A model generated the notes under the pieces. The model was not told the DNA's origin, did not search any database, and saw only the letters and a list, made by a program, of their open reading frames with translations. Positions 1-64,000 of a DNA stretch of 64,000 bases are shown one piece after another (position 1 is the stretch's first letter; each line of letters opens with the position of its first letter). This DNA is from an uncultured Pseudomonadota bacterium (GTDB lineage: Bacteria > Pseudomonadota > Gammaproteobacteria > Steroidobacterales > Steroidobacteraceae). Location of the stretch: the NCBI GenBank assembly GCA_903838705.1, contig CAILZL010000011.1:62001-126000 (forward strand), read 5' to 3'. Made by a program: the position numbers and the translations under genes.

Positions 1-58
1 GGTACTGCTGGTATTCCGTTCGGAAGAAACTTCTGCGCCTGTAAGGAAGATGACCTGA
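1..58 (+). CDS. C-terminal end of an upstream CDS (partial, product unknown)
   Basis: Frame starting at base 2 reads VLLVFRSEETSAPVRKMT* with TGA at 56-58 overlapping the ATG at 58 (TGATG coupling). Confidence 0.5.
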   Translation, partial: VLLVFRSEETSAPVRKMT

Positions 59-1131
59 TGCTGCGTACGGTCTGTCTCAGTCTGCTGTTTCTTGCATTCC
101 TCAGTGCCTGTAGTGCAGGTACGGCAACGGATGTAAAAAGCGTGCAATTACTGAACGTCAGCTACGACCCGACCCGTGAGCTGTATCGCGATGTTAATGA
201 GCGCTTCAGCAAGCAGTGGCTGGACAAGACCGGACAGCATGTAAGTATCAAGCAATCGCATGGCGGCTCGGGCAGTCAGGCGCGTGCCGTGATCGAAGGT
301 TTGCGTGCAGATGTGGTGACGCTGGCGCTCGGCTATGACATTGATGCCATCCACAAGCGGGGCAAGAAACTGGGTGCGGACTGGCAAACCCGCCTGCCTG
401 ATAACAGCTCGCCCTATACCTCAACCATTGTGTTTCTGGTACGCAAGGGCAACCCGAAAGGTATTCATGACTGGGATGATCTGATACGCAGCGATGTAAA
501 AGTAGTCACACCCAATCCCAAAACCTCAGGCGGTGCACGCTGGAATTATCTGGCTGCATGGGGCTATGTGCTTGAGCGTGAGTTGCAGGGTGACTGGAGC
601 AAGCTGAGTGATCCGGCTGCTGCCGGGCAGGTTGCGGCAGCGCAGATCAAAGCCGAACAGTTTGTGGCCGCGTTGTATCGCAACGCGCCGGTTCTGGATC
701 GGGCGGCGCGTGCGGCGACCAATACTTTCGCGCAGCGTGGCATCGGAGATGTGCTGATTGCATGGGAAAATGAAGCACTGCTGGCCATCAAGGAGCTGGA
801 CGGGCAGGGACTGGAACTGGTTGCACCGAGTTCCAGTATTCTTGCCGAGCCGCCGGTGGCGATTGTGGATACCGTGGTGGATCGCAAGGGAACGCGCCAG
901 ATCGCCGAAGCATACCTGCAATATCTATATAGTGATGCAGGACAGGAGCTGGTGGCGGAACATCATTTCCGGCCACGTAATGCTGCCGTGATGACTCAAC
1001 ATCAAAGCGAATTTCCAGCAATTAGACTGTTCACTATCAGTCAGGTGTTCGGCAACTGGCAGCAGGCACAGGCAGAGCATTTCGCAGATGGCGGAAGATT
1101 TGATCACATCTATACGGTGCCCAAGAGTTGA
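58..1131 (+). CDS. sbp: Sulfate/thiosulfate ABC transporter substrate-binding protein (lipoprotein-like signal peptide)
   Basis: Sbp/CysP family motifs: LLNVSYDPTRELY, QSHGGSGSQARAVIEGLRADVVTLALGYDID, NPKTSGGARWNYLAAWGY; signal peptide LAFLSAC. Confidence 0.93.
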   Translation: MLRTVCLSLLFLAFLSACSAGTATDVKSVQLLNVSYDPTRELYRDVNERFSKQWLDKTGQHVSIKQSHGGSGSQARAVIEGLRADVVTLALGYDIDAIHKRGKKLGADWQTRLPDNSSPYTSTIVFLVRKGNPKGIHDWDDLIRSDVKVVTPNPKTSGGARWNYLAAWGYVLERELQGDWSKLSDPAAAGQVAAAQIKAEQFVAALYRNAPVLDRAARAATNTFAQRGIGDVLIAWENEALLAIKELDGQGLELVAPSSSILAEPPVAIVDTVVDRKGTRQIAEAYLQYLYSDAGQELVAEHHFRPRNAAVMTQHQSEFPAIRLFTISQVFGNWQQAQAEHFADGGRFDHIYTVPKS

Positions 1132-1973
1132 GCATGGCTGATACACGTCAACATACGGTTCTGCCTGGTTTTGGCTTGACGGTGGGTTACACCACCTTCT
1201 TCCTGAGCGCAGTGGTACTCATCCCGCTGGCGGCCATGGTGATCAAGGCATCCAGCATGAGTATTGGCCAGTTCATGGCGGTACTGCTTGATCCACGAGT
1301 GATTGCATCTTACAAACTGACATTTGGAACGTCGTTGCTGGCTGCGCTGATTAACTCGGTATTCGGTTTTATTATCGCCTGGTCACTGGTTCGCTATGAT
1401 TTTCCCGGCCGGAAGTTTCTTGATGCGCTGATCGATATGCCGTTCGCGTTGCCGACGGCAGTGTCCGGCATTGCGCTCACCGCTGTGTTTGCCCAGGACG
1501 GCTGGCTGGGTCAGCAGCTGGCGCGCATGGGAATACAGGTGGTGTATACCTGGCTGGGCATCACGGTGGCGCTGACCCTGATTGGTATGCCGTTTGTAGT
1601 GCGATCGGTACAACCGGCTCTGGCAGAAGTGCAGCGCGATCTTGAAGATGCAGCGGAAACACTGGGTGCCACGCGTTTCACTGTATTCTGGAGGATCATC
1701 TTTCCGACAGTGCTGCCTGCCTTACTGACGGGCTTTACCATGGCATTTGCACGCGGTATTGGTGAGTATGGTTCAGTCATTTTTATTGCCGGCAACTTGC
1801 CGATGAAAACCGAGATAACACCACTGCTGATCGTCATCAAGCTGGAACAATACGACTATGTGGGTGCGGCAGCACTGGGTTGCATCATGCTGGGCATGTC
1901 GTTTTTCATGCTGTTGTCGATCAATCTGTTGCAGGCCTGGGGCCGGCGACGTCTGTTTGTAGGTAAGCGCTGA
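1128..1973 (+). CDS. cysT: Sulfate ABC transporter permease CysT/CysU
   Basis: Permease with EAA-like loop (DLEDAAETLGATRFTVFWRIIFPTVLPALLTGFTMAFARGIGEYGSVIFIAGN); overlaps upstream stop. Confidence 0.93.
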   Translation: MSMADTRQHTVLPGFGLTVGYTTFFLSAVVLIPLAAMVIKASSMSIGQFMAVLLDPRVIASYKLTFGTSLLAALINSVFGFIIAWSLVRYDFPGRKFLDALIDMPFALPTAVSGIALTAVFAQDGWLGQQLARMGIQVVYTWLGITVALTLIGMPFVVRSVQPALAEVQRDLEDAAETLGATRFTVFWRIIFPTVLPALLTGFTMAFARGIGEYGSVIFIAGNLPMKTEITPLLIVIKLEQYDYVGAAALGCIMLGMSFFMLLSINLLQAWGRRRLFVGKR

Positions 1974-2839
1974 TGTCCAGTGGTCCATCCAGACAACTGC
2001 TGAGCGAACTGGCATCACGCCCGGGACGTAATTCGTTGGCGGATAAACTGATCCGCTGGATGTTTATCAGTCTGTCAGTGGTGTTTCTGTCTGCCTTGCT
2101 GATTTCGCCTTTGATGATGGTGCTGACTTCAGCGTTCGCCAAGGGCATGGCTGTTTATGCCAGAAGTTTTCTGGATGAAGATACCTTTGCTGCCATCAAG
2201 CTCACTCTTACCATTGCATTGATCGTGGTGCCGCTGAATACCGTGTTTGGTATTGCGGCGGCATGGGCGATTGCCAAGTTCGAATTCCGTGGCAAGAGCA
2301 TTCTGATCACCGCCATTGATCTGCCGATTGCCGTATCGCCGATCATCTCAGGCCTCATCTATATATTGCTGTTCGGTTCGCAGGGCTGGTTTGGTCTGTG
2401 GTTGCAGGAACATGACATCAGTATCATCTTCGCCTTGCCGGGCATGTTGCTCGCTACCATGTTTGTGACATTTCCGTATGTGGCGCGCGAGCTGATTCCA
2501 CTGATGCAGCAACTTGGTAACGATGAAGAAGAAGCGGCCATCACCATGGGTGCGGGCGGGCTGATGACTTTCATCCGTGTCACCCTGCCGAAAATCCGCT
2601 GGGGACTGGTTTACGGCATGATCCTTACCAATGCGCGCGCCATGGGTGAATTCGGGGCCGTTTCGGTGGTCTCAGGTCATATCCGTGGTCTGACCAATAC
2701 CATGCCGCTGCATATCGAAATCCTTTATAACGAATACGACTATGTTGGCGCATTTGCCGTTGCATCACTACTGATGGCACTGGCAATCATCACCCTGCTG
2801 ATCAAGACCGTGATTGAGTGGCGCGGCTTGAGAGGTTGA
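1973..2839 (+). CDS. cysW: Sulfate ABC transporter permease CysW
   Basis: CysW-like sequence (DLPIAVSPIISGLIYILLFG, NARAMGEFGAVSVVSGHIRGLTNTMPLHIEILYNEYDYVGAFAVASLL). Confidence 0.93.
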   Translation: MSSGPSRQLLSELASRPGRNSLADKLIRWMFISLSVVFLSALLISPLMMVLTSAFAKGMAVYARSFLDEDTFAAIKLTLTIALIVVPLNTVFGIAAAWAIAKFEFRGKSILITAIDLPIAVSPIISGLIYILLFGSQGWFGLWLQEHDISIIFALPGMLLATMFVTFPYVARELIPLMQQLGNDEEEAAITMGAGGLMTFIRVTLPKIRWGLVYGMILTNARAMGEFGAVSVVSGHIRGLTNTMPLHIEILYNEYDYVGAFAVASLLMALAIITLLIKTVIEWRGLRG

Positions 2840-2840
2840 G

Positions 2841-4991
2841 ATGCTCAATCGTTTGCAAGGCTGGCTGGATAAACTCGAACTGGATGCGGAAAAAACCAGT
2901 CTGAGAAACCTGTTGCCTGCCATCAATGTAATGCTGGTATTGCTGGTAATCGCAGGCATCTCCACCAGCGCCATCGGGCTGATCCGCAAGCTGGCCAATG
3001 AACAGGGTATGACACAGGTGCAGCTGGCAGGTACCAGTGCCAGGGAAGAAATGCACAAGCTGAATGAAGATGCGCTCAAGCAGGCGCGCAGCATGGCTGG
3101 AAATCTCAGCTTGCGGCGTGTGCTGCTGGAAAATCCTGATACAGCCTTGCAGGTGCTCAGGCGCGCCTGTGCAACAGCAGGCGTCAGTATCTGTGCGCTG
3201 GTGCAGGGTGAACGCGTGCTGTTCCAGACGGCCACACAGGTTTCAGCAGAGGACTGGTCAGGCATCATGCAGGCGGAACGCGAGCAGGGCGAACGGTTCT
3301 CTGTTGCGCCCTCCGCTCAGGTGGCGATCATGGGTGCCAGTGCGATCATTGTCCCGGTAACCGGTACGGCGGTAACTCCCTCGCAGCAGGCAGTGATGGA
3401 ACCCATTCATCTGTATGCGCTGCGGCTGCTTGATACACAGCTGGCAGTCAGTCTGACAGAGCGTGTGGGATTGCAGGTAGAGCTGCTTAACTATAAGGCT
3501 TTCAGCAAAGCCGCAGCTGATGCGTTCACCCGGTTGCATTCAAAAGCCTTGTCGGATGGACGCAACGCTGCTGAACGGATTGATGCAAGAGAAGTCTTTG
3601 CTGCCAGCGTGCCGGTATTTGCCAGTACCGGGGAAGCGATTGTTCTGCTCAAGACCGAACTTTCCACCGATGATATTGATGCTAACGCGCGTGAGCTGAT
3701 CCAGCGCCTGCTGCTAATTGCTGTGGTGGTGGGTGCGCTGGCAATCGGAGTGAGTCTGATTTTCGGACAGCTGGTTGCCAAGCCGGTACGTGACCTGACC
3801 GATGCGGCTACCCGACTTGCACAGGGTGATTTTTCCACATCCATCCCGCGTGGTGGTCCGGCTGAAATTGGTGTGCTGTCGCGCATCATGGAGGATATGC
3901 GTCGCAATCTGGTTGAGCTCACCGGAACATTGCGGCGGCGTGAAGCAGAATCTCAGGCCGTGCTGACCGGCACGCTGGAAGGCGTGTTTGCCGTGGACAA
4001 GTCCCGCATCATTACCTACCTCAATCCACAGGGCGCACGAATGCTGGGTATCACTGCCGATCAGGCTATCGGTCAGTTCTGTGGTGATGTACTCAAACCC
4101 TGTGCTGACAAACTCGGCAACAAACCCTGTGACAGTCATTGCCCCATCCTGCAGGCACGTACCAGCAACAGTGCGCAGGCGGTTGAGCAATTGCAGATGA
4201 ATATTGGCGCAGCGCGTACCGTGGTCATCACCAGTGCAGGCATGGCAGATGGTATTCAGGTTCAAGTATTGCGTGATGAAACCGAACAGGAAGCCATCCG
4301 GCATGCACGTGATGCCGTGCTTGCCAATATCTCGCATGAGTTCCGTACGCCACTGGCGGCACAGCTTGCCAGTATTGAACTGCTGCTGGATGGTCTGGAT
4401 AACCTGCAACCGCAGCAGACGCGCGAACTGGTGTTGTCGCTGGAGCGCAGTACCCAACGGCTCACGGCTCTGATTGATAACCTGCTGGAAAGCGTGCGCA
4501 TTGAGGCCGGGCAGCTCAGTATCCGAGAGCAGTCGGTTTATCTGCATGAAGTAGTCAGTGAAGCACAAACGCTGGTGGGATCATTGTTGACACTGCGTGG
4601 TCAGACTCTGGTGAATGAAGTTGCTGAAGATCTGCCACCCATAGCCGGTGATGAATTGCGTCTGGTGCAGGTAATGGTCAACCTGCTGGCCAATGCCTGC
4701 AAGTATGCGCCGGAGAACAGCGAGATCAGGGTGGGTGCAGTCGTACAGGGCAAGCAGCTTTGCGCATGGGTCGAAGATGAAGGCCCGGGAGTACCTGAGT
4801 CACAGCTGGGTTCCATCTTTGATCGCTTCTCACGCGGACCAGAACATGAGCCCGAGCCGGGTGGACTCGGGCTTGGACTGTGGATCGTCAAGTCCATCAT
4901 TGAAAGACATGGCGGGCAGATCACTGCAAGCCGCACTGCAGAGCACCGTACCCGTTTCAGTTCCACACTGCCGTTGCATGAGTCATCATGA
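2841..4991 (+). CDS. Sensor histidine kinase (TM, extracytoplasmic sensor region, HAMP, PAS, HisKA, HATPase_c)
   Basis: HAMP-like VAKPVRDLTDAATRLAQGDFSTSIP; PAS-like VLTGTLEGVFAVDKSRIITYLNPQGARMLGI; H-box ANISHEFRTPLAAQLASIELL; N/G boxes NLLANACKYAPE and GLGLGLWIVKSIIERHGG. Confidence 0.92.
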   Translation: MLNRLQGWLDKLELDAEKTSLRNLLPAINVMLVLLVIAGISTSAIGLIRKLANEQGMTQVQLAGTSAREEMHKLNEDALKQARSMAGNLSLRRVLLENPDTALQVLRRACATAGVSICALVQGERVLFQTATQVSAEDWSGIMQAEREQGERFSVAPSAQVAIMGASAIIVPVTGTAVTPSQQAVMEPIHLYALRLLDTQLAVSLTERVGLQVELLNYKAFSKAAADAFTRLHSKALSDGRNAAERIDAREVFAASVPVFASTGEAIVLLKTELSTDDIDANARELIQRLLLIAVVVGALAIGVSLIFGQLVAKPVRDLTDAATRLAQGDFSTSIPRGGPAEIGVLSRIMEDMRRNLVELTGTLRRREAESQAVLTGTLEGVFAVDKSRIITYLNPQGARMLGITADQAIGQFCGDVLKPCADKLGNKPCDSHCPILQARTSNSAQAVEQLQMNIGAARTVVITSAGMADGIQVQVLRDETEQEAIRHARDAVLANISHEFRTPLAAQLASIELLLDGLDNLQPQQTRELVLSLERSTQRLTALIDNLLESVRIEAGQLSIREQSVYLHEVVSEAQTLVGSLLTLRGQTLVNEVAEDLPPIAGDELRLVQVMVNLLANACKYAPENSEIRVGAVVQGKQLCAWVEDEGPGVPESQLGSIFDRFSRGPEHEPEPGGLGLGLWIVKSIIERHGGQITASRTAEHRTRFSSTLPLHESS

Positions 4992-5665
4992 AAATTCTGA
5001 TTGCTGATGACGATCACGATCTGCTTGGCCTGATCGGCTTCACGCTGACCCAATCCGGCTTTGCGGTGATCAGGGCCAGTGACGGCATCACGGCATTGCG
5101 CCTGTTCAGTCAGGAAGGTCCTGATCTGGTATTGCTGGATATCAACATGCCCGGTGCCAATGGATTTGAAGTGTGTGCACGCATTCGCGAACAGTCTACG
5201 GTGCCGGTCATGATGCTGACTGTGCGCGGTGAAGAGGAAGACCTGGTTAAGGCACTGGAACTCGGTGCGGATGATTACCTCAATAAACCATTCAGTCCAC
5301 GTACGCTCATTGCACGCGTCAAGGCATTGCTGCGACGTGCGGGACTGGAAGCTGGTGCTGGGCCTATAGCAGCGGGCCGTTTGCAACTGGACATGGATGA
5401 GCACACCGTGCGGGTCGGCACCCATGAGCCGGTGCGTCTCACCAAACTTGAAGCGCGTCTGCTGCAGATGCTGCTTGCTCATGCCGGGCATACCATCAGT
5501 TCGGATCGCTTGCTGATGCAGGTATGGGGACACAAGGGCGCAGGTGACCGGCAGCTGCTAAAACAGCTGGTACATCGGGTACGCCAGAAGATTGAATCAG
5601 ATCCGTCGGTGCCGCAGTTGCTGCAGACCGCACCCGGTGCGGGATATAAGCTGGTGGTTGAGTAG
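4988..5665 (+). CDS. Response regulator, OmpR/PhoB family (REC + winged helix)
   Basis: MKILIADDDHDLLGLIGFTLTQSGF; LVLLDINMPGANGFEVC; winged helix RLTKLEARLLQMLLAHAGHTISSDRLLMQVWG; ATGA overlap with kinase gene. Confidence 0.94.
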   Translation: MKILIADDDHDLLGLIGFTLTQSGFAVIRASDGITALRLFSQEGPDLVLLDINMPGANGFEVCARIREQSTVPVMMLTVRGEEEDLVKALELGADDYLNKPFSPRTLIARVKALLRRAGLEAGAGPIAAGRLQLDMDEHTVRVGTHEPVRLTKLEARLLQMLLAHAGHTISSDRLLMQVWGHKGAGDRQLLKQLVHRVRQKIESDPSVPQLLQTAPGAGYKLVVE

Positions 5666-5699
5666 ATTTTTCCGCATCACAACTTGCTAAGCTTCACGC

Positions 5700-6647
5700 A
5701 TGACAACTGACTCATTGCCTGCTTCACTCAGCCTCGACTTCTGCGGCCTGCATTTCAATTCACCGCTGGTACTGCTGTCCGGCTGTGTCGGCTTTGGAGA
5801 GGAATACACGCGCGTCGAAGGCTTCAGTAACCGCGATGCCGGTGCTGTCATGCTCAAAGGAACCACCCGCGAGCCACGCATGGGCAATCCACCGCATCGA
5901 ATTGCTGAAACCTCAATGGGCATGCTGAACTCAATCGGCCTGCAGAATCCGGGCGTTGAGGTGGTGATTCACTCAATGCTGCCATTGCTCGATTTCAGCG
6001 AAACCAATTTTTGCGCCAATGTATGTGGCTCAACCGTTGATGACTATGTGGAAGTCACGCGCCGTTTCAATGATTCGCCGGTTGCAGCGATAGAGCTCAA
6101 TATTTCCTGTCCGAATATCAAGGAAGGTGGTGTGCAGTTCGGCAATGATCCCGACATGTCCGCACGTGTGGTTGCGGCCTGTCGTGCGGTTAGCAGTAAA
6201 CCGCTGATCACCAAGCTGTCACCGAATCAGACTGATATCCGGGAAAATGCACGCCGTTGCATCGAAGCAGGTACCGATGCGCTGTCATTGATCAACACAC
6301 TGGCAGGCATGGCCATCAACATTGAATCACGTCAACCCGTGCTGGGTAACGTAATTGGTGGCTTATCAGGGCCGGCCATCAAGCCGGTGGCGTTGCTGAA
6401 AGTCATGCAGGTGGCTGAAGTGGCGCGACCCCATGGTATTGCCATCATCGGTCACGGTGGTGTGCGTACTGCAGAGGATGCCATTGAATTCCTGATTGCC
6501 GGTGCCAATGCAGTGGGTGTAGGTACAGGTTTGTACTATGACCCGCTGATCTGCAAGAAGCTCAATGCCGGTATCGCATCCTATCTTGAACGCCACAATC
6601 TCAGCAGCGTGAAACAACTGACAGGTTCATTGCAGTTGCGCAGGTAA
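5700..6647 (+). CDS. pyrD: Dihydroorotate dehydrogenase, class 1B-like (PyrD/PyrDB catalytic subunit)
   Basis: Active-site motif ELNISCPNIKEGGVQFGNDP; FMN-binding region GGLSGPAIKPVALLKV and GHGGVRTAEDAIEFLIAGANAVGVGTGLY. Confidence 0.82.
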   Translation: MTTDSLPASLSLDFCGLHFNSPLVLLSGCVGFGEEYTRVEGFSNRDAGAVMLKGTTREPRMGNPPHRIAETSMGMLNSIGLQNPGVEVVIHSMLPLLDFSETNFCANVCGSTVDDYVEVTRRFNDSPVAAIELNISCPNIKEGGVQFGNDPDMSARVVAACRAVSSKPLITKLSPNQTDIRENARRCIEAGTDALSLINTLAGMAINIESRQPVLGNVIGGLSGPAIKPVALLKVMQVAEVARPHGIAIIGHGGVRTAEDAIEFLIAGANAVGVGTGLYYDPLICKKLNAGIASYLERHNLSSVKQLTGSLQLRR

Positions 6648-6695
6648 GCGTGGACTTCAGGCTGCAGGCTTTCAGTGAAAAACAGGTGGCCTGAT

Positions 6696-7499
6696 TCAGC
6701 TCTGTACTTTGGCTAGTACCAGCACACGTTCCTGTTTTGATACCACGACGCCACCGGGTTTTTCCACGGTCACCACGAAAGCAGCGGGTTTGCCCACGGG
6801 CAGTCTGGCTGTAAATGGAATGATGACATCACCCACTGCTGTAGCTTGTGGAGTGTTGAACACGCCACCATCCACCGGTTCGGGCGGGATACGTGCGGCA
6901 TCGGCAATCCATAACTGATATTGCTCCAGACGTGGATCATTCGCCGGAATGCCACGAAAACGCAGATATCCTTGTTGCGTTACGGGATCGAACACTACAT
7001 CGCCAACCAGTGAATTGCCCGCAGCATCATTGCCCGGTGACCATGCGGCCTGAATGGCATGACCGCTATTCAGAAGTGCCATGCGCTGTTGTTCCGGCGT
7101 GAGTGCAACAGCAATGCTGGCAGGGGGCGTGTTCTCGCCGGCAAGCCGTGGCCACCAGCCAGTGATGGCCAGCACCAGACACGCCGCCGCACTCCACCAG
7201 CCGGCTGATTCGGAGCGCCAAGCTGCTTTACGTGTATTGATGGGTAGAATATTTGAAACAGCTATCTGCCTGGGTGCATTGGCCAGAATCTTTGCGGACA
7301 GATGGGCGGGCATAGGCGCGCTATTCACGCTACTCGCCAGCAAAATGGCGGCAACACTGGTATCGAACTCTTCAGCAGAAATATTCTGGTGTGAGGTCAG
7401 CAGCGTATCCAGCTCTGTTGCCTCCGCATCGCTCAGACCTTCCGTAGCACGCTGCACCAGCAGATCAAGCAAGTGATTGTGTTCAGGCAAGGCGCTCAT
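6696..7499 (-). CDS. Anti-sigma factor, RskA-type
   Basis: Single TM (WWSAAACLVLAITGWW) plus RskA-like C-terminal domain (GYLRFRGIPANDPRLEQYQLWIADAAR...KPAAFVVTVEKPGGVVVSKQERVLVLAKV); adjacent to ECF sigma. Confidence 0.82.
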   Translation of the reverse strand: MSALPEHNHLLDLLVQRATEGLSDAEATELDTLLTSHQNISAEEFDTSVAAILLASSVNSAPMPAHLSAKILANAPRQIAVSNILPINTRKAAWRSESAGWWSAAACLVLAITGWWPRLAGENTPPASIAVALTPEQQRMALLNSGHAIQAAWSPGNDAAGNSLVGDVVFDPVTQQGYLRFRGIPANDPRLEQYQLWIADAARIPPEPVDGGVFNTPQATAVGDVIIPFTARLPVGKPAAFVVTVEKPGGVVVSKQERVLVLAKVQS

Positions 7500-8053
7500 G
7501 CGTCCCTCCCTGAACGGGGAGCGGCTAATTGCAGGCTCAGCTTTTCACGCACCAGTATGAGGCCGCGGCGCATCAGGGTTTTCACCGTACCCAGTGGCAT
7601 CCCGGTCTGAGAGGCAATTTCGCTCTGCGACAGTCCCATCACCACAGACAGATTGATGACACGCTGCTGTTCAGCGGGCAGGCTGGACAGAGCCTGAGCA
7701 GCCAGTCGTGCTTCCACATGATCTTCGTTGTCCGGAAGGGTAGTAGGTTCCCAATGAGTGTCACCGAGTTCTTCTACCGAGATAGCGCGTGGCTGGCGTT
7801 GTTTGCCACGGAAACGGCTGATCAGGGTGCGACGTGCCAGAGTGACAATAAAGATAGCTTCCGAGCCACGCGCAGCATCGTAATGTCTGGCGTTCTTCCA
7901 CAGATGCAGCAGCACATCCTGAGTGGCATCTTCAGCATCCTCAGGGGAAAGTCTGCGGGCCAGACTCCATATCATGCCGCCATACTGGTCGATGCATTGT
8001 TTGAAAGCAGCAGGCTCACCCTGTGCGATGCGCGCCAGCAGGTTGCTGCTCAT
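7496..8053 (-). CDS. ECF RNA polymerase sigma factor (SigK-like)
   Basis: Sigma2 WSLARRLSPEDAEDATQDVLLHLWKNARHYD; sigma4 LPAEQQRVINLSVVMGLSQSEIASQTGMPLGTVKTLMRRGL. ORF opens at 8104 but MSSNLLARI at 8053 is the likely start. Confidence 0.88.
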   Translation of the reverse strand: MSSNLLARIAQGEPAAFKQCIDQYGGMIWSLARRLSPEDAEDATQDVLLHLWKNARHYDAARGSEAIFIVTLARRTLISRFRGKQRQPRAISVEELGDTHWEPTTLPDNEDHVEARLAAQALSSLPAEQQRVINLSVVMGLSQSEIASQTGMPLGTVKTLMRRGLILVREKLSLQLAAPRSGRDA

Positions 8054-8328
8054 GATTGCACCGGCAAGGGCGAATGGAGCAAACAGGGCGGCGACGGGCA
8101 GCATGGCCAGACCGGTTCAACACTCGCGCATGCAACTGGCTGGTCGCATGACGACAAGGAATGATGAGACGGTACTGCCAAGCCTGACTCCGCGTATGAG
8201 CGTGTTGATTAATAACGGGAGTATAGCTGTGGCAGCTATGACTCTGTCCAGATTGTCGATGCTGGGCGCTTGCAACACAGACCAATGCGGTGGACAGAAG
8301 AGGCTGTTCATTGCATTGCTCAAGGGGT

Positions 8329-9615
8329 TCAACTGGCTATTGGTGCACGCCGGCATGCCGGTTTAGTGAGCAACATCTGTACGACGCCAAGCTGTCGCTC
8401 TGCAAAGCCACCTTCGCAATAACAAAGGTAGTATTCCCACAGACGGATAAACGCATCGGAATATCCCAGCTGACGCACCTTGGGTAATTGCGCAAGGAAG
8501 CGTTCGCGCCAGTGATGCAGAGTGGTCGCATAGTGCGGGCCGAAGTCTTCAAGATTGAAGATCCTGAAATCTGTAACCTTGCTGAGCGACTGACTGATCG
8601 CAGTCACCGAAGGAATGAAGCTGCCGGGAAAGATGAATCGCTGGATGTAGTCAACTGACTTCAAAGCCTGTGCATACAACTGATCCTGGATGGTGATAGC
8701 CTGTAACAGCATGGCACCTTCCGGTTTGAGCAGTCTGGCACACTGAGCCAGATAGGTATCCAGATAGCGGGCTCCGACCGCTTCGATCATTTCAATGGAC
8801 ACCAGCTTGTCATACTGTCCGGAAAGATCACGATAATCCTCCAGCAGCAATGTAATGCGATCACTCAGGCCAGCCGCTTCTACTCGGGCTCTGGCCAGCT
8901 CATACTGCTGCCTTGAAATAGTCGTAGTAGTGACACGACAGGCATAGTGCTTTGCTGCATGAATGGCCAGTCCTCCCCAGCCGGTACCAATTTCCAGCAG
9001 ATGATCATCAGGTTTCAGATCGAGTTTGCGGCAGGATGCATCGAACTTGGCAATGGATGCCTGCTGCAGAGTCGTCTCTGCTGTGGCGAAGATGCCGCAG
9101 GAGTAGGCCATGGTTTCATCCAGCATCAGTTCGTACAGTTCGTTGCCGATGTCGTAGTGCGCAGCAATATTGCGAGCGCTGCCGGCCTTGCTGTTCCGGT
9201 TCCAGAAGTGAAACAGCTTCAGGAAGGGCTGGCTGATGAATGACCAGCCGCTGTCCATACCATTCAGCACGTCTCTGTTGATGACAAAGATGCGGACGAG
9301 GGACACAAGATCATCGCAGCGCCATAATCCACGTATGTAGGCCTCACCTGCACCCACACTGCCACCAAATGCAGCATCGGCGTAAAGCTGGGAATGATGT
9401 ACATGCACGGTGGCATGCAGTGAGCAATGCTGGGTACGCTGACCAAAGCGATGCGTGCCGTCTTCATCCACAAAGGTCAGTTCGCCCTGAGTGACTCTGC
9501 TTAATTGTGTGAATAACAGCGTACGGCCCAGACGGGCCAGCATGGAGGTGTGAGCTGAAGTTTGCAGACCTGTATCGTCGGGAACGATGCTGGCCTTGGG
9601 AGCAGAACTGTGCAT
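8329..9615 (-). CDS. Cyclopropane-fatty-acyl-phospholipid synthase family SAM-dependent methyltransferase (copy 1)
   Basis: AHYDIGNELYELMLDETMAYSCGIF; LLEIGTGWGGLAIHAA; SIEMIEAVGARYLDTYLAQCARLLKPEG. Confidence 0.93.
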   Translation of the reverse strand: MHSSAPKASIVPDDTGLQTSAHTSMLARLGRTLLFTQLSRVTQGELTFVDEDGTHRFGQRTQHCSLHATVHVHHSQLYADAAFGGSVGAGEAYIRGLWRCDDLVSLVRIFVINRDVLNGMDSGWSFISQPFLKLFHFWNRNSKAGSARNIAAHYDIGNELYELMLDETMAYSCGIFATAETTLQQASIAKFDASCRKLDLKPDDHLLEIGTGWGGLAIHAAKHYACRVTTTTISRQQYELARARVEAAGLSDRITLLLEDYRDLSGQYDKLVSIEMIEAVGARYLDTYLAQCARLLKPEGAMLLQAITIQDQLYAQALKSVDYIQRFIFPGSFIPSVTAISQSLSKVTDFRIFNLEDFGPHYATTLHHWRERFLAQLPKVRQLGYSDAFIRLWEYYLCYCEGGFAERQLGVVQMLLTKPACRRAPIAS

Positions 9616-9617
9616 GA

Positions 9618-10418
9618 TTATTTTCCTGAGGACTCCAGCGTGGGTGATGACAGTTTGTCTGGATGGGTGTGAACAGGCACGCGCTTAAGCAACAGCTTCA
9701 GGGCCTGCCAGTGAATCTGGATGATGATTTGCAGTGTTACCAGCGGAAAGCTGAGCAAGACATGTGCGAGTGATGCCGATGTAATGGGCTGACGTTCGAG
9801 GTTCAACGTGGCATCAAAGCACTTCTGACCATCGCGCCAGTTCTCCATGTGCACACGCAGCGCCTCATCGGGTGAAGAAAAGCGCCAGTGATACTGTATG
9901 TCCATGGGCATGAAGGGCGAGACATGAAATTGCTTGTCGAATTGCCAGCGCCAGGATTGCTGATCGATGCCGGCCGTTTCAGATTGTTCGCAGTCCCCGG
10001 TATTCAGCACATAGCAGTGCCGTTGCTTCCACGGTGTATTAGTGATTTCCGCCACAATGGTTTGCACCTGGGTATCTGTCTCGTCATACACATAGTAAAA
10101 ACTCACCGGATTGAAGCTGTAACCGAAGTAACGCAGGTGAGTGAGCAGACGGATGGGGCCGGTGGGACGGATACCGGTGTGTTGCATGACGGTGTCGCGG
10201 ATGGCATCGGCCAATGAACTGTCGGCAGGGCCGTGGAAGTCCTTGCGACGGAACCACGCCAGCGCCGGTCTGTTGGCAGACCACAGCCAGAAACGATCAA
10301 ACAGACCGGGCAGCTCGTCCAGATCCAGCAATGTCATGAATATGCGGTACCGGAATGCGTTGGGTACAGGTATATGACGACGATGCTGGATATGACCGAC
10401 ATACAGACAGCTTTTCAT
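9618..10418 (-). CDS. DUF1365 family protein
   Basis: YVGHIQHRRHIPVPNAFRYRIFMTLLDLDELPGLF; LRYFGYSFNPVSFYYVYD; KQFHVSPFMPMDIQYHWRFS. Confidence 0.9.
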   Translation of the reverse strand: MKSCLYVGHIQHRRHIPVPNAFRYRIFMTLLDLDELPGLFDRFWLWSANRPALAWFRRKDFHGPADSSLADAIRDTVMQHTGIRPTGPIRLLTHLRYFGYSFNPVSFYYVYDETDTQVQTIVAEITNTPWKQRHCYVLNTGDCEQSETAGIDQQSWRWQFDKQFHVSPFMPMDIQYHWRFSSPDEALRVHMENWRDGQKCFDATLNLERQPITSASLAHVLLSFPLVTLQIIIQIHWQALKLLLKRVPVHTHPDKLSSPTLESSGK

Positions 10419-11716
10419 GCGGACACCTGCGCAGAGGCAACCGGCTTATCTGCTGTGTGTGACTGGTCTTTTATCAGGGCATTGAAACCTGCCAGCATTC
10501 GCTGCGCACTCACTACCCCATCTTCATGAAATCCATATCCCCAGTAAGCACCGCAATAAAAACTGCGATTCACGCCATTCACCTCTGAGTAGCGTTGTTG
10601 CGCTGCAACAGCAGCCGGTGTGTATACCGGATGGTGGTAGACATATCGGCCAAGTACCTTGGCAGGATCGATATCCTGAGTACGATTCAGCGTAACCAGA
10701 AATTTCTCCGCTGCCGCAAGATTCTGCAATACGTTCATGTCATAGGTGAGAGCTACGCGATCCTGATCCCGATCCAGCAGGTGATAGTTCCACGCAGCCC
10801 TTGCCAGTGGTTTGTGCGGCAGCATGCGCAGGTCAGTGTGCAGCAGCACTTCATTTTCCTGATAGGGGAATGCACTTAACACTGACTTTTCTGTCGCCGA
10901 AGGCTGTTCCAGCATACCCAGTACCTGATCGCTGTGACAGGCAAACACTACATAGTCATGCGTATCCACATCGCCTGTGCCAGTGCGGATCAGTATCTGA
11001 TCTGCATTGCGCATCACGCCGGTGACAGGTGTATTCAGACGAATACGGTGCTGATAGGGGCTGACCAGTTTGCGTGCATATTCACGTGAGCCACCCTTGA
11101 TGGTTCGCCATACAGGACGATTATTTACATTGAGGAAGCCATGCCGGTCGAAAAAATCGACGAAGAAACGCGCCGGAAATTCCAGCATTGCACTTTCTGT
11201 GGCTGACCAGATGGCCCTGCCCATCGGAACAATGTACTGGTTGATGAAGGCTTTCGAATAATGATTGCGTTGCAGGTATTCGTGCAGAGTAATGCTGCTG
11301 GATGGCTCACTGAGCAGTGACCGTGATTCGCCGTTGAATCGCAGAATGTCATAGATCATGCGCAGGAAGGAGGGACGCAGGGCATTCAGTCGTTGTGCAA
11401 ACAGACTGTTCAGCGAAGTCCCGTTGTATTCCAGGCCGGTATTCTCACAGCGGAGTGAGAAGCTCATGTCAGAGTATTGCCATGCCACGTCCAGTTCATT
11501 CAGCAGGCTGATGAAATTCGGGTAGGTCCAGTCATTGAATACGATAAAGCCTGTATCAATGGCCCAATGTTTGCCATGCCGCTCCACATCAATAGTTGCG
11601 GTGTGCCCGCCATAGTAATCACTGGCTTCGTAAACAGTGATGTCATGACCTTGCTGGTGCAGCCGGTGGGCGGCGGTCATGCCGGCAATTCCGGAGCCGA
11701 TGATTGCGACGCGCAT
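10415..11716 (-). CDS. FAD-dependent NAD(P)-binding oxidoreductase / amine-oxidase-like (COG2907 type)
   Basis: N-terminal dinucleotide-binding motif MRVAIIGSGIAGMTAAHRLHQQGHDITVYEASDYYGGH; WAIDTGFIVFNDWTYPNFISLL. Confidence 0.92.
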   Translation of the reverse strand: MRVAIIGSGIAGMTAAHRLHQQGHDITVYEASDYYGGHTATIDVERHGKHWAIDTGFIVFNDWTYPNFISLLNELDVAWQYSDMSFSLRCENTGLEYNGTSLNSLFAQRLNALRPSFLRMIYDILRFNGESRSLLSEPSSSITLHEYLQRNHYSKAFINQYIVPMGRAIWSATESAMLEFPARFFVDFFDRHGFLNVNNRPVWRTIKGGSREYARKLVSPYQHRIRLNTPVTGVMRNADQILIRTGTGDVDTHDYVVFACHSDQVLGMLEQPSATEKSVLSAFPYQENEVLLHTDLRMLPHKPLARAAWNYHLLDRDQDRVALTYDMNVLQNLAAAEKFLVTLNRTQDIDPAKVLGRYVYHHPVYTPAAVAAQQRYSEVNGVNRSFYCGAYWGYGFHEDGVVSAQRMLAGFNALIKDQSHTADKPVASAQVSA

Positions 11717-12708
11717 TACAGTTTGCCCGGCTTGTCTGCACGGGCATGATCGTCACGCACCGACAGGGGTACTGGTTTCAGATCCCAGATGATGCCGAGC
11801 CATGACAGACATTTGAGCAGGTAATAAGTGACATCCACTTCCCACCAGTAAAATCCCTGTCGGGTTGAAACAGGATAGTGATGATGATTGTTGTGCCAGC
11901 CTTCACCCAGGGTAATGAGTGCCAGCAGCCAGTTATTGCGACTGTCATCTTCGGTGGCGTAACGTTGTCTGCCGAATACATGTGACAGTGAGTTGATGGT
12001 ATAGGTGCCGTGATAACAGGCCACTGTTGATATGAAAAACCCCCAGATCAGCATTTGCCAGCCGGTTGTGCCCATCTCAGGTGCTTGACTATGCAGGTAC
12101 TGACCGAGAAGCAGCATGCCGTAGGCCATCAGCACCGGAATGGCAATATCGAAGCGATCCAGCCAGCGTAGCTCAGGGAAGCGTTGCAGATCACGTACTC
12201 GCTGCAAATCAGGTGCGAAGCCCTTGCGAGTCAGAAACCAGCCCATGTGCGCACGCCAGAAACCGTGTTGCACTGGCGAGTGCGGGTCGGCCGGTTCATC
12301 GGAGTGTGCATGATGGTGACGATGATGCGCTGCCCACCATACCGGGCCGCGCTGAACTGCCGCAGCTCCCAATACGCCGAACACGAATTGCCCGATTCGC
12401 GAAGTCTTGTAGGTTCGATGTGAAAAGTAACGATGATAAAAAGCAGTGATAGCAAACATGCGTACCAGATAGGCAATGATGGCGACCATGATCGCAACCG
12501 GACTCCAGCCAACCCAGATCACGGCAAAACACATCAGGTGCATGCCGACAAAGGGAATAACACGTGTCCATTCAATCCGGTCAGGCTGGTCATCATCCTT
12601 GCCCATGCCAGCAGGGTCGGCAATGAACCACAGTAACAGGTTGCGCCACAGACGATTCAGGGAACGGCTGCTTGGATTTATTTCGGGTTGTGTCAGAGGA
12701 TCACTCAT
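11716..12708 (-). CDS. Acyl-CoA/acyl-lipid desaturase (delta-9 type)
   Basis: Three His boxes: HRYFSH, HRHHHAHSD and HNNHHHYP. Confidence 0.92.
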   Translation of the reverse strand: MSDPLTQPEINPSSRSLNRLWRNLLLWFIADPAGMGKDDDQPDRIEWTRVIPFVGMHLMCFAVIWVGWSPVAIMVAIIAYLVRMFAITAFYHRYFSHRTYKTSRIGQFVFGVLGAAAVQRGPVWWAAHHRHHHAHSDEPADPHSPVQHGFWRAHMGWFLTRKGFAPDLQRVRDLQRFPELRWLDRFDIAIPVLMAYGMLLLGQYLHSQAPEMGTTGWQMLIWGFFISTVACYHGTYTINSLSHVFGRQRYATEDDSRNNWLLALITLGEGWHNNHHHYPVSTRQGFYWWEVDVTYYLLKCLSWLGIIWDLKPVPLSVRDDHARADKPGKL

Positions 12709-12753
12709 GAATGACGGATCGGAATGTTCAAGGGTGGTTGCTTAAAGATACGC

Positions 12754-12809
12754 AATCCGGATCAGGGTGGATTCAATTTTTATCAGGAAACTGAATCCGG
12801 AATCAGGCT
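12754..12809. promoter_or_regulatory. Candidate divergent regulatory region: direct repeat AATCCGG(A)ATCAGG plus inverted repeat GGATTCA-N16-TGAATCC
   Basis: AATCCGGATCAGG at 12754-12766 and AATCCGGAATCAGG at 12794-12807 (40 bp apart); GGATTCA at 12769-12775 and TGAATCC at 12792-12798, between divergent genes. Confidence 0.4.
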
Positions 12810-12846
12810 GCTGACGTATATTGCAACATCTGTCGTTGGAATAACC

Positions 12847-13194
12847 ATGAACGCGCGTCGCGCCCTCACTCTGTTGTTTGGAATGATCCTGCTTGCCATG
12901 CTGGCGGTGACCGGCTGGGCGAGCTGGGTGCAACCGGTCTGGCAATGGACGGGGCTGAAGCAACAACCCAACCATGCATGGACCATCGCCACCCTGTTTG
13001 ATGCTTACTTCGGGTTCATCACATTTTATATGTGGGTCATCTACAAGGAGCGATCGGCTGTGAAGCGTGTGGTCTGGTTCGTGACCATCATGGGGCTCGG
13101 TAACATGGCCATGTCGATATATATGTTGAAGGAATTGCGCAAGCTGGCAGGCGAAGATGAGCTGGTGCAGTTACTGGTACGTCGTAATGGCTGA
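12847..13194 (+). CDS. DUF1475-like small membrane protein
   Basis: ORF opens at 12724; MNARRALTLLFGMILLAML at 12847 is the likely start. Contains TIATLFDAYFGFITFYMWVIYKE and several TM segments. Confidence 0.7.
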   Translation: MNARRALTLLFGMILLAMLAVTGWASWVQPVWQWTGLKQQPNHAWTIATLFDAYFGFITFYMWVIYKERSAVKRVVWFVTIMGLGNMAMSIYMLKELRKLAGEDELVQLLVRRNG

Positions 13195-13206
13195 AGGTGA
13201 CAAACC

Positions 13207-14007
13207 ATGCTGAACCTCTTACTCATGGGCACCGGTGCTGTTGTGCTGGTCATGTTGCTGTTGTGGCTGCTGGGTATCAGGCAGAATAATTTCAGCTATG
13301 TGGATCTGGGCTGGTCTGCCAACTTCATTCTGCTGGCCGTCGTCTATGGCGTGCTGGGTGATGGTGACATCACTCGGCGCATGCTGATCTGCGGCATGTA
13401 TGGCCTGTGGGCTTCAAGGCTGACGCTGCATCTGGCGACACGCATCATCGGTGAACCCGAAGAAGGCCGCTATGTTCAGCTGCGTGCTGAATGGGGTGCC
13501 ACGGGCAACCTCAATCTGAAATTCATGGGTTTTTTCCAGTTTCAGGCCTTGCTCAATATCGTGCTGGGGCTGCCGATGCTGCTGGCCGTCATGAATCCAT
13601 CGCCAACTCTGTATGTCGTTGAGATAGCAGGTGCCGGTCTGTGGGCGATTGCATTGATCGGTGAAACTATTGCCGATGCACAACTCAAAAAATTCAAACA
13701 GCAGGTCAGCAACAAAGGCAAGGTTTGTGATGCCGGATTATGGGGCTGGTCTCGTCATCCCAATTACTTTTTTGAGTGGATCATCTGGATTGCGTATGCA
13801 CTGTTCGCATTGGCATCCCCAATGGGCTGGTTAGCCCTGGGTCTGCCGGTACTGATGCTGCACTTCCTGCTCAATGTAACAGGCATAAGAGCCACTGAAG
13901 AGCAGGCTGTACGCAGCAAGGGTGAGGCTTATCGTGAGTATCAGCGTACGGTGAGTGCATTTGTGCCCCTGCCACGCAAAGCTGAACTCGAGCAGGAGAA
14001 GGCATGA
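13207..14007 (+). CDS. DUF1295 family protein (steroid 5-alpha-reductase-like membrane protein)
   Basis: [26 protein letters not shown] and [28 protein letters not shown] are characteristic of DUF1295. Confidence 0.9.
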
Positions 14008-15041
14008 AGTTATCGATGTCACTGGTTGAAAAAGGTCTGGTACCCGATGCGGTAATCCGGCATGGCATCCGGCGCTTGCTGGCGCAGCGTCTGATCGAAG
14101 AAGACAAGGGCGATCCTGAAGCTCAGCAGGCGCATCTGATGCAGCTTGTTGAGCAACTACGCGCCAGTCCGGTAGCGATTGAAACCGCTGCAGCGAATGA
14201 ACAGCATTACGAAGTCCCGGCTGCTTTCTACCAGCATGTACTGGGCAGCCATCTGAAATATTCATCATGTTACTACTCACCGGGCATCACGAGCCTGGAT
14301 GAGGCCGAAGCTGAAATGCTGCGCATGACAGTTGAGCGTGCCCGGCTGAGAAATGGTGACCGCATTCTTGAACTGGGCTGTGGCTGGGGCTCATTGAGTC
14401 TGTACATGGCTGCCCGTTTTCCGGACAGCCGTATTATCGGAGTGTCCAATTCAAACTCACAGCGCGAATTCATCATGGCGCAGGCCGCTGCGCGGGGACT
14501 GACCAATCTGGAAATCATCACTTGCGATGCCAATGTGTTGCAGTTCCAGCCAGACCAGAAATTCGACCGGGTTGTATCAGTGGAAATGTTTGAGCATATG
14601 CGTAACTACCAGACGCTGCTCAAGCGGATCGCCGGCTGGCTGAATCCCGCTGGCACGCTGTTCGTTCACATCTTCACACATCACAGGTACGCCTACCCAT
14701 TCGAGGTTCGCGATGAAACTGACTGGATGGCCCGCTATTTTTTTACGGGCGGCATCATGCCCAGTGATGATCTGCTGTTGTATTTTCAGGACGATCTGAG
14801 ATTAAGACAGCACTGGCAGGTAAGTGGCCAGCATTATCAGAAAACAGCCGAAGCATGGCTCAGCAACATGGATGCCCATCGCGAACAGATCATGCCGGTG
14901 TTTGCGCAGACTTACGGAGCTGCCAGTGCCACCAGGTGGTGGAATTACTGGCGGGTGTTCTTCATGTCCTGCGCCGAGCTATGGGGTTACAACCAGGGAC
15001 GTGAGTGGCTGGTGTCGCATTACCTGTTTGAGCGGCCTTGA
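14004..15041 (+). CDS. Cyclopropane-fatty-acyl-phospholipid synthase family methyltransferase (copy 2)
   Basis: [80 protein letters not shown]; overlaps DUF1295 stop. Confidence 0.93.
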
Positions 15042-15086
15042 TTGACGAACGGTTGCAACGAAAGCCGCAGAATGTTGCGGGGACTG

Positions 15087-15719
15087 CTACTTCAGCAATG
15101 TCTTGCTGAATCTTGCTCCCAGCTGCTCGCTCAAATCCATGCTGGCAGTTTGAGTGGCAAGCTGGAAAGCAGCAATTACCGCACTCAGACGATTCTCTTT
15201 GGCTGGTGCGCTGGCTGAAGCATGCAGCGTGGCCACTGTCTTTCTTGATTTGACTTCAAACACGGTAGCGGCAAGCTCAACCTGAACGACAGGGCTGTCG
15301 CTCTTGCCGGTATATTCAGCCTGAAACTGACGTAACTCAACGTCCATTATGTAATCAGCATCAACCCGCGCCGGGTCAGCTACAACATTTCTGTATCCCT
15401 GCTGTGATTGCAGCAGCGCAACCAGAAACGATTGCACAACCTGCGGTGCGGTACCGCCCCAGCGAGCACCATAAAAGTAATCCAGCTGATTGTTGTTGCG
15501 CAGCACTGCGATCCGGTTGCTATCCAGTCCGGGTGCGACAGCTGAGATCGCGATGCTTAATTGAACCGGCCATGCAGTGCTGGCAGTACCAGCAGCAGTA
15601 TTGCGCAGTACGTATACCTGCGGAGCTTCAACCTTGCTTTCCAGCAGGTTGCCTGTGCAGCCAGTGAGGGTGAGACCGAGCAGCATCACGGGTGACAGGA
15701 GTTTCAGGACTCTGCTCAT
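15087..15719 (-). CDS. ABC-type transport auxiliary lipoprotein (PqiC/DUF330-like)
   Basis: Lipobox LTGCTG; QLSIAISAVAPGLDSNRIAVLRNNNQLDYFYGARWGGTAPQVVQSFLVALL; operon with MCE ABC genes. Confidence 0.82.
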   Translation of the reverse strand: MSRVLKLLSPVMLLGLTLTGCTGNLLESKVEAPQVYVLRNTAAGTASTAWPVQLSIAISAVAPGLDSNRIAVLRNNNQLDYFYGARWGGTAPQVVQSFLVALLQSQQGYRNVVADPARVDADYIMDVELRQFQAEYTGKSDSPVVQVELAATVFEVKSRKTVATLHASASAPAKENRLSAVIAAFQLATQTASMDLSEQLGARFSKTLLK

Positions 15720-16648
15720 GGCTTGATCTCCACGCCGGCTTCTGGACGCTCGAATAACAGTTGCGATGGCGTCTCTTTAAGTGATCGCGACAGTTCGCGG
15801 AACTCAGTGGCAGCGGAACGGGTTTCGTTCAAGGTTCGCTCCAGTTCAAGCAGTCCCTGTTCAGTGAAATGCTGCATCGGACCTTCACTGGCCGACATGA
15901 ATTGATCGAGTCGCCCGGTTGCGCTGGCCAGCTGTGCAGAGACCGTATTCAGTCGTGTTACGGCCTGTTTGACGTCCGGACGAATGTCATCGCTAAGGCT
16001 ATTGAAGCTGCTGGCTGCATTCCTGATTTCGGCAGCAGTCTGGTCAAGTTCGGTGAGCAGGGTTTGAACCTGCTCGCGTGTTTGCGGCAGGCCGTCGCTG
16101 GTTGCTTTGAGGTTGGCAAGTGTTGTCGAGAAGGCTTTGACGTTCTCGCTGGAGAAGACCTTGTTGATGTTATCCATCAGCGAAGCAACCCGTGTAGCGA
16201 GTTGCGGCAGGCTGGCGATGAAGGCATCAATGTCGGAAGACTGTGCCTCAATGATCGGATAGCGCTCGCCCTGCCTGAGTTCGCCAGAATGAGCGTCAGA
16301 CATCTGCTTCAGGTTGATGTACAGCAAACCTGTAATGCCCTGCAATCCCAGACTGGCGCGTGTGGCTCCGGTGATGGGAGCATCGGCGTCTACAGAAGCC
16401 AGAATTTTCACGCTGTCGGGTCGTTGCCTGTCCAGAGTTATGCGGCGCACGCTGCCCACATCCACACCGAGATAGCGCACCGGACTGCCGATAGTCAGGC
16501 CGGACACACTGCCATTGATATAAATTTCATAAGGCGTGTAATTGCGTGCATCACCCGTGTCCGAGTACCAGATGACAAAGGACACGGCCATGGCGATGAC
16601 CAGCAGAGTGAAGGCACCTACAGCTACATAGTTGGCATCACGTTCCAT
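15716..16648 (-). CDS. MlaD/MCE family substrate-binding protein
   Basis: YVAVGAFTLLVIAMAVSFVIWYS then MCE core INGSVSGLTIGSPVRYLGVDVGSVRRITL. ORF opens at 16666. Confidence 0.92.
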   Translation of the reverse strand: MERDANYVAVGAFTLLVIAMAVSFVIWYSDTGDARNYTPYEIYINGSVSGLTIGSPVRYLGVDVGSVRRITLDRQRPDSVKILASVDADAPITGATRASLGLQGITGLLYINLKQMSDAHSGELRQGERYPIIEAQSSDIDAFIASLPQLATRVASLMDNINKVFSSENVKAFSTTLANLKATSDGLPQTREQVQTLLTELDQTAAEIRNAASSFNSLSDDIRPDVKQAVTRLNTVSAQLASATGRLDQFMSASEGPMQHFTEQGLLELERTLNETRSAATEFRELSRSLKETPSQLLFERPEAGVEIKP

Positions 16649-17429
16649 GCTGGACTCCGGCAGCAAGCATCTGGGTCATGCCACGGGCGCGCGGGCCGTG
16701 GAAGTACTCGTGTATCCATGGATGCGGATTGTTCATGATGCCTGCGAGCGTATCCACCTTAACTTTTCTGTCAACCAGTACGGCAACCCGGTCACAGGTG
16801 GTCAGCAGACTGTCCAGGTCATGAGTGATCATGACGACTGTCAGTCTGAGGTTGGTTTGCAGGTAGCGTACCAGCTGGTCAAATTCTGCCGCAGAGATGG
16901 GATCCAGTCCTGAAGTGGGCTCATCCAGAAACAATAGTTGCGGATCCAGCGCCAGTGCCCGGGCCAGTGCAGCACGTTTGATCATTCCACCGGATAGCTG
17001 CGACGGGAATTTGCTGGCAGCAGAAAGTGGCAGACCAACCATGTCCAGTCGCAATGCGGTCAGTTCATCCAGAGTAGCCTGACTGAGGGACAGATATTCG
17101 CGCAGCGGCAACTGGATGTTCTCGGCTACGGTGAGTGAGCTGAACAGGGCACCGTGCTGGAAGGTCACACCATAACGATGCTTCACGCCCATCAGCTGCC
17201 GTTCCGACATGGAGGTGATATCCATGCCTTCGATCAGTACCTGACCGGCTGAAGGTTTTTGCAAGCCAAGAATGGTACGTAACAGCACCGACTTGCCACT
17301 GCCCGAGCTGCCTACAATGCCCAGCACCTCGCCAGCTGCAATGTCGAAACTCACGTCATCGTGAATAAGTTGCTCGCCAAAACGAGTGACGATATTGCGA
17401 ACCGAGACAACGGGTTGTGCAGGCTGCAT
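16638..17429 (-). CDS. MlaF-like ABC transporter ATPase
   Basis: Walker A GSSGSGKSVLLRTILGL; signature QLSGGMIKRAALARALALDPQLLFLDEPTSGLDPISA. Confidence 0.94.
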   Translation of the reverse strand: MQPAQPVVSVRNIVTRFGEQLIHDDVSFDIAAGEVLGIVGSSGSGKSVLLRTILGLQKPSAGQVLIEGMDITSMSERQLMGVKHRYGVTFQHGALFSSLTVAENIQLPLREYLSLSQATLDELTALRLDMVGLPLSAASKFPSQLSGGMIKRAALARALALDPQLLFLDEPTSGLDPISAAEFDQLVRYLQTNLRLTVVMITHDLDSLLTTCDRVAVLVDRKVKVDTLAGIMNNPHPWIHEYFHGPRARGMTQMLAAGVQHGT

Positions 17430-18547
17430 CAGAAATCCAGCTCCACAAAAATGACAGCGAAGATGGCGTTGGCAAAGATCACCATGAAGATCGATTCAAC
17501 CACCGCAGCTGTAGTCAGCCTGCCCAGCTCACGCGACGAACCCCGCACCTGCATGCCGCGGTAAGTACCGATCATTCCGATCAGCACTGCAAATACGGGC
17601 GCTTTAATGAGACCGGCCCAGAAAGTCGTAGGTGCCAGTGCGTCCTGAACACGCGCTATGAATTGCGGGATTGATATATCCAGCAGCCAGTTTGACAGCA
17701 ATGCGCCGCCTGCCATGCCCATCGCATCCGCCACGATGGTGAGCAAAGGCAGGGCAATAATCAGACCCAGCACGCGGGGAACAACCAGTACTTCAATCGG
17801 GTCGATGCCAATGGACTTGAGTGCATCGACTTCATCATTCAGCTGCATCACGCCGATTTCAGCCGCAAATGCACTGCCGGACCGACCGGCAACGATCACG
17901 GCAGTCAGCAGCACCCCCAGTTCGCGCAGTACACCTACCGTGATCAGATCCACGGTGTAGATACCTGCGCCGAAATCCCGCAGCTGACTGGCGCCGATGT
18001 AGGCAATGATGACGGCAACAAAGAAAGCGATCATGGCCACAATGGGCAGAGCCTGAATACCCGCTTCATAAGCATGACGCACCACGGAAGGCACGCGCAG
18101 ATGTTTCGGGTGCCGCAGGGAATGCAGATGACAGTGGATGATGCGGCCAAAGTGATCCAGATGTCCCAGTGCATGCTGGCCAAGTTTCACCGCATGGCGG
18201 CCGAGTGTGGCAGCCACCTGTTCAGGCCAGAGCAGCTCCGCTTCATGTGTGACCAGTGCGGAAGGGGTGCGCTGCTGCAAGTCATTGAGGAATGCGAAAT
18301 GCTCGGGTTCGCCATTGATAAAACTGACCACGGTGCCACTTTGTTCGCAGCGGTGCAGAGCGGAGCGCAGTAACCACATAGCACTCAGATCAGCATGGGT
18401 CAGTGCGGTGCAGTCCACATGCAGCGTGTGACAGCCGTTAAGCGGCACTGCCTGTAGCGACTTTTCAATATCCGTCAGGTGTTGCACGGTCCAGCTGCCC
18501 GTGAGGCGCAGAACCGTTGTACCGTCTTGTTGTTCCGTGGTCAGCAT
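17429..18547 (-). CDS. MlaE-family ABC permease with N-terminal STAS-like domain
   Basis: C-terminal MlaE motif (VGVLRELGVLLTAVIVAGRSGSAFAAEIGVMQLNDEVDALKSIGIDPIEVLVVPRVLG); N-terminal STAS-like LHVDCTALTHADLSAMWLLRSAL. Confidence 0.92.
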   Translation of the reverse strand: MLTTEQQDGTTVLRLTGSWTVQHLTDIEKSLQAVPLNGCHTLHVDCTALTHADLSAMWLLRSALHRCEQSGTVVSFINGEPEHFAFLNDLQQRTPSALVTHEAELLWPEQVAATLGRHAVKLGQHALGHLDHFGRIIHCHLHSLRHPKHLRVPSVVRHAYEAGIQALPIVAMIAFFVAVIIAYIGASQLRDFGAGIYTVDLITVGVLRELGVLLTAVIVAGRSGSAFAAEIGVMQLNDEVDALKSIGIDPIEVLVVPRVLGLIIALPLLTIVADAMGMAGGALLSNWLLDISIPQFIARVQDALAPTTFWAGLIKAPVFAVLIGMIGTYRGMQVRGSSRELGRLTTAAVVESIFMVIFANAIFAVIFVELDF

Positions 18548-18651
18548 CAGCCGGCATGCTAGCAGTGCTGCATGGATTACGCATTAATGTTGCTTGAGAA
18601 AGCGATAAGGCTCCACTGGTCTGGAAACAGCGCATCGCTTACTCTCCGGTC

Positions 18652-20628
18652 ATGGAAGCAAATGCACTCGGTCAACTGCTGATACTGCTTGCCAGCTCGG
18701 TGCTGGTGGTCACGGTGTTGCGACGGCTAAAGCTGCCGCCCATTGTTGGCTATCTTGCGGTGGGTATGCTGCTGGGGCCCGAGGCATTGAGTCTGGCAGG
18801 CAGCGAGACGACCAGGGTGCTGGCTGAGTACGGTGTGGTCTTTCTGGTATTCACACTGGGGCTGGAATTTTCCTATCCACGCATGCTGGCAATGCGCTGG
18901 GAAGTATTCGGTGTCGGTGGCGCGCAGGTGGTGTTGACCACTGCGTTGATCGGCTGCACTTCGTGGCTGCTCGGTGCGCCGCTGCTGGTGGCGATTGTGC
19001 TGGGTGGTGCACTGGCCATGTCATCGACGGCCATCGTAGTCCGGCAGCTTTCAGATCAGATGGAAATCAACAAGCCTCATGGCCGGCTGGCCGTAGGCAT
19101 TCTGCTGTTTCAGGATCTGGCCTTCGTACCTCTGCTGGCACTGGAAAGCTCATTGCATGGTCAGTTGAATATATTTGATCCGGCGGTGGTGGCAGGTGCA
19201 TTGCTGCGCGCCAGCATGGCCCTGATATTTGTACTGGCCGCGGGTCGCTGGCTGTTGCGGCCCCTGTTCCATGAAATCACCCATACGCGCAGTACCGAAA
19301 TTTTTACGCTGACCGTGCTGCTGGTTACGCTGGCCAGTGCCTGGGCCACCAATCAGGCAGGACTGTCATTGGCACTGGGCGCCTTTCTCGCCGGCATGAT
19401 GCTGGCTGAAACTGAATACCGGCACCAGATAGAAGTGGTGATCCGTCCTTTCCGCGACATTCTGCTGGGGCTGTTCTTTATCACCGTCGGTACTCTGCTG
19501 GATTTCAATCTGCTGGTTGATCGCCTCTGGCTGGTGTTGCTGCTGGTGGTATCAATGCAGCTCAGTAAGGGTGTGATTGTCACGGTACTGGCCCGGTACC
19601 ATGTGCGCAGCTGGCCTGATGCAGTTCAGACAGGACTGGTCATCGCGCAGGGAGGCGAATTCGGTTTTGCGCTGCTGACACTGGTGCTGAATGATCGGCT
19701 GATCGGCAATGATGTCATCCAGCCTTTGCTCGCTGCGACGGTACTCAGCATGGTGCTCAGCCCGTTTCTGATCCGGCACAACTCGCGCGTGACCCGCTTC
19801 CTGTTACGCCAGCGTAATCAGCCAATGAATGAACTGGAGCGAGAGCTGGCTGCCACGCAAACGGCTTCACAACGCAATCACGTCATACTGTGTGGTTTCG
19901 GCCGCGTCGGTCAGAATCTGGCGCGTGCACTTGAAAAGCATGCATACGAATACATCGCGCTGGACATGGATCCCAAACGAGTACAGCAGGCGCGTCAGGC
20001 AGGTGATCCGGTCATTTATGGTGATGCGGCGCAACCGGAAATATTGCACGCAGTGGGCATTGAGCACTGCAATGTGCTGGTCATCAGCTTTGCAGATCCC
20101 AAACTCGCGTTGCGCATCCTGATCAGCGTGCGTTCACTGCGCAAGGATCTGCCGGTACTGGTGCGCACTCAGGACGATACCAAGCTCGATCAGCTGCAAA
20201 AGGCTGGTGCCACTGAAGTGGTGCCTGAAACACTGGAAGCCAGTCTGATGCTGATGTCGCACATGCTGTTGCTGCTCGATATGCCGGTTTCAAAGGTGGT
20301 CAAGACGGTCGGTGATATCCGCGACAATCGTTATGCGATGCTGCGCCGGATTTTCCGTCGGCAGGATGCACGGCCACTGGATGAATCACACAGCCTGCGT
20401 GAAGAACTGCGCACCGTAGTGTTACCACGGCATGCTTACGCCATTGATCGCAGTATTGCGCAACTGAATCTGGATGCAGCCGAAGTCAGCGTGAATGCAA
20501 TTCGGCGTGATGGCATCGTCGGTCGACAACCTGATGCTGACACCGTATTCAAGGAGGGCGATGTAGTGGTGCTGTATGGCACGCCGGAAGCGATTGAGCG
20601 TGGTGAAAATATACTGATGATCGGTTGA
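18652..20628 (+). CDS. Monovalent cation:proton antiporter-2 family (KefB/KefC-like) with TrkA-N and TrkA-C
   Basis: Antiporter core (KLPPIVGYLAVGMLLGPEALSL); RCK NHVILCGFGRVGQNLARALEKHAYEYIALDMD; TrkA-C at the end. Confidence 0.92.
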   Translation: MEANALGQLLILLASSVLVVTVLRRLKLPPIVGYLAVGMLLGPEALSLAGSETTRVLAEYGVVFLVFTLGLEFSYPRMLAMRWEVFGVGGAQVVLTTALIGCTSWLLGAPLLVAIVLGGALAMSSTAIVVRQLSDQMEINKPHGRLAVGILLFQDLAFVPLLALESSLHGQLNIFDPAVVAGALLRASMALIFVLAAGRWLLRPLFHEITHTRSTEIFTLTVLLVTLASAWATNQAGLSLALGAFLAGMMLAETEYRHQIEVVIRPFRDILLGLFFITVGTLLDFNLLVDRLWLVLLLVVSMQLSKGVIVTVLARYHVRSWPDAVQTGLVIAQGGEFGFALLTLVLNDRLIGNDVIQPLLAATVLSMVLSPFLIRHNSRVTRFLLRQRNQPMNELERELAATQTASQRNHVILCGFGRVGQNLARALEKHAYEYIALDMDPKRVQQARQAGDPVIYGDAAQPEILHAVGIEHCNVLVISFADPKLALRILISVRSLRKDLPVLVRTQDDTKLDQLQKAGATEVVPETLEASLMLMSHMLLLLDMPVSKVVKTVGDIRDNRYAMLRRIFRRQDARPLDESHSLREELRTVVLPRHAYAIDRSIAQLNLDAAEVSVNAIRRDGIVGRQPDADTVFKEGDVVVLYGTPEAIERGENILMIG

Positions 20629-20882
20629 GGGCTGGATCAGGCGGCTGGAGCAAAGGGCTTTGCGCATGACCGTTACCAATCTCTGCATTGACAAATATTT
20701 ACGCTGAATAAGCCTGCAATCCTGGCTGGTGAGTAGTAATTGACCAGCCTGCGTCATACAGTGCGGCCATTGTTGCCGGAGTGGCTTCGCAGCTGAAGAC
20801 TGCGTTGAATTATAAGGAGTGGAAAAGACGCATCCGGTGTCAGATATGTATTGAATTGAAGGTTAACGGGAGCAAATTGAAT

Positions 20883-22508
20883 ATGACTACAACACAAGAT
20901 ACATCGAAAGGCTCAAAGGCGTTTCGCTATGGCGAAGCAGCTGTGGGTCTGTGTCTGCTGGGCTTGTGTGCCTGGGTGGCTATCTCCGGCGCACAGCAGT
21001 CGCAGAATGACATTACTGCCGGCACCACTGTTACTGCGATGACACAGGTGATGGGCCGTCCCACCAACAGCTCTCTGTCGGTCAGTGTGCTGGCACCCAA
21101 TGATCTTGAGGTGTATGCCGAATATGGTACGACGCCGGGTAACTATTCCGGCAAGACCGGAATCAGTACGGCCAAGGCGCGTGTACCGGTGGAACTGTCG
21201 ATAGACAAACTGCAGGCTAATACACGCTATTACTATCGTCTGCGTTACCGTGAAAATGGCACAGGTGGATATACCACCGGTAATGAATACAGCTTTCAGA
21301 CACAAAGACCACCGGGCAGTACGTTTGTATTCGGTGTGCAGGCCGATTCACATCCTGAACGCCTGAACCGCATGTTCAATCCGGAGCTGTATGCGATCAA
21401 CATGGCCAATGTCCGGCAAGGTCATCCGGATTTCTACATCACGCTGGGTGATGACTTCAGCATTGATACCCTGGCTGGCGGCATGGCCGGGCTGTCTCCA
21501 CAGACTGTGGCGCAGGTCTACGTCAATCAGCGTCCGTTTCTGGGTGCAGATGGCGCTTCAACGCCTATATTTCTGGTGAATGGTAATCACGAGCAGGCTG
21601 CGAAATATCTGCTCAATGGCACACCTAACAGTCCGGCAGTATGGGCAGGGAAGGCCCGTAATACTTATTACCCGCAACCGACCATCGGCGATGGCAAGTT
21701 CTATACGGGAGATATGGAGCCGGTTGAACACATCGGCATGCTGAACGATTACTACGCCTGGACATGGGGTGATGCATTGTTCATCAGCCTCGATCCTTAC
21801 TGGCATTCAGATAAAGTTGTAGACAATACATTGGGCACCGGCCCTGCTACAGATACCGCTGCAACCACGACACCAGCTGATACGACAGGCATGGCTGGTA
21901 TGGAGGCCGCCGCTGGAATGGCTGCAGGTGGTGCCAAGGGCATGGCGGCTGGCGAAGGTAAGGGCGCACGGGATATCTGGGATGTCACACACGGTGAGGC
22001 CCAGTATCGCTGGCTCGAAAAAACACTCAGAGAGAGCAAGGCCAAGTACAAGTTCATCTTTGCACATCATGTTCTGGGCACCGGACGTGGCGGTACGGAC
22101 ATGGCGGATCTGGGTGAGTGGGGCGGAAAGAGCCAGCAAGGGGTATGGGAATTCGACAAGAAGCGCCCGGGCTGGGATCTGCCGATTCATCAGATGATGG
22201 TCAAGTACAACGTCAGCGCATTCTTCCAGGGTCATGACCATCTGTTCGTGCGTCAGGTGAAAGATGGCGTGATCTATCAGGAAGTGCAGACGCCTGCTGA
22301 TTCAAATTATGGTGATGGTGGCAATAGTGCGGCCTATAAAACAGGTGATCACCTCAGTGCAGCGGGCCATCTGCGCGTCACGGTTTCACCTGATAACGCA
22401 AAGGTGGAATACATCCGTTCGTGGATGCCGAAAGATGTAAACGCCGAACACAAGCAGGGTGAAGTGGCGTTCTCGTATATGATCAAACCGGGCAAGCAGA
22501 CGCTTTAA
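20883..22508 (+). CDS. Metallophosphoesterase with purple-acid-phosphatase-like N-terminal domain
   Basis: ADSHPERLN, ITLGDDFS, LVNGNHEQ, FAHHVLGTGRGG, FQGHDHLFV. ORF opens at 20781; ATG at 20883 starts MTTTQDTSKGSK followed by a TM/signal segment. Confidence 0.85.
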   Translation: MTTTQDTSKGSKAFRYGEAAVGLCLLGLCAWVAISGAQQSQNDITAGTTVTAMTQVMGRPTNSSLSVSVLAPNDLEVYAEYGTTPGNYSGKTGISTAKARVPVELSIDKLQANTRYYYRLRYRENGTGGYTTGNEYSFQTQRPPGSTFVFGVQADSHPERLNRMFNPELYAINMANVRQGHPDFYITLGDDFSIDTLAGGMAGLSPQTVAQVYVNQRPFLGADGASTPIFLVNGNHEQAAKYLLNGTPNSPAVWAGKARNTYYPQPTIGDGKFYTGDMEPVEHIGMLNDYYAWTWGDALFISLDPYWHSDKVVDNTLGTGPATDTAATTTPADTTGMAGMEAAAGMAAGGAKGMAAGEGKGARDIWDVTHGEAQYRWLEKTLRESKAKYKFIFAHHVLGTGRGGTDMADLGEWGGKSQQGVWEFDKKRPGWDLPIHQMMVKYNVSAFFQGHDHLFVRQVKDGVIYQEVQTPADSNYGDGGNSAAYKTGDHLSAAGHLRVTVSPDNAKVEYIRSWMPKDVNAEHKQGEVAFSYMIKPGKQTL

Positions 22509-22554
22509 TCAAGCGTCGTTACATTTGTCCCGGATGACCATCGGAAATCCGGGA
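22499..22554. terminator. Two short hairpins at the end of the metallophosphoesterase gene (possible termination/processing region)
   Basis: GACGCTT-TAATC-AAGCGTC at 22499-22517, overlapping the stop codon, and TCCCGGAT-N11-ATCCGGGA at 22528-22554; no clear T-tract. Confidence 0.3.
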
Positions 22555-22627
22555 AGTGAATCGGAACAGCCGGTGCAGTGAAAGCTGTATCGGCTTTTTC
22601 AGATATAAGTCATCGGATTGTTAGCGC

Positions 22628-23752
22628 ATGAAAGCAATACTTATAAGAAAACATAGTGTGTCAGCTGTTCTGTTGACGCTGTCACTGATGCTGCTGGGCG
22701 CCTGTGTGCATTCACCGCAGCGTATTGAAGGATCGGTCGGCGCCGGCCCGCGCTATGCCGTCGATCCATACTGGCCCAAGCCTCTGCCCAATAACTGGAT
22801 TCTGGGTCAGGTGGCTGGTATCGCCACTGATAGCAATCATCACATCTGGATCATTCATCGTCCTCGTACTGTGAGTGAAGACGAACGCGCAGCAACCCTT
22901 ACACCACCGCGTTTCAAATGCTGCATTCCCGCACCGCCCGTGATTGAGTTTGATAGCAAAGGCAATGTGTTGCAGGCATGGGGTGGCGCCGGGACAGGAT
23001 ACGACTGGCCCAAAAACGAGCATGGTATCTACATTGATCCGTCCGGCAATGTATGGCTGGGCGGCAACGATGCTGCTGATCACCAGCTGCTTAAGTTCAC
23101 CCGCGACGGCAAATTTCTGTTGCAGATCGGACATCCCGGTACCAGCGAAGGCAGCAACTCAACCACTCAGCTCGGACGTCCTGCACACATGCAAGTGGAT
23201 CCGGCCACCAATGAATTGTTTGTGGCCGATGGCTACCAGAACAAACGTGTGATCGTGTTCGATGCCAGCACCGGCGCTTACAGGCGGCACTGGGGTGCAT
23301 TCGGCAATAAACCGGATGACCGGGAAATGGCTGTCAACAATCCGGATTCACCGCAGTTCGGTAATCCTGTGCATTGCGTGCGTCAGCTGAACGATGGGCT
23401 GCTGTATGTGTGCGATCGCATCAATAATCGTATCCAGGTATTCCACAAGAACGGCGAATTCGTCCGTCAGATTGTGCTTGAGCCCGCCACACTCGGTACC
23501 GGTTCGGTGTGGGATCTGGTTCCCTCCGAAGATACTCAGCAGCGTTATCTGCTGGTGGCGGATGGCAGCAATAACGAGATAGATATTCTTGAACGTGAAA
23601 TCGGCGAGCGGATCGGGTCGGTCGGGCGTCCCGGACGAAACGCCGGTGACTTTCACTGGGTGCATAACATCGCGATTGATTCGCAGGGCAGTCTGTATAC
23701 CGCCGAAGTAGATACCGGCAAGCGCGTACAGCGCTTTGTAAGGGTGAAGTAA
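22628..23752 (+). CDS. NHL-repeat/beta-propeller lipoprotein
   Basis: Lipobox MLLGACVH; repeated HGIYIDPSGNVWLGG, AHMQVDPATNELFVADGYQNKRVIVFD, LYVCDRINNRIQVFHKNGEFV, NIAIDSQGSLYTAEV. Confidence 0.85.
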   Translation: MKAILIRKHSVSAVLLTLSLMLLGACVHSPQRIEGSVGAGPRYAVDPYWPKPLPNNWILGQVAGIATDSNHHIWIIHRPRTVSEDERAATLTPPRFKCCIPAPPVIEFDSKGNVLQAWGGAGTGYDWPKNEHGIYIDPSGNVWLGGNDAADHQLLKFTRDGKFLLQIGHPGTSEGSNSTTQLGRPAHMQVDPATNELFVADGYQNKRVIVFDASTGAYRRHWGAFGNKPDDREMAVNNPDSPQFGNPVHCVRQLNDGLLYVCDRINNRIQVFHKNGEFVRQIVLEPATLGTGSVWDLVPSEDTQQRYLLVADGSNNEIDILEREIGERIGSVGRPGRNAGDFHWVHNIAIDSQGSLYTAEVDTGKRVQRFVRVK

Positions 23753-23849
23753 TCGCCTGAGTGCGTGAGCTCACTGCACCAAGCCGGTGACGCAGTTCAG
23801 TGAGCTTGAGCAGAAAAATCAGCCGGCAGAGCTGCTAAGTGCGCTGCTC

Positions 23850-24155
23850 TCAGGATCTGCCATCATCCGTGACGCCCAGCATGCGTTCGTGGCTGAGTAA
23901 TTGACGGCACCATTCATCCAGTGTGGAGTATTCCGCAGCGTTGGCCTTGCGGAAAGTTTCATAGGCAGTGCGTGAGCGCCACTGGTCTACGGCAACAAAC
24001 CGGTTTTCATCCTGAGTGTTGCGATACAGTTGTGTGCCCATGTAATCGGGGCTGAGATTGAAGAAGACAGACCAGCGTCCTTCCGGGCTATAGATCTTTT
24101 CAAACTCGGCAACCTTTTCGGGCTTCACATCGAATTCCCAGACCAGACGATACAT
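23850..24155 (-). CDS. Antibiotic biosynthesis monooxygenase-like (ABM/dimeric alpha-beta barrel) protein
   Basis: MYRLVWEFDVKPEKVAEFEKIYSPEGRWSVFF...YRNTQDENRFVAVDQWRSRTAYETFRKANAAEY; ORF opens at 24212. Confidence 0.7.
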   Translation of the reverse strand: MYRLVWEFDVKPEKVAEFEKIYSPEGRWSVFFNLSPDYMGTQLYRNTQDENRFVAVDQWRSRTAYETFRKANAAEYSTLDEWCRQLLSHERMLGVTDDGRS

Positions 24156-24335
24156 GCGAACTCCAGAACATGACCTGAACCTTAGTGTAACCAGAACGCC
24201 GCTTGTGTGCATCGTATGCGAAAGTGCAACGCCGCTATCTGTATGACAAAAAATTCTTCTGCAGGGTTCTCTTGAAAACCCGTTCAGGCTTGGCTACGGT
24301 CGAATTCCTTTAGACGCTGGATATTCCTCAACACC

Positions 24336-25412
24336 ATGAATCCGCTGCTCATCAAACTGGATGATCTGATTTTTGAAAATTCGGTAAGCCGTTGGCTGGT
24401 GGCAATGTCCGTTGCCGTTGCGGCGCTCATGCTGACTGTGCTGGCCCGTCGCCTGATCCGCCGCAGTTATCAGCGCATGGCACAAACCGAGCAGATCGAA
24501 TTGATGGAAATTCCGTTGCAGATCGCCGGCAATACCAAGCTGGCCTTCCTGATCGTAATCAGTCTGTTCATCGGCATGCTCACCCTGACCGTGCCAGCCC
24601 CGGTTCATCGGGTGGCTCAAAAAATACTGCTGATTGCAATTTGCTGGCAGGCAGGCATCTGGGCCACCGCTGCTGCACTGGCCTGGCTGGCCAGCGGCCG
24701 TCATGGCGCTGCCACGTCTGAATCCAGCAGGGCAGGCACGATGGGTGTGGTGTCGATCATCATCCGCATTGCCATCTGGTCAGTGGTGATGTTGCTGACA
24801 CTGGATAACCTCGGCATCAATATCACCACGCTGGTGGCAGGACTGGGCATCGGCGGTATCGCAGTCGCACTGGCAGTTCAGAATGTGCTCGGTGATCTGC
24901 TGGCCTCACTGTCCATCGCGCTGGACAAGCCATTTGAAGTGGGTGACCTGCTGCTGATCGATGAATTTCAGGGCAAGGTGGAACAGATCGGCATCAAAAG
25001 TACCCGGCTGCGCAGTGTGACCGGCGAACAGATCATTCTGGCCAATGCCGACCTGCTGAAAAGCCGCCTGCGTAACTTCGGCCGCATGTCTGAACGTCGC
25101 ATGGTATTCAGCGTCGGTGTGGCCTATGAAACGCCGCTGGACAAGCTGGAACAGGTGCCCGGACTGCTGCGCAGCATCATCGAAGCACAGCCGATCACCC
25201 GGTTTGATCGCTGCCAGCTGCTGCGCTTCGGCGACTCTTCGATCGACTTCGAGACGACATATTATGTGCTGTCATCCCGGATGGCAGACAGTCTGGACAT
25301 GCAGCACAGCATCAATATGGCGGTATTGAAGGCGTTTGCTGCAGCGGGAATCAGTTTCGCCTATCCCACCCGCCGGGTGCTGATGGCGCAACCTGTTGAA
25401 ACGGGTGCCTAG
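24336..25412 (+). CDS. MscS-family mechanosensitive ion channel
   Basis: GLGIGGIAVALAVQNVLGDLLASLSIALDKPFEVGDLLLIDEFQGKVEQIGIKSTRLRSVTGEQIILANADLL. Confidence 0.94.
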   Translation: MNPLLIKLDDLIFENSVSRWLVAMSVAVAALMLTVLARRLIRRSYQRMAQTEQIELMEIPLQIAGNTKLAFLIVISLFIGMLTLTVPAPVHRVAQKILLIAICWQAGIWATAAALAWLASGRHGAATSESSRAGTMGVVSIIIRIAIWSVVMLLTLDNLGINITTLVAGLGIGGIAVALAVQNVLGDLLASLSIALDKPFEVGDLLLIDEFQGKVEQIGIKSTRLRSVTGEQIILANADLLKSRLRNFGRMSERRMVFSVGVAYETPLDKLEQVPGLLRSIIEAQPITRFDRCQLLRFGDSSIDFETTYYVLSSRMADSLDMQHSINMAVLKAFAAAGISFAYPTRRVLMAQPVETGA

Positions 25413-25496
25413 AGCCCCTCCGGGAAATTTTGCTGCTAGAATGCGCGACCCGATTTTCAGCAGTCATGCGCAATCCCCTTAGGAGAGAGTATTCCC

Positions 25497-26477
25497 ATGA
25501 AGTCCCCAGTTAATGTCGCGATCACCGGCGCCGCCGGCAATATTGGTTATGCCTTGGCATTCCGTGTCGCATCCGGAGCGATGCTGGGCGCAGATCAGCC
25601 GGTTAACCTGCACCTGCTGGAAATCACTCCGTCACTGGGTGCCTTGGCCGGTGTGGTCATGGAATTGAATGACTGCGCATTCCCGACCCTGAACAAGATC
25701 GTTGCGACCGACGATGCCAAAGTGGCCTTCAAGGATTGCGATTACGCCCTGCTGGTGGGTGCCCGTCCACGTGGTCCCGGCATGGAACGTAAAGACCTGC
25801 TGATGGCCAATGCGCAGATTTTCTCCGCACAGGGCAAGGCGCTGGATGCCGTTGCCAACCGTGATGTAAAAGTGCTGGTAGTCGGCAACCCTGCCAACAC
25901 CAACGCACTGATTGCCCAGCGCAATGCGCCCGGCCTGAACCCTGCCAACTTCACCGCCATGCTGCGTCTGGATCACAACCGCGCCATTTCCCAGCTGGCT
26001 GAAAAGACCGGCCAGCACACCACGGGCATCAAGCGCGTCACAGTGTGGGGCAACCACTCTGCAACACAGTATCCTGATCTGCACAACGCAACGGTGGATG
26101 GCAAAGCCGCACTGTCGCTGGTTGATCAGGCCTGGTATGCCGACACCTTTATTCCTGTTGTGCAACAGCGTGGCGCTGCCATCATCAAGGCACGCGGTCT
26201 GTCTTCAGCCGCATCGGCTGCATCCGCTGCCATTGACCACATGCGCAACTGGGCACTGGGCACTGCAGAAGGCGACTGGGTCAGCATGGGCATCCCATCT
26301 GATGGCAGCTACGGCATTGCCCCGGGTGTGATCTATGGTTATCCCGTCACCTGCAGGGGCGGCAAGTACCAGATCGTGCAAGGTCTGGCAGTCAACGAAT
26401 TCAGCCGTGCCCGTATGGATGCAACCCATAAGGAACTGCTGGAAGAAAAAGACGGCGTGAAGGAATTGCTGCCGTAA
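25497..26477 (+). CDS. mdh: Malate dehydrogenase
   Basis: [61 protein letters not shown]. Confidence 0.96.
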
Positions 26478-26507
26478 TTTTCTGACGTATCAAAGCAGAT
26501 GACTCTG

Positions 26508-26538
26508 ACAAAGCCCGCTCATGCGGGCTTTGTTCTTT
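26508..26538 (+). terminator. Rho-independent-like terminator downstream of mdh
   Basis: ACAAAGCCCGC-TCAT-GCGGGCTTTGT followed by TCTTT. Confidence 0.85.
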
Positions 26539-26637
26539 ATGCATTGGATGTGTGAATACGGCTGTTTATAGATGGCGTACGTTGCATTAAGTATGTTAGG
26601 TCAGGTCAGAAGCGGCAGCAGGTGCTTGAACACATGG

Positions 26638-27186
26638 TTATTTGTCATTCTGGGTTCGCTCGCATTGCCAGCAAATGTCGAAGCTGGCAGGGTTTTCTGC
26701 AGAGCAGCCCACGCACGTCCATGGCTTTCGAGCAGGGCTATTTATCTCGGCGATCCTCTCATCCTCTAGACGTGCCTCCATCTCGGCTTGCTTACGTTTT
26801 GGTGCGAGTTCGTGCTCAATGTTCTCCCATGGGTCATCTGAGAAGTTAAGTTGTTCACCAGGGTTTGCTGTCCTTAGTCTTACAAGAAGTGAGCCATAAA
26901 TATATGCCAGCAGTAGAGGAATTCCTCCCGTCATTTGCAAAAGGCTAAGTCGTTTGTGATCTGGGTTCCTAACGATAATGGCAAATGCAATAAAGAAGAG
27001 GTATGTCGTAGCGATTAATAGGGCGGTTCTTCGGCCATCAACCTTAAGTGCAGACTTGCAGTTCTCGCATTTGATTCCCAAGCGCGGACTTAGCGCCGAG
27101 AAGAACCCTCCAATTCGCTTTCTCAATATTCTCGATGGAATGGTTGCGCCACACACCGGACAGTTCTGGCTACTCAATTGTGACAT
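26638..27186 (-). CDS. Uncharacterised membrane protein with N-terminal zinc ribbon and C-terminal RanBP2-like zinc finger
   Basis: N-terminal CPVCGA...CENCKS, two hydrophobic segments, C-terminal WTCVGCSAENPASFDICWQCERT. Confidence 0.7.
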   Translation of the reverse strand: MSQLSSQNCPVCGATIPSRILRKRIGGFFSALSPRLGIKCENCKSALKVDGRRTALLIATTYLFFIAFAIIVRNPDHKRLSLLQMTGGIPLLLAYIYGSLLVRLRTANPGEQLNFSDDPWENIEHELAPKRKQAEMEARLEDERIAEINSPARKPWTCVGCSAENPASFDICWQCERTQNDK

Positions 27187-27527
27187 TTATAGCAGTCAAT
27201 TTTTGTTGCATGTGTTTCGCTGCATCTTGGCAGCGTAGTACATCATCCGTGAACCGTATATGGAACCATATGCTTCCTTACTAAATTGACTTTGCTCTGT
27301 GTTCGTGACCGGCCATTCCAATGTCTCCATTTATTCAGTTGGTTGGGCCTTTGTAGCATGCAATAAAAGCAAACGGCAAGTACGCAGTGGAGCGCTTCCT
27401 ATCAAGATTTATCTGGTCATCAAACTGGTCAAAGTAATCAGCCGCATTGCCTTATCGAGTTTCGCTTGCCGCCAGCCGCTCTCGGGCATAGTGTGTACAT
27501 CAGAACCTGAATCAGGCGGGGTGTAGC

Positions 27528-30011
27528 GTGTCGAGCATCATCTGGGTAATGGCATGGATCGCATTAAGTTTCTATCTGGCATATCAGCGGGCCTCGCTAC
27601 TGGTCAGCACCATGCTGTTTGCGGTGGGTGTCGTGGCCTACACGCTGTATGGGCACGGTACGCTGGTGTCAGTTATTCCGCTGTGGCTGGTGCTGGTCGT
27701 GCTGGTGCTGCTCAATATTGATGTGTTGCGCATCCGTCTTATCAGCCGCCCGTTTCTGCGTATCTATCGTCGCATGTTGCCCACCATGTCCAGTACCGAA
27801 GCGGATGCACTGGCTGCGGGTACGGTGTGGTGGGATGGTGAGCTGTTCAGTGGCGCGCCGCAGTGGCACAAGCTGCTGGATGCCGCGCCGCCAGCATTGA
27901 CCGCAGAAGAGAAGGCCTTTATCGACGGCCCCACTGAAACGCTGTGCCGCATGATTGATGATTGGGATATCACCCATCGACGCGCCGACCTGTCGCCTGA
28001 AATGTGGGCGTTCATTAAAGAACATCGATTCTTTGCCATGATCATCGGCAAGCAATATGGCGGCCTGGGTTTTTCTGCTTACGCGCATTCCTGTGTGCTG
28101 GTGAAGATCGCCAGCAAATCGGCCACAGTCAGTTCTACCGTGTGTGTGCCCAATTCACTCGGGCCCGGTGAGTTGTTGCAGCACTACGGCACCGAAGAAC
28201 AGAAGAATTACTACCTGCCCCGTCTGGCCCGCGGTGAGGAAATTCCCTGTTTTGCGCTGACCGGCCCGCGTGCGGGTTCGGATGCAGCATCGTTGCCGGA
28301 CATCGGCGTGGTATGCAAAGGTATTTATAATGGAGAGGAGATCATCGGTATCCGGCTCAACTTTGCCAAGCGTTACATTACGCTGGCACCGGTTGCCACC
28401 TTGATCGGTCTTGCCTTTCAGTTGCGTGATCCGGAAAAGCTGCTGGGTGGAGAGCTCACCGATTACGGCATCACCTGTGCGCTGATTCCACGCACCACGC
28501 CGGGTATTCGCATTGGCCGGCGGCATTTCCCGCTCAACACACCGTTCCAGAATGGCCCGATCTTCGGCAAGGATGTGTTTGTGCCGCTGGATTCCATCAT
28601 CGGTGGCGCAAAGATGGCAGGGCAGGGATGGCGAATGCTGGTTGAACAGCTGTCAGTCGGTCGCTGCATTTCGCTGCCTTCCAACACCACCGGGGCTTCA
28701 ATCGCTGCTGCTTATGCTTCGGGCGCGTATTGCCGCATTCGCCGTCAGTTCAATGTACCGGTTGGACAGATGGAAGGTGTGCAGGAAGCGCTGGCACGTA
28801 TCACCGGTATGGCTTACATCATGAATGCAGCACGCTCAGTTACCGTTGCATCACTGGATGCCGGCGAACGGCCCGCTGTACCTTCGACCATTCTCAAGTA
28901 CAACATCACCGAACTGAGTCGCAAGGTGGCTAACGATGCCATGGATGTGCAGGGCGGCAAGGGTATCTGCCTCGGACCCAAAAATTATCTTGGCCGTGGT
29001 TATCAGAGTGTGCCGATTGCCATCACGGTGGAAGGCGCGAACATTCTTACCCGCACGTTGATGATCTTCGGTCAGGGCGCGATTCGTTGTCATCCCTATG
29101 TACTGAAGGAAATGAATGCGGCGCGTGACAAGGACAAGGAAAGGGGCGTGCGCGAATTCGACAAGGCACTGTTCGGACATATCGGCTTTACCATCAGCAA
29201 TGCGATTCGTTCGCTGGTGATGGCGACTACGCTGGCGCGCTTCTCGCACACGCCGGATATTCCGGATACCAAGCGCTACTACCAGCACATCAATCGTTTC
29301 AGTGCGTCGTTCGCCTTTGCCGCCGATGTGGCCATGCTGAGTCTGGGCGGCTATCTCAAGAAAAAGGAAACGCTGTCTGGCCGGCTGGCAGATGTGCTGT
29401 CAAACATGTACCTGGCTTCCACCGTTCTCAAGCACTACGAAAATCAGGGACGCCAGCAGGCTGATCTGCCACTGGTTGAATGGGCCTGCCGGCATTTGCT
29501 GTATCAGGCACAGGAACAGCTGCATGGCTTCCTGCGCAACTTCCCCAACCGCTGGATAGCCGGTCTGATGCGCGTGGTGATTTTCCCGCGGGGCCGCACT
29601 TACTTTGCACCCGGAGACAGGCTGGGTGCGGTCGTGGCTAACAGCATGATGACGATCACCGAGACCCGCAATCGCATCAGTGAAGGTATTTACTGCACGC
29701 TCGAACCACACAATGCACTGGGTCTGTTGCAGGAAGCGCTGTCGTTAAGTGACGCTGCCGAACCTCTGGAGCGTCGCATCCGGGTGGAAGGCGTCAAGAC
29801 CGGTCGTATTGCTGCACTGGATCTGCCGCATCAGATTGAAGAAGCACTGGCCATCGGGCTGCTCACACCGGAAGAAGCTCAGACGCTGCGTGACTATGAT
29901 CAGAAAGTCATGGAGCTGATCAATGTCGATGACTTTGATCCGCGCGAATTGGCGCCGCATCCGGAAAGTACCGCTGCCAATATGCCGCTGGAGGAATTGA
30001 TACGGGATTAG
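27528..30011 (+). CDS. fadE: Acyl-CoA dehydrogenase FadE (GTG start)
   Basis: 827 aa; N-terminal TM; ACAD core (ALTGPRAGSDAASLPDIGVVCKG...; AYIMNAARSVTVASLDAGERPAVPSTILKYNITE). Confidence 0.94.
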   Translation: MSSIIWVMAWIALSFYLAYQRASLLVSTMLFAVGVVAYTLYGHGTLVSVIPLWLVLVVLVLLNIDVLRIRLISRPFLRIYRRMLPTMSSTEADALAAGTVWWDGELFSGAPQWHKLLDAAPPALTAEEKAFIDGPTETLCRMIDDWDITHRRADLSPEMWAFIKEHRFFAMIIGKQYGGLGFSAYAHSCVLVKIASKSATVSSTVCVPNSLGPGELLQHYGTEEQKNYYLPRLARGEEIPCFALTGPRAGSDAASLPDIGVVCKGIYNGEEIIGIRLNFAKRYITLAPVATLIGLAFQLRDPEKLLGGELTDYGITCALIPRTTPGIRIGRRHFPLNTPFQNGPIFGKDVFVPLDSIIGGAKMAGQGWRMLVEQLSVGRCISLPSNTTGASIAAAYASGAYCRIRRQFNVPVGQMEGVQEALARITGMAYIMNAARSVTVASLDAGERPAVPSTILKYNITELSRKVANDAMDVQGGKGICLGPKNYLGRGYQSVPIAITVEGANILTRTLMIFGQGAIRCHPYVLKEMNAARDKDKERGVREFDKALFGHIGFTISNAIRSLVMATTLARFSHTPDIPDTKRYYQHINRFSASFAFAADVAMLSLGGYLKKKETLSGRLADVLSNMYLASTVLKHYENQGRQQADLPLVEWACRHLLYQAQEQLHGFLRNFPNRWIAGLMRVVIFPRGRTYFAPGDRLGAVVANSMMTITETRNRISEGIYCTLEPHNALGLLQEALSLSDAAEPLERRIRVEGVKTGRIAALDLPHQIEEALAIGLLTPEEAQTLRDYDQKVMELINVDDFDPRELAPHPESTAANMPLEELIRD

Positions 30012-30054
30012 TTCTTTGAGTCTAGCAGTAAAGCCTGTACGTTTTTACTGGATG

Positions 30055-30082
30055 AAAAAAACCCACTTCGTGTGGGATTTTT
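30055..30082 (+). terminator. Terminator downstream of fadE
   Basis: AAAAAACCCAC-TTCGT-GTGGGATTTTTATTT hairpin with T-tract. Confidence 0.8.
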
Positions 30083-30117
30083 ATTTGCTGTGCAGTTCAG
30101 TGTCATCACTCAGTACA

Positions 30118-30141
30118 GCAGGCCGGGATTTCATCCCGGCA
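30118..30141 (+). repeat. REP-like 24-nt palindromic unit (single)
   Basis: GCAGGCCGGGATTTCATCCCGGCA, same length and ends as the units at 56106-56129 and 56152-56175. Confidence 0.6.
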
Positions 30142-30172
30142 ACCGAATTATTGAATTGAGATCAAGTGCAGC

Positions 30173-32896
30173 TTACGGCTCTACCTTGGCTGTCTTATTG
30201 AAATCACCGGCTTTGACGATGTTCAGCTTGTTCAGGTCCAGCTGACGTTGCATGGCGGCGGTGATCTGCTCCGGGGTCAGTGCCATGACCTGTTTTTCCA
30301 GTGCGTCATCCCATGCCAGCGTGCGATTCAGGAATTGATAGGAAGATAGCTTGCCGGCCAGTTCCGCATCCTGCGCACGACTGACCTGACGTGACTGCAA
30401 CCAGCCGGACTTGGCGGCCTGAATTTCTTCCGCAGTGAAACCATCTTTGATGGCGCGTTGCAGCTCTTCCCTGATAGCAGTTTCCAGTCTGGACAGATTC
30501 TGTGGTGCATAAATCGCGTACACCATGAAAGTGCCCAATTTATCCAGCGAGCTGGCGCTGAACTGTGAGCCCACGCCATAGCTCAGTCCTTCCTTCTGAC
30601 GTACACGCACCGCAAGGCGCGAATTCAGGAAGCCACCACCCAGCATGTAATTGCCGAGCGCCATTGCCGCATAGTCTGGATCATCATCGCGTAACTGCAA
30701 TGGCATACCGGCGTAGAAAATTGCATTGGCCTTGTCCGGTGTTTCAATGGCCTGATTCAAAGCCGGCAGTGACTGGTAAAGGCTGGGTACACGCACGTAT
30801 TTTTCAGGCGCGCGCCACTTGCCGAATAACTGATCAAACTGCTTTTTCAGGGCAGCAGCATCGAAATCACCGACCACGCTCAGCTCGCCGGTGGTGGCAC
30901 CATAGAACTCTTTGTAGAAAGCCCTGGCCTGATCCAGTGTCACGGCATTCAGATCGGCAATGGATTCATCGACAGAAGAGACATAGCGAACATCGCCTTT
31001 CTGATACGGATTGATCTGTTTTTGCAGTACGGTACTGGCCAGCGTCTGTGGCTCGGTGCGTTGCTGCTCAATCGCAGCCAGTCGCTCCTGTTTCAGCAAC
31101 TCGAATTCACTGATAGGGAAGGTGGAGTCACGCAGCAGTTCCGCCACCAGCTTCATCACTTCAGGCAATTTTTCGCGTGTGGTTTCGATGCTGGCACTGG
31201 CACCGGTTGCGGAACCCGAGACGCGTACGCGCGCCTGCAGCCGGTTCAGCTCATCAGTGATCTGCTGTCGTGTGTGTTTGCTGGTGCCGCGCATCAGCAT
31301 GCCGCCGGCCATTGATGCAGCTGCACTGCGGTTACGCAGGCTCTGTTCAGCACCGAATCGTAGAGTGAGATTGGCAGTGACTGTGCTGCCGCGCGTCTTC
31401 TTGCTCAGCAGCGCCAGCTTGATCCCGGTGGCGGAGGTGCTGCGCACGGTGCGGGCATCAATGTTGGCAGGCGATGGATCAAACTCCTCGCCAGCTGAAC
31501 GTGCCGGATCACCCTTGTAGTTTTTCACCAGCGCCGCGACATCAGGTGTAGCAGGTATTTCTGCACGTACCGGATTTTCCGTCGGGATGAACACACCGAC
31601 AGTGCGATTACTTGGCTTGAAATACGCGGCGGCCACCCGCTGCACATCTGCCGTCGTGACGCTGCGCAGGCGGTCGCGATGTAGGAAATACAGGCGCCAG
31701 TCACCCATGCCGATCCATTCGCTGAGTGTGCGACCGATGCTCGCCGAGTCGTTGAGATTCAGTTCAATCTGCTTGAGCAGGTTGGCGCGTGCGCGCTCGA
31801 CTTCTTCCTGAGTCGGCGGTTGACCGGCGAGACCTTCAATCGTCTTGAGCAGCGTGTCGCGTGCCACTGAAAGTGAATCGGTCTGACGCACCTCAGCAAA
31901 CATCAATGCGATGCCGGGATCGTGCAGCTGATAACTCATGCTGAAAATATTGGCGGCCTGCTTGGTTTCTACCAGTGCCTTGTACAGCCGTCCGGAGGGT
32001 TCATCACCCAGCACTTCGGTCAGGATATCGAGTGCAGCAAAATCAGGATGCGCGCCGCCGGGTACGTGGTAAGCCGCGCCGACAATCTGCACATCACCGG
32101 TACGACGCAAAGTAACTTCCCGCTCACCATCCTGCGTGGGATCGAGGGTATAGATACTGGGCAGGGTGCGGCTGGGCTTTGGAATGCTGGCAAACTGTGC
32201 CTTGATGAGTGCCAGAGTTTTTGCCGGATCAAACTTGCCTGCGACCAGCAACACCGCATTGTCAGGCTGGTAGTAAGTTTTATAGAAGGCCTGCAGCCGC
32301 TCGATCGGCACATTCTCGATGTCGGCCCGTGCGCCGATAGTGGAGTGTCCATAGTTATGCCACAGGAAGGCGGTGGACATCATGCGTTCTTCAAGAATTG
32401 AACCCGGATCGTTTTCACCTGATTCAAATTCATTTCTGACCACCGTCATTTCTGTGTCGAGATCTTTCTTCGCGACAAAGGAATTCACCATGCGATCGGC
32501 TTCCAGATCCAGCGCCCACTTCAGGTTGTCATCATTGGCTGCAAAGGTTTCAAAGTAGTTGGTCCGGTCATACCAGGTAGTGCCATTGGGGCGGGCGCCA
32601 TGAGCTGTCAGCTCAGCGGGAATGTTGGGATGTCCGGGTGACCCTTTGAACAGCATGTGTTCCAGCAGATGTGCCATGCCGGTTTCACCGTAGTTTTCAT
32701 GACGCGATCCGACCAGATAGGTGATGTTGACCGTGATGGTCTGTTTCGACATGTCGGGAAACAGTAATACCTTCAGGCCATTATCCAGCCGGTATTCGCT
32801 GATGCCTTCAACACTGGTGACAGGTGACTGAGCATGAGCGATGCAGGCGCCAAACGCCAATACAAAACCGATGAGATGCTGCTGTATGCGGTTCAT
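30173..32896 (-). CDS. M16 family metallopeptidase, exported
   Basis: Signal peptide; HxxEH motif in GMAHLLEHMLFKGSPGHPN; second M16 domain in C-terminal half. Confidence 0.94.
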   Translation of the reverse strand: MNRIQQHLIGFVLAFGACIAHAQSPVTSVEGISEYRLDNGLKVLLFPDMSKQTITVNITYLVGSRHENYGETGMAHLLEHMLFKGSPGHPNIPAELTAHGARPNGTTWYDRTNYFETFAANDDNLKWALDLEADRMVNSFVAKKDLDTEMTVVRNEFESGENDPGSILEERMMSTAFLWHNYGHSTIGARADIENVPIERLQAFYKTYYQPDNAVLLVAGKFDPAKTLALIKAQFASIPKPSRTLPSIYTLDPTQDGEREVTLRRTGDVQIVGAAYHVPGGAHPDFAALDILTEVLGDEPSGRLYKALVETKQAANIFSMSYQLHDPGIALMFAEVRQTDSLSVARDTLLKTIEGLAGQPPTQEEVERARANLLKQIELNLNDSASIGRTLSEWIGMGDWRLYFLHRDRLRSVTTADVQRVAAAYFKPSNRTVGVFIPTENPVRAEIPATPDVAALVKNYKGDPARSAGEEFDPSPANIDARTVRSTSATGIKLALLSKKTRGSTVTANLTLRFGAEQSLRNRSAAASMAGGMLMRGTSKHTRQQITDELNRLQARVRVSGSATGASASIETTREKLPEVMKLVAELLRDSTFPISEFELLKQERLAAIEQQRTEPQTLASTVLQKQINPYQKGDVRYVSSVDESIADLNAVTLDQARAFYKEFYGATTGELSVVGDFDAAALKKQFDQLFGKWRAPEKYVRVPSLYQSLPALNQAIETPDKANAIFYAGMPLQLRDDDPDYAAMALGNYMLGGGFLNSRLAVRVRQKEGLSYGVGSQFSASSLDKLGTFMVYAIYAPQNLSRLETAIREELQRAIKDGFTAEEIQAAKSGWLQSRQVSRAQDAELAGKLSSYQFLNRTLAWDDALEKQVMALTPEQITAAMQRQLDLNKLNIVKAGDFNKTAKVEP

Positions 32897-33001
32897 GGAC
32901 GGCTCGTGAAATTCTGAATAAATGAAAATGCGGACTGGCGGCTGCCGAGTCTAGCTCAAGTCTGTACCACGCAGAACGTGCTGAGCAATCCTGTCTGGAG
33001 T

Positions 33002-33880
33002 TTACTTGCTGTTCAGCAGGTTAGCGGGGGAGTACTGGTCTGTCAGCACCCGGGTATTGGCTGGCCAGTCTTTTGCATTTGAAAATTTTGACAGCAGCCA
33101 CTCGTTTTGCACACCCAGTGGCTTGAGTCTGGCTTCCAGTGCAGCAGCATTGCGTCTGACTTCGGCCATGTCGGGCAGGCCGTTGCGGCGGATCAGGATT
33201 ACGCGATTGCTGTCTTTGAGGTTGAAGAAATCACCGAATACATTCTGATAAGTCACCGATTCATAGTTGTACAGCCTGCTCGATGAAAAGGTATTCGCTG
33301 CCAGCACGCCCTGATCTGTCATCAGGCCGCGGATTTCAGTGAGAAACTCGCGCGTCAGCATATGTTCCGGGATGTACTCCTGATCGAAAGCGTCCAGCAT
33401 GATCAGGTCATAGCGTACTGGTTGAGTGAGTGCACGTTTCACAAATACCCGGCCGTCTGCTTCAGTGGCATGCGTGAGCTGTGAAGTGGTGAAACCGAAG
33501 TACTGCCTGGCGACCCGCACCACTGCTGAGTCAATTTCAGCTACATCAATCTGCAACGCCGGATACAGCTTGCGCAAGGCTGTGGGCAGAGTACCTCCGC
33601 CGAGTCCGATGATCAGTGCATGTTGCGGATTCGGGTTCAGGTACAACGCACCCATCATCATGCGGGTGTAATTGAATTCCAGATTATCCGGATTGGACAG
33701 ATTGATGCATGACTGACGTGTACCTGTGTAACGTCCGAACCGCAGGCAACGCAGTTCATCGTCTGAATACACTTCGATATTGCGGTACAGGGATTTTTCC
33801 GTGTGCAATATTTCACTATGCGCCGGAGCGCCACACATAATCAGCAGGCCCATACACAGCGAACGAAATAAGTTATTCAT
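33002..33880 (-). CDS. Spermidine-synthase-like protein with predicted signal peptide
   Basis: Signal-like MNNLFRSLCMGLLIMCGAPAHS; LIIGLGGGTLPTALRKLYPALQIDVAEIDSAVVRVARQYFGF; YDLIMLDAFDQEYIPEHMLTREFL. Confidence 0.82.
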   Translation of the reverse strand: MNNLFRSLCMGLLIMCGAPAHSEILHTEKSLYRNIEVYSDDELRCLRFGRYTGTRQSCINLSNPDNLEFNYTRMMMGALYLNPNPQHALIIGLGGGTLPTALRKLYPALQIDVAEIDSAVVRVARQYFGFTTSQLTHATEADGRVFVKRALTQPVRYDLIMLDAFDQEYIPEHMLTREFLTEIRGLMTDQGVLAANTFSSSRLYNYESVTYQNVFGDFFNLKDSNRVILIRRNGLPDMAEVRRNAAALEARLKPLGVQNEWLLSKFSNAKDWPANTRVLTDQYSPANLLNSK

Positions 33881-34493
33881 GGGATGCAGGCTTGAACAGT
33901 ATGGCGAGGCTACCGAGCAGCAGCGAGATAAGAATCAGAGTGGTAAAGATCTGGTTGATTTCAAACAGCAGCACCAGATAGAAAGAAGTGCCGATCGTGC
34001 CGGCAGCACTGCCGAAAGTAGAAACAAAGTAGAGTTTGCCGGCGGACTGGCCGCTGGCCTGTAGCTGCGTGACCAGCAGACGGATGGCATAGGGCGACAC
34101 GCATCCGGAAATGACAGTGGGCAGAAAGAACAGCGCAGAGCTGGCCAGTAATGAGCCATAGCGCGGATCGGAAACCCGTGTGAACACCATGTCGATCAGT
34201 GCATCACTCCAGATGATGACGGGTAGTGTCGTCAGTGCGGCGGCCATAAGTATCAGGCCCAGTCTGCGCAGGCTGGGGGCATGCACTGACAGATGGCCGC
34301 CGATGAGGTAGCCGATGGACAGGGCCAGCATAAAGATGGTGATAACTCCGCCCCATACGTAAATGCTGTTGCCGAAGCTGGGCGCGAGAATCCGGCCACT
34401 CAGCAACTCAATCGCCATGACATAGAATCCTGACCAGCCGGCCAGCACAAACACCAGTGGTTTACGAAGCGATGACAGGCTGAAGGTTCCCAT
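33873..34493 (-). CDS. Integral membrane protein homologous to the membrane half of fused MFS/spermidine synthases
   Basis: GFYVMAIELLSGRILAPSFGNSIYVWGGVITIFMLALSIGYLIGG; SGCVSPYAIRLL; overlaps the next gene by 8 bp. ORF opens at 34553. Confidence 0.8.
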   Translation of the reverse strand: MGTFSLSSLRKPLVFVLAGWSGFYVMAIELLSGRILAPSFGNSIYVWGGVITIFMLALSIGYLIGGHLSVHAPSLRRLGLILMAAALTTLPVIIWSDALIDMVFTRVSDPRYGSLLASSALFFLPTVISGCVSPYAIRLLVTQLQASGQSAGKLYFVSTFGSAAGTIGTSFYLVLLFEINQIFTTLILISLLLGSLAILFKPASHE

Positions 34494-34504
34494 GAACGTG
34501 CGTG

Positions 34505-35284
34505 CTATTCGCGTAGCCCGATACCTTTGGTCAGCAGGTACAGGCAGGTGCAATACAGCACCAGCGTACCGCCGATCATGATGCTGAATGCGAGCATCAC
34601 ATTGACATCAGAGATGCCGAGGAATCCGTAGCGGAATGCGTTGACCATATACAGGATGGGGTTCAGATGCGAAATTTTCTGAGCAAATTCCGGTAGCAGA
34701 CTGATGGTGTAGAACACACCACCGAAATAGGTAAGCGGCGTCAGTATGAAAGTGGGAATGAAAGAAATCTGATCGAAATTCTTGGCGAATACCGCATTCA
34801 CCATGCCTGCCAGTGCAAATACCATAGAGGTCAGTATCACAGCAGATATGACCACCAGCGGATGCTGTACATGCAGATGTGTGAAGAACAGTGCAATCAG
34901 CGTCACCAGTCCACCCACCAGCAGGCCACGCAGCAGTCCGCCCATCATGTAACCCGTGACGATCAGATAATTAGGCAGCGGCGAAACCAGTAATTCTTCA
35001 ATATGCTTGCCGAACTTGGCGCCGAAAAAGGATGACACCACATTGCCGTAGCTGTTGGTGATGACGCTCATCATGATCAGTCCGGGCGCAATATATTGCA
35101 GATAGGTGTAGCCATTCATCTCACCGATACGCCCGCCGATCAGGCGGCCGAAGATGATGAAGTACAGAGTTGCCGTGATGGCGGGCGGTACGATGGTCTG
35201 GCCCCAGATGCGGATGATGCGCTTGAATTCGCGCCGCACAATGGTCTGGAATCCAATCAGATTGGCAGTAGTTCGGGTACTCAT
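34505..35284 (-). CDS. ABC-2 type transporter permease
   Basis: IRIWGQTIVPPAITATLYFIIFGRLIGGRIG; LNPILYMVNAFRYGFLGISDVNV. Confidence 0.92.
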   Translation of the reverse strand: MSTRTTANLIGFQTIVRREFKRIIRIWGQTIVPPAITATLYFIIFGRLIGGRIGEMNGYTYLQYIAPGLIMMSVITNSYGNVVSSFFGAKFGKHIEELLVSPLPNYLIVTGYMMGGLLRGLLVGGLVTLIALFFTHLHVQHPLVVISAVILTSMVFALAGMVNAVFAKNFDQISFIPTFILTPLTYFGGVFYTISLLPEFAQKISHLNPILYMVNAFRYGFLGISDVNVMLAFSIMIGGTLVLYCTCLYLLTKGIGLRE

Positions 35285-35288
35285 TAAT

Positions 35289-36224
35289 TCAACTCGCTTT
35301 CTTGCCGGCTTCGTTGCCGCGCTCCACCATTCTCAGGAATAATTCTTCCAGGCGGTTGGACTTGTTACGCATTGACACCACCGCGATGCCTTGTGCGCTC
35401 AGTGCCGTGAATACTTCATTCAGGTTCTGCTCCTTGCTGGTTTCCACTTCGATGGTGTGGCTATCAGTCATCTGTATCTTGTAGCCGGGCAACACCGGTG
35501 CGCTGCTGATGGCATTGCGCAGATTCAGCACGAAGGATTCAGTGTTGAGTTTGCGCAGCAGGGTATTCATGCTTTCGTTTTCGATGATCTTGCCCTGATT
35601 GATGATGGCTACGTTACGGCACAGGTTTTCTGCTTCTTCCAGGTAGTGCGTAGTCAGAATGATGGTGGTGCCTGCGGCATTCACTTCACGAATGAATTCC
35701 CACATTGAGCGCCGCACTTCAATGTCCACACCTGCCGTGGGCTCATCCAGAATCAGCAGACGGGGTTCATGCAGCAATGCCCGGACAATCATCAGTCGGC
35801 GTTTCATGCCGCCTGACAGGCCGCGTGCCACCGAATTACGCTTTTCCCAGAGCTGTAACTTGTTCAGATACTTTTCCAGACGGTCATGCACTACACGTCT
35901 GGGGATGCCGTAGAAACCTGCCTGATTGAGCAGGATGGTGCTGACAGTTTCGAACATGTTGAAGTTGACTTCCTGAGGCACCAGACCGATACAGGCTTTT
36001 GCGGCTGCCAGTTCCGTGTCGAGGTTGTGGCCGAACACCTCTACCTTGCCAGCCGTCTTGTTGACCAGAGAAGTAAGGATGCCGATAGCAGTGGTCTTGC
36101 CGGCGCCATTCGGACCCAGCAGCGCAAAGAAGTCGCCTTCCTCAACGTCCAGATCAATACCCTTCAGGGCTTGAACACCGTTCTTGTAGGTTTTACTCAG
36201 ATTGCGCAGCGAAACGGCTTTCAT
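35289..36224 (-). CDS. ABC transporter ATP-binding protein (partner of ABC-2 permease)
   Basis: Walker A GPNGAGKTTAIGIL; signature GLSGGMKRRLMIVRALLHEPRLLILDEPTAGVD. Confidence 0.94.
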   Translation of the reverse strand: MKAVSLRNLSKTYKNGVQALKGIDLDVEEGDFFALLGPNGAGKTTAIGILTSLVNKTAGKVEVFGHNLDTELAAAKACIGLVPQEVNFNMFETVSTILLNQAGFYGIPRRVVHDRLEKYLNKLQLWEKRNSVARGLSGGMKRRLMIVRALLHEPRLLILDEPTAGVDIEVRRSMWEFIREVNAAGTTIILTTHYLEEAENLCRNVAIINQGKIIENESMNTLLRKLNTESFVLNLRNAISSAPVLPGYKIQMTDSHTIEVETSKEQNLNEVFTALSAQGIAVVSMRNKSNRLEELFLRMVERGNEAGKKAS

Positions 36225-36299
36225 GGGACGACCCGGCTGTAAAGTAACCGGGCAAGACTACTGACCCCGAAGGCACACCGCAAGCAAGGATGGTCACGA

Positions 36300-37022
36300 T
36301 TACTCTGGATCAATCGCACACAGTCTGGCTATGGCACTGGGTTCCAGATCCTGTGCCATCAATTGTGTGCCCAGCAGCTGAACCAGTTTGAAATGCTCCG
36401 TCTCACCGCTCAGTCCATAACGCAGCAGATCAGGCCAGAAATAGCGGTTGTGTTGCCAGCGTGGGCTGAGCAGCCGGCGATAACGTTGGCCTATATACCG
36501 GCATTGCCACAGATCCATGGTGCGCATGACGTCGGCGGTTTCGCTGGACATGCCCAGCATGAAGCGAGCAGCCTGCACATTCGTCTGAGCCAGATGCCAG
36601 GCGAAGAATACGGCGCAGTTCATGAAGTTAAGCAGTCCGCCGGGATTTTCTGTTGTCGTGTCGGCTGCTCTGGAGGCTGATGGCGCATCGCCGGAATTAC
36701 CGGCGGTACGGTGTTCAACAGCCGCCCGGGCGCTTTGCTCGGCCAGATGTAACCATTCATCGACCCGATGCCAGTTCAGCGAGAACAGCGAAAAATCACA
36801 GGCAGCCATGCGCTGCAAGGCCGCACTATCAGAGTTCTGCAAGGCTTTTGCCTGTGCTTCAGCCAGACGCAATCCGTGGTGCTGTTTCGGCTGGTCAATG
36901 CTTGATTGCGCCGCAAGCAGAACCTGAAGAAAGTCGAGGTTCAAACCGTGCAGCTGAAGCAGGTTGGGATCGGGTGGGGTGGCATTCTGCGAGCCCGAAC
37001 CGGAAGGTGACCGTCTGAACAT
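36300..37022 (-). CDS. Hypothetical protein, divergent from flhC-like gene
   Basis: Open frame; likely start MFRRSPSGSGSQN at 37022; no family recognised. Confidence 0.55.
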   Translation of the reverse strand: MFRRSPSGSGSQNATPPDPNLLQLHGLNLDFLQVLLAAQSSIDQPKQHHGLRLAEAQAKALQNSDSAALQRMAACDFSLFSLNWHRVDEWLHLAEQSARAAVEHRTAGNSGDAPSASRAADTTTENPGGLLNFMNCAVFFAWHLAQTNVQAARFMLGMSSETADVMRTMDLWQCRYIGQRYRRLLSPRWQHNRYFWPDLLRYGLSGETEHFKLVQLLGTQLMAQDLEPSAIARLCAIDPE

Positions 37023-37145
37023 GGTGTGTGCTCCTGCATCCAGTATGAACATGCTTGGCGAGGCGATTGTCCGTGTTGATAATAGCCCTGAGCAAGCAGG
37101 GTACGTCAATCTGATCTGACAACTTCACGCAACTCCTGACACTGG

Positions 37146-37703
37146 ATGACTATGGATAATCAGTCAGCGATCGTTCAACAAGAACGGGTGGCCGTTGCCG
37201 CCCAGATGATCCGTTATGAGGCTCGCACCCGTACGATCCGCCTCGCCACAAGATTGACCGAAGACCAGATCCGGCGTCTGTACCGGCAAGCACGACAGGC
37301 TGAAACCGCAGCAACCACCACACGACATCGCGGACGTTCACCGAGTCAGGCATTGCAGTACACACGCAATGCCGGGATGCAGCTGGAGGCATCCATCCTC
37401 GCCAGTGTGCTGACCAAGCATGCCATGTTACGTGGCCGGCGCGAAAAGCCCTGGTTGAGCAACGGTCTGCAGTATGCCCGGCGGTTCTGCATCGCCTATG
37501 GCGAGTACCTGCCTCTGGCGCAGCAGCAACCGCTGAACTTTGAACAGGCCTGGCATTTTGCGCGTACGCTGGCCGCGCGCAGCGAGCTGTATCTGCAACG
37601 CTGTGTACGATGTGCCAGTCATTTTGTAAGGGATACGGCGACCGTCCTTAAAAGTCAGTGTCCATTTTGCCGTTTACGTGAACAAGCCCCCCGCCCGGAT
37701 TGA
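37146..37703 (+). CDS. FlhC-like transcriptional regulator (orphan)
   Basis: Manual alignment with E. coli FlhC: MIRYEARTRTIRLATRLTEDQIRRLYRQ; AYGEYLPLA...FEQAWHFARTL; C-terminal four-Cys zinc site CVRCASHFVRDTATVLKSQCPFCRL. Confidence 0.75.
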   Translation: MTMDNQSAIVQQERVAVAAQMIRYEARTRTIRLATRLTEDQIRRLYRQARQAETAATTTRHRGRSPSQALQYTRNAGMQLEASILASVLTKHAMLRGRREKPWLSNGLQYARRFCIAYGEYLPLAQQQPLNFEQAWHFARTLAARSELYLQRCVRCASHFVRDTATVLKSQCPFCRLREQAPRPD

Positions 37704-37750
37704 TCGCGGCTGTTAGAATCCCGTACATTCAATGATGTCTGCGGATTGCC

Positions 37751-38716
37751 ATGACCAGCCTGCGCCAGCCGCCCAATTTCTACGCCGGTAATAACTTCAA
37801 TCGACTCGCCGAGCGCCGTCGTGATGACCAGTGGCTGGCCACAGTGCTCGACAGTGGTGAGGCATGTCTCGTGCCCCTCTGGCAGGGTCGCAACCTGATT
37901 GCCGGGGGTCTGGCTGCACCCGCGCTGGCCTTGCTCGATACCCAGACAGTGGCATCCATCGATTCAATCAGGGAGCCGGTTCTGCTCGGTGAGTTCCGCG
38001 GCAAATTCTGCTTTGCAGTCGAGCTGCACGGTGATACCGCTCCGGTTTCTCCCGAGCTCGGTGAGTTCCACGACCTGCGTACGGTAGGCGGACAGATGAA
38101 TCGCGACGAAGCCGGTTTGCTCGGCTATGCGCGCGCGCTGCTGGTGTGGCGTGGCAGACATCGGTATTGCGGCAGCTGTGGTGCAGCCACTGTCAGTATC
38201 AATGCAGGACATACCTTGAAATGCAGTAATGCCGCCTGTGGCATATCGCATTTTCCGCGCCTCGATCCGGCCATCATCGTACTGGTGACAGATGGTGAGC
38301 GGGTGCTGCTGGGTCGACAGGCGCAATGGCCGGCACGTCGATATTCAACTATTGCAGGGTACATTGAGTGGGCCGAAAGTGTAGAAGAGGCGGTAGCTCG
38401 CGAAGTACATGAAGAGGCCGGCGTGATGATTGATGAGGTGGAATATCACTCCTCACAGCCGTGGCCATTTCCATCATCCCTGATGCTGGGATTCATTGCA
38501 CATGCTGCAACTACCAGTATCAGCCGTCTGGATGACGAACTGGAAGATGCCCGCTGGTTCAGTCGCGACGAGATTGTCGGTGGTGCGATCATGCTGCCCC
38601 AGTCACAGGCCCTGTCATACCGCTTGATCGAAACCTGGTATGACCGTGGCGCAACGCGACCGCTGCGCGTGGAGCTGTCAGAACGGCAGGCAGCTTCCAT
38701 GAAGGCTGACGGGTAA
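37751..38716 (+). CDS. nudC: NAD(+)/NADH pyrophosphatase NudC (Nudix)
   Basis: Zinc ribbon YCGSCGAATVS...LKCSNAACGISHFPRLDPAIIVLV; Nudix box GYIEWAESVEEAVAREVHEEAGV; SQPWPFPSSLMLGF. Confidence 0.94.
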   Translation: MTSLRQPPNFYAGNNFNRLAERRRDDQWLATVLDSGEACLVPLWQGRNLIAGGLAAPALALLDTQTVASIDSIREPVLLGEFRGKFCFAVELHGDTAPVSPELGEFHDLRTVGGQMNRDEAGLLGYARALLVWRGRHRYCGSCGAATVSINAGHTLKCSNAACGISHFPRLDPAIIVLVTDGERVLLGRQAQWPARRYSTIAGYIEWAESVEEAVAREVHEEAGVMIDEVEYHSSQPWPFPSSLMLGFIAHAATTSISRLDDELEDARWFSRDEIVGGAIMLPQSQALSYRLIETWYDRGATRPLRVELSERQAASMKADG

Positions 38717-38760
38717 ACAACCGTCACACCAATTCCTCACAGGTTTGTAGAATCACTCCC

Positions 38761-39615
38761 ATGTGCTTATTAGTCATTGCCTGGAAAAAACACTCGCGTT
38801 ACCGACTCATACTGGCCGGTAATCGCGATGAGTTTCATGATCGTCCCGCTGCGCCATTGAACTGGTGGCAGGACGATGCCCGGATACTTGCGCCGCGTGA
38901 TCTGAAGGCCAACGGTACATGGGTCGGTGTAGCACGATCAGGCCGCTTCGGTGTGGTGACCAACTTCCGCGATCTGCAGGCGCCTGCAGAGTTTTCGCCC
39001 TCGCGTGGCACACTGGTACCCCGTTTTCTGACCGGTGCCACTTCACCCAAGGAATTTCTTGATGATCTGCGTGGCGCTGCGCCACGTTATTCAGGATTCA
39101 ATCTGCTGGTAGGCGGGCCGCGTGCCCTGTACTACTTTTCCAATCGAGGTACGCCGGCGCCACAACCATTGCCGCCCGGTGTGTACGGTATTTCCAATCA
39201 CCTGCTTGATACACCCTGGCCCAAACTGGCCAGAACCCGCGAAAAATTTACTCACCTGCTCAAACAGCCGGATGTAGAAGCGGATGCGCTGTTCAGCATG
39301 CTGTCAGACAGAACCCGTACACCGGATGCTGAATTGCCGTGTACGGGGTTGCCGCTGGAGTGGGAACGCATTGTCTCAGCGCCTTTCATCGTCAATGAAC
39401 GCTATGGCACACGCAGTTCAATTGTGTTGCTGGTGGAACGGACGGGACGGACCATACTGCATGAGCGCCGCTTTGATCAGGATGGTTCGCAAACAGGCGT
39501 CAGCCGCTTTGAGTTCAAGAGTGCCGATGTGCCTGAACAGTGGTACGCAGCGGAAGATCCCGATGAGCCCATGGCCAGTGACCCGGTGTCGGGCTTCGAT
39601 ACTTCACCGGAGTAA
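38761..39615 (+). CDS. NRDE/TANGO2 family protein
   Basis: MCLLVIAWKKHSRYRLILAGNRDEFHDRPAAPLNWW is characteristic of the family. Confidence 0.95.
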   Translation: MCLLVIAWKKHSRYRLILAGNRDEFHDRPAAPLNWWQDDARILAPRDLKANGTWVGVARSGRFGVVTNFRDLQAPAEFSPSRGTLVPRFLTGATSPKEFLDDLRGAAPRYSGFNLLVGGPRALYYFSNRGTPAPQPLPPGVYGISNHLLDTPWPKLARTREKFTHLLKQPDVEADALFSMLSDRTRTPDAELPCTGLPLEWERIVSAPFIVNERYGTRSSIVLLVERTGRTILHERRFDQDGSQTGVSRFEFKSADVPEQWYAAEDPDEPMASDPVSGFDTSPE

Positions 39616-39617
39616 TC

Positions 39618-41363
39618 TTGAAATTGCGCTCGCTGGTTGTCGTTGCCTGTCTGCTTGCGAGCACGTGGGCACACGCTGGCGTAGAGATCGAGCTCGACAT
39701 GGAGGGCGGCACTGACCAGATGCGCAATAACGTGCTGGCTTTTCTCAGCCTCAGCCGTTACACCACCCGCACTGATCTGCAGGATGAAACAATGGATCGT
39801 CTCACTTCACGCATCCCTGCCGAAGTGAGCAAAGCACTCGAACCACTGGGATACTACGAGTCAACTACTACATACGAGTTGCAAAAAGAAGATCCTGAAA
39901 AGAACAACTGGCAGGTACATATCAGCATCGCACCGGGCCGGTCAGTGCGACTCTCGGAAGTCGATGTCAGTGTTATCGGTGACGGAAAAGACGACGATCG
40001 CATAACAGCTGAATTGAACAGAGCACTGCTGCGACCGGGACAGCGGCTGGATCATGGCAGCTACGACACATGGAAGAACAATCTGCTGCGTGCTGCCACC
40101 AGTGCTGGCTATCTGGAGGCTCATTGGGTGCAGAGTGATCTGCTGATCGACAAGGCAGAACGTCGTGCCTTCGTTACCTTGCAGCTTGAGACCGGCGCGC
40201 GCTATTTCTTCGGCGAAATCAGTATCGAGCAGAATGTCATTCATCCAGACAAGATGCAGCGCCTGCTGCGCATGCATCAGGGTGATCCTTACGATCTCGA
40301 GCTGATACTGCAGACTCAGTACGTGCTTGATGACACGCTGTACTTCTCACCCGCTGAAGTCAGCAGTGGAACACCCGATCCCGATACGCATACCGTACCC
40401 ATCAGGATCACCGCCAAAGCAAACCGCAAGAACAGCTATACCATCGCAGCAGGTTATGGCACGGATACGCAGGCACGGGGTACGTTGAGCTGGGATCGTC
40501 GTCTGGTTAACCGGGATGGGCACAGTGCCAAGCTGGAATTGACCGGTTCGGCAATCGGTCATGAAGCCAGTGTGCGCTACATTATGCCGGTGCGTGATGT
40601 GGCGCTGGAGAAACTGGAATTCACTCTTTCAAATACCAAGGAAAAACTCGCGGACGCTACCAGCTATCGTGATGAATTCAAGACTGGGTTCACCCAGGCA
40701 CTTGGATCATGGCAGAGAGTTCTGTTTGTCAAATTCACAAATGAAAAATCCGTGTATCCGGATCGTGAAGAGAGAAGTTTTCTGATCATTCCGGGTATCA
40801 GCTACGCCACTCTGCCGAATTACATACTGGGACAGCAGCAGCGTAACTATGCAGTCTCGGCAGAATTGTCCGGCTCGCCGAGCTCTCTGGGCTCAGGTGC
40901 GTCTTTTCTGCAATTGCTGGTACAGGGTGAGCGGATATTTAACCTCAGCGAAGCATGGCATGTACGGTTGCGGGGTACGGTGGGTGCCAGCTGGTTGCCC
41001 ACTTCGCAATTTTCTGAACTACCTGCATCGGTGCGATTCTTTGCCGGTGGTGATAACAGTGTCCGCGGCTTTGCCCTGAACGAACTGTCACCGCTGGATG
41101 CATTCGGTAATCGTGTGGGTGCGCGTAACTTGCTGGTCGGCACCACTGAACTGGAACACGATCTGCCAAGGAATCTGCGTCTGGCTGTGTTTTACGACAT
41201 CGGCAATGCGATCGATAATTTTGGTGATGAACTGGAAGATTCAGCGGGGATCGGATTGCGCTGGCATCTTTCTGTGGCCAGTCTGGGGCTGGATGTAGCG
41301 CAGCCACTCTCGGAAAAAGGACGCGGACCTCGCCTGCATCTGCATCTTTCTACACTGTTCTGA
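39618..41363 (+). CDS. tamA: Autotransporter assembly factor TamA (Omp85 family)
   Basis: POTRA-like N-terminus, Omp85 barrel; FFAGGDNSVRGFALNELSP; followed by tamB. Confidence 0.93.
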   Translation: MKLRSLVVVACLLASTWAHAGVEIELDMEGGTDQMRNNVLAFLSLSRYTTRTDLQDETMDRLTSRIPAEVSKALEPLGYYESTTTYELQKEDPEKNNWQVHISIAPGRSVRLSEVDVSVIGDGKDDDRITAELNRALLRPGQRLDHGSYDTWKNNLLRAATSAGYLEAHWVQSDLLIDKAERRAFVTLQLETGARYFFGEISIEQNVIHPDKMQRLLRMHQGDPYDLELILQTQYVLDDTLYFSPAEVSSGTPDPDTHTVPIRITAKANRKNSYTIAAGYGTDTQARGTLSWDRRLVNRDGHSAKLELTGSAIGHEASVRYIMPVRDVALEKLEFTLSNTKEKLADATSYRDEFKTGFTQALGSWQRVLFVKFTNEKSVYPDREERSFLIIPGISYATLPNYILGQQQRNYAVSAELSGSPSSLGSGASFLQLLVQGERIFNLSEAWHVRLRGTVGASWLPTSQFSELPASVRFFAGGDNSVRGFALNELSPLDAFGNRVGARNLLVGTTELEHDLPRNLRLAVFYDIGNAIDNFGDELEDSAGIGLRWHLSVASLGLDVAQPLSEKGRGPRLHLHLSTLF

Positions 41364-44300
41364 TGCGCATGAAGAAGCTCATTGTCACCGTCGCATCAAT
41401 TGTCATGCTGTCCATGCTGATAGCGGGTCTGGCAATCAGCTGGCTTTGCTATACAGCTTCCGGGCTGCGGTTTGCGCTGCTTCAGCTCAATCACCTCCCC
41501 AATCTTAATGTACAGGTGGAAGGCGTGACAGGCAGGCTGGCCGGTCCACTACATGTAGGGCAGATAGCGCTTGAACACCAGCGGGTGCGTGTCGATGTTG
41601 AAGATCTTGATATTGATCTTACGCCGGCCCTGCTGCTGGGTGGGCTGATCGAGATCAACCGGCTCAGTGCCGCACAGGTCAGTGTCACGCTCAAGCCACC
41701 TCTCAGCAATCAGTCTGATCAGCCCATTCACTTTCTGCCGGCGTTCCTGCGCATCAGTGTCGATGAGTTTGCTATTAAGCAGGCGAGCTATGTGCATACC
41801 AATGGCTATACGGTGGTGGCAACGCCGTTGCAGGGTGCTGCCGAACTATCACGCAGCCGTTTACGTGTGCAGAGGTTAAATGCAATAACCAGAGAATTTG
41901 ATGCACGCGGTGAAGTGATCATGGATTCTGATCAGGTGCTGACATTACAAGCTGATCTGCAAGCTGATTACAAGCTGTCGAATGGTCCGTTGTTACGGGG
42001 CGATATCACCGCCAGCGGTCCGGTTACAGGCGCCAGACGTGAGCTGAGACTGAGTACGCTGTTGCATCAGCCGCATGAAGCACAGCTGTCGGGTGTGCTG
42101 GCATTTTCTGAACCGGGCTGGTCACTGCAGGGCAATGCGACTGCCGATAAAGTGTTACTGGATGCATGGTGGCAGCAGCCTGCATTCAGCTTCAGCAAGC
42201 TGGATATCAAGTTCAACTTCAGTGATGCGGGCATGCACTATGATGGCAATGTGGTAATCCCGGAGTGGAGCCCTGCATTGATGCATGTCGATGCGGATAC
42301 AAGCTATGCAAAGCGTGTGTTTGCTCTGGACAGTATCAATGTTTCCGTGCCGCAGAAGCGGATTGATGCTCATGCGACAGGCCGGATCACGCTGCAGACG
42401 GCGGGCAAACCATTACTTGAATTGCAGGGCAACTGGTCAGGGTTGCAATGGCCGATACATGCACCTGCAGCACAGGCAGTGTTTACCAGTGCGCTGGGTA
42501 AGTTCAGTCTGCATGGCGCACAACCATATGAGTTTGATGTCACGGGGCGGGTAGCAGCAGCGCATTGGCCAGAGAGTGGCTTGCATGCTACGGGACAGCT
42601 CTCTCCGGGTGAAATTGAGGTCAGTCATTACCAGCTGAATACTCTGAATGGCATCGCAACCGGGACAGCCAGAGTAGGTCTCGGTACGCCACGTACCTGG
42701 CAATTTGAATTGGTTGGCCAGAATCTGGATCCCGCTGGACTATATGCCGGCTGGCCCGGCAGTCTGAATGTGAAGGCGATCGGCAGTGGGCGTGGATTTG
42801 ATTCCAGCGCACTGTTTGATGTGAGTGTGCAGACTTTGAAAGGCAGGTTGCGGAATCAGGCCGTCAATTTCGCGGGGCGCTTAAGACATGATGGAAAGGA
42901 ATGGCTGGCTCAAGCCATCGACGCAGGCTGGGGCCGTGCCCGTTTCACAGCTCAGGGCAGCATAGGCAAGCAGAATAATCTGCACTGGAATCTGAATGTT
43001 CCCGTACTGAAAGAACTGCATCCCGATCTCGCTGGTGATGTGAACATGACTGGCGCATTAAGCGGTACAACTGATGAGCCCCAGCTGTCACTACAGACAC
43101 AGGCTACACGTTTCATCTACGGTGACTGGCAGACACAGAACCTCCAGCTGGATTCGCATCTGGATTTATCGGATCACAACAGCAGCTCAATTGATGTGAG
43201 CGCGACTCGCATACTTTCTGGTAGCAGGGGACTGGAAAGAGTGCATCTCACTGGTGAAGGCCGGAGTGCCAGTCACCAGTTGCGCTTGCAGGGCACGCTG
43301 GCATCAGCACCGCTACCTGCGGGAATGCAGCTTGATCTGCAACTGACAGGTGCCTATGCCGCACAGCAATGGCACGGGTCGGTAAAGCAATTACAGGTTG
43401 TGGATGCAGATAAGGTGACCCGGGTTTCATTGGTTCAGGCGGGTGAGATGATGCTGTCGAGTCATCAGGCAGATGCGCAGCAGATGTGTCTGACAGTAGA
43501 TGGCGGCCGGGTCTGCGGCAGCGGTCAGTTACAGCGCACAGATCAGGGTGACATCGGCTGGCATACGCATCTGAGCCTGCAGGCATTGCCATTGACGATC
43601 AGTAATTCAGCATTGACCAATAGTGCTCATCTGCAAACCAGAGTAAGCGGACAGCTTGAGCTTTCTGCAGCACCGGCTTTGCCCTGGCAGGGCACTGCTG
43701 ATATGCAGCTTGAGCAAGCAGGAATTAATTACACCGCTATTTCCGGCCGGGATGAAGTTCTGCCCATCAGGCTGGGCGAGTTACATATGAATGCCGATGC
43801 ACGATCGGTACAGACGACTGGTGAATTACGCATTGGTGAGCAGACGGTCAGTACCATGTCGGCGCTGGTGAATCGTACAGATGGTGCCTCACTTGCCGAT
43901 TCGCCATTGACGGGTGTGCTGACACTCAGCAGCAGCGATGCCAAACTGATTCCGGTATTTGTCACAGAAGTGGACCGTGCTTCCGGCACGCTTGCAGCTG
44001 CATTGCAGTTATCCGGCACGGCTGCCGCGCCACGATTCTCTGGAATTATCCGGTTACTGAAAGGCGAGCTGGATTTCTATCAACTCAATCTGGCGCTGCG
44101 TGATATGGAATTCAATGCACAGGTCAATACCGACCAGCTGCAATTTACGGCGCAGGCGAACGCGGGCGAAGGCCTGTTGAGCGGCACGGGGGAACTCAGC
44201 TGGGCTGATGCAAAGTTGTCTGGCAGTTTGCAGCTCAAGGGCAACCGGCTGCTAGTGGCGGATTTGCCTGAATACCGGGTGCTGGCCTCACCTGATCTGC

Positions 44301-45157
44301 GCTTCGACATCAATGACAAAAATATCAACGTAAAAGGTGAGGTGTTGATCCCGGAAGCGCGCCTGCAACCCAGAGAAGTCGTAGGCGCAGTGCAGCTGTC
44401 AGCCGATGCGCATTTCAAGGATGAGACTCTACTGGAGCGTAAACAAAGCGGCTGGAACATTAATAGTGATGCCAGCATCAGACTGGGTGACAAAATCAGT
44501 TTTGATGGATTGGGCTTGCAGGGTCGGCTGAGCGGTGAAGTCATGACCCGGCTGCACACTGGTGATATCGCTGCCGGCAGCGGCGAGCTGAGCGTCAACG
44601 ATGGTAGCTATGAAATTTACGGAAAGAAGCTGGACATCAAGCGAGGTCGTTTGATCTATGACAATACGCCGCTGGGCGACCCCGGTCTGGATATTCAGGC
44701 TGAGCGCAAGATTGATACCACCACAGTGGGAGTCAATGTGCGTGGTTTGTTACGTGCACCCCGCCTGCAGTTCTATTCCAGCCCCGCCATGTCACAGACA
44801 CAGATTGTTTCGTACCTGCTGATCGGCAAGCCACTGGATGAGTTGCAGACGGGGGAGGCGACTACAGTGCGATCTGCCAGCAGCACACTGGCAATACAGG
44901 GTGGTGGCTATCTGGCTTCACAGATCGGCAGGCGCATCGGTCTGGAACAGGTGGGTGTGGAAACCGATTCCAGAAATCAGAGCAGTCTCGTGCTGGGTAA
45001 ATTTCTGTCGCCGCGACTCTTTGTGAGTTACGGCATTTCTCTGACTCAGGCAATCAACACTGTGAAGTTGCGCTACACGCTCAGTGATCACTGGTCGGTC
45101 AAGACCGAAATAGGTGAAGCCAGGAGTGCTGACATTGAATTCAAGATTGAGCGTTGA
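41363..45157 (+). CDS. tamB: Translocation/assembly module TamB
   Basis: 1264 aa, N-terminal TM, C-terminal DUF490 (ASGTLAAALQLSGTAAAPRFSGIIRL; SSPAMSQTQIVSYLLIGKPLDE). Confidence 0.94.
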   Translation: MRMKKLIVTVASIVMLSMLIAGLAISWLCYTASGLRFALLQLNHLPNLNVQVEGVTGRLAGPLHVGQIALEHQRVRVDVEDLDIDLTPALLLGGLIEINRLSAAQVSVTLKPPLSNQSDQPIHFLPAFLRISVDEFAIKQASYVHTNGYTVVATPLQGAAELSRSRLRVQRLNAITREFDARGEVIMDSDQVLTLQADLQADYKLSNGPLLRGDITASGPVTGARRELRLSTLLHQPHEAQLSGVLAFSEPGWSLQGNATADKVLLDAWWQQPAFSFSKLDIKFNFSDAGMHYDGNVVIPEWSPALMHVDADTSYAKRVFALDSINVSVPQKRIDAHATGRITLQTAGKPLLELQGNWSGLQWPIHAPAAQAVFTSALGKFSLHGAQPYEFDVTGRVAAAHWPESGLHATGQLSPGEIEVSHYQLNTLNGIATGTARVGLGTPRTWQFELVGQNLDPAGLYAGWPGSLNVKAIGSGRGFDSSALFDVSVQTLKGRLRNQAVNFAGRLRHDGKEWLAQAIDAGWGRARFTAQGSIGKQNNLHWNLNVPVLKELHPDLAGDVNMTGALSGTTDEPQLSLQTQATRFIYGDWQTQNLQLDSHLDLSDHNSSSIDVSATRILSGSRGLERVHLTGEGRSASHQLRLQGTLASAPLPAGMQLDLQLTGAYAAQQWHGSVKQLQVVDADKVTRVSLVQAGEMMLSSHQADAQQMCLTVDGGRVCGSGQLQRTDQGDIGWHTHLSLQALPLTISNSALTNSAHLQTRVSGQLELSAAPALPWQGTADMQLEQAGINYTAISGRDEVLPIRLGELHMNADARSVQTTGELRIGEQTVSTMSALVNRTDGASLADSPLTGVLTLSSSDAKLIPVFVTEVDRASGTLAAALQLSGTAAAPRFSGIIRLLKGELDFYQLNLALRDMEFNAQVNTDQLQFTAQANAGEGLLSGTGELSWADAKLSGSLQLKGNRLLVADLPEYRVLASPDLRFDINDKNINVKGEVLIPEARLQPREVVGAVQLSADAHFKDETLLERKQSGWNINSDASIRLGDKISFDGLGLQGRLSGEVMTRLHTGDIAAGSGELSVNDGSYEIYGKKLDIKRGRLIYDNTPLGDPGLDIQAERKIDTTTVGVNVRGLLRAPRLQFYSSPAMSQTQIVSYLLIGKPLDELQTGEATTVRSASSTLAIQGGGYLASQIGRRIGLEQVGVETDSRNQSSLVLGKFLSPRLFVSYGISLTQAINTVKLRYTLSDHWSVKTEIGEARSADIEFKIER

Positions 45158-45176
45158 AGAAGTCCGGAAGTGTTTA

Positions 45177-47117
45177 TCAGCGTATCAACCGCTCCTGCAC
45201 CAGCGATGCCACGACACCCGGATCAGCCAGTGTGGAGATGTCCCCCAGCTGATCATGCTCGTTCGCTGCGATCTTGCGCAGTATGCGCCGCATGATTTTT
45301 CCTGAGCGGGTTTTTGGCAGCCCCGGCGCCCACTGAATGAAATCAGGCGTGGCGATCGGCCCGATTTCCTTGCGTACCCAGTCGCGTAATTCACTGCGTA
45401 ATGATTCGCTTGGCGCTGCATCCACGATGAGGGTGACAAACACGTAAATACCTTGTCCCTTGATGTCATGCGGACAACCGACCACTGCCGCTTCGGCAAC
45501 TTTAGGATGTGCAACCAGTGCGCTTTCCACTTCAGCTGTGCCGAGCCGGTGACCCGCTACATTAAGCACATCATCGACGCGGCCGGTAATCCAGTAATAG
45601 CCATCTTCATCACGTCTGGCGCCATCGCCAGTGAAGTACTTGCCCGGAAAGGTCTTGAAGTACGTATCAATGAATCGCTGATGATCTCCATACACCGTGC
45701 GCATCTGTCCCGGCCAGCTGTCGAGAATAACCAGGTTACCGGTGCATGGGCCCGGCAGGATTTTGCCTTCGCTATCGACAATGGCAGGTTCAATGCCAAA
45801 GAAAGGCAGCGTCGCGGAGCCGGGTTTCAATTCTGTTGCCCCCGGTAGTGGCGTGATCAGGATGCCACCGGTCTCAGTCTGCCACCAGGTATCCACAATA
45901 GGGCAACGACCTTCGCCAACAACCTGGTAATACCATTCCCATGCTTCGGGGTTGATCGGTTCGCCGACTGTTCCCAGCAGGCGCAGGGTTTGGCGCGAAG
46001 TTTGTCTGACAGGCGCTTCACCCTCGCGCATCAGGGCGCGGATTGCAGTAGGTGCGGTATAAAAAATCGTGACCTTGTGTTTATCGACAACCTGCCAGAA
46101 GCGACTGCTATCCGGAAAGCTGGGCACACCTTCAAACATCAGGGTAGTGGCACCGTTAGCCAGCGGTCCATAGAGCACATAACTGTGACCGGTTATCCAG
46201 CCGCAATCTGCAGTACACCAGTACACATCTTCTTCTCGTATATCGAACACTGATTCATGAGTGAGTGCGGCATAGACCAGATAACCGCCGCTGGTGTGCA
46301 GCACGCCCTTGGGTTTGCCGGTAGAACCGGAGGTGTACAGAATGAACAGCGGATCTTCGGCATCCATGACTTCGGGTACACAGCTCTTTATCTGCCTGTT
46401 AACCAGATCGGTGTACCAGTGATCACGTTCATACATGGCAACTGCCGCACCAGTGCGTTTGACTACCAGCACATGTTTGACGCACTCCGTACCGGGCACG
46501 GAAAGTGCTGCATCCACATTGGCCTTGAGCGGAATTTTCCTGCCGCCGCGTATGCCTTCATCAGCCGTGATGATCAGGCTCGACTTGCAATCCACAATCC
46601 TGCCGGCGAGTGAGTCCGGAGAGAAGCCACCGAACACAACCGAATGAATGGCGCCTATGCGTGCACAGGCCAGCATGGCAACCGCAATCTCAGGAATCAT
46701 CGGCAGATAAATGGTGACGCGGTCACCTTTCTGTACGCCCAGTTCGCGCAATGCATTAGCGCATTGACAGACCCTTTCATATAACTTGCGATAACTGATG
46801 TGTTGCGACTGGGCCGGATCATCACCTTCCCAGATGATGGCGGTCTTGTGATCGCGGGTACCCAGGTGCCGGTCAAGGCAATTGGTTGCCACATTCAGCT
46901 GACCGTCGTAGAACCAGCGAATGCGGAAATCTTCCTCCCGGTAGCTGACATCCTTGATGTGCGTGTAGGGCGTGATCCAGTCTAGCCGTTGACCGGCCAG
47001 ATGCCAGAATGAATCAGGGCTTGCGATGGATTCACCATGCTGCTGCAAATACTGATTGCGGTTGATACGTGACTTCGCAGCGAAGGCTGGATTAACCGGA
47101 TACAGCTTCTGACTCAT
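45177..47117 (-). CDS. acs: Acetyl-CoA synthetase
   Basis: [101 protein letters not shown]. Confidence 0.96.
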
Positions 47118-47138
47118 GATGAATCTCGCAGGTTGTAA

Positions 47139-47561
47139 TTATTGATTGAGCAGGGTACGCAATTTTTCAGCATGCCCGGCCAGCACTGTATTGTTTTCCA
47201 TGCTGCGGCCATGTGCCTGCAGTGCTTTACCGGCATAGCGAGGCACAACATGAAAATGAATGTGAGGCACAGTCTGTCCGGCAGCTTCACCATTGAATTG
47301 CATCAGTGTAATGCCATCGGCATTGAAGGCCTGTCGCGCTGCGCGGGCAACACGTTGCGTTACAGTGATGAGCTGCTGCAATTCATCGGTACCCAGATCA
47401 AAAATGTTTTCCGCCTGCGTTTTGGGGACAATCAGTGCATGCCCCGCTGACTGTGGCATGACATCCATGAAAGCCAGTGTATGTGCGTCTTCATAAACTT
47501 TATGTGCCGGAATCTCACCGCGCAGGATTTTCGCAAAGATATTCTGAGTGTCGTAGGCCAT
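47139..47561 (-). CDS. HIT family protein
   Basis: IFAKILRGEIPAHKVYEDAHTLAFMDVMPQSAGHALIVPK; HIHFHVVPR. Confidence 0.95.
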   Translation of the reverse strand: MAYDTQNIFAKILRGEIPAHKVYEDAHTLAFMDVMPQSAGHALIVPKTQAENIFDLGTDELQQLITVTQRVARAARQAFNADGITLMQFNGEAAGQTVPHIHFHVVPRYAGKALQAHGRSMENNTVLAGHAEKLRTLLNQ

Positions 47562-47620
47562 GAATGGCTCCAGTGTGGAATCAGTGTGCCTGATACGTGG
47601 CGATCACGCGGTGCTGATGT

Positions 47621-47878
47621 TCAGATGCCGGCCTTGCCAAGATTGTCGATCAGGTTGCGCAAGGCAGCGCTGAGCGAGGGGTGTTCGGCATCAAACTGCG
47701 CCGCCAGCGTTTCAACGGCTTCACCCGGTGTTTGCTGCTGAGGGGTTGAGTCATCCAGCAGGCGGTTGATATCCGCTTGTACGATCAGTAGCTGTTCCCG
47801 GGTACTGGGCGGAACAGCAGGTAAGCCGGCCAGCTGCCTGTGCAGTTCGTGAAGTTGCTGGTCTATGGGATGCGACAT
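47621..47878 (-). CDS. DUF4404 family protein
   Basis: 85 aa; DQQLHELHRQLAGL...AAQFDAEHPSLSAALRNLIDNLGKAGI. Confidence 0.75.
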   Translation of the reverse strand: MSHPIDQQLHELHRQLAGLPAVPPSTREQLLIVQADINRLLDDSTPQQQTPGEAVETLAAQFDAEHPSLSAALRNLIDNLGKAGI

Positions 47879-48030
47879 GATTTGATGCTCCTTGTTTGAC
47901 AGGTTGATTGTCGCCGGTAATCAGCTGGCCTGCATCAGGAATTTCAAGTAGCAGGTCATGCAGCACGACAGAATCTATTTGTGTAAACAGAGCCGGCAGC
48001 GTTGTAATTATGTGCGGGGAGTGACCATTG

Positions 48031-48480
48031 CTATTTCGGCGTGGCAACGGACAGTTCTTTAATGCGGGCAGGCGACAGTAACTGCAATTTGTACTTTTCA
48101 CCCAGTGCAATCAACTCACTCTCGTCCAGTTTGCTCATCGACTTGATGCTGTTTGGCGAAGGATCGGTTTTTGAATTGGGCGCTGCAATCTTGTCCGAGC
48201 CATCGCCACATAATTTGCCGTTGTGGTCTGAGTCGATGAAGGCAAAGGTTTCTGTGGCGCGCAAATCACTGATGGGTGAGAAAAGCGTGACAAGATAGGC
48301 GTCCTGTTGCGAGGGCCCCCACAGGACCATGTGTTGCTGATCCAGAGCACGCCAGCTGCTGGGCCGGGTCGTGAACATGCACGCCCGATCAGGTTTTTCC
48401 TGTGCTGGCTGAGCAGCGTGTGCAGATGTGATCAGCATGTTTACCAGCACAATCATTACGGCTTGATGTTTGATATTCAT
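48031..48480 (-). CDS. DUF6491-like exported protein
   Basis: Signal peptide; RACMFTTRPSSWRALDQQHMVLWGPSQQDAYLVTLFSPISDL. Confidence 0.6.
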   Translation of the reverse strand: MNIKHQAVMIVLVNMLITSAHAAQPAQEKPDRACMFTTRPSSWRALDQQHMVLWGPSQQDAYLVTLFSPISDLRATETFAFIDSDHNGKLCGDGSDKIAAPNSKTDPSPNSIKSMSKLDESELIALGEKYKLQLLSPARIKELSVATPK

Positions 48481-48646
48481 AACTCACCTCTTTATGCATA
48501 ACCAGTAAGGGCGGAGTCACTACAGAAAAACTGCATGAATATTAGACGCGGTTTCGCCAACAAGTTGCATTTATCCTGATAACTCATGTTGTATCAAGCC
48601 GGAAATAGCGTTTGGCAGTTGAGTTGACTGAATTTGTCTGGCGGTG

Positions 48647-51220
48647 TCAGGTACCGCGTGGTTTGGCGCGTGCCGTCGCCTGAGCTTGCAGAGGATCATC
48701 CGGCCAGAAATGTTTGGGATAGCGGCCTTTCAGATCCTTCTTTACATCGTGATAGCCGCGTGCCCAGAAGCTGGCCAGATCCTGCGTCACCTGCACCGGT
48801 CGTCGCGCCGGGGAAAGCAGCTCCATGACCACCGGTACCGTGCCACCCCCGATGCGGGGCGTGGCATGCATGCCGAACACTTCCTGCAAGCGCACCGACA
48901 GAGTAGGCGTGCCGTTTGAATAATCCAGTGGAATACGCGAACCACTGGGTACCAGCAAGTGCGTGGGCGCAATTTCATCCAGTCGCTGCTGCTGATTCCA
49001 GTCCAGCAGCGACATCAGGATGGCATGCATGTCCAGCTGGTTGAGCTGGCTGCGACGGGTGATACCGTTCAACCAGGGTGCCAGCCATTGATCCAGTTCA
49101 GCGAATAAGCGGCTGTCTGTCACATCGGGCCACGATGCGTGTTTATCGTGCTGAAATGCGAATTCAATGCGCGTACGCAACGCAAGCGCGGCTGCGCTCC
49201 ACGGTAGTGAGGACAAGCCCAGCTCACGAATACCTTGCATGAGTGCTGCAAGCATGAGGCTTGCATCCGGTTGATCGAGTTTGCGTACCTGAATGATCAG
49301 ACTGCCAAGCCGTCGTTCCTGCTGGGCAATCACGACGCCATCACGCGAGTCCCACTCGATTCTCGGTAAATCAATGATCTCATCGGCAAATAACGAAAAC
49401 AGCTCGTCAGCTTCAACAGGTGCTGCGAGCTGGATACTGGCTTCACGCTCACCGGCATCCAGTTGAGCAACGACCAGATACTCTGATTCACTGACTGACT
49501 GAGGCTGGGTCAATATTGCGCCTCGTCCATTCGAGAGCAGGTACCGGCCGGCAGTGCTGGCTGTTGCATCACGTCGTTTTTGTGCGATTCGATCCGGATA
49601 TGCCATAGCCAGCAACTTACCCGTGTGCTGAATTGACATCAGGCTGTTATCACGCGATGCGCGCAGTTGTCGCAACAGCTGGTCACTGGTGCGTTGAGCC
49701 CGTTGCCGTCCTGCGTGATCAACTTCATGATAGGCAATCATTGCGCCATGCAGCGCTTCGATGCGATTCCGCAAGTCCACATCACGATGATGCGCATGGG
49801 TCTGACTGCGGAGAATGTCACGCTCGGTGAGTAATGCCGCAATGTCTGCACCCAGACTGGACAGGTTGAACTCACGTGCTTTCAATAATAAGTGCGCGAG
49901 ACGCGGGTGCGTTGCCAGTTGCGACATGGCGCGGCCATGCGCAGTGATTCTGCCTGCGGAATCCAGTGCGCCCAGCAGGCGCAATAACTCACGCGCCTGT
50001 TCAAAATGCGCTGCTGGAGGCATGTCCATGAATCGCAGCTGTTGTGAATCGGTTGTGCCCCATGCCGCCAGTTCGAGTGCCAGAGGCGCGAGATCACTTT
50101 CCAGAATTTCCGGTGGCGTATGAGCTTGCAGCAAACTCTGCTCAGATTCCTGCCATAGTCGATAACACACGCCGCTCTGTGTTCGCCCGGCACGGCCGCG
50201 CCGCTGTTCAGCTGAGGCGCGTGAGATGCGCAAGGTTTCAAGTCGATTCATGCCGGTGACAGGATCAAACCGGGCACGCCGTTCCAGTCCACAGTCGATG
50301 ACGATTCGCACGCCTTCGATAGTCAAAGATGTTTCAGCTATGTTGGTGGCCAGGACAATCTTGCGAAAGCCCGGCTGACTGGGTTGTATGGCACGATCCT
50401 GTTCTGCGGCGAGCAGTTCGCCATATAACGGCAGAATCTGAATGTGTTGCGGCAACGCAGCAGCTTGCAACATGGATTGAGCTCGTCGTATTTCTCCCTG
50501 GCCGGGCAGAAATACAAGCATGTCGCCTGTTTCTTCGTTCAGCGCTTTCTGAATAAGTTGTGCGACTCTGTGGGCAACATCATCGTTCTGCCAGTGCTTC
50601 TGCTGTGCAGCTGCATTGCTGCGATAAGTCGTTACCACTGGAAAGGCCTGACCGCGCGAGTTGATGATTGGCGCATTGCCCAGCAGTGTGGCGACTGCGG
50701 CACCGTCCAGCGTGGCTGACATCACCAGCAGTTTCAGATCGTCACGCAGAGTGGATTGCACTTCCAGACACAGCGCAAGGCCCAGATCAGCTTGCAGACT
50801 ACGCTCGTGATATTCATCGAAGATCACGATGCCCACATCACGCAGTTCGGCATCCGATTGCAGCATGCGGGTCAGAATGCCTTCAGTCACAATTTCAATA
50901 CGGGTACGGGCACTGACTCTGGTGTCCAGTCTTGTGCGATATCCCACGGTCTGGCCCACTGCTTCGCCCAAGGTCGCGGCCATGCGCGTAGCCACGCTGC
51001 GTGCCGCAAGGCGTCTGGGTTCGAGCATCAGAATCTTGCCAGCGACAGAACCAGCGTCCAGCAAGGCCAGCGGTACGCCTGTGGATTTACCGGCACCCGG
51101 CGGTGCCTGCAACACCACGTTCCGATGCTGCCGCAATGCCGAAATCAGATCCGGCAATGCTTCGTTAATGGGTAGATTGTTGAGCGTAAAAGATGGCACG
51201 GAGGATGGTAGACAGGACAT
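48647..51220 (-). CDS. hrpB: ATP-dependent helicase HrpB
   Basis: APPGAGKSTGVPLALLD; DEYHERSLQADLGLAL; SAEQRRGRAGRTQSGVCYRLW; HrpB C-terminal domain. Confidence 0.95.
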   Translation of the reverse strand: MSCLPSSVPSFTLNNLPINEALPDLISALRQHRNVVLQAPPGAGKSTGVPLALLDAGSVAGKILMLEPRRLAARSVATRMAATLGEAVGQTVGYRTRLDTRVSARTRIEIVTEGILTRMLQSDAELRDVGIVIFDEYHERSLQADLGLALCLEVQSTLRDDLKLLVMSATLDGAAVATLLGNAPIINSRGQAFPVVTTYRSNAAAQQKHWQNDDVAHRVAQLIQKALNEETGDMLVFLPGQGEIRRAQSMLQAAALPQHIQILPLYGELLAAEQDRAIQPSQPGFRKIVLATNIAETSLTIEGVRIVIDCGLERRARFDPVTGMNRLETLRISRASAEQRRGRAGRTQSGVCYRLWQESEQSLLQAHTPPEILESDLAPLALELAAWGTTDSQQLRFMDMPPAAHFEQARELLRLLGALDSAGRITAHGRAMSQLATHPRLAHLLLKAREFNLSSLGADIAALLTERDILRSQTHAHHRDVDLRNRIEALHGAMIAYHEVDHAGRQRAQRTSDQLLRQLRASRDNSLMSIQHTGKLLAMAYPDRIAQKRRDATASTAGRYLLSNGRGAILTQPQSVSESEYLVVAQLDAGEREASIQLAAPVEADELFSLFADEIIDLPRIEWDSRDGVVIAQQERRLGSLIIQVRKLDQPDASLMLAALMQGIRELGLSSLPWSAAALALRTRIEFAFQHDKHASWPDVTDSRLFAELDQWLAPWLNGITRRSQLNQLDMHAILMSLLDWNQQQRLDEIAPTHLLVPSGSRIPLDYSNGTPTLSVRLQEVFGMHATPRIGGGTVPVVMELLSPARRPVQVTQDLASFWARGYHDVKKDLKGRYPKHFWPDDPLQAQATARAKPRGT

Positions 51221-51403
51221 CTGGCTAGGTGAATTCAGCCATTATACGAGCAAGGCATGTGCCCACGTTGCTGTCTCGCACTCTCGTCCAGCAGAGTGGC
51301 AATAGCTGCACAATCAGGCTGGCTACTCAGGATAGGTGCGACTATTCTTGCAGCACCAGACTGACGATCCTTCATCAACATTCATTCAGACAGGAATCAG
51401 ACA

Positions 51404-51883
51404 GTGCACCAGCGCGAAATTACCCTGCGATTTTTAGCAGAGCCGCAAGATGTGAACTTTGGCGGCAAGGTGCACGGTGGTGCCGTGATGCGATGGATCG
51501 ATCTGGCGGCGTATGCCTGTGCAGCAGGCTGGAGTGGCCGATATTGCGTCACGGCTTACGCGGGCGGTATCCGCTTTCTGGCGCCGATTCACGTCGGCAA
51601 TCTGGTTGAGGTGGATGCAAAAATTATCTACACCGGTACCACTTCAATGCACATCGCTTTGCATGTAAATGCGTGTGATCCGAAGTCACTCACCCGGCGG
51701 CTGACCACTCAGTGCATTGTGATCATGGTGGCCATGGATGAATCCGGACAACCCATGCAGGTTCCGGCGTGGATACCCGAGACAGATGAAGACAAGCTGC
51801 ACCACGCTACGGCCATCAGGTTGATGGAAATGCGTAAACAGATTGGTGATGAAATGCAGGTGCTGTCGGCCCGTAAGGGCTAG
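51404..51883 (+). CDS. Acyl-CoA thioesterase (hotdog fold, YciA-like; GTG start)
   Basis: ITLRFLAEPQDVNFGGKVHGGAVMRWIDLAAYACAAGWSG. Confidence 0.9.
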   Translation: MHQREITLRFLAEPQDVNFGGKVHGGAVMRWIDLAAYACAAGWSGRYCVTAYAGGIRFLAPIHVGNLVEVDAKIIYTGTTSMHIALHVNACDPKSLTRRLTTQCIVIMVAMDESGQPMQVPAWIPETDEDKLHHATAIRLMEMRKQIGDEMQVLSARKG

Positions 51884-51963
51884 ACGAACTGTCCCTGCCG
51901 CAATTTCTGCTGAGATTGGCAGCGACAGTTCAGTTTGCAGTTAGATTCTGCACAGTGATGCGA

Positions 51964-52824
51964 TCAGAGCGTTCTGGTATTGAAGGTATCGCACTGCTTC
52001 ACTTCACCTGAATCGATACCACGTCTGAACCACCGGACGCGCTGTTCTGATGTGCCATGCGTGAATGAATCAGGTACTACCTGACCGGTAGCTTCCTTCT
52101 GCAGGCGATCATCACCGATGGCATTTGCAGCAGTGATGGCTGCTTCTATATCGCCAGCTTCCAGAAGGTGCCGGCTCTGGTCAGCATGAAACGCCCAGAC
52201 ACCGGCATAACAATCCGCCTGAAGTTCTAGGCGCACCGACATGGCATTACCCTGTGCTTCACTCAATCGTTGCTGTGCCTGTTGTACTTTTGCTGAAGTT
52301 CCGAGCAGGTCCTGAACATGATGACCAACTTCATGCGCGACAACATAAGCTTGCGCAAATTCGCCCGGCGCACCGAAGCGCTGTTTCAGTTCATCGTAAA
52401 ACGACAGGTCGATATAAACCTTCTGATCGCCGGGACAATAAAATGGACCCATCGCGGCCTGCGCCGTGCCACAGGCTGAGGTGTCGGTACCGCTGAACAT
52501 GACCAGCGTTGGTTTCACGTATTGTTTGCCTGCCTGTGTGAACAGCTGGTCCCATACATCTTCGGTACTGGCCAGTACCACCCGGGTCAGGCTGCTGCTA
52601 TCCGCCTCAGTCGCACTTTCCTGATAAGGGCCGCTGTTCTGCTCGGTTGCGGCGCCACCATTGGTCAGCGACTGAAGCAGTAATGTGGGGTCCTTAGTGA
52701 AGTACAGCGCCAGCAAGCCCAGCACAATACCGCCCACTCCACCAATACCTGCGCCGCGTGAGACGCCTCTGCCGCGACGATCTTCAACATTGCTGCTTTC
52801 CCGTTCACCGCGCCAACGCATCAC
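51964..52824 (-). CDS. Neutral zinc metallopeptidase, YpfJ family
   Basis: MRWRGERESSNVEDRRGRG N-terminus; AYVVAHEVGHHVQDLLG; ELQADCYAGVWA. Confidence 0.94.
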   Translation of the reverse strand: MMRWRGERESSNVEDRRGRGVSRGAGIGGVGGIVLGLLALYFTKDPTLLLQSLTNGGAATEQNSGPYQESATEADSSSLTRVVLASTEDVWDQLFTQAGKQYVKPTLVMFSGTDTSACGTAQAAMGPFYCPGDQKVYIDLSFYDELKQRFGAPGEFAQAYVVAHEVGHHVQDLLGTSAKVQQAQQRLSEAQGNAMSVRLELQADCYAGVWAFHADQSRHLLEAGDIEAAITAANAIGDDRLQKEATGQVVPDSFTHGTSEQRVRWFRRGIDSGEVKQCDTFNTRTL

Positions 52825-52874
52825 AGGTCCTCATTCATTCATAGGATATGGGCCAATTTTCACATCCCGGATAA

Positions 52875-54059
52875 TTACTTCAAATACTTCTTCCCTACGC
52901 GCAAATAGGCTTCCCGAAATGGAATGCCTTCATTCTTCACCAGCTCATAGGCTTCCGCAGCGGCATTGATCGATGCATCCATTGAGATGTTTTCTTTTCT
53001 GAATTTCACTTCAGCTAAAGCGGGCGCAAGGATGTCGAGGGTATCGCTGCACAGATCTATCGCGCGGAACAACGGTACCTTTATCAGCTGCAAGTCTCGC
53101 TGATAGCCCGAAGGCAGTTTGGCCACAATGCCCAGCACTTCGAACAATGCGGCTTGCGCAGCGGCAGAGCGACCACGGATCAGTTCAAATACATCCGGGT
53201 TGCGCTTCTGGGGCATGATGGACGAGCCGGTGGTGAATGCATCAGGTAGCGAGACGAACGCAAACTCCTGTGTGTAGAACAGACACAGGTCTGAAGACAG
53301 CCGCGCCACATCCTGCATCACCATGACGATTTCAAACAACAGCTGCGCTTCGGCCTTGCCGCGTGACAGCTGAACTGCCGTGACCGGTTCATGGACTTCG
53401 TTGAAGCCGAGTGCCTTGGCCGTTGCGGCACGATCCAGAGGAAGATTCGGTGTACCGTAGCCAGCTGCTGAACCCAGTGGGCTTTTGCCGGTACGACGCT
53501 GTACCTGCATCAGGCCTGCGGCGTCATCACGCAATTCAGCGGCAAAACCACCGGCCCAGAGCTTCACGGAACTGGGCATGGCCTGTTGCATGTGGGTGTA
53601 GCCCGGCAATGCTGTATCGGTTTCGCGTTCACCCAGCGCATCTAATGCCTCTGCAACTTTCAGAACGGCCTTGTTCAGGTCGGTAGTGGCATCACGCAAA
53701 AACAGACGTAATGCAGTCAGTACCTGATCATTGCGGGAACGTCCCAGATGCACACGTGCACCAGCCTGCCCGATGCGCTGTGTTAATAAAGTTTCCAGGG
53801 CAGTCTGGCCGTCTTCATGTTCCAGCGTGACCTGCCATTTGCCCTGCGCATGTTCATCACCAATCGCGGTGAGGCCATCGCGTATCAGTTTGAAATCTTC
53901 AGCAGACAGCAAACCCTGAGCATTCAGCATCTGCGCATGTGCAATTGAAGCGCGCACATCATGAGCCACCAGTCGATTATCCAGTGCATGATCGTCACCG
54001 GCGGTGTATTGCAGCACACGCGAATCAAGTGGCGCGCCTTTATCCCAGAGTCTCGACAT
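52875..54059 (-). CDS. argH: Argininosuccinate lyase (short, Bacteroidetes-like form)
   Basis: HLGRSRNDQVLTALRL; TTGSSIMPQKRNPDVFELIRG; 394 aa, C-terminus ends at GIPFREAYLRVGKKYLK. Confidence 0.95.
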   Translation of the reverse strand: MSRLWDKGAPLDSRVLQYTAGDDHALDNRLVAHDVRASIAHAQMLNAQGLLSAEDFKLIRDGLTAIGDEHAQGKWQVTLEHEDGQTALETLLTQRIGQAGARVHLGRSRNDQVLTALRLFLRDATTDLNKAVLKVAEALDALGERETDTALPGYTHMQQAMPSSVKLWAGGFAAELRDDAAGLMQVQRRTGKSPLGSAAGYGTPNLPLDRAATAKALGFNEVHEPVTAVQLSRGKAEAQLLFEIVMVMQDVARLSSDLCLFYTQEFAFVSLPDAFTTGSSIMPQKRNPDVFELIRGRSAAAQAALFEVLGIVAKLPSGYQRDLQLIKVPLFRAIDLCSDTLDILAPALAEVKFRKENISMDASINAAAEAYELVKNEGIPFREAYLRVGKKYLK

Positions 54060-54092
54060 GATGTATTCCGCTTGCGTGAGTCGGGATGAGAA

Positions 54093-55022
54093 TTAATTAC
54101 CCTGTTCGGCTGCACTCAAGCCCTTGATGTCTTCCACAATCAGGGTGCCGGTGCCTTCGTTGGTAAATACTTCGATCAGCACACTGTCCGGTGTCTTGTA
54201 TGAAATGCAATGTACGCGACGCACGCCGCCTTTGATTGCGCTTTCAATCGCAGTGGCTTTGGGCAGCATGCCATCTTTCAGGCTGCCCTGATCTTTGAGG
54301 CGCTTCAGGCCTGCCAGATCGGTATAGGACACCAGTGAGTGCGGATCTTCCAGCGATTCCATGATGCCGGGTGCACCCGTTACCAGCATGAGCTTTTCTG
54401 CTTTCAGAGCCGAGCCCAGTGCAGCCGCAACCGTATCGGCATTGATGTTGAGCAGCACGCCCTTGTCATCACACGAAACCGGGCTGACCACCGGCATCAG
54501 GCCGTCATCGAGCAATTGTTGCAGCACCTTCGCATCAACCAGATCGATGTCGCCGACAAATCCGTAGTCAATCGTTTCACCGTTGACCAGAACAGGCGGG
54601 CGTTTGTGCGCCTTGATCAAGCCTGCGGCTACACCGCTGACGCCAACTGCATTGATGGAAAGTTCGCGGCAGATGCCAAGAATCTGGGTGTTGACCAGTC
54701 CATTGAGCACCATGCTGGTGACTTCAATGGATTTGGCGTCGGTGACACGCCGGCCTGCGACCATGCGCGGTTCAATACCCATGGATTGCTGTACGCCGGT
54801 CAGCTGCTCACCACCACCGTGCACAATCACGACGCGAATGCCCACCTGGTGCAGGATGGCAACCTGTTCCATCAGAGCGCGGGTGGCATCCGGGTTACCG
54901 AATACACCGCCACTGGCTTTGATGACAAATACCTTGCCTTTGTAGATGCGTATGTACGGCGCAGCGCTCTTCAAGGCGCGGACGGTGATCAGGGGGTCGG
55001 TGCGATTGGTCATGTCTGTCAC
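54093..55022 (-). CDS. argB: Acetylglutamate kinase-like (N-acylglutamate kinase)
   Basis: VVIVHGGGEQLT...GRRVTDAKSIEV; NINADTVAAALGSALKAEKLMLVTGAPGIM; no GNAT domain appended. Confidence 0.92.
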   Translation of the reverse strand: MTDMTNRTDPLITVRALKSAAPYIRIYKGKVFVIKASGGVFGNPDATRALMEQVAILHQVGIRVVIVHGGGEQLTGVQQSMGIEPRMVAGRRVTDAKSIEVTSMVLNGLVNTQILGICRELSINAVGVSGVAAGLIKAHKRPPVLVNGETIDYGFVGDIDLVDAKVLQQLLDDGLMPVVSPVSCDDKGVLLNINADTVAAALGSALKAEKLMLVTGAPGIMESLEDPHSLVSYTDLAGLKRLKDQGSLKDGMLPKATAIESAIKGGVRRVHCISYKTPDSVLIEVFTNEGTGTLIVEDIKGLSAAEQGN

Positions 55023-55086
55023 TCTAAAAATTATCAGTAAATCCGGTTATCTCTGTACGAGCGTGTGTATCAATAAAAATACTGTC

Positions 55087-56088
55087 TTACTTGTTCCGCA
55101 ACAGGCGATGCAATACGGCCATCTGCACCACCATGCGGTTGAATGCTTCACGGATGACCACGCTGCGCGAGCTATCCAGCACTTCGTCATCGACGGCAAC
55201 GTTGCGGCGGACCGGCAGGCAGTGCATCAGATGACAATCCGGTGCAGTGTGTTTGAACCAGCTGTCTTTGACGCACCAGTCGACCAGATCTTCTCTCAGG
55301 CGTGTTTCGGCTTCGGCATCGCCATAGTGCTGTGGTGAACCCCATTCCTTGGCATAAACCACCTGCGCACCTTTCAGCGCTGCAGGACGATCAGTTGTTT
55401 CAGTCACATTGCCACCGGATGCTCTGGCCGCTACGCGAGCTTTTTCCATGATGGCATCTGGCAGTGCATAGCCTTCCGGACGTAACACCACTACATCCAT
55501 GCCGCGCATCGCGGCCATCTGTACGGTTGCAGAAGGCACGGCCAGTGGCAATGCTCGGGGATGATTGACCCACGATATGACGAACTTGCCACGTTCAGGC
55601 ACATTCAGTTCGTCCATGGTGTACCAGTCAGCCAGAGCCTGGCATGGATGATTAACAGCTGATTCAAGATTGATGAGCGGCTTGTCGCACAGATCGGCAA
55701 TCATCTTGAAGCCGGTTTCATTAATGTCGGCCTGCAGATTCTTGCCTTCTGCAAACATGCGCACACCCAGTGCATCGCAGTAGGATGCCATGACCGGCAC
55801 GGCTTCTTTGATGTGTTCAGCAGCTGCGCCATTCATTACTGCACCATTGCGCGTTTCCAGCTGCCAGGTGCCCTGACCGGGTGTAATGACAAAAACTGAG
55901 CCGCCCAGTCGCATCATGCCGCTCTGGAATGAAGCCAGCGTGCGCAGGGATGGATTCATGAACAGCAACCCCAGCACCTTGCCTGCCAGTGCATGGGGAT
56001 CAGGGTTCTGCTGCAAGCGTGACGCCAGACCCAGCAGGTCTTTCACTTCAGCGCGTTCAAAATCAGCCAGGTCCAGAAATCGTTGCAT
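55087..56088 (-). CDS. argF': N-acetyl/N-succinylornithine carbamoyltransferase-like (ArgF')
   Basis: MNPSLRTLASFQSG; GAVMNGAAAEHIKEAVPVMASYCDALGVR; NHPCQALADW; HCLPVRRN rather than the OTC-type HCLPA. ORF opens at 56130. Confidence 0.9.
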   Translation of the reverse strand: MQRFLDLADFERAEVKDLLGLASRLQQNPDPHALAGKVLGLLFMNPSLRTLASFQSGMMRLGGSVFVITPGQGTWQLETRNGAVMNGAAAEHIKEAVPVMASYCDALGVRMFAEGKNLQADINETGFKMIADLCDKPLINLESAVNHPCQALADWYTMDELNVPERGKFVISWVNHPRALPLAVPSATVQMAAMRGMDVVVLRPEGYALPDAIMEKARVAARASGGNVTETTDRPAALKGAQVVYAKEWGSPQHYGDAEAETRLREDLVDWCVKDSWFKHTAPDCHLMHCLPVRRNVAVDDEVLDSSRSVVIREAFNRMVVQMAVLHRLLRNK

Positions 56089-56105
56089 GATGTCTCGTTG
56101 TCTTC

Positions 56106-56175
56106 GTAGGCCGGATGCTGCACCCGGCAATGATCTGTTGATGTTGCTGGATGCCGGGTGTGGTGCCCGGCCTGC
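56106..56175. repeat. REP/BIME-like element: two 24-nt palindromic units in inverted orientation
   Basis: GTAGGCCGGATGCTGCACCCGGCA (56106-56129) and TGCCGGGTGTGGTGCCCGGCCTGC (56152-56175; reverse complement GCAGGCCGGGCACCACACCCGGCA). Confidence 0.75.
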
Positions 56176-56178
56176 ACA

Positions 56179-57360
56179 TCACTTGCCAATATCAATCAAC
56201 GCTGCGCGCAATGCTTCCACATGCTCTGACTTGAGCACATAGGGCGCAAGAATGCGCACAACATTCGGGTCACCGCTGGTGCCGGTAAGAATGTCCTGCT
56301 TCAACAGCTCAGCCTGAATTTCTTTCGCGGGCCGTGTGGTGCGCAGACCCAGCAGCATGCCTGCTCCCTGAATTGCGGTCACCGGACCTGCGATACATTT
56401 CTCACGGATCTCGGCAGACCGCGCAAGCACATTACTGAGCAGTCCTTCATCTTCGATGATGTCGAGCACGACTTCGACCATGGCACAGGCCATCGGGCCA
56501 CCGCCGAAGGTGGTGCCAAGATCATCCATCTTCAGATAACTGGCCACGTGATCGGCCATCAGTACCGCTGACACAGGAAAGCCTGCGCCCAACGCCTTCG
56601 CAGTCGTGATGATGTCGGGTGTGACACCATACATGTTTGCTGCAAAGGGATGGCCGGTACGACCCATGCCACATTGCACTTCATCAAATATGAGCAGCGT
56701 GCCGGTTTCAGAGCAGCGCTGACGGATGGCTTCCAGGAATGCCTTGGGCAGATCGCAGGCACCTGCTACGCCCTGAATGGGTTCCACTATCACAGCGGCT
56801 GTTTTGTCAGTGATGGTTTCCTTGATCGCAGGAATATTGCCGCGCGGCAGGAACTGCACATCAAACGGAGCCTGAGGGAAGCCATACCATTTCTTCATTG
56901 CACCCCAGGTAACCGCACCCGCCGCAGCGGTACGTCCATGAAAGCTACCTTCTATGGCCACAACTTCACGCGCTTCGGTGATCTTCAATGCCAGCTTCAG
57001 CGCGTTTTCATTGGCTTCGGCACCGGAATTGACGAAGAACACCGTGTTCAATCCCAGACCACAGAATTTTGCCAGCTTCGTGGCCGCACGTACCCGCACG
57101 TCCAGCGGTACCGCGTTACTCTGGAAAGCCAGCGCCTGTGCCTGTCTGGTCAAAGCTTCAACCCAGCGTGGATGGCCATAACCCACGGCAGCAACAGCAT
57201 GACCACCGTAAAGATCCAGCACCTTGCGGCCATCCGGGGTATGCAGATACACGCCCATCGCATCGACCACTTCCAGCGGAAACTGTGCATACACATGCGC
57301 CAGATGATCAGACTCATCTGCTTTGGCGGGGTGCAATGGCACTACATTTTGCGTACTCAT
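56179..57360 (-). CDS. argD: Acetyl-/succinylornithine aminotransferase (class III)
   Basis: DLYGGHAVAAVGYGHP; FVNSGAEANENALKLALK; FDEVQCGMGRTG; TTAKALGAGFPVSAVLM. Confidence 0.94.
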   Translation of the reverse strand: MSTQNVVPLHPAKADESDHLAHVYAQFPLEVVDAMGVYLHTPDGRKVLDLYGGHAVAAVGYGHPRWVEALTRQAQALAFQSNAVPLDVRVRAATKLAKFCGLGLNTVFFVNSGAEANENALKLALKITEAREVVAIEGSFHGRTAAAGAVTWGAMKKWYGFPQAPFDVQFLPRGNIPAIKETITDKTAAVIVEPIQGVAGACDLPKAFLEAIRQRCSETGTLLIFDEVQCGMGRTGHPFAANMYGVTPDIITTAKALGAGFPVSAVLMADHVASYLKMDDLGTTFGGGPMACAMVEVVLDIIEDEGLLSNVLARSAEIREKCIAGPVTAIQGAGMLLGLRTTRPAKEIQAELLKQDILTGTSGDPNVVRILAPYVLKSEHVEALRAALIDIGK

Positions 57361-57379
57361 AAAACCTCGAAATCAGTGA

Positions 57380-58441
57380 TCAATTCCAGCCGGGTGCAGG
57401 CGTCAGCAAGCCAAGTGCTTCATCAAAACCCAGCAGGCGATTCATCCATTGCACCGCACCGCCGGCTGCGCCTTTGGTCAGGTTATCAATGGCGCACATC
57501 ACGGCTACTGTTTTGCCATCCGCAACGGCACTGATGTGCGCGTAGTTACTGGTGGCCACATCCTTGATGCGTGGCATTTCATTGCCGACGCGCACGAATG
57601 GGGAATGTTTGTAGAAATCCCGCAAGGCTTGAACGAGTTCTGCCGTGCTGATGGGTTTCAATGCAGTGGCTTGAATCGTGGCATGAATGCCGCGGGCAAA
57701 CGGACCTGAATGCGGTACGAAACAGAAGTCAGCCTGAATGCCGGATGCGGCATGGGCCAGTTCAGTTACTTCGGGTGCATGACGGTGTGCCAGAGGATTG
57801 TAGGCATACAGGTCACTATGACGTTGCGGATGATGGGTTCCCGCTGTCGGTGTGCGGCCTGCGCCGGTGCTGCCGGTAATGGCGGATGCAAACAGGCGAG
57901 GCTCAGCGATGCCCAGCTTCAGCAACGGCACACTGGACAACAGAATAGAAGTTGCAAAGCAGCCCGGATGCGCCACGTGCCGGGTAGGTGCTTTGGCCAG
58001 ATGTTCAGGCACAGCACAGGTGAAGTCTTTGATGCGGGCAGGCGCGCCATGCGCATGCTTGTAGACGGCTTCATATGCTGAGGCAGTGCTGTAACGATAG
58101 TCAGCAGAGATGTCGACTACGGTGCAATCGGTGCCCGCCGCTTCGGAGGCCTTGATTAACCCATCCAGCAACTTGTGCGATACACCATGCGGTGCAGCAG
58201 CCAGCACAGCAGATTTCGGCAGCGTGGCAATCAGCTGCGTCACCTGTTCCAGGCTGGAATACTGTAGCTGCGGGTAGGCAGGAGCCAGATGTGGAAAGGC
58301 TTTGCTGACAGGTTCACCCGGCTGACTGTCAGACAGAATCGCCTTCAATTCGAGACCCGGATGACCTGCGATCAACCTGAGCAGTTCACCTGCAACATAG
58401 CCGGTACCGCCCAATACGATGGTGGGAACTCTGTTGGTCAT
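57380..58441 (-). CDS. argC: N-acetyl-gamma-glutamyl-phosphate reductase-like
   Basis: VLGGTGYVAGELLRLIAGHPGLELKAILS; HPGCFATSILLSSVPL; TGSTGAGRTPTAGTHHPQRHSDLYAYNPLAHRH. Confidence 0.93.
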   Translation of the reverse strand: MTNRVPTIVLGGTGYVAGELLRLIAGHPGLELKAILSDSQPGEPVSKAFPHLAPAYPQLQYSSLEQVTQLIATLPKSAVLAAAPHGVSHKLLDGLIKASEAAGTDCTVVDISADYRYSTASAYEAVYKHAHGAPARIKDFTCAVPEHLAKAPTRHVAHPGCFATSILLSSVPLLKLGIAEPRLFASAITGSTGAGRTPTAGTHHPQRHSDLYAYNPLAHRHAPEVTELAHAASGIQADFCFVPHSGPFARGIHATIQATALKPISTAELVQALRDFYKHSPFVRVGNEMPRIKDVATSNYAHISAVADGKTVAVMCAIDNLTKGAAGGAVQWMNRLLGFDEALGLLTPAPGWN

Positions 58442-59529
58442 TACAGCTGCTCCACATTGGCCTTGGCCAGCACTTCCGGCGACAGCTTCAAACTATCAAT
58501 CACACAATCGCCCAATGCAGCGCCATCGGTCATGGCGTTCCATGCTGGCACTTTCATCTGATCGCGAATGATGTTCACACCGACGGCATTGTCCGTTGAT
58601 GGGCCGGTGACGACAGAAGGCTCGATTCCGAACTTCTCGCGCAGCAGTTTCACACCACCCCATGCAGCGACAGGATCGTTGGCTGACAACACTACCGATG
58701 TCAGGGAATCGCGAATCTCTTTATCAAGCAGAATCGCTTCCACGCCGTAAGCGCCCAGCAGGCCATCGCCCAGCTCAAACACGATGACATCAGGATCGCC
58801 CAGTGCCATCTCAGTCAGCAGTGTGCGTGTGATGGCAGGACCGGTCTTGGCAGTAGTGGTGACGACGCCATAGTCAGTGAAGATGGCGCTCTTCTTCGCG
58901 CCAGCATCTTCCATGGCCATGATGTCGCGCCGCAGTGAAACACCCGTCGCCTTGAACGCATGCACGTTCAGGCCACGATGCCGCATGCGCGAGACAATGG
59001 CGCAGGCAGCGGCCGTCTTGCCGGCTTCCATGCAGGTGCCTGCCAATGCGACAACCGGTACTTTGCGAGTGTCGACTTTGGCGTTGTAGTCGAGTTGCTT
59101 GTAACCCACTTTTGCAGGTACACCAATCCGTTCACCCAGATATGGGAACTGGAGCACCACGCCCAGAACGCGGCAATCAAACGGTTTGCCTTTGTCAGGA
59201 TTGGCTGAATCGCAGATGCCCAGTACGCCACCGATGTTGAGCATCTGGATGATGTCACCTTCTTTCACGGACTCAGGCAGATGACCTGAATAGCCAAACA
59301 GCGCCTGACGATGACCCAGTGCGCCCACCACGATATCGCCACGCGCCACCTTGGCCATGCGACCACTGGTCAGCTCCAGCGTGTTGTAGGTGGATTTATT
59401 GGTGAGAATCTCTACCACCAGCACCACACCTTCTTCGCAGGGAAGGTTCTGCGTTTCTATGCGCAGCTCGCGACCCAGATTCAGTGCCTGAGTGATGGAG
59501 CCGATCTTGTCTACAACAACTGTTTTCAT
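58441..59529 (-). CDS. Uncharacterised P-loop NTPase-like protein embedded in the arginine operon (distantly DUF1611/BioD/MobB-like)
   Basis: Walker A-like VVALAGTCMEAGKTAAACAIVSRMRHRGLNVHAFKATG; DPDVIVFELGDGLLGAYGVEAIL; distinct ~140-aa N-terminal region. Confidence 0.75.
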   Translation of the reverse strand: MKTVVVDKIGSITQALNLGRELRIETQNLPCEEGVVLVVEILTNKSTYNTLELTSGRMAKVARGDIVVGALGHRQALFGYSGHLPESVKEGDIIQMLNIGGVLGICDSANPDKGKPFDCRVLGVVLQFPYLGERIGVPAKVGYKQLDYNAKVDTRKVPVVALAGTCMEAGKTAAACAIVSRMRHRGLNVHAFKATGVSLRRDIMAMEDAGAKKSAIFTDYGVVTTTAKTGPAITRTLLTEMALGDPDVIVFELGDGLLGAYGVEAILLDKEIRDSLTSVVLSANDPVAAWGGVKLLREKFGIEPSVVTGPSTDNAVGVNIIRDQMKVPAWNAMTDGAALGDCVIDSLKLSPEVLAKANVEQL

Positions 59530-59554
59530 CTGCGTAACTCTTCTTTGATCGATT

Positions 59555-59578
59555 CCCTCTCCCGATTGCGGGAGAGGG
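59555..59578. repeat. Perfect 10-bp hairpin CCCTCTCCCG-ATTG-CGGGAGAGGG between argG and the P-loop gene
   Basis: CCCTCTCCCGATTGCGGGAGAGGG read directly; resembles a palindromic intergenic repeat seen widely in proteobacteria. Confidence 0.7.
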
Positions 59579-59590
59579 CTAGGGTGTAGA

Positions 59591-60811
59591 TTAATTCTTG
59601 CCTGCCCGTTGCCAGAACGAACCGGTTAACGACAGCATCTTCGAGAATCCCAGCGCATCTGCGGCGGTCCATTCGCCCGCTGCCTCGCCATACACACCTT
59701 TGGAAGCTGCCATGATCGAATATCTGGATGTCACACCTTCAATGAAGGCCATGCCGGGTCGATACATTACTTTGACTTCACCGGTGACACGTTCCTGAGA
59801 GGACAGTAGCAGCGCTTCGATATCGCGGCATACAGGATCAAGATGCTGACCTTCATGTACCAGATCGCCATAAGGTGCGGCTACGCTGTCCTTGATACGT
59901 GACTGACGTCCAGTCAGTACCAGTTTCTCCAGTTCGCGATGAGCATTGAGCAGTACATCAGCAGCAGGAGCTTCAAACGCCACCCGACCTTTGGTGCCGA
60001 TGATGGTGTCACCAACATGAATGCCGCGACCAACGCCGAATTTCGCGCCGATCTGTTCCAGCTTTTCAATCACGCTGACAGCACTGAGGGTGATGCCGTC
60101 CACGCTGCATGGCACACCATGTTCAAAGCCGATGGTATGCACTTCAGGTGCTTGCGGATTGCTGAAAGCATCCTTTGACAGTACCCAGGCGCTGTCAGGA
60201 ATAGTGTCGCTGGAGGTCAGGGTTTCCTTGCCGCCAATGGTCACGCCCCACAGGCCACGATTCACTGAATATGCAGCGCCATAGGGAGGCAACGGCAATT
60301 GCTTGTCCTGCAGGTATTTCAACTGTTCCGGACGCTTGAAGGCGCGATCCCGTACCGGTGCAAGAATGGTAAGTTCAGGTGCGAGCGTGCGCAGCGCGAC
60401 TTCGAAGCGGACCTGATCATTACCCGCAGCAGTACAGCCATGCGCAACGATCTTGGTGCCAAGCTTGCGCGCATATTCGGCAATGATCTGCGCCTGCATC
60501 ACGCGCTCTGCGCCTACGCACAGAGGATAAAGGTTGCCGCGTCGTACATTGCCCATGATCAGATACTTGAGCACCTGATCGAAATAAGTGGGCTTGGCTT
60601 CAACCAGTATCTGCTTCTGTGCGCCATAAGTCAGCGCGCGCTGTTCCAGCACCTTGGCGGCCTCGGCATCAATGCCACCAGTATCCACCGTGACCGTAAT
60701 GACCGGTCGGCCATAGTTTTCTTTCAGCCAAGGCACAAGGAATGAAGTGTCCAGGCCACCGGAGAAGGCAAGCAGTATGGGTTCATTACCCGCGGGAATG
60801 GTGTCAGTCAT
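59591..60811 (-). CDS. argG: Argininosuccinate synthase
   Basis: ILLAFSGGLDTSFLVPWLKENYGRPVITVTVDTGG; AHGCTAAGNDQVRFEVALRTLAPELTILAPVRD. ORF opens at 60922; MTDTIPAGNEP at 60811 is the likely start. Confidence 0.95.
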   Translation of the reverse strand: MTDTIPAGNEPILLAFSGGLDTSFLVPWLKENYGRPVITVTVDTGGIDAEAAKVLEQRALTYGAQKQILVEAKPTYFDQVLKYLIMGNVRRGNLYPLCVGAERVMQAQIIAEYARKLGTKIVAHGCTAAGNDQVRFEVALRTLAPELTILAPVRDRAFKRPEQLKYLQDKQLPLPPYGAAYSVNRGLWGVTIGGKETLTSSDTIPDSAWVLSKDAFSNPQAPEVHTIGFEHGVPCSVDGITLSAVSVIEKLEQIGAKFGVGRGIHVGDTIIGTKGRVAFEAPAADVLLNAHRELEKLVLTGRQSRIKDSVAAPYGDLVHEGQHLDPVCRDIEALLLSSQERVTGEVKVMYRPGMAFIEGVTSRYSIMAASKGVYGEAAGEWTAADALGFSKMLSLTGSFWQRAGKN

Positions 60812-60854
60812 GATGCAAACAATCTCTGAATCTGAAATTTGATGAGTAGAAAAA

Positions 60855-61304
60855 TTAAAGTTTGAAAATGGCGCGCAGACGGGAACCCAGCTGCTGCTGC
60901 GCGCTGGCATCTTCAGTGGCAATGAAAATCGTGTCGTCGCCTGAAATCGTGCCGACTACTTCCGGCCACTTTGCCTGATCAATGGCCACGGCCACACTCT
61001 GGGCTGTACCGGTGCGTGTATTGACCACAGTCAGTGAGCTGCCTGCGGTGCAGATGCGTGTGACAAATCCGCTGATAGCGCTGAATGGATCGGATTGGCT
61101 CACAGCGGATTGCGGAACAATGTAATGATCTCCCGCTTTGGCCACTTGCAGTTCGCGTAAATCCCGGCTGACGCTGGATTGAGTAGCATCGAATCCCTGC
61201 TGTCTGAGCAGGTCAACCAGTTCTGATTGCTTGTGCACCACCGATTCGCGGATGATCTTGACGATCGCCGCGCGGCGTAAGGTGGATTGATGCAGTTCAG
61301 CGGC
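60855..61304 (-). CDS. argR: Arginine repressor
   Basis: HKQSELVDLLRQQGFDATQSSVSRDLRELQVAKAGDHYIVP; GTAQSVAVAIDQAKWPEVVGTISGDDTIFIAT. ORF opens at 61412; MAAELHQST at 61304 is the likely start. Confidence 0.95.
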   Translation of the reverse strand, partial: AAELHQSTLRRAAIVKIIRESVVHKQSELVDLLRQQGFDATQSSVSRDLRELQVAKAGDHYIVPQSAVSQSDPFSAISGFVTRICTAGSSLTVVNTRTGTAQSVAVAIDQAKWPEVVGTISGDDTIFIATEDASAQQQLGSRLRAIFKL

Positions 61305-61364
61305 CATGAATAATTTTGAGGCGGTCAGGGTGTCGGATACGAGAGAGCGGGCGGGTCCATCAAT

Positions 61365-61403
61365 TATGCATAAAACATTTGATATTCTGCATAAATATGC
61401 GGA
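61365..61403. promoter_or_regulatory. Tandem ARG-box-like ArgR operator
   Basis: TATGCATAAAACATTTGA (61365-61382) and TCTGCATAAATATGCGGA (61386-61403). TGCATAAA repeats at exactly 21 bp; the second box matches WNTGNATWWWWATNCANW at all but one position. Confidence 0.65.
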
Positions 61404-61449
61404 AAGGGTCAAGGAAAAACAGCCTGCATCAGGTTGTTCTGGAAAAAAT

Positions 61450-62112
61450 ATGCCTCCGAATCGCGTTTACTTGTTGAATTTATTGGCTTTTATTTTTATG
61501 GCTGCTGGCGGGGCATGGGCACAGACACCCGCAGAGACCCCGGCGGTTGAGAATGCCGAGGTTGCTGCGCCTCCTGTACCGGTCACCGTCAAGGTGACCA
61601 TGCAAACCAGTCTGGGACCGATTGTGCTGCTGGTTGAAAAGGAGCGGGCGCCCATTACGGCTGCCAATTTTCTGCGCTATGTGGATCAGAAGCGTCTGGA
61701 CGGCACAGGCTTTTACCGTGCGGTGAAAATTGGTGACACGGGTGAATATGGCTTTGTTCAAGCGGGTGTGCGCGGCGATCCCAAGCGGCTGCTTAAACCC
61801 ATCTCGCACGAACCCACAACAGTCACCGGACTGAGCCATGTCAGTGGCGCCATTTCGATGGCGCGACTGGCACCGGGGACGGCCACGGCTGAGTTCTTCA
61901 TCGTACTGGGCAATTTGCCCGGCATGGATGCGCAGCCTAATGCGCCCGGTGACAACCAGGGCTATGCGGTGTTCGGTCGGGTGATTGAGGGGATGGATGT
62001 GATCCGTGCGATTCTGGATCAGCCTCGTTCGCCGACTGCGGGTGAGGGCGTAATGAAAGGACAGATGCTCGACAAGACGGTGAAGATACTGACGGTAAGG
62101 CGAACCGGGTAG
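61450..62112 (+). CDS. Cyclophilin-type peptidyl-prolyl cis-trans isomerase, exported
   Basis: Signal peptide NLLAFIFMAAGGAWAQ; TSLGPIVLLVEKERAPITAANFLRYVDQ; ISMARLAPGTATAEFFIVLG. ORF opens at 61306. Confidence 0.92.
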   Translation: MPPNRVYLLNLLAFIFMAAGGAWAQTPAETPAVENAEVAAPPVPVTVKVTMQTSLGPIVLLVEKERAPITAANFLRYVDQKRLDGTGFYRAVKIGDTGEYGFVQAGVRGDPKRLLKPISHEPTTVTGLSHVSGAISMARLAPGTATAEFFIVLGNLPGMDAQPNAPGDNQGYAVFGRVIEGMDVIRAILDQPRSPTAGEGVMKGQMLDKTVKILTVRRTG

Positions 62113-62116
62113 TTTA

Positions 62117-63046
62117 TTACCCGGAAGAGTTCATCCGGTTCCGCCAGATTCCATCTGCGGCATAGATTGCCAGCGCCAGCCAGATCAGTCCGAAGCAGGC
62201 GAGGCGTGCAGGCGTCAGGGTTTCCTTGTAGATGAACACACCGATCAGAAATTGCAGTGTCGGTCCGATGTATTGCAGCATGCCCACGGTTGCGTAGTTG
62301 ATGTGTCTTGCGCCGTAGTTGAACAGAGTCAGAGGTACAACAGTCACGATGCCTGAGAAGGCCAGCAACACCAGCATCAGGGTTGAGTGATTAAGCGCAT
62401 CTCCCGGCTGTTGCTGGCTGAGTAACAGATAGCCGCAGGCCAGCGGCGCAACCAGCAGCGTCTCAACAGCCAGACCGGTCAATGGTGCAACAGGGCTGAC
62501 TTTTCGCAATAGACCATAAAGACTGAAAGTGCCTGCCAGCGCCAGTGCAATCCACGGTAGCTGACCTGCTTGAACAGTCAGTAACAGCACGCCGCTGGTG
62601 GCAATGGCAACGGCAATCCATTGCGCCCGGTTCAGTCGCTCCGACAGTACGATGACGCCCAGCAGCACATTCACTAATGGGTTGATGAAGTAGCCGAGGC
62701 TGCTGAGCAGCACCTGTCCGTGCGCGATGCCCCACGCATACAGTGTCCAGTTGATAGCCAGCAGACTCGCCGTCAGAGCCAGGCGTCTGAGCAGTACAGG
62801 TGTGACCAGAGTGCGCCATACCTGATTCAGCTCACCACGCCAGGCAATCCAGCCCATGACTACAACGCAGCCCATCAGGTAGCGCCAGGCTGCAATTTGC
62901 AGCGCAGGCAGGCTGTTCAACGGTTTCAGATACAGCGGTAGCAAGCCCCAGATGAGGAAGGCGCTGAATACGGCCATCAGGCCGCTGAGCGTCTGTGTCT
63001 CAGCCGGTTCGGGCTTACGGATTGAACTGGTCATCGGTACTGACAT
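62117..63046 (-). CDS. rarD: RarD-like EamA-family transporter
   Basis: GLMAVFSAFLIWGLLPLYLKPL; SLLAINWTLYAWGIAHGQVLLSSLGYFINPLVNVLLGV. Confidence 0.93.
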   Translation of the reverse strand: MSVPMTSSIRKPEPAETQTLSGLMAVFSAFLIWGLLPLYLKPLNSLPALQIAAWRYLMGCVVVMGWIAWRGELNQVWRTLVTPVLLRRLALTASLLAINWTLYAWGIAHGQVLLSSLGYFINPLVNVLLGVIVLSERLNRAQWIAVAIATSGVLLLTVQAGQLPWIALALAGTFSLYGLLRKVSPVAPLTGLAVETLLVAPLACGYLLLSQQQPGDALNHSTLMLVLLAFSGIVTVVPLTLFNYGARHINYATVGMLQYIGPTLQFLIGVFIYKETLTPARLACFGLIWLALAIYAADGIWRNRMNSSG

Positions 63047-63127
63047 CTCATATGGGTAGTGAAGTGTAGTGGTATCTGTGGTTTGCTTGTGTCTGAATGT
63101 GCTGATTGCACTCAACAGGAAAAGCTG

Positions 63128-63742
63128 ATGTCAAACTTGCTGGATCAGGCACGTCGCCTGCTTGCGGTGGCGCAAACCGGTTTGCATTACACCCGTAATA
63201 AATTTGAACGTGAACGTTACGAAGAAGTGGCGCAGATCGCTGCCGGGCTGATTGGTAATGCTGCACTGTATGACAGTCAGCAGATTCGCACGGCATGGTT
63301 GCTGGAAGATGGCTATACCACGCCCAAGATAGATGTGCGCGGTGCCATGTTCCGTGACAATGAAGTCCTGCTGGTGCGTGAGCGCAGTGATGGCAAATGG
63401 ACAGTTCCGGGCGGGTTTGCGGATGTGAATGAATCGCCCTCAGTGTCCATACTCAAGGAAATAGAACAGGAGTCCGGTTACACCGCGCGGGTACTCAAGC
63501 TGGCCGCAGTGCATGATCGCAATCTGCACAACTACCCGCCTTTCATGTTCCATCTCTGGAAGCTGCTGTTCGTGTGCGAAATCACGGGTGGGACGCCACG
63601 GCTCAGTAACGAAACAGATGGCGTCGATTTTTTTCCGCTGGAGAAATTGCCGGAGCTGTCAACCGGCCGCATCACTGCGGCACAGTTACAGTTGTTGCAC
63701 CGGCATTACCTTGAGCCGGGTCTGGCGACCGAATTTGACTGA
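63128..63742 (+). CDS. NUDIX hydrolase with N-terminal NUDIX-N domain
   Basis: LDQARRLLAVAQTGLHYTRNKFERERYEEVAQIAA; Nudix box GGFADVNESPSVSILKEIEQESGY. ORF opens at 63059. Confidence 0.92.
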   Translation: MSNLLDQARRLLAVAQTGLHYTRNKFERERYEEVAQIAAGLIGNAALYDSQQIRTAWLLEDGYTTPKIDVRGAMFRDNEVLLVRERSDGKWTVPGGFADVNESPSVSILKEIEQESGYTARVLKLAAVHDRNLHNYPPFMFHLWKLLFVCEITGGTPRLSNETDGVDFFPLEKLPELSTGRITAAQLQLLHRHYLEPGLATEFD

Positions 63743-63893
63743 TGTACTGTGCGCTTAGTGTTCACGATGTGAAGCAAAGGCCATTTTGTCCATCATGCCC
63801 ATGAACACACTTAATCGTAATCAGCCTGTTCGACAATCGCAGCTAAACGGGTGGTGGATTCTTAACAAGTAAAAGAAGCATATGAGTTGCGGT

Positions 63894-64000
63894 TTATTTC
63901 AAGCTGGGTATCTCAATCGAACTGACTTTTCCGTCTGTCAATGTCACCCGGCCGGACAGAAATCCGGAGCGACCGATTTCCATCGCGTATAGCAACGTGC
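63894..64000 (-). CDS. C-terminal fragment of a CDS running off the window
   Basis: Reverse strand reads TLLYAMEIGRSGFLSGRVTLTDGKVSSIEIPSLK* with TAA at 63896-63894. Confidence 0.5.
   Translation of the reverse strand, partial: TLLYAMEIGRSGFLSGRVTLTDGKVSSIEIPSLK

Follow-up and report, generated by a model that had tools for sequence, protein, structure and literature searches.

The locus analysed here raises the question of which enzyme opens arginine synthesis in a bacterium, one of a family living in soil and fresh water, whose genome encodes no recognised N-acetylglutamate synthase. The window, a stretch of 64,000 nucleotides, carries an arginine operon in which a gene of a family without characterised function, here called X, lies between argG and argC. 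We propose that X probably supplies this first step, most likely as an N-succinylglutamate-forming enzyme. A literature search returned no paper on the X protein.

X is a conserved member of the arginine operon

In the window, the genes argR-argG-X-argC-argD-argF'-argB-argH follow each other with short gaps on the minus strand. The assembly (2.74 Mb, 43 contigs) is rated 100% complete. The features of the operon are as follows.

60855-61412, minus strand: argR, arginine repressor, first gene of the operon (NCBIfam model)
59591-60922, minus strand: argG, argininosuccinate synthase (NCBIfam model); open reading frame as listed, true start probably further downstream
59555-59578, no strand assigned: perfect 10-bp palindrome CCCTCTCCCG-ATTG-CGGGAGAGGG in the argG-X gap (sequence)
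58441-59529, minus strand: X, 362 aa, ATG start, family without characterised function, proposed N-acyl(succinyl)-glutamate-forming enzyme (open reading frame, orthologues, model)
57380-58441, minus strand: argC, N-acyl-gamma-glutamyl-phosphate reductase (TIGR01850, 284 bits, cut-off 233.6)
56179-57360, minus strand: argD, acetyl/succinylornithine-type aminotransferase (TIGR00707, 328 bits, below the 410 cut-off)
55087-56130, minus strand: argF', acylornithine carbamoyltransferase with Ala at the X. campestris Glu92 site (NCBIfam model and alignment)
54093-55022, minus strand: argB, acylglutamate kinase without a NAT (synthase) domain (NCBIfam model and synthase-model search)
52875-54059, minus strand: argH, argininosuccinate lyase (NCBIfam model)

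X is a real gene: dozens of genomes encode it at 65-93% identity. A preliminary description of this DNA had placed it inside the arginine operon, and both the NCBIfam names of argG and argC on its two sides and the gene order in relatives agree. The same description had X translationally coupled to argC. In the window the junction, read on the minus strand, is CAGCTGTAATGACC, where the TAA stop of X and the ATG of argC share one base (TAATG). Some relatives have the overlap as well, but in others X and argC lie up to about 150 nt apart, so coupling is not a conserved feature, whereas membership of the operon is.

The gap between argG and X holds a palindrome of 24 nt including its loop, present in a single copy in the window and stable when folded as RNA (-20.8 kcal/mol, z = -3.5); it may be a REP-like element or a regulatory hairpin.

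Of 59 related genomes searched, 49 proved to have X or a distant relative; within the window's family X itself is present in all 36 genomes, the window's own included. The better genomes, 51 in number, were taken further, and 39 of these have a strong X orthologue. Named relatives with X are mostly Steroidobacteraceae (Steroidobacter, Peristeroidobacter, Povalibacter), with more distant forms in the Woeseiaceae. The order argG-X-argC is kept in nearly every relative's locus with enough contig. Three other families of the same class have X orthologues of 43-45% identity, in operons that read argD-argF'-argB-argH-argG-X-argC where the contig suffices.

Rearranged loci show which neighbours X keeps. 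At L080 the operon is split, and X remains beside argC and argB. A search of 399 genomes across the phylum gave one strong match beyond the window's own genome; it lies outside the class, in a genome of another class of the phylum (L175:7089-10739), where the order is argR-X-argC-argB and X is 77% identical to that of the window. A likely explanation is that the genes for the first steps moved here recently and as one module, by horizontal transfer. Both loci keep X together with the genes for the two steps that follow, argC and argB.

Genomes with X lack the NAT-domain synthase and ArgJ

Known routes to N-acetylglutamate were searched in the 51 genomes (39 X-carrying, 12 X-lacking). ArgJ was found in none of them. 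Every one of the 39 X genomes has a short, kinase-only ArgB without an acetyltransferase domain, and the N-acetylglutamate synthase model matches this protein only in its kinase half (profile positions up to about 290). In eight X-lacking genomes of the same order ArgB is longer (437-457 aa). The NAT domain (PF04768) was detected at 142 bits in the one that was scanned, and the remaining long ArgBs have the same C-terminal sequence pattern as judged by eye. Among the other four X-lacking genomes, three gave no ArgB match and one gave fragments only. G044, G047 and G057, of the same order, have no ArgB-type match although they are 92-96% complete, and are possible arginine auxotrophs.

Where the contig suffices, X-lacking operons read argF'-argG-argE-argB/NAT-argC-argH, the parts being those of the pathway described in Xanthomonas (PMC1865377). 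Here argE sits between argG and argB; the X operon has neither argE nor the ArgB-NAT fusion, so X stands where those two stand in the other type. The co-occurrence of X with argF' and the absence of argA and argE, put forward beforehand as a check, came out positive, and the match between X and absence of NAT is perfect, although it reflects few independent events because the two operon types form separate deep clades on the tree.

ArgE is missing too. Four X genomes (the window's, G000, and G001, G003 and G032) encode one M20 hydrolase apiece, and no ArgE-type deacetylase was found in them. The one in the window genome is DapE (552-555 bits, far above the cut-offs), and DapD is present in all four. 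The window genome also encodes seven GNAT acetyltransferases, none in the operon and their kind judged by eye only, and in some X genomes there are ArgA-like GNATs that are weak matches and unlinked; these leftover proteins leave room for a hidden synthase.

The carbamoyltransferase has a residue type reported for succinyl substrates

The argF' product passes the NCBIfam model for N-acetylornithine carbamoyltransferase (343 bits, cut-off 288). According to the Bacteroides study (PMC7311316), a single residue, at position 90 of BT3717, sets the preference of such enzymes, and S, P, A or V favours succinyl. The residue aligned with Glu92 of the X. campestris enzyme (AOTCase) is Ala in the window's argF' and likewise at 52 more X loci of the order, some of which share a genome, Pro in L132 and L133, and Val in L135. 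Every X operon read thus has a residue of the succinyl type as given there, and all seven X-lacking operons read have Glu. The PDB chain that best matches the window's protein has Ala at this site, and the one that best matches that of L133 has Pro, as read from the alignments. These residue types are consistent across the three deep clades into which they fall on the tree, so that the count stands for few independent events.

Because argF' has the residue type reported for N-succinylornithine, its standard name, N-acetylornithine carbamoyltransferase (55087-56130, minus strand), is probably wrong. Judged by this residue, the intermediates of the pathway in X operons are probably N-succinylated, and that would also account for a desuccinylase being enough.

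X combines a P-loop domain with an unmatched N-terminal domain

In an AlphaFold model of X (mean pLDDT 82.6), roughly residues 1-150 form a beta-rich N-terminal part, next to an alpha/beta P-loop domain. The latter is mostly above pLDDT 80 and the former is weaker. The separate N-terminal region described earlier is therefore borne out, as are the two motifs that had been picked out, both conserved:

59014-59040, minus strand: Walker A GTCMEAGKT (residues 164-172), with G170-K171-T172 invariant in X, X2 and X3 (alignment)
58762-58779, minus strand: FELGDG strand (residues 251-256), acidic, with E252 invariant in X, X2 and X3 (alignment)

Foldseek, run on the model as had been proposed, placed dethiobiotin synthetase first (E = 3.2e-6), followed closely by SRP GTPases (FtsY/Ffh), HypB and a DUF1611 protein. 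For the isolated N-terminal domain, modelled with low confidence (pLDDT 72), the fold search returned no match at E < 0.001. Sequence searches of the PDB brought no significant match either, whether the query was X alone or one of the two profiles.

By sequence, X groups with two uncharacterised families, X2 and X3 (hhalign E about 1e-42). The three form one P-loop family, whose predicted fold is most like dethiobiotin synthetase. In their joint alignment G170, K171, T172, K193, D202, D208, D219, E252 and D285 are invariant, and K45, Y48, N49, Y80, N98, D313 and N314 are particular to X. We take E252 to occupy the place of the acidic residue of BioD and CobB. A complete GKT Walker A with its acidic partners suggests that X binds nucleotide.

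The sister families have neighbourhoods of their own. X2 (L064, L065, L066, L069, L137, L139, L176) always has an M20 hydrolase as neighbour and in most cases a flavin-reductase-like gene too, as read from the sequence; X2 and the hydrolase may be an acylation/deacylation pair. X3 (L138, L140, L142, L147, L148) often adjoins a fused ABC transporter, about 570 aa long, and often a porin-like gene, and these neighbours gave no pointer to arginine.

A proposed role for X, and its alternatives

The reading that we favour, and hold to be reasonably probable, is that X forms an N-acyl-glutamate, most likely N-succinyl-glutamate, and so opens arginine synthesis. It would join the acyl group to the alpha-amine of L-glutamate, replacing the absent N-acetylglutamate synthase. 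ArgB, ArgC, ArgD and the carbamoyltransferase would then act on N-succinyl intermediates, and a desuccinylase, probably the DapE common to lysine synthesis, would free citrulline for ArgG and ArgH; that DapE may take N-succinylcitrulline in this way is an assumption of the scheme. What the P-loop domain binds is probably a nucleotide, or else CoA through its nucleotide part, and a putative substrate site would be shaped by the seven residues particular to X. The operon, the co-occurrence, the absent genes and the specificity residue are observed, and from them the reaction, the acyl group and its donor, the cofactor and the part of DapE are inferred. Also counted for this role are the fold match to dethiobiotin synthetase and the invariance of Walker A, K193, D202 and E252. 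Among the functions guessed at in the preliminary description, a missing pathway function in acyl supply fits best, because X genomes have neither a NAT-domain synthase nor ArgJ and because X travels with argC and argB. Amidoligase-like chemistry, also suggested there, is compatible with the conserved nucleotide-binding features. By analogy with the fold match, X might more specifically be a ligase that uses ATP to couple free succinate to glutamate by way of an acyl phosphate, giving arginine synthesis without CoA; we offer this version tentatively and think it rather unlikely.

The nearest alternatives keep X in acyl chemistry. X could be a transacylase, a counterpart of ArgJ working one step later: it would take the acyl group off N-acylcitrulline and hand it back to glutamate, thereby replacing both synthase and ArgE. 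That X stands in place of argE and the ArgB-NAT fusion, both absent from its operons, fits such a cycle, as do the four genomes with one M20 hydrolase, which is DapE in the one identified. Yet the cycle needs no nucleotide, while Walker A and its acidic partners are invariant; the first acyl group would still need a source, and the rearranged loci keep X with argC-argB and not with argF'-argG. We judge it improbable. To the version in which X makes N-acetylglutamate, as a new synthase in an ordinary acetyl pathway, we give similarly little weight: to our knowledge, all proteobacterial pathways of this type use acetyl groups, and the carbamoyltransferase does pass the N-acetylornithine model, but every X operon read has Ala, Pro or Val at the specificity site, the best PDB matches share that Ala (window) or Pro (L133), and the four genomes combine DapE with no detected ArgE-type deacetylase.

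Two further readings take X away from the first step, and both seem very unlikely to us. ArgE is absent as well and X adjoins argG, the gene after deacylation, so that X might instead be the N-acylcitrulline deacylase, with an unlinked enzyme acylating glutamate; hydrolysis needs no P-loop, however, X keeps to argC-argB in L080 and L175, and our searches for ArgB/NAT, ArgJ and GNATs brought up no consistent alternative synthase. The P-loop domain also resembles HypB and the FtsY/Ffh GTPases, as might be expected of a nucleotide-dependent regulator or an assembly factor for arginine enzymes. A purely regulatory role, the remaining earlier suggestion, finds little favour: ArgR already has its gene in the operon, and X occurs where the synthase is absent, so that the pathway would still lack its first enzyme.

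Implications

If X acts as we propose, a whole group of Gammaproteobacteria has evolved, from an unrelated fold, a second solution to the first committed step of a central biosynthesis, and shares with the Bacteroidetes a succinylated route to arginine. Automatic annotation would then wrongly call X genomes arginine auxotrophs, or argF' an N-acetylornithine enzyme. The proposal would also give a lead to the function of the sister families X2 and X3 and, should the ATP-ligase version be true, X would be the first member with a function in the large P-loop family that the three make up.

Comparison with known families and systems

Functionally, X would be a new enzyme, unrelated to those known for its step, and by family it belongs to none of the known ones tested. 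The N-acetylglutamate synthases (ArgA, the NAT type of NAGS-K, and ArgJ) share with it the proposed acylation of glutamate and the place in the pathway, and NAT-fused ArgB and X have complementary occurrence across genomes. X differs from them in being a P-loop protein with an unmatched N-terminal domain. Domain scans detected in it no GNAT domain of the ArgA kind, no NAT (PF04768) and no ArgJ (PF01960) domain, which rules out membership of these families.

The preliminary description had likened X to DUF1611 and MobB, and the likeness stands at the level of the P-loop only. DgcN, which we take to be a DUF1611 protein, is like X a P-loop protein of similar length, with GT-x5-GK and K/R-x-TG patterns over about 47 residues. 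It acylates glutamate in the D form (D-glutamate N-acetyltransferase, EC 2.3.1.312; enzyme, PMC11747546; gene, PMC12363236). Against the DUF1611 model (PF07755), X scores 20.6 bits and divergent X proteins 13-17, below the Pfam cut-off of 25. The profile-profile match (hhalign, 47 columns, E = 0.003, probability 11%) is confined to the P-loop region and falls short of full-length similarity, and we dropped X as a DUF1611/DgcN member. The DUF1611 proteins shown have GKM where X has GKT, and nothing matches outside the P-loop region.

X has the P-loop fold with the GT-x5-GKT Walker A of the BioD/MobB/CobB group, and BioD, with the same motif, is the best fold match of its P-loop domain. Dethiobiotin synthetase uses ATP to activate a carboxylate that is then closed onto an amine. 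X has an extra N-terminal domain of about 150 aa compared with these proteins, and its sequence lies apart from theirs (E = 0.57 to BioD; 14.9 bits to MobB against a cut-off of 26.6, which rules out MobB membership).

The closest parallel to the operon as a whole is the succinylated pathway of Bacteroides (PMC7311316), which likewise has a kinase-only ArgB, an N-succinylornithine-type carbamoyltransferase and a DapE-related desuccinylase. Its first step is assigned there to BT3761, related to the synthase Cabys_1732; X operons have no such gene linked to them, and it is X that we propose, with reasonable probability, for this step.
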